Shown here one piece after another: positions 1 to 10,982 of a stretch of DNA of 10,982 nt (position 1 is the first letter of the stretch; each line of letters begins with the position of its first letter). Source of the DNA: Syntrophomonadaceae bacterium (lineage in GTDB: Bacteria; Bacillota_B; Syntrophomonadia; Syntrophomonadales; Syntrophomonadaceae); contig DAOUSQ010000019.1 in the NCBI GenBank assembly GCA_030627145.1, forward strand, positions 1-10,982. The letters run 5' to 3'. The notes beneath the pieces were generated by a model. The model ran no database searches, was not told the DNA's origin, and saw nothing but the letters and a program-made list of their open reading frames with translations. A program made the position numbers and the translations under genes.

Positions 1-921
1 AGGTAGTTGTAGGCATACGTCTATTATATTTTTATCCATTACTTTAATATCTAACTTTCCATTATTATTTTCGATAAGATTAGTAATTGATTTCATCTTC
101 ATAGAGCTGATAGAACCAATATCCGAGGTTGAGTTACTGTAACCCCTGATATTAAAAGCTAAATATGATGCGTTTTCAGGTGATTCAGTATGAACAATCA
201 TTTGCCCATTTTTCCCCACCAGGGAATAAAAAAAGTTCAGCAGCTTTATTATAATCATAGACATAGGCTTTTTTCTAATATTAATTAATAGGTTGTCAAA
301 CGTATCAAACACCAGGATCAAGCTGCAGGTTTCCGGTGTATAGCGAACCCATGATTCAATTTCGTTAGAAATATCTCGACAGGTACAAAAATGTGAAACA
401 CAAGTATCAGAAGTAAAGTTTTCAATTAAACTGTTAATTTTCTCTAATTCTTCTGATATCAGACAAATATATTCTTTTTTCATTTTTTCGTCTGCTTTAA
501 TAAGTTGGCAAAAACCTTTAGCAATAGTCAGGGGATTACGTATCTCAACCAGGATACCCACGGCCAGTTGCCCCATAATAGCTAATTTCTCAGCTTTTAA
601 AATAGTCTCTTCTAATTGAAAAGTCGTGGTTTCATCCTGCAGTATGACCATCACCTGATATGGTGATGAATTGATGATTTCTGTTCTGGCTCTCCATGTA
701 CGTGATTTCTTGGGATAACATATTTTCATAACTTTTTCCAGGGACTCCTGCTGTTTTAATGTTAGCGATACAAGTCTTTTTATTTCTTCTAATAAATAAT
801 CTTGACCTGACTCTGAATGTGGAAAACAATCCCTGCAATTATTAATATAGGTTATTTTTTTTTCTTCATCAAATACTATTATTCCCAGAGGAATCTTATC
901 TAAGATAGGGTTTGTTAGCAT
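1..921 (-). CDS. PAS/histidine-kinase-like protein with degenerate catalytic motifs (pseudo-kinase), 3' end outside window
   Basis: An open frame of 307 codons runs from an ATG at 921 off the left edge with no stop. AAGGAG lies 6-7 bases before the ATG, and the previous gene ends 19 bases upstream. Residues about 1-100 look like a small PAS domain (IPLGIIVFDEEKKITYIN, later YQVMVILQDET). Residues 108-165 match the HisKA dimerisation helix (MGQLAVGILVEIRNPLT). Where sensor kinases have GIAHEIRNP this protein has GILVEIRNP, so the phosphoacceptor His is Val125 (codon GTT at 549-547). The following ATPase-like domain keeps the overall layout, ending near LDIKVMDKNIIDVCLQLP, but it lacks the N-box Asn-Ala, the DxGxG motif (NIRGY at 257-261 instead) and the GxGLGL motif. 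No membrane segment is seen. I infer a cytoplasmic, phosphotransfer-dead scaffold or sensor. The frame is intact, so decay as an ordinary pseudogene is unlikely. Confidence 0.8.
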   Translation of the reverse strand, partial: MLTNPILDKIPLGIIVFDEEKKITYINNCRDCFPHSESGQDYLLEEIKRLVSLTLKQQESLEKVMKICYPKKSRTWRARTEIINSSPYQVMVILQDETTTFQLEETILKAEKLAIMGQLAVGILVEIRNPLTIAKGFCQLIKADEKMKKEYICLISEELEKINSLIENFTSDTCVSHFCTCRDISNEIESWVRYTPETCSLILVFDTFDNLLINIRKKPMSMIIIKLLNFFYSLVGKNGQMIVHTESPENASYLAFNIRGYSNSTSDIGSISSMKMKSITNLIENNNGKLDIKVMDKNIIDVCLQLP

Positions 922-940
922 GTTATTCTCCTTTAAAAAG

Positions 941-1201
941 CTAACTAACATATTCCGCCAGTGTTGAATAAGACACTTTCAACCGATAAATAGCGCAATT
1001 AGCTCTTCCGTTCTTCTCCAGGATTTCAAGTCGCACTAATTCTTCCATGATTTCCTTAACTAGTTCGGCATCTAAAAACAGTCGATTAGAAAAGCCCTCT
1101 AATGTGTCCCGGGTATGTGGATTTGCTTGAAAAAATGACAGTATTTCAATTTTCGCCATAGCAAATTGAATATTCTGGTTATCTTTAGTTCCTAGCCTCA
1201 T
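941..1201 (-). CDS. small winged-helix-like protein, 86 aa
   Basis: This 86-residue protein has a helical pattern over residues 14-74 (AKIEILSFFQANPHTRDTLE, then LDAELVKEIMEELVRLEIL, then a short basic beta-like stretch ending NCAIYRL). The pattern resembles winged helix-turn-helix domains of the ArsR/MarR type, in which the LVKEIMEELVRLEIL segment would be the recognition helix. There is no effector or second domain, so it may be a small DNA-binding or protein-interaction partner. The ATG at 1201 follows GAAGGAG, but with a long 12-base spacing. It begins 38 bases after the V4R gene ends and stops 19 bases before the pseudo-kinase start, so it almost certainly shares their transcript. The fold call rests on pattern reading only; DNA binding is inference. 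Confidence 0.65.
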   Translation of the reverse strand: MRLGTKDNQNIQFAMAKIEILSFFQANPHTRDTLEGFSNRLFLDAELVKEIMEELVRLEILEKNGRANCAIYRLKVSYSTLAEYVS

Positions 1202-1239
1202 TAGTTCTTATAACTCCTTCTTTTTTAAGCTTATGTTTC

Positions 1240-2172
1240 TTACAGTTTTTTTGGTAAAAGGATAAATTCACAATAATCAGCACCCAGGGCCTCACATTGC
1301 ACTTCTTCACAGACTATTTCTTCCCCCCAGGCCCTGGTAAAATATGCAGCCAATCTACCCCGGGCAGAATGACATGAAACTTTGGAAGACGTAAATAGTT
1401 TTTGCTCCACAAACAATTCAGCCATAAAAGACCCATATCCTCTTATTTTAGCTTTTTTATTAAACTCATCAAACTCAAGTATTTCATAGCGTATGTTTCC
1501 TGTTCTATTGGTCATATCTAAAAGATGTTCAATTGTTTCCCTTTCACTTGAAAAATACGGGCTAACTCTGTCATATTCTATTGAGCTTGAATAATAAATT
1601 GATTCATATAAGACCTGACCTAACAGGTGGTGTGCATAATCGTAAATAGTTTTTAACAATAAACCAAAAGATTTAACCAATAGAACTATAGCTCGTTCTC
1701 CAGCCATAGTAATCTTATCTCCGTCCTTTATTAGCATTTCGGTTATTGTCTCGCCAGGATAGATAGTGCCATAGCACCAATCATCACCAGCTATATCATC
1801 TATTTTTAGTTGGTACTGGCGGCCAGTAAAACGGGAAGCAATGTACCTGCAGCTAAGCATACGGGGACAGGAAAAAATCATATTTTCTTCTCTTGCCCTG
1901 GTGCAATATTCATAATAACTACAGTTTGGCTTATTAACCTTTATTTTTATCAAGTCTCCTTCTTCTGAAAAAATATAATCTTCTACATCGAGAAACCCCT
2001 GTTTCCCCATGAGTTCAATCCAGCCCCTGCAGAAATCAATAGCTTTATCAGAAGCAGGAATAAAATCATGTATGTACTGATTAAATAATCTTTCGGTTAA
2101 ATGTTCAGTAGCCATTTCAAAATGCTGTTTTCCTGCCATGGGAATACTATCTGCCAGCTGGCTGACACTCAA
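1240..2172 (-). CDS. V4R-domain sensor protein with cysteine-rich N-terminal region, 310 aa
   Basis: Residues about 245-308 match a V4R (4-vinyl reductase type) domain, with VSCHSARGRLAAYFTRAWG followed by EEVQCEALGADYCEFILLP. This reproduces the family's G-x-L-A pattern and its conserved C-x(4)-G-x(3)-C ending (C293, C301). V4R domains bind small hydrophobic ligands or metals in regulators such as XylR/DmpR and in many archaeal proteins. The N-terminal half is not a family I recognise. It holds C84-x5-C90, C102-x5-C108 and C133, followed by a helical stretch at about 158-195, which suggests a metal or Fe-S site. The listed start is a TTG at 2172 inside a T8 run and has no Shine-Dalgarno; Met12 (2139) and Met20 (2115) are alternatives. 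The gene lies 61 bases after the KaiC-like ATPase gene. It is probably a cytoplasmic ligand or redox sensor for this operon. Confidence 0.8.
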   Translation of the reverse strand: MSVSQLADSIPMAGKQHFEMATEHLTERLFNQYIHDFIPASDKAIDFCRGWIELMGKQGFLDVEDYIFSEEGDLIKIKVNKPNCSYYEYCTRAREENMIFSCPRMLSCRYIASRFTGRQYQLKIDDIAGDDWCYGTIYPGETITEMLIKDGDKITMAGERAIVLLVKSFGLLLKTIYDYAHHLLGQVLYESIYYSSSIEYDRVSPYFSSERETIEHLLDMTNRTGNIRYEILEFDEFNKKAKIRGYGSFMAELFVEQKLFTSSKVSCHSARGRLAAYFTRAWGEEIVCEEVQCEALGADYCEFILLPKKL

Positions 2173-2233
2173 AAAAAAGATTGTTTATCGTTTTATACAA
2201 AAAAGTAATCCTGTTATCCACTGCAATACCCCC

Positions 2234-3031
2234 TTACTCCCATATATTTTGCATAATAATAAGTCCTATTTGGGGATCAATAGTGTAATAGTACTGTGAA
2301 GAATCGAATTTGCCGCTTTTCATTTTCCCAAGGTGTATGGCTCTAATCGGTCTTTCCTGAAAGCCAGTATAAAACATCTTGACAATAACATCATAATCAT
2401 TAAATTTAAAAGCATGTTTACCAGATATGAAATCCTGTCCACGGGATTTTAGCACCTCTACATAGCGTCTTCTAAAACTGAAAGATTCTTCAAAATAGAG
2501 TCTTATTACGATATCCACAATGTATTCCTCAAAAGATGCCCGGTAATCATTGTAGTCATCAACCTCTTTAACCAGGATAGACGTTAATCCCATCCTCTTT
2601 AGTCCGCTGCAAACCCCATAAACTGATTTCCGGATCTCAACCGGAGCATTTAATCCCATGCTCAATTGAGTCACACTATCTGGTAATAACCTCTTTGCTC
2701 CTATTTCTTTTACGATAGCATCCAAAAAACCCTGATTTTTATTTAATATTACTTCCGGGGAAGTACATACCACCCTTAATAGGTTTTCTTCCTCTAATTT
2801 GCGCAAACCCCACCCATAATTTGATGCATCTCTATATAATTGCTCAGGAAACTCTTCAAATGTAATAACAATACCTGGTTCATTCATTTCAAATATACCC
2901 CAATAAATGAATTCAAGCCCAAAAATAGTTTTACCAGCTCCGGGAACGCCCTCGACTATGATAATGCTGTCCTTATTAAAACCACCAAATAATAAACTAT
3001 CAAAACCTTTAATTCCTGATTTTACCAACAT
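2234..3031 (-). CDS. single-domain KaiC-like RecA-superfamily ATPase, 265 aa
   Basis: The protein begins with the KaiC-family lead-in GIKGFDSLLFGGF and a Walker A loop GVPGAGKT (28-35). It then has the family's paired catalytic glutamates in VITFEEFPEQL (E59, E60) and the SxGWxLxxLEEE-like segment at 70-82. A Walker B-type Asp sits in LLPDSVTQL (D118), and the late motif VEVLKSRGQDFISGKHAF lies at 191-208. All nucleotide-binding residues I can place are present, so it should hydrolyse ATP. KaiC itself has two such domains; this protein has one plus a C-terminal tail of about 50 residues I do not recognise. Such single-domain ATPases are common in archaea and scattered in bacteria, often beside signalling genes. 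The ATG at 3031 has only a weak GAAGAAG upstream, and an in-frame TGA lies six codons before it. It is the first gene of the four-gene cluster. Confidence 0.85.
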   Translation of the reverse strand: MLVKSGIKGFDSLLFGGFNKDSIIIVEGVPGAGKTIFGLEFIYWGIFEMNEPGIVITFEEFPEQLYRDASNYGWGLRKLEEENLLRVVCTSPEVILNKNQGFLDAIVKEIGAKRLLPDSVTQLSMGLNAPVEIRKSVYGVCSGLKRMGLTSILVKEVDDYNDYRASFEEYIVDIVIRLYFEESFSFRRRYVEVLKSRGQDFISGKHAFKFNDYDVIVKMFYTGFQERPIRAIHLGKMKSGKFDSSQYYYTIDPQIGLIIMQNIWE

Positions 3032-3046
3032 ACAAAATCGGCTTCT

Positions 3047-3147
3047 TCAAATTGTAACGAATATTATCATCACTACTCCATAACTTCGAACAATTATTTT
3101 TGTGCCTGAATGGTAATAATTCACCTTTTTAATATAAATTCCTCCTT
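3047..3147 (-). promoter_or_regulatory. orphan Shine-Dalgarno and 28-codon leader frame
   Basis: AAGGAGG at 3147-3141 is the strongest ribosome binding site in this leader, yet the codon 7 bases downstream is ATT (3133), not ATG, GTG or TTG. From that ATT an open frame of 28 codons runs to a TGA at 3049-3047, in the same frame as the KaiC-like gene, whose ATG starts at 3031. Inside it, GGAG (3079-3076) precedes ATG at 3070, giving a possible 7-residue peptide with the same stop. This could be a leader peptide for translational coupling, since the KaiC-like gene itself has only a weak ribosome binding site. Translation is not proven. Confidence 0.35.
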
Positions 3148-3260
3148 ATTAGTAAATATTTTCTATCGACAAATTCAATGTTAAGTAATCTTTATGCGAC
3201 ACTTTATAATTTAGATCTTATAAATTCTTTTAAGTATAAATAGATATACAATTGCAGACA

Positions 3261-3296
3261 TAAAAATAGAGACCTCTGTTATTAAAAAGTCTCTAT
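3261..3296 (-). terminator. probable intrinsic terminator or attenuator
   Basis: Perfect 8-bp stem ATAGAGAC/GTCTCTAT (3296-3289 with 3273-3266) with a 15-base loop, followed on the minus strand by TTTTTA. It lies about 120 bases past the 63-aa gene and about 230 bases before the KaiC-like gene. It can end the amidohydrolase unit or attenuate a transcript entering the KaiC-like operon. Confidence 0.6.
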
Positions 3297-3330
3297 ATCA
3301 TTCATCTTATATATTTGTTGATTCCACTGC

Positions 3331-3388
3331 AAAAACCCTGCTATTCTCTCTTAGAGGAAAATTCATTCTCCGATTCAAGAGAAATAGC
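3331..3388 (-). terminator. weak hairpin plus T5 after the 63-aa gene
   Basis: An imperfect stem pairs GCTATT-T-CTCTT (3388-3377) with AAGAG-AG-AATAGC (3352-3340), giving 11 pairs around a 1x2 internal loop. It is followed by AGGG and then TTTTT (3335-3331). It is about 30 bases past the stop of the 63-aa gene. It is a weaker terminator than the 3261-3296 hairpin. Confidence 0.4.
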
Positions 3389-3417
3389 CTGCATACCGCA
3401 GAGATTGAATCATTTGT

Positions 3418-3609
3418 TTAATTAAAATACTTTCTACGGGAAAATATTGACTCCAAATTCTCCATGGGAACATGCAGCAGATTATCCTGATTGACAAGTG
3501 CAAGAATGACCATTTCTTCTCCACTATATTCTTCGTTATAAAAACCCAGAACGCATAATGTCATCATCTCTCCATCAAGATAAACCGTAAAAATGTCCCC
3601 TTTATTCAA
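3418..3609 (-). CDS. 63-aa protein of unknown function, translationally coupled to the amidohydrolase
   Basis: I place the start at TTG 3609, not at the ATG at 3633. A TGGAGG sits exactly 7 bases before the TTG, and this start overlaps the amidohydrolase stop by only 8 bases (TTGAATAA), a classic coupled junction. The ATG would overlap by 32 bases with no good ribosome binding site. The product (MNKGDIFTVYLDGEMMTL...) is small, acidic in the middle and probably all-beta, with a few basic residues at the C-terminus (SRRKYFN). It faintly recalls small DUF1292-like beta proteins, but I cannot assign a family. No signal peptide or membrane segment is present. Its coupling suggests equal dosage with the amidohydrolase. 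Confidence 0.65.
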   Translation of the reverse strand: MNKGDIFTVYLDGEMMTLCVLGFYNEEYSGEEMVILALVNQDNLLHVPMENLESIFSRRKYFN

Positions 3610-4747
3610 GATTATCCCTCCATATTTTTCCATCTACCATAACCATGTTAACCCGGGAACGAAAATCAAAAGGGTGCCCATCAAAAATAGTTAAATCTGC
3701 TCGCATACCTTTTTTAATACTTCCCAATTCATTATCTACCCTCAGCAGCCGGGCAGGTATACTGGTAATAGCCTGCAAAGCCAGGTCCTCATCTAACCCT
3801 TCACGGACTGCCAGTGCTGCACAAACCCTTAAATGCTCAATAGGTACTACTGGATGGTCAGTAATAAAACTAAACTTCACTCCGCTCTTAGCAAGAAGGC
3901 ATGCACTCTTAAATGATACTTCCTTCATTTCCACTTTGGCTCTGTTTACCAGCAAGGGGCCAAGAAATACTGGTACATCTCTTTTTATTAATTCATCAGC
4001 TATTTTAAAAGCTTCGGTCCCGTGCTGAATAATAAGGTCAATACCAAATTCGTCCTTTATGCGCAGGGCGGTTAAAATATCATCTGCACGGTGTGCATGC
4101 AATAAGAGCGGTATTTCTTTTTTCAAGACCCTGATTAAAGGCTGTTGTTTATAATCATCTTTAGCCTTCACATCTTTTTTTTCCATAGTCCGGGCTGCAA
4201 TGTAAAACGCTTCTCTAAGCAGGCTGGCATTGGCCATTCGGGTCCTGGGTGCCTTCTTTTCCTGCGAGTAAACCCTTTTCGGATTTTCCCCCAACGCAGC
4301 TTTTAAACCCCAGGGGTTCTTGTATACCATATCTCCCATGCTCGGGGCTAAATGCTTTAAGAATACTGCCTGACCCCCAATAATATTGGCACTACCCGGC
4401 ATACTCATAGATCTGGTGACCCCACCCCGCAGGGCATCCTCAAAGGCAAGGTCAGCAAAGTTTATTCCATCAAGTGCCTGAAGCTGTGTAGTAACAGGAT
4501 CACTGGTTTCATTCACATCATCACCTTCAACCCGGTATATTTCTTCTTCCAGGCCAATATGGGTATGAGCATCAATAAATCCAGGACTTATATATTTACC
4601 AGCAGCATCAAGCAATTTACAATCTCCACGGATTTCAATATCTTTGCCTACAGCCTTGATAAAACTTCCTTCAACAATAATTACACCATTATCAATTACA
4701 CCTATCTCATCCATGGTTAATATTCTTCCGCCTTTAATTGCTATCAA
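3602..4747 (-). CDS. metal-dependent amidohydrolase, imidazolonepropionase-like (COG1228 type), 381 aa
   Basis: The layout is an N-terminal beta-sandwich (MIAIKGGRILTMDEIGVIDN) leading into the metal-binding HxH of FIDAHTHIG (H61, H63). Further likely ligands are H217/H219 in LLLHAHRAD, H242 in IIQHGTEA and D297 in FITDHPV. The chain closes with the typical return strand GSIKKGMRADLTIFDGHPFD (342-361). It should hydrolyse a C-N bond in a cyclic or linear amide in the cytoplasm; the substrate cannot be read from the sequence. It starts with TTG at 4747 behind GGGAGGAG, 8 bases away. It sits 127 bases after the gamma-glutamyl hydrolase-like gene, which hints at amide or gamma-glutamyl compound salvage, but this is inference. 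Its stop overlaps the next gene's start. Confidence 0.88.
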   Translation of the reverse strand: MIAIKGGRILTMDEIGVIDNGVIIVEGSFIKAVGKDIEIRGDCKLLDAAGKYISPGFIDAHTHIGLEEEIYRVEGDDVNETSDPVTTQLQALDGINFADLAFEDALRGGVTRSMSMPGSANIIGGQAVFLKHLAPSMGDMVYKNPWGLKAALGENPKRVYSQEKKAPRTRMANASLLREAFYIAARTMEKKDVKAKDDYKQQPLIRVLKKEIPLLLHAHRADDILTALRIKDEFGIDLIIQHGTEAFKIADELIKRDVPVFLGPLLVNRAKVEMKEVSFKSACLLAKSGVKFSFITDHPVVPIEHLRVCAALAVREGLDEDLALQAITSIPARLLRVDNELGSIKKGMRADLTIFDGHPFDFRSRVNMVMVDGKIWRDNLE

Positions 4748-4803
4748 ATTACTTGCTCCTCCCTTACTTAAATATCTTATGAATTTTTACCTGCTGCTGT
4801 TCA

Positions 4804-4897
4804 CCCGGCACTCAAACAATATTATCCTGCTTTACCGTTTTCCTTAAATTATAGCCCACGCTTTTAATATAAATTTATTGCTTCTTTGAGTGCCGGG
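4804..4897. repeat. perfect 13-bp inverted repeat around a TATAAT box
   Basis: CCCGGCACTCAAA at 4804-4816 is exactly reverse-complementary to TTTGAGTGCCGGG at 4885-4897, separated by 68 bases. The right arm lies in the last codons of the gamma-glutamyl hydrolase gene; the left arm lies in the gap before the amidohydrolase. A minus-strand TATAAT (4853-4848) sits between the arms. No T-run follows, so it is not a standard terminator. It could be a pair of operator half-sites or a long-range RNA hairpin. Confidence 0.7.
4848..4853 (-). promoter_or_regulatory. possible -10 box of an internal promoter for the amidohydrolase
   Basis: Perfect TATAAT on the minus strand, about 100 bases before the amidohydrolase TTG start. 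The region 16-18 bases upstream is AT-rich with no clear TTGACA, so the promoter is weak or activator-dependent if real. Confidence 0.3.
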
Positions 4898-5573
4898 CAA
4901 CCTCGACCAGCGCTTCAAATAAATAAAGTGAAAATTTATCCGGCAAACATTCAGGATGCCACTGTACACCCAGAAAAAAGGGGTGTTCTGTGCTCTCTAT
5001 CGCTTCTATCGTATCATCAGGTGCACAGGCACTTATGCGCATACCTGGACCGGTTTTTTTAACCGCCTGGTGATGGAAACTATTAACCCTTATACTCTTA
5101 TTTTTGACTATTCCCTCTAGAATAGTATCTTTCTTTATAACTATAGCATGAAAGGGATAACTGCGTGGCGCTTTCTGTTGATGGCTCATGCGACTGTGAA
5201 TATCTTGAATCAAACTGCCTCCTTTCGCCACGTTAAGTATTTGACAACCCCGGCATATTCCCAATGCAGGCAGATGGTGTTTAAATGCTTTTTGTGCCAG
5301 CATTAATTCAAAATAGTCTCTTAATGGATTGATATCACCCAGTGTTTTTTCAGGTAACTCTCCCCAGTAATGAGGGTCAATATCCCCACCACCTGAAAAT
5401 ATGAACCCATCGCAAATACCAGTATAATCATTTATTATGCCCTTCTCCTCAACAGGTGGCAATATTATTGCTGTTCCTCCAGCCTTATGAATAGATAGTA
5501 CATAATAGTCCCTTAAACAATACTCCTTTTCTGCTTCGTTAAAATTACCGGTTATTCCAATTACCGGTTTCAC
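4875..5573 (-). CDS. gamma-glutamyl-gamma-aminobutyrate hydrolase-like class-I glutamine amidotransferase (peptidase C26), 232 aa
   Basis: The triad elements are clear: nucleophile C107 in ALGICRGCQILNVAKGG, H206 and E208 in LGVQWHPE. The family signature FSGGGDIDPHYW is at 59-70, and NSFHHQAVK at 164-172 matches PuuD-type hydrolases. Length (232) is normal for the family. The expected reaction is hydrolysis of a gamma-glutamyl amide, such as gamma-Glu-GABA in putrescine breakdown, in the cytoplasm. No other putrescine genes are in view, so the substrate is open. The start is GTG at 5573; upstream sits a run of seven A then seven G, then TTAG, the G run serving as a Shine-Dalgarno. It precedes the amidohydrolase in the same direction. 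Confidence 0.87.
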   Translation of the reverse strand: MKPVIGITGNFNEAEKEYCLRDYYVLSIHKAGGTAIILPPVEEKGIINDYTGICDGFIFSGGGDIDPHYWGELPEKTLGDINPLRDYFELMLAQKAFKHHLPALGICRGCQILNVAKGGSLIQDIHSRMSHQQKAPRSYPFHAIVIKKDTILEGIVKNKSIRVNSFHHQAVKKTGPGMRISACAPDDTIEAIESTEHPFFLGVQWHPECLPDKFSLYLFEALVEVARHSKKQ

Positions 5574-5594
5574 CTAACCCCCCCTTTTTTTACT

Positions 5595-5658
5595 AGTGAA
5601 TAGTTATTAGAAAATAGAGAATAATTATTGTTAAAAAAAGCTTTGCTTTTTTCTATTA
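5595..5658. repeat. dispersed intergenic repeat, copy A, with a small hairpin
   Basis: This AGTGAATAG...ATAGAGAAT...TTATTGTT block ends in AAAAAAGC-TTT-GCTTTTTT (hairpin 5634-5652). By hand alignment it matches 8326-8381 at about 52 of 58 positions, including gaps. The hairpin has a T6 on either strand and could be a weak bidirectional terminator. It lies between mazF and the gamma-glutamyl hydrolase gene, just upstream of the latter's start. Confidence 0.7.
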
Positions 5659-5663
5659 AATAG

Positions 5664-5690
5664 AAAAACAGGATCCTTTATCAGAACCTG
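5664..5690 (-). terminator. probable intrinsic terminator downstream of mazF
   Basis: Stem CAGGtTC/GAtCCTG (5690-5684 with 5675-5669), one mismatch, 8-base loop, followed directly by TTTTT (5668-5664) on the minus strand. It is about 120 bases past the mazF stop and probably ends the mazEF transcript. Confidence 0.6.
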
Positions 5691-5749
5691 CTTTAATCTA
5701 TACTCGAATTAATTCTTAATTCTTGATCCGTAATTTGAAAGTAAAGTAA

Positions 5750-5772
5750 AGGATTGGGTAAAACCCAATCCT
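5750..5772 (-). terminator. perfect 10-bp hairpin after mazF
   Basis: Stem AGGATTGGGT/ACCCAATCCT with a 3-base loop, 37 bases past the mazF stop. On the minus strand it is followed by an interrupted T-rich stretch (TTACTTTAC), so termination may be partial. The strong stem could also protect the 3' end of mazF mRNA. Confidence 0.5.
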
Positions 5773-5808
5773 AACCTTAATTCATAATTCAAAATTAAAA
5801 TATATGTA

Positions 5809-6156
5809 TTATATTTCACTTAATCCCAGGCTCATAGTTAACGCTTTATCAACCTTGTTCATCAACTCCACATTTAATACAGCTATCCGCTGTTTTAACC
5901 TTGACTTATCAATAGTCCTTATCTGCTCGGCTAAAATTACTGAATCTCGTTCCAGTCCATAAACACTGGTTTTAAGTTCAACATGGGTTGGCAGTTTAGC
6001 TTTGTTAATTTGTGATGTTATGGCCAGAATAATAGTAGTTGGACTGTACTGGTTGCCAATATCATTCTGGACTACAAGAACTGGTCGAATACCACCTTGT
6101 TCAGAGCCAATAACCGGGTTTAATTGGGCAAAATAGATTTCACCGCGTTTAATCAT
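5809..6156 (-). CDS. ndoA: MazF/EndoA-type mRNA interferase toxin, 115 aa
   Basis: The protein closely follows the EndoA pattern of Bacillus: [20 protein letters not shown], then [15 protein letters not shown] with catalytic-site R24, then [17 protein letters not shown] with T47, then [17 protein letters not shown]. The family is a ribosome-independent endoribonuclease that cuts single-stranded mRNA at a short motif (UACAU for the Bacillus enzyme). It is held inactive by the partner antitoxin. Length is normal and no key residue is missing. It starts 9 bases after the mazE stop, with GGAGTGA overlapping that stop, so the two are co-translated. Its place after alr matches the usual alr-ndoAI-ndoA order in Firmicutes. 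Confidence 0.95.
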
Positions 6157-6165
6157 TAATACTAA

Positions 6166-6435
6166 TCACTCCAACAGTTTTTCTATACAATTGGCCAGAG
6201 CTTCTTCCTCCACTCCTATATTTTCGCTTACGATACTCAAATTTATTTCTGCCATTTCCAGGTAACCTTTTTTCATATGTTCTCTTATCAGATTTCTTTT
6301 ACGTTCTTTAAGATAAAACCTGAGCGCCTCTCTTACTATCTCACTGCGATTTTTACATTCAGTAACCATAATATCATCAACTTCAGCTAGAAGATTTTGG
6401 GAAACTGTTATAATAATCCTTTTTGAGGCTGACAA
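6166..6435 (-). CDS. ndoAI: MazE/EndoAI-type ribbon-helix-helix antitoxin, 89 aa
   Basis: An N-terminal ribbon-helix-helix (KRIIITVSQNLLAEVDDIM then NRSEIVREALRFYLKER) binds DNA and dimerises. The C-terminal part (MKKGYLEMAEINLSIVSE) matches the toxin-wrapping tail of Bacillus EndoAI (RRGYMEMAKINLNIASE). I choose the TTG at 6435 rather than the upstream TTG at 6450 because GGAGG lies 8 bases before it, inside the longer frame. It neutralises MazF and, by family habit, represses its own promoter. A candidate promoter and a perfect inverted repeat lie just upstream, 100 bases after alr ends. Confidence 0.93.
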   Translation of the reverse strand: MSASKRIIITVSQNLLAEVDDIMVTECKNRSEIVREALRFYLKERKRNLIREHMKKGYLEMAEINLSIVSENIGVEEEALANCIEKLLE

Positions 6436-6507
6436 TGCGAGCACCTCCAAAACAATAGATACCTACCAGATATATTTTATTATATTAAATAAGATTGTCT
6501 GCTCGCA
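6436..6507. repeat. perfect 8-bp inverted repeat bracketing mazE promoter and ribosome binding site
   Basis: TGCGAGCA (6436-6443) and TGCTCGCA (6500-6507) are exact inverted copies 56 bases apart. One overlaps the -35 box of the candidate mazE promoter; the other fills the whole spacer between GGAGG and the TTG start. It is a candidate MazE operator, or a hairpin that would hide the ribosome binding site. Confidence 0.6.
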
Positions 6508-6508
6508 A
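6479..6508 (-). promoter_or_regulatory. candidate sigma-A promoter of mazEF
   Basis: Minus-strand TTGCGA (6508-6503), 18-base spacer, TATAAT (6484-6479), about 44 bases before the mazE start. The -10 is perfect and the -35 matches TTGACA at 4 of 6. It allows mazEF to be expressed apart from alr. Confidence 0.55.
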
Positions 6509-6534
6509 ATCCAATAATTGTATTAAATAGGTGT

Positions 6535-7653
6535 TTACTTGTAGATTCTTGGTACCCGGGAGCCAATCGAGCATATTATTTCATAATTTATGGTACCTAT
6601 AGTTCTGGCAATATCATCAGCCGTCACCCCATCTTCAGGTCGCCCAAAAAGGATTACTTCATCTCCTACTCCAACCCCCTCAAGCTCACTGACATCAAAC
6701 ATACACTGATCCATACAAACAACACCAATCAACGGTACTTTATGGCCTTTAATAACTGCCCGGGCACGGTTGGATAACAACCTGCTGTATCCATCTGCAT
6801 ATCCTATCGGTACTGTAGCCACCCTTGTTTTTTTATTGCAGCAATAGGTTCTTCCATAGCTGATCGTAGCACCTTTATCCAGATTCTTGATAAAACTTAT
6901 CCTGCTTTTTAAAGTCATGGCAGGGGTTATGTTTAGTTTTCCTTTATTTACCTCGCCAGAAGGATATAAGCCATATATTACTATTCCGGCTCTAACCATA
7001 TTAAAATGCGATTCAGGAACATCCATTATGGCTGCACTGTTAGAACAATGCTTTAATGGTATAAAAATACCTCTTTTCTCCAAATTAGCAATAAAGCCTG
7101 CAAACAATTCCATTTGTTCATAGGTAAAGGTTTTGTCTTTGATATCTGCTGCCGCAAAATGAGTAAAAATTCCCTCTAAATTAATTCCTGGTAAGGTAGA
7201 AATTTCACTTACAATATCCAGGGAATTATCCCCCGGGGGAAAACCCAGCCTTCCCATACCTGTGTCAATCTTTATATGCAGACATGCCTTCCTGGAAAGT
7301 TTTACTGCCGCCTTTGAAAGTTCCCTGGCCAAGCCCATACTGAATATGGTTGCTGTAATGTTTTCCTTTACCATAGTCTCAGCATATTCATCTGGAACAT
7401 ATCCCAGTACAAGTATGGGGATACTTATTCCTGCCTCACGTATTAATAAAGCTTCATCCAGACTGGCAACTCCCAGGTATTCTATCCCTTCCTGTAAACA
7501 AACCCTGGTAACTTCAAGCATACCATGACTATAGGCGTTGGCTTTGACCACTGCCATTATCCTTGCTCCTGCAGCTGCTTCCTGCACACTGTGAATATTG
7601 TTTTTTATGGCTGTTAAATCTATTTCTGCCCAAGTTGGTCTTCTATTATCCAT
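6535..7653 (-). CDS. alr: alanine racemase (PLP-dependent), 372 aa
   Basis: It interconverts L- and D-alanine for peptidoglycan. The PLP-binding lysine is K37 in AVVKANAYSHG. The second catalytic base is Tyr266 in ISYGRTY, followed by VATVPIGYADGYSRLL. R221 in MVRAGIVIYGLYPSG contacts the cofactor ring, and the substrate-site segment is VVCMDQCMFDVSE. Length is typical (about 370-390). The ATG at 7653 overlaps the CBS-protein stop by 8 bases (ATGGATAA), with GGTGA about 7 bases upstream, so its translation is coupled to that gene. mazE follows with its own promoter. Confidence 0.97.
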   Translation of the reverse strand: MDNRRPTWAEIDLTAIKNNIHSVQEAAAGARIMAVVKANAYSHGMLEVTRVCLQEGIEYLGVASLDEALLIREAGISIPILVLGYVPDEYAETMVKENITATIFSMGLARELSKAAVKLSRKACLHIKIDTGMGRLGFPPGDNSLDIVSEISTLPGINLEGIFTHFAAADIKDKTFTYEQMELFAGFIANLEKRGIFIPLKHCSNSAAIMDVPESHFNMVRAGIVIYGLYPSGEVNKGKLNITPAMTLKSRISFIKNLDKGATISYGRTYCCNKKTRVATVPIGYADGYSRLLSNRARAVIKGHKVPLIGVVCMDQCMFDVSELEGVGVGDEVILFGRPEDGVTADDIARTIGTINYEIICSIGSRVPRIYK

Positions 7654-8101
7654 TACTTTTCACCAAAGATTTTAAAACATCATTTCGGGTAACAATACCC
7701 ACCAGTTTACCATTCCTGACAACTGGAACACGGTTAATATTTTTTCTTTGCATAATTTCTACAACCTCACTCACCGGCGTTTCTTCTTCAACAACCAATA
7801 CATCGTCAGTCATAGCATCTTTTACCAGGGAAGCAGTATATTTTCTCAAGTCGCTATTAAAACGTATGGGGTTTTCCAGAAAAATAATACTGTCAAATAA
7901 AGTAATATAAAATGGCACTTTTAACTCTCTGGCTTTAACCATCAAGTCTTTTTCAGTAATAATGCCTAAAATATGCCTATCATTATCAATTACTGGTATC
8001 CCACTGATTTTATTTTCCACCAGCAATCTGGCAACCTTTTCCACACTGTCATCCTGGTTTACTGCTATGACATCCTCTGTCATCACATCTCTCGCTAACA
8101 T
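7646..8101 (-). CDS. stand-alone two-CBS-domain protein, 151 aa
   Basis: Two CBS domains fill the chain. The first is about residues 1-58 (LARDVMTEDVIAVNQDDSVE through GIPVIDNDRHILGIITEKDL); the second is about 92-148 (VKDAMTDDVLVVEEETPVSE through RVPVVRNGKLVGIVTRNDVL). A linker between them carries LFDSIIFLENPIRF. CBS pairs (Bateman modules) usually bind adenine nucleotides and regulate a partner; no catalytic domain is attached here. The ATG at 8101 has GAGG 7-8 bases upstream. The overlap with alr implies matched expression, and it might modulate Alr or a neighbour, but that is inference. Confidence 0.92.
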   Translation of the reverse strand: MLARDVMTEDVIAVNQDDSVEKVARLLVENKISGIPVIDNDRHILGIITEKDLMVKARELKVPFYITLFDSIIFLENPIRFNSDLRKYTASLVKDAMTDDVLVVEEETPVSEVVEIMQRKNINRVPVVRNGKLVGIVTRNDVLKSLVKSNG

Positions 8102-8481
8102 CTTTCAACCTCTTTTCTCTGTAAATTTCTAATAATATGCATTTATTAGTATTATTTATTTATTCTGTATTAATACAATACTCTTTCCGCAATATAAAAT
8201 TACTAATGAGCACCCTTTACAGTCTACCGGGACTCAAACTTTATCACAGGACTTTCAAATGTGTTGTGAAAAACTTACTGCAAGTGGACAAAATCATTTA
8301 TTCTAAGTTCCTTAAGGGCTCCTTAAGTGAATAGTGATAGAGAATAGAGAATAGTTATTGTTAAAAAAGCTTCGCTTTTTTCCTATATTATAAACTCCTT
8401 TAAAAGGATTACCCCAGGTAGTTACGTTGGCACAGGAACTTCTAAACGTAACAATTGTATAATCTCCGTTTAATTTTTCTT
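8102..8481 (-). other. 380-base gap between nnr and the CBS gene
   Basis: I see no convincing gene. From the nnr side it holds an 8-bp inverted repeat GTTACGTT/AACGTAAC (8421-8428, 8445-8452), the palindrome TCCTTTTAAAGGA (about 8397-8409) and repeat copy B. Then comes a non-coding block of about 130 bases (8200-8330) with CCTTAAG twice. The AT-rich leader of the CBS gene contains the perfect palindrome TGTATTAATACA (8166-8177) and CTAATAA/TTATTAG arms (8129-8149). Promoter elements for the CBS-alr unit must lie here, but I find no clear -35/-10 pair. Confidence 0.5.
8326..8390. repeat. dispersed intergenic repeat, copy B, with a small hairpin
   Basis: Second copy of the repeat at 5595-5658, with AAAAAAGC-TTC-GCTTTTTT forming a hairpin at 8363-8381. 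The hairpin's T6 on the minus strand, about 100 bases past the nnr stop, could end the acpS-nnr transcript weakly. Confidence 0.7.
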
Positions 8482-10035
8482 TTATAGCTGCTCAAAATAC
8501 TGTAAAACATCCGGTAAACTGTTTATTAAATCACCTGCAACCAGTCCCCTTTGTCCTTTGCGTTGAGCCGCATAATCACCTGCCATACCATGTAAATAAA
8601 CACCTGCAACAGCAGCATCCTGGGGTTTTAAACCCTGGGAAATCAACCCGGTTATTATCCCGCACAATACATCACCACTTCCAGCAGTTGCCATCCCTGG
8701 ATTACCTGTTGTATTAACATATATATCACCCAATGGATTAGCTATTACCGTTTTATTTCCCTTGAGAACTAAAGTTACCCCCCACTGCTCTGCAAAATCC
8801 CTTGCTATTCCGATTCGATCAGACTGTATTTCCTCTATACTCTTTCCTGTAAGTCGTGCCATTTCACCAGGATGAGGAGTAAGTACCACAGGTATCTGCC
8901 GATCTTTTAATATGGCTGCATCCCCCTTCAGGGCATTTAGCCCATCAGCATCAATTACTACTGGAATACCTGATCTCTCCAGGACAAAACGTACTACTGC
9001 ATTTCCTTCTGATGCCCCTGACATTCCTGGTCCAATAGCACAAACCGAGACTGTCCCCAGCAAATTTTCGATAGCAGGTAAAGCCTCCAGCCCTATGGCT
9101 CCCTGATTGGTCTCTGCAAGGGGTGTGGTCATTACCTCAAACAAGCCACCCTCAACTACAGGAAGCAAAGACCCTGGAATTCCAGCAGTTACTAACCCTG
9201 CTCCACAGCGCAGTGCAGCATTGGAAGCCATAATTACTGCTCCGGTTAACCCTACTGAACCGCCAATTACTAAAGCATGTCCATAAGTACCCTTATGAGA
9301 CTCAGCAGGTCGCGTTCTTATTAGCGGTTTAATAAAATCTTCCGTAATTAAATTAGTCTTGAGCTTACTATCTGTTAACAGGAAAGAAGGGATAGTAATG
9401 TCTGCTACCTTCAATTTGCCCACGAAATTTCTTCCTGGTTCAATTATCAAACCTATTTTGGGCAGGGCAAATGTAACAGTATATGAAGCTTTTATTACTT
9501 CGCCGTGTACTCTACCAGTATCCGCATCTACTCCAGACGGTATATCTACAGCAACAACCGGTGACCTGCTGCGATTAACCATCTTAATAATTTTAGTTTC
9601 AAAATCATCAAAGCTGCCCTTAAACCCTATTCCATATAAAGCATCTACAATAAGATCACTATTAAGTAAAGACAAATTCAACCTGTCAAGGTCTTCCTCC
9701 CGATTAAGGGTAAAGATTTTTTTGCTCATTTTCCCCAGTATTTGATAATTAACAGAGGAGTTATCTGTCATATTCAAGGTATCTGCTGTTAAAAAAGTTT
9801 CCACACTGGCACCCCAATTCAACAGATGCCGTGCCGCAACCAGTCCATCCCCCCCATTATTCCCCTTACCTGCAAGTATGATAACTTTTTTATCCCGGGG
9901 TGTTTTAAGTATATCTTTGATAACCTCAACTGTTTTTATTCCAGCATTTTCCATAAGCAAAATACTGGGAATATCATACTCACTGGTAGCTCTACGATCA
10001 ATATCTTTCATTTCCTGGGCTTTAAGTATTTTCAT
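8482..10035 (-). CDS. nnr: bifunctional NAD(P)H-hydrate epimerase / ADP-dependent NAD(P)H-hydrate dehydratase, 517 aa
   Basis: It repairs damaged NAD(P)H hydrates. The N-terminal NnrE/YjeF_N part (1-220) epimerises the R form to the S form, with AGKGNNGGDGLVAARHL at 55-71, DALYGIG at 131-137 and VVAVDIPSGVDADTG at 160-174. The C-terminal NnrD ribokinase-like part (230-517) dehydrates S-NAD(P)HX using ADP. It shows HKGTYGHALVIGGSVGLTG at 247-265, AIGPGMSG at 333-340, VIDADGLNAL at 360-369, LTPHPGEMARL at 385-395, and the catalytic GNPGMATAGSGD ending in D455. Length is normal for the fused form. The ATG at 10035 lies 4 bases after the acpS stop, with AAAGGGTGA as ribosome binding site overlapping it, so the two are co-translated. 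Confidence 0.96.
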   Translation of the reverse strand: MKILKAQEMKDIDRRATSEYDIPSILLMENAGIKTVEVIKDILKTPRDKKVIILAGKGNNGGDGLVAARHLLNWGASVETFLTADTLNMTDNSSVNYQILGKMSKKIFTLNREEDLDRLNLSLLNSDLIVDALYGIGFKGSFDDFETKIIKMVNRSRSPVVAVDIPSGVDADTGRVHGEVIKASYTVTFALPKIGLIIEPGRNFVGKLKVADITIPSFLLTDSKLKTNLITEDFIKPLIRTRPAESHKGTYGHALVIGGSVGLTGAVIMASNAALRCGAGLVTAGIPGSLLPVVEGGLFEVMTTPLAETNQGAIGLEALPAIENLLGTVSVCAIGPGMSGASEGNAVVRFVLERSGIPVVIDADGLNALKGDAAILKDRQIPVVLTPHPGEMARLTGKSIEEIQSDRIGIARDFAEQWGVTLVLKGNKTVIANPLGDIYVNTTGNPGMATAGSGDVLCGIITGLISQGLKPQDAAVAGVYLHGMAGDYAAQRKGQRGLVAGDLINSLPDVLQYFEQL

Positions 10036-10039
10036 TTGA

Positions 10040-10408
10040 TCACCCTTTCGAAGCGATAACTGCTGCTATCGCCTGATTTTTAGCATGAGAGAGACTCAAT
10101 GATATTTCATTTAATCCCCGCTCCTGGCTTCTCGCCAGAGCCACCCCGTACAGGACTATATAAGGTCTCCCATCATCCTTTATTTGTACTTCAATTTCAT
10201 GAAAACGAACCCCCGAAATAAAAACAGGGTCCAATTTGCGTACTGCCTCTTTCGCTGCAAAACGAACTGCCAGAGATGGATAAGGATTTTTTTGGCCAAG
10301 ACAATATTCCAATTCCTGTTTTGTAAATACCCTGTGTAAGAACCGGGGAGTTCTTTCTACTGTTTTCCTGACTCTTCCAATATCAATTATATCAATACCT
10401 ATAAGCAA
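10040..10408 (-). CDS. acpS: holo-[acyl-carrier-protein] synthase, 122 aa
   Basis: It transfers 4'-phosphopantetheine from CoA to acyl carrier protein. The Mg-binding Asp is D6 in IGIDIIDIGRV; the second metal ligand is E54 in VRFAAKEAVRK, the family's best signature. The C-terminal ISLSLSHAKNQAIAAVI (residues about 102-118) matches the CoA-binding SHxxxxAxA motif. The loop usually reading ALGTG after KEA is KLDPV here, a local change in an otherwise complete protein. It starts with TTG at 10408, with GGGGAG 6 bases upstream. It leads the operon and is followed directly by nnr. Confidence 0.95.
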   Translation of the reverse strand: MLIGIDIIDIGRVRKTVERTPRFLHRVFTKQELEYCLGQKNPYPSLAVRFAAKEAVRKLDPVFISGVRFHEIEVQIKDDGRPYIVLYGVALARSQERGLNEISLSLSHAKNQAIAAVIASKG

Positions 10409-10465
10409 TATGTACTCCCCTTTTTAATAGCCATAAATTATTTTCATCTGTTTATGATAATTTTT

Positions 10466-10493
10466 ATTATACTTCTTTAATATTTTGTTGCAA
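10466..10493 (-). promoter_or_regulatory. acpS: sigma-A promoter of acpS-nnr
   Basis: Minus-strand TTGCAA (10493-10488), 16-base spacer, perfect TATAAT (10471-10466). The start of transcription would be near 10459, about 50 bases before the acpS TTG. It is the best promoter in the window. Confidence 0.75.
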
Positions 10494-10550
10494 AATATAG
10501 AGTAAAATTTTTGTGCTGGTAGAAGACTCTAAGATTTTTTCCGCAAATAT

Positions 10551-10582
10551 TAAAAACCCTGAAACTGGTGAAAATTTCAGGG
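10551..10582 (-). terminator. intrinsic terminator of the receiver-domain gene
   Basis: Stem CCCTGAAA/TTTCAGGG (10582-10575 with 10564-10557), 10-base loop, followed by TTTTTA on the minus strand. It is about 150 bases past the receiver-domain stop and separates that gene from acpS. Confidence 0.85.
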
Positions 10583-10690
10583 CTGTGTCTGCTTGTTTAG
10601 TTTCATTTGGATTACGCTTGCATCTCTGCATTTTTCCTTCAATTAAAACACTGGTCGAAGGTATGAATTGCCAGCATAAAAAACAAATCA

Positions 10691-10729
10691 GCTTCAAGGC
10701 AGTTGAAGCAAATAAGAAATGTAACTGCC
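10691..10729 (-). other. two mutually exclusive hairpins after the receiver gene
   Basis: GGCAGTT/AACTGCC (10729-10723 with 10704-10698) and GCTTCAA/TTGAAGC (10709-10703 with 10697-10691) share bases, so only one can form. The second is followed by TGATTTG and then TTTTTT (10683-10678). They begin 6 bases past the stop codon. The arrangement resembles an attenuator or 3' end-processing element, but the distance to the T-run is long. Confidence 0.35.
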
Positions 10730-10734
10730 AAAAA

Positions 10735-10982
10735 TTAAACTAACTTAATTCCTTCGGTTACATTATCCATACCAGAACACTGACTCAATACATGATATAG
10801 CTGTTCCCGGGTAAATGGCTTACTTAAATAGTAATCACATCCTACCTGCATGCACTTCTCAATATCACCTGTCATAGCATAAGCGGTTAAGGCTACAACA
10901 GGGATTCTCTTCCATTGTCGGGACTGCCGAATAATATTTGTGGTTTCATAACCATTCAGTACCGGCATTTGCATATCCATAA
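10735..10982 (-). CDS. receiver (REC) domain, C-terminal part of a response regulator or hybrid kinase; 5' end outside window
   Basis: The visible residues are the second half of a CheY-like receiver. The phospho-acceptor Asp is in MDMQMPVLNGYE, the switch Thr in PVVALTAYAM, and the conserved Lys in YYLSKPFTREQL. The chain ends about 20 residues after the receiver, with no output domain. The ALTAYAMTGDxxxC(M)xxGCDxYLxKPF wording is typical of receivers at the C-terminus of hybrid histidine kinases, though a single-domain regulator is possible. The frame is open to the right edge, so the true start is not in view. A terminator follows at 10551-10582. Confidence 0.9.
   Translation of the reverse strand, partial: MDMQMPVLNGYETTNIIRQSRQWKRIPVVALTAYAMTGDIEKCMQVGCDYYLSKPFTREQLYHVLSQCSGMDNVTEGIKLV

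Follow-up and report, generated by a model that had tools for sequence, protein, structure and literature searches.

The group of genes at the start of contig DAOUSQ010000019.1 of a Syntrophomonadaceae bacterium (assembly GCA_030627145.1) can, with slightly better than even confidence, be read as a copy of a conserved five-gene operon for signalling in anaerobic Bacillota, altered at this locus and probably decayed; in the operon, a signal would pass from a V4R protein to KaiC-type ATPases and from these to a PAS-DHp protein. The whole stretch of 10,982 nucleotides that was analysed is referred to as the window, and the features discussed are located in it as follows.

2234-3031, minus strand: KaiC ORF, open over 265 codons (PF06745 KaiC, E 1.9e-49)
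2397..3031, minus strand: front part of the KaiC ORF, corresponding to domain 1 of double-domain KaiC-A, with the Walker A motif GVPGAGKT kept
2234..2406, minus strand: rear part of the KaiC ORF, corresponding to the C-terminus of single-domain KaiC-B by comparison with relatives
2219..2221, minus strand: GTG, probable natural start codon of the V4R gene by comparison with full-length relatives, in a frame that differs from the rest of the ORF
2171..2178: homopolymer of T, as read on the coding strand, at the meeting point of the two V4R frames, representing a frame break, a slippage site or an assembly error
1240-2172, minus strand: ORF of the V4R protein (PF02830 V4R, E 9.5e-11, 42.1 bits, cut-off 31)
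941-1201, minus strand: winged-helix-like protein with the motif FFQxNPHTRDTxxG
951/921-1, minus strand: PAS-DHp pseudo-histidine kinase with a degenerate ATPase region (HisKA, E 4.8e-07), its ORF cut by the contig edge
547..549, minus strand: GTT (Val) codon at the phospho-acceptor position of an otherwise kept xEIRNPLT motif, assigned by alignment

The usual form of the module includes five genes in a fixed order, namely those for a double-domain KaiC (KaiC-A, ~461 aa, also ~464 aa), a single-domain KaiC (KaiC-B, ~240 aa), the V4R protein, the winged-helix protein and a PAS kinase. The module was mapped within the phylum, where 12 of 398 genomes gave a strong KaiC-B match. All 12 carry the first four genes in the fixed order, and a kinase or kinase remnant is present at the module in 11 of them, that of L065 being the exception. 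A re-ordered form was found in two further genomes; in this variant the V4R domain is fused to a domain of the NMT1-like family PF13379 (E 1.8e-32 and 2.8e-28). One scan of genome contigs gave 3 loci, one protein search scored the 7,996 candidates with the most shared words, and a Chloroflexi KaiC-A relative (P0082) was among the protein matches. The initial annotation had left it to other genomes whether the four families it recognised stay together; this check does not refute its proposal, as the families are adjacent in all 12, with the kinase or its remnant present in 11. Their association is judged to exceed chance from this recurrence across genomes rather than from a statistical test. 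No account of the set as a described system was found in the literature searched, within its coverage; to that extent the initial annotation holds on this point, while the set that it described was incomplete, the fifth gene having been missed.

None of the genes in the canonical loci was recognised as coding for a response regulator, recognition being made without family search. The argS and pyrG genes were recognised by motifs taken from translations and not by family search. The V4R protein had no match at E 1e-5 in a phage collection. A link to defence was considered and rejected, as PADLOC gave weak matches only (mad8, the best, at E 2.8e-7; PDC-S41; AbiEi).

The four genes of the window do lie on the same strand as first described and are separated by 61, 38 and 19 bases when the kinase is taken to begin at position 921, which is the Met at which the relative P0134 also starts. 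The first of them, taken earlier for an intact single-domain KaiC, is instead a fusion. Residues 1-214 of its product match domain 1 of the ~464-aa KaiC-A, and residues 204-264 correspond to the C-terminal end of the separate KaiC-B. The junction lies near 2397-2406, and an estimated 1.3 kb, covering KaiC-A domain 2 and most of KaiC-B, is absent there as compared with relatives. Hence the ORF has one KaiC domain and a KaiC-B end, whereas KaiC-A of relatives has two KaiC domains. None of 98 relatives has both fusion parts in a single protein. Given that the fifth gene was missed and the fusion was taken for an intact enzyme, the window's own set may be a non-working module.

The alternative that the window holds a real minimal variant, in which one shortened KaiC is enough and the four genes work as proposed in the initial annotation, would be consistent with the uninterrupted reading frame of the fusion, its kept Walker A motif, and the open winged-helix gene and visible part of the kinase gene. 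The window KaiC deviates from invariant columns at 2 of 74 positions, inside the span of 0 to 8 seen in intact relatives (P0036 8/131, P0037 0/123, P0052 2/125), and this count alone is not unusual and is no proof of decay. The positions of the two substitutions point the other way, as do the lack of the fusion among relatives and the broken frame at the V4R start. T36I is beside the Walker A Thr and L117P adjoins the Walker B Asp, both in columns that are invariant in 28 relatives, and the sister protein P0065 has no deviation in the 59 columns that it covers. The window KaiC differs from P0065 at 6 of 170 residues, which is more than the 1 of 307 between the window kinase and P0134 (Fisher P 0.009). 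P0065 is itself cut short after FEEY in a way that suggests a frameshift. A working minimal variant is accordingly considered improbable.

A second departure from the usual form was found in the V4R gene. The conserved N-terminus of the V4R protein sits upstream of the annotated TTG codon in another frame, and the natural start is probably the GTG at 2221-2219, which would reduce the gap between the KaiC and V4R genes to 12 bases. Apart from this break the V4R protein looks normal; deviations from invariant columns (window 5/50, P0002 5/49, P0003 3/53, P0020 0/50) do not by count alone show decay. The homopolymer at which the frames meet is a typical place for indel errors, and a sequencing error may explain the break. 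One metagenome contig is the basis for reading the window copy as decayed. This single source, together with the two normal KaiC genes of close relatives, also suits the explanation that fusion and frame break are both assembly or sequencing errors and that the organism has a normal five-gene operon. Against this, T36I and L117P, which lie in what is left of KaiC-A, are in keeping with real decay, and the two corresponding ends in the DNA of L022, compared by eye, have no long identical stretch. Errors of this kind are thus regarded as an unlikely, though not negligible, source of the whole pattern.

The assignment of the V4R protein, made earlier from the letters alone, agrees with its PF02830 score above the cut-off, and profile scores of two relatives fall below it (L086, 27.6 bits; L067, 28.2 bits). 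Fold search clearly indicated a V4R domain of the MopR/DmpR-like fold, and the same protein has a second similar fold; sequence comparison with solved structures gave weak matches (best E 0.047). In the window protein, the N-terminal TRAPP/V4R-like domain includes Cys 84, 90, 102 and 133, and the C-terminal V4R domain includes Cys 267, 288, 293 and 301 and Glu 290. The putative zinc-site residues C282, C308 and C316 are invariant in 39 proteins, and their spacing is that of Cys151, 177 and 185, given as the DmpR zinc site in the available text of PMC7264223. E305 is also invariant; in the alignment it falls on the DmpR Glu that precedes Cys177 by three residues, but the zinc-binding Glu is printed in that text as Glu172. 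The fold, the cysteine spacing and the PF13379 fusion in the re-ordered variant argue for the sensing role that had been proposed for the V4R protein.

The kinase-like protein without its phospho-acceptor His was also correctly recognised. Its DHp region matches HisKA (PF00512, 30.2 bits, cut-off 26.9), as a protein derived from a histidine kinase would, with Val in place of His. The N, G1 and G2 boxes of HATPase are absent in the alignment (row P0134), and no HATPase Pfam match was found for the window kinase. Comparison with P0134 suggests that only six residues of the window kinase are lost at the contig edge. The His and ATP motifs are both absent in 34 of 37 window-type kinase homologs, most of the 34 being without organism assignment, and are kept in all 12 module kinases outside the window's order. 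A route that does not use His phosphorylation, as first proposed, therefore fits the lineage of the window, but other module genomes keep an intact kinase. In a quick tree of the kinases, which carries long-branch warnings, one loss of the His and ATP motifs suffices. The long multi-PAS kinases P0169 and P0170, counted among the three with His, were left out of this tree; the kinases of L059 and L061 are almost the same (6 differences in the last 300 residues) with identical trimmed tree columns, and the L063 kinase equals P0168. With the kinases outside the order intact and a single loss on this tree, the pseudo-kinase is, as far as these sequences go, the derived state. Seven kinase-like proteins are shorter than 290 aa, though two of these, P0162 (contig of 1,157 bases) and P0163 (contig of 1,043 bases), may be incomplete. 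Deviations from invariant columns (window 0/28, P0137 3/31, P0136 1/29) do not show decay of the kinase by count alone. The DHp helix is the best-conserved part of the window-type homologs.

The winged-helix-like protein had no Pfam match above the cut-off but is conserved in position and in sequence. It was considered whether the module is a transcription regulator, in which V4R and KaiC would control a DNA-binding winged-helix protein and the kinase would be a dispensable accessory input. All 12 genomes that match KaiC-B strongly carry the winged-helix gene, whereas L065 has no kinase and the window's lineage has one without its motifs; L086 has weak archaeal winged-helix matches, both below the cut-off (HVO_A0114, E 1.9e-4; DUF2250, E 3.6e-4). 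The real output could be the winged-helix protein, with the kinase on a side branch. Against the kinase being dispensable, the DHp helix is more conserved than any other part of the pseudo-kinase, which an input that can be lost would not require, and this reading is held to be tentative and somewhat unlikely.

For the five-gene operon favoured here, comparison at the level of sequence establishes the gene order, the families, the catalytic motifs and the lack of kinase motifs in the lineage to which the window belongs; the gene order gives no direction of signalling. The V4R protein may bind a small molecule or sense redox state via its zinc/Cys sites, and would then alter the ATPase cycle of the KaiC proteins or the way they assemble. 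The assembled KaiC would dock on the PAS-DHp protein, like KaiC on SasA in cyanobacteria, without KaiB. In most lineages docking may control how active the kinase is on a response regulator encoded elsewhere. The kinase of the Syntrophomonadaceae-type lineage may have turned into a non-catalytic DHp scaffold whose output is contact between proteins (it may bind a response regulator in the manner of DivL and DivK~P), or the output may go through the winged-helix protein. In the strain of the window, the KaiC gene fusion together with the broken V4R frame has probably put the module out of action or reduced it to a simpler form. A more far-reaching proposal, put forward at well below even confidence, is that across the phylum V4R gates a three-P-loop KaiC assembly whose signal goes out through a DHp helix, and that the Syntrophomonadaceae-type kinase lost its His and ATP site on a single ancestral branch and is now a docking scaffold read by KaiC. 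If true, a two-component system would here have given rise to a pathway free of phosphorylation, in which the KaiC assembly replaces histidine phosphorylation altogether. Intact operons are present in several genomes, one of which (G131) is a single 2.94 Mb contig (2,939,057 bases), and the idea is therefore testable.

A KaiBC-type clock or timer would be suggested by the two KaiC domains of KaiC-A, by KaiC being the best PDB sequence match, and by the linked histidine kinase. The input domain of SasA is KaiB-like, whereas that of the module kinase is PAS. No KaiB match at E<=1e-3 was found in 15 of the 17 module genomes examined as relatives; G325 has a partial match over the cut-off (29.5 bits, cut-off 27), that of G255 is below it, and weak matches were also seen in 6 of 14 control genomes. 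A clock of this type is thus very improbable. The module is a compact bacterial case in which a histidine kinase and a ligand sensor are tied to KaiC-type ATPases, seemingly with no KaiB involved, and it offers a natural series of intact kinase, dead kinase and kinase cut to PAS-DHp, which shows which part of the kinase its partners seem to need.

The module shares with the cyanobacterial KaiABC clock, in which KaiC recruits SasA according to PMC13421787, the link between a double-domain KaiC ATPase and a histidine kinase. It differs in its kinase input and general lack of KaiB, as described above, and in having an extra single-domain KaiC, a V4R sensor and a kinase that is dead in one lineage. 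Archaeal KaiC-like ATPases have been described as signal hubs (Makarova 2017, as cited in the part of PMC5847659 available) and, as far as that text goes, likewise act alongside two-component parts; the module, in contrast, is bacterial, and its proteins are encoded separately by an operon whose gene order is fixed. Unlike the aromatic sensors MopR, DmpR and PoxR, the V4R protein of the module is not fused to an AAA+ sigma-54 activator, has a second TRAPP/V4R-like domain with its own 4-Cys motif, and is accompanied by a separate ATPase of the KaiC type. DivL of Caulobacter, described in PMC4211667 as a histidine kinase repurposed as a non-kinase, and other pseudo-histidine kinases resemble the module pseudo-kinase in this conversion. 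DivL acts with DivK, whereas the genes linked to the module pseudo-kinase are those for KaiC and V4R, and its ATP motifs are erased or its ATPase domain is gone.

KaiC-A, a double-domain protein, and the single-domain KaiC-B are encoded together with a V4R protein, a winged-helix protein and a PAS histidine kinase in a conserved module. The survey led from the V4R protein to three loci in named genomes, and from there to further genomes from the order and phylum of the window. A KaiC-B profile (E<=1e-20) was matched in 15 of 398 genomes of the phylum, and in 12 of these the match was strong (E below 1e-100). The KaiC-A, KaiC-B, V4R and winged-helix genes lie together in this order on one strand in all 12 strong-match genomes (L003, L059, L060, L061, L063 to L067, L086 to L088); the association of families that the initial annotation proposed for the window recurs across genomes. 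KaiC-A is truncated by a contig end in L059 and L088 and broken into two ORFs in L063 and L065. A kinase-type gene comes next after the winged-helix gene in 11 of the 12, that of L003 being a 200-aa remnant; none was found in L065. Two of the three genomes with weak matches (G138 and G173) include all five parts in another order, namely kinase, winged-helix, KaiC-A, KaiC-B, V4R. No further module part was found within the 10.5 kb read in the third, G152. The re-ordered modules (L069 in G138, L089 in G173) have a larger kinase, with receiver and Hpt domains in L089, and a V4R protein that also carries PF13379.

Within the order of the window, the V4R profile was matched in 6 of 63 genomes, four with a full-type protein (interrupted by N gaps in one genome and by a contig end in another) and two with the N-domain alone. 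G001 has, besides L001, a second KaiC-A/KaiC-B pair (L027, contig C279, 4.2 kb), either a duplicate or a strain mixture. In 9 of the 12 genomes with strong matches the module directly precedes argS. A stand-alone V4R N-domain gene (153-177 aa, 4-Cys motif kept) is found in L023-L026 (G062, G063, G002, G003), just upstream of argS in 4/4 loci, and looks like a relic of an ancestral site. Similar 216-aa proteins follow the module in L002 (7491-8141) and L003 (11955-12605) and, by eye, look like a GPR1/FUN34/YaaH permease.

Across 24 KaiC-B rows and both domains of 54 KaiC-A rows, the Walker A Lys, the Walker B Asp and the presumed catalytic Glu are 95-100% kept. ATPase activity is therefore predicted at each of the three sites of intact KaiC-A and KaiC-B.

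The window appears to be a complete metagenome contig, as its V4R protein is listed on one of the same length, 10,982 bases. All four minus-strand genes of the initial annotation are present in it. Its KaiC, V4R and HisKA matches exceed the curated Pfam cut-offs; the small winged-helix-like protein has no Pfam match above cut-off. Named relatives are from Syntrophomonadaceae, Syntrophomonas and one Clostridiales bacterium. By eye, ordinary housekeeping genes occupy the remainder:

3418-10982: amidohydrolase, peptidase C26, MazEF-like pair, alanine racemase, CBS protein, NAD(P)HX epimerase and AcpS (by eye)
Right edge: receiver-domain fragment (PF00072)

The window KaiC (265 aa) had been described as an intact single-domain protein. 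Instead, its ORF joins KaiC-A domain 1 (~210 residues) to the last ~55 residues of KaiC-B. This fusion was found in 0 of 98 relatives from the protein search, because the 8 that match the rear part are KaiC-B proteins of 238-240 aa with 21-25% likeness to the front part. The V4R gene changes reading frame at 2171-2178, and its protein keeps every invariant Cys. Deviations at invariant columns (KaiC 2/74, V4R 5/50 and kinase 0/28, with 0 to 8, 0 to 5, and 1 and 3 in the respective controls) do not alone set the window apart from controls. Decay of the window copy is indicated by the fusion, by the frame break and by where the KaiC changes T36I (Walker A) and L117P (Walker B) fall. Less probably, the fusion and the frame break both stem from assembly or sequencing errors.

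An apparent sister strain of the window is the source of P0065 and P0134, presumably on one 12,459-base contig. P0065, the KaiC, ends early after FEEY (KaiC-A ending after residue 170) and differs from the window KaiC at 6 of 170 residues; the kinase P0134 differs from that of the window at 1 of 307 (Fisher P 0.009 for the two rates).

All 12 kinases from module loci that lie outside the L003 order, two of them near-copies, have the His, N, G1 and G2 motifs. A search with the kinases of the window, L001, L002 and L003 gave 37 proteins. In 34 of them V, L, M, I or T stands in place of the His, and all 34 are without the ATPase boxes; the remaining 3 have both His and boxes. Three of the His-less proteins are organism-named, all Syntrophomonadaceae, to which the others probably also belong. 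Seven are shorter than 290 aa, 5 of them on contigs over 10 kb. In the 27 longer ones E-x-R-N-P-L-T around the lost His is invariant, and mean pair identities for DHp, PAS and the ATPase remnant are 0.69, 0.47 and 0.35 (9 intact kinases: 0.57, 0.34 and, for the ATPase region, 0.47). A single change suffices in a quick tree of 49 rows built without the His column (support 100, with a long-branch warning). The simplest reading of these sequences is one ancestral loss of the His and ATP site, after which the DHp surface stayed under selection.

The sequences directly show which parts there are, in what order and with what motifs, and that kinase motifs were lost. In the proposed mechanism, the ligand or redox state of V4R would set KaiC assembly, and KaiC would dock on PAS-DHp. 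The signal would then be passed on by the kinase, or by a bare scaffold in the lineage of the window, and the winged-helix protein may be an adaptor or a DNA-binding output. Of 17 module genomes, 15 gave no KaiB match; G325 has a partial match over cut-off and G255 one below it, and weak matches occur in 6 of 14 control genomes.

The literature searches, which covered a minority of subscription papers, listed no description of the gene set, and a term search of a broad KaiC survey showed no mention of V4R or Firmicutes (PMC5520375). The single parts and KaiC hubs are already known. By analogy, the nearest precedents of the module are KaiC-SasA recruitment and DivL. In cyanobacterial clock output KaiC is reported to recruit the kinase SasA (PMC13421787), a precedent for the KaiC docking proposed here, and DivL, described as a repurposed kinase (PMC4211667), is one for a kinase-derived bare scaffold in the lineage of the window.
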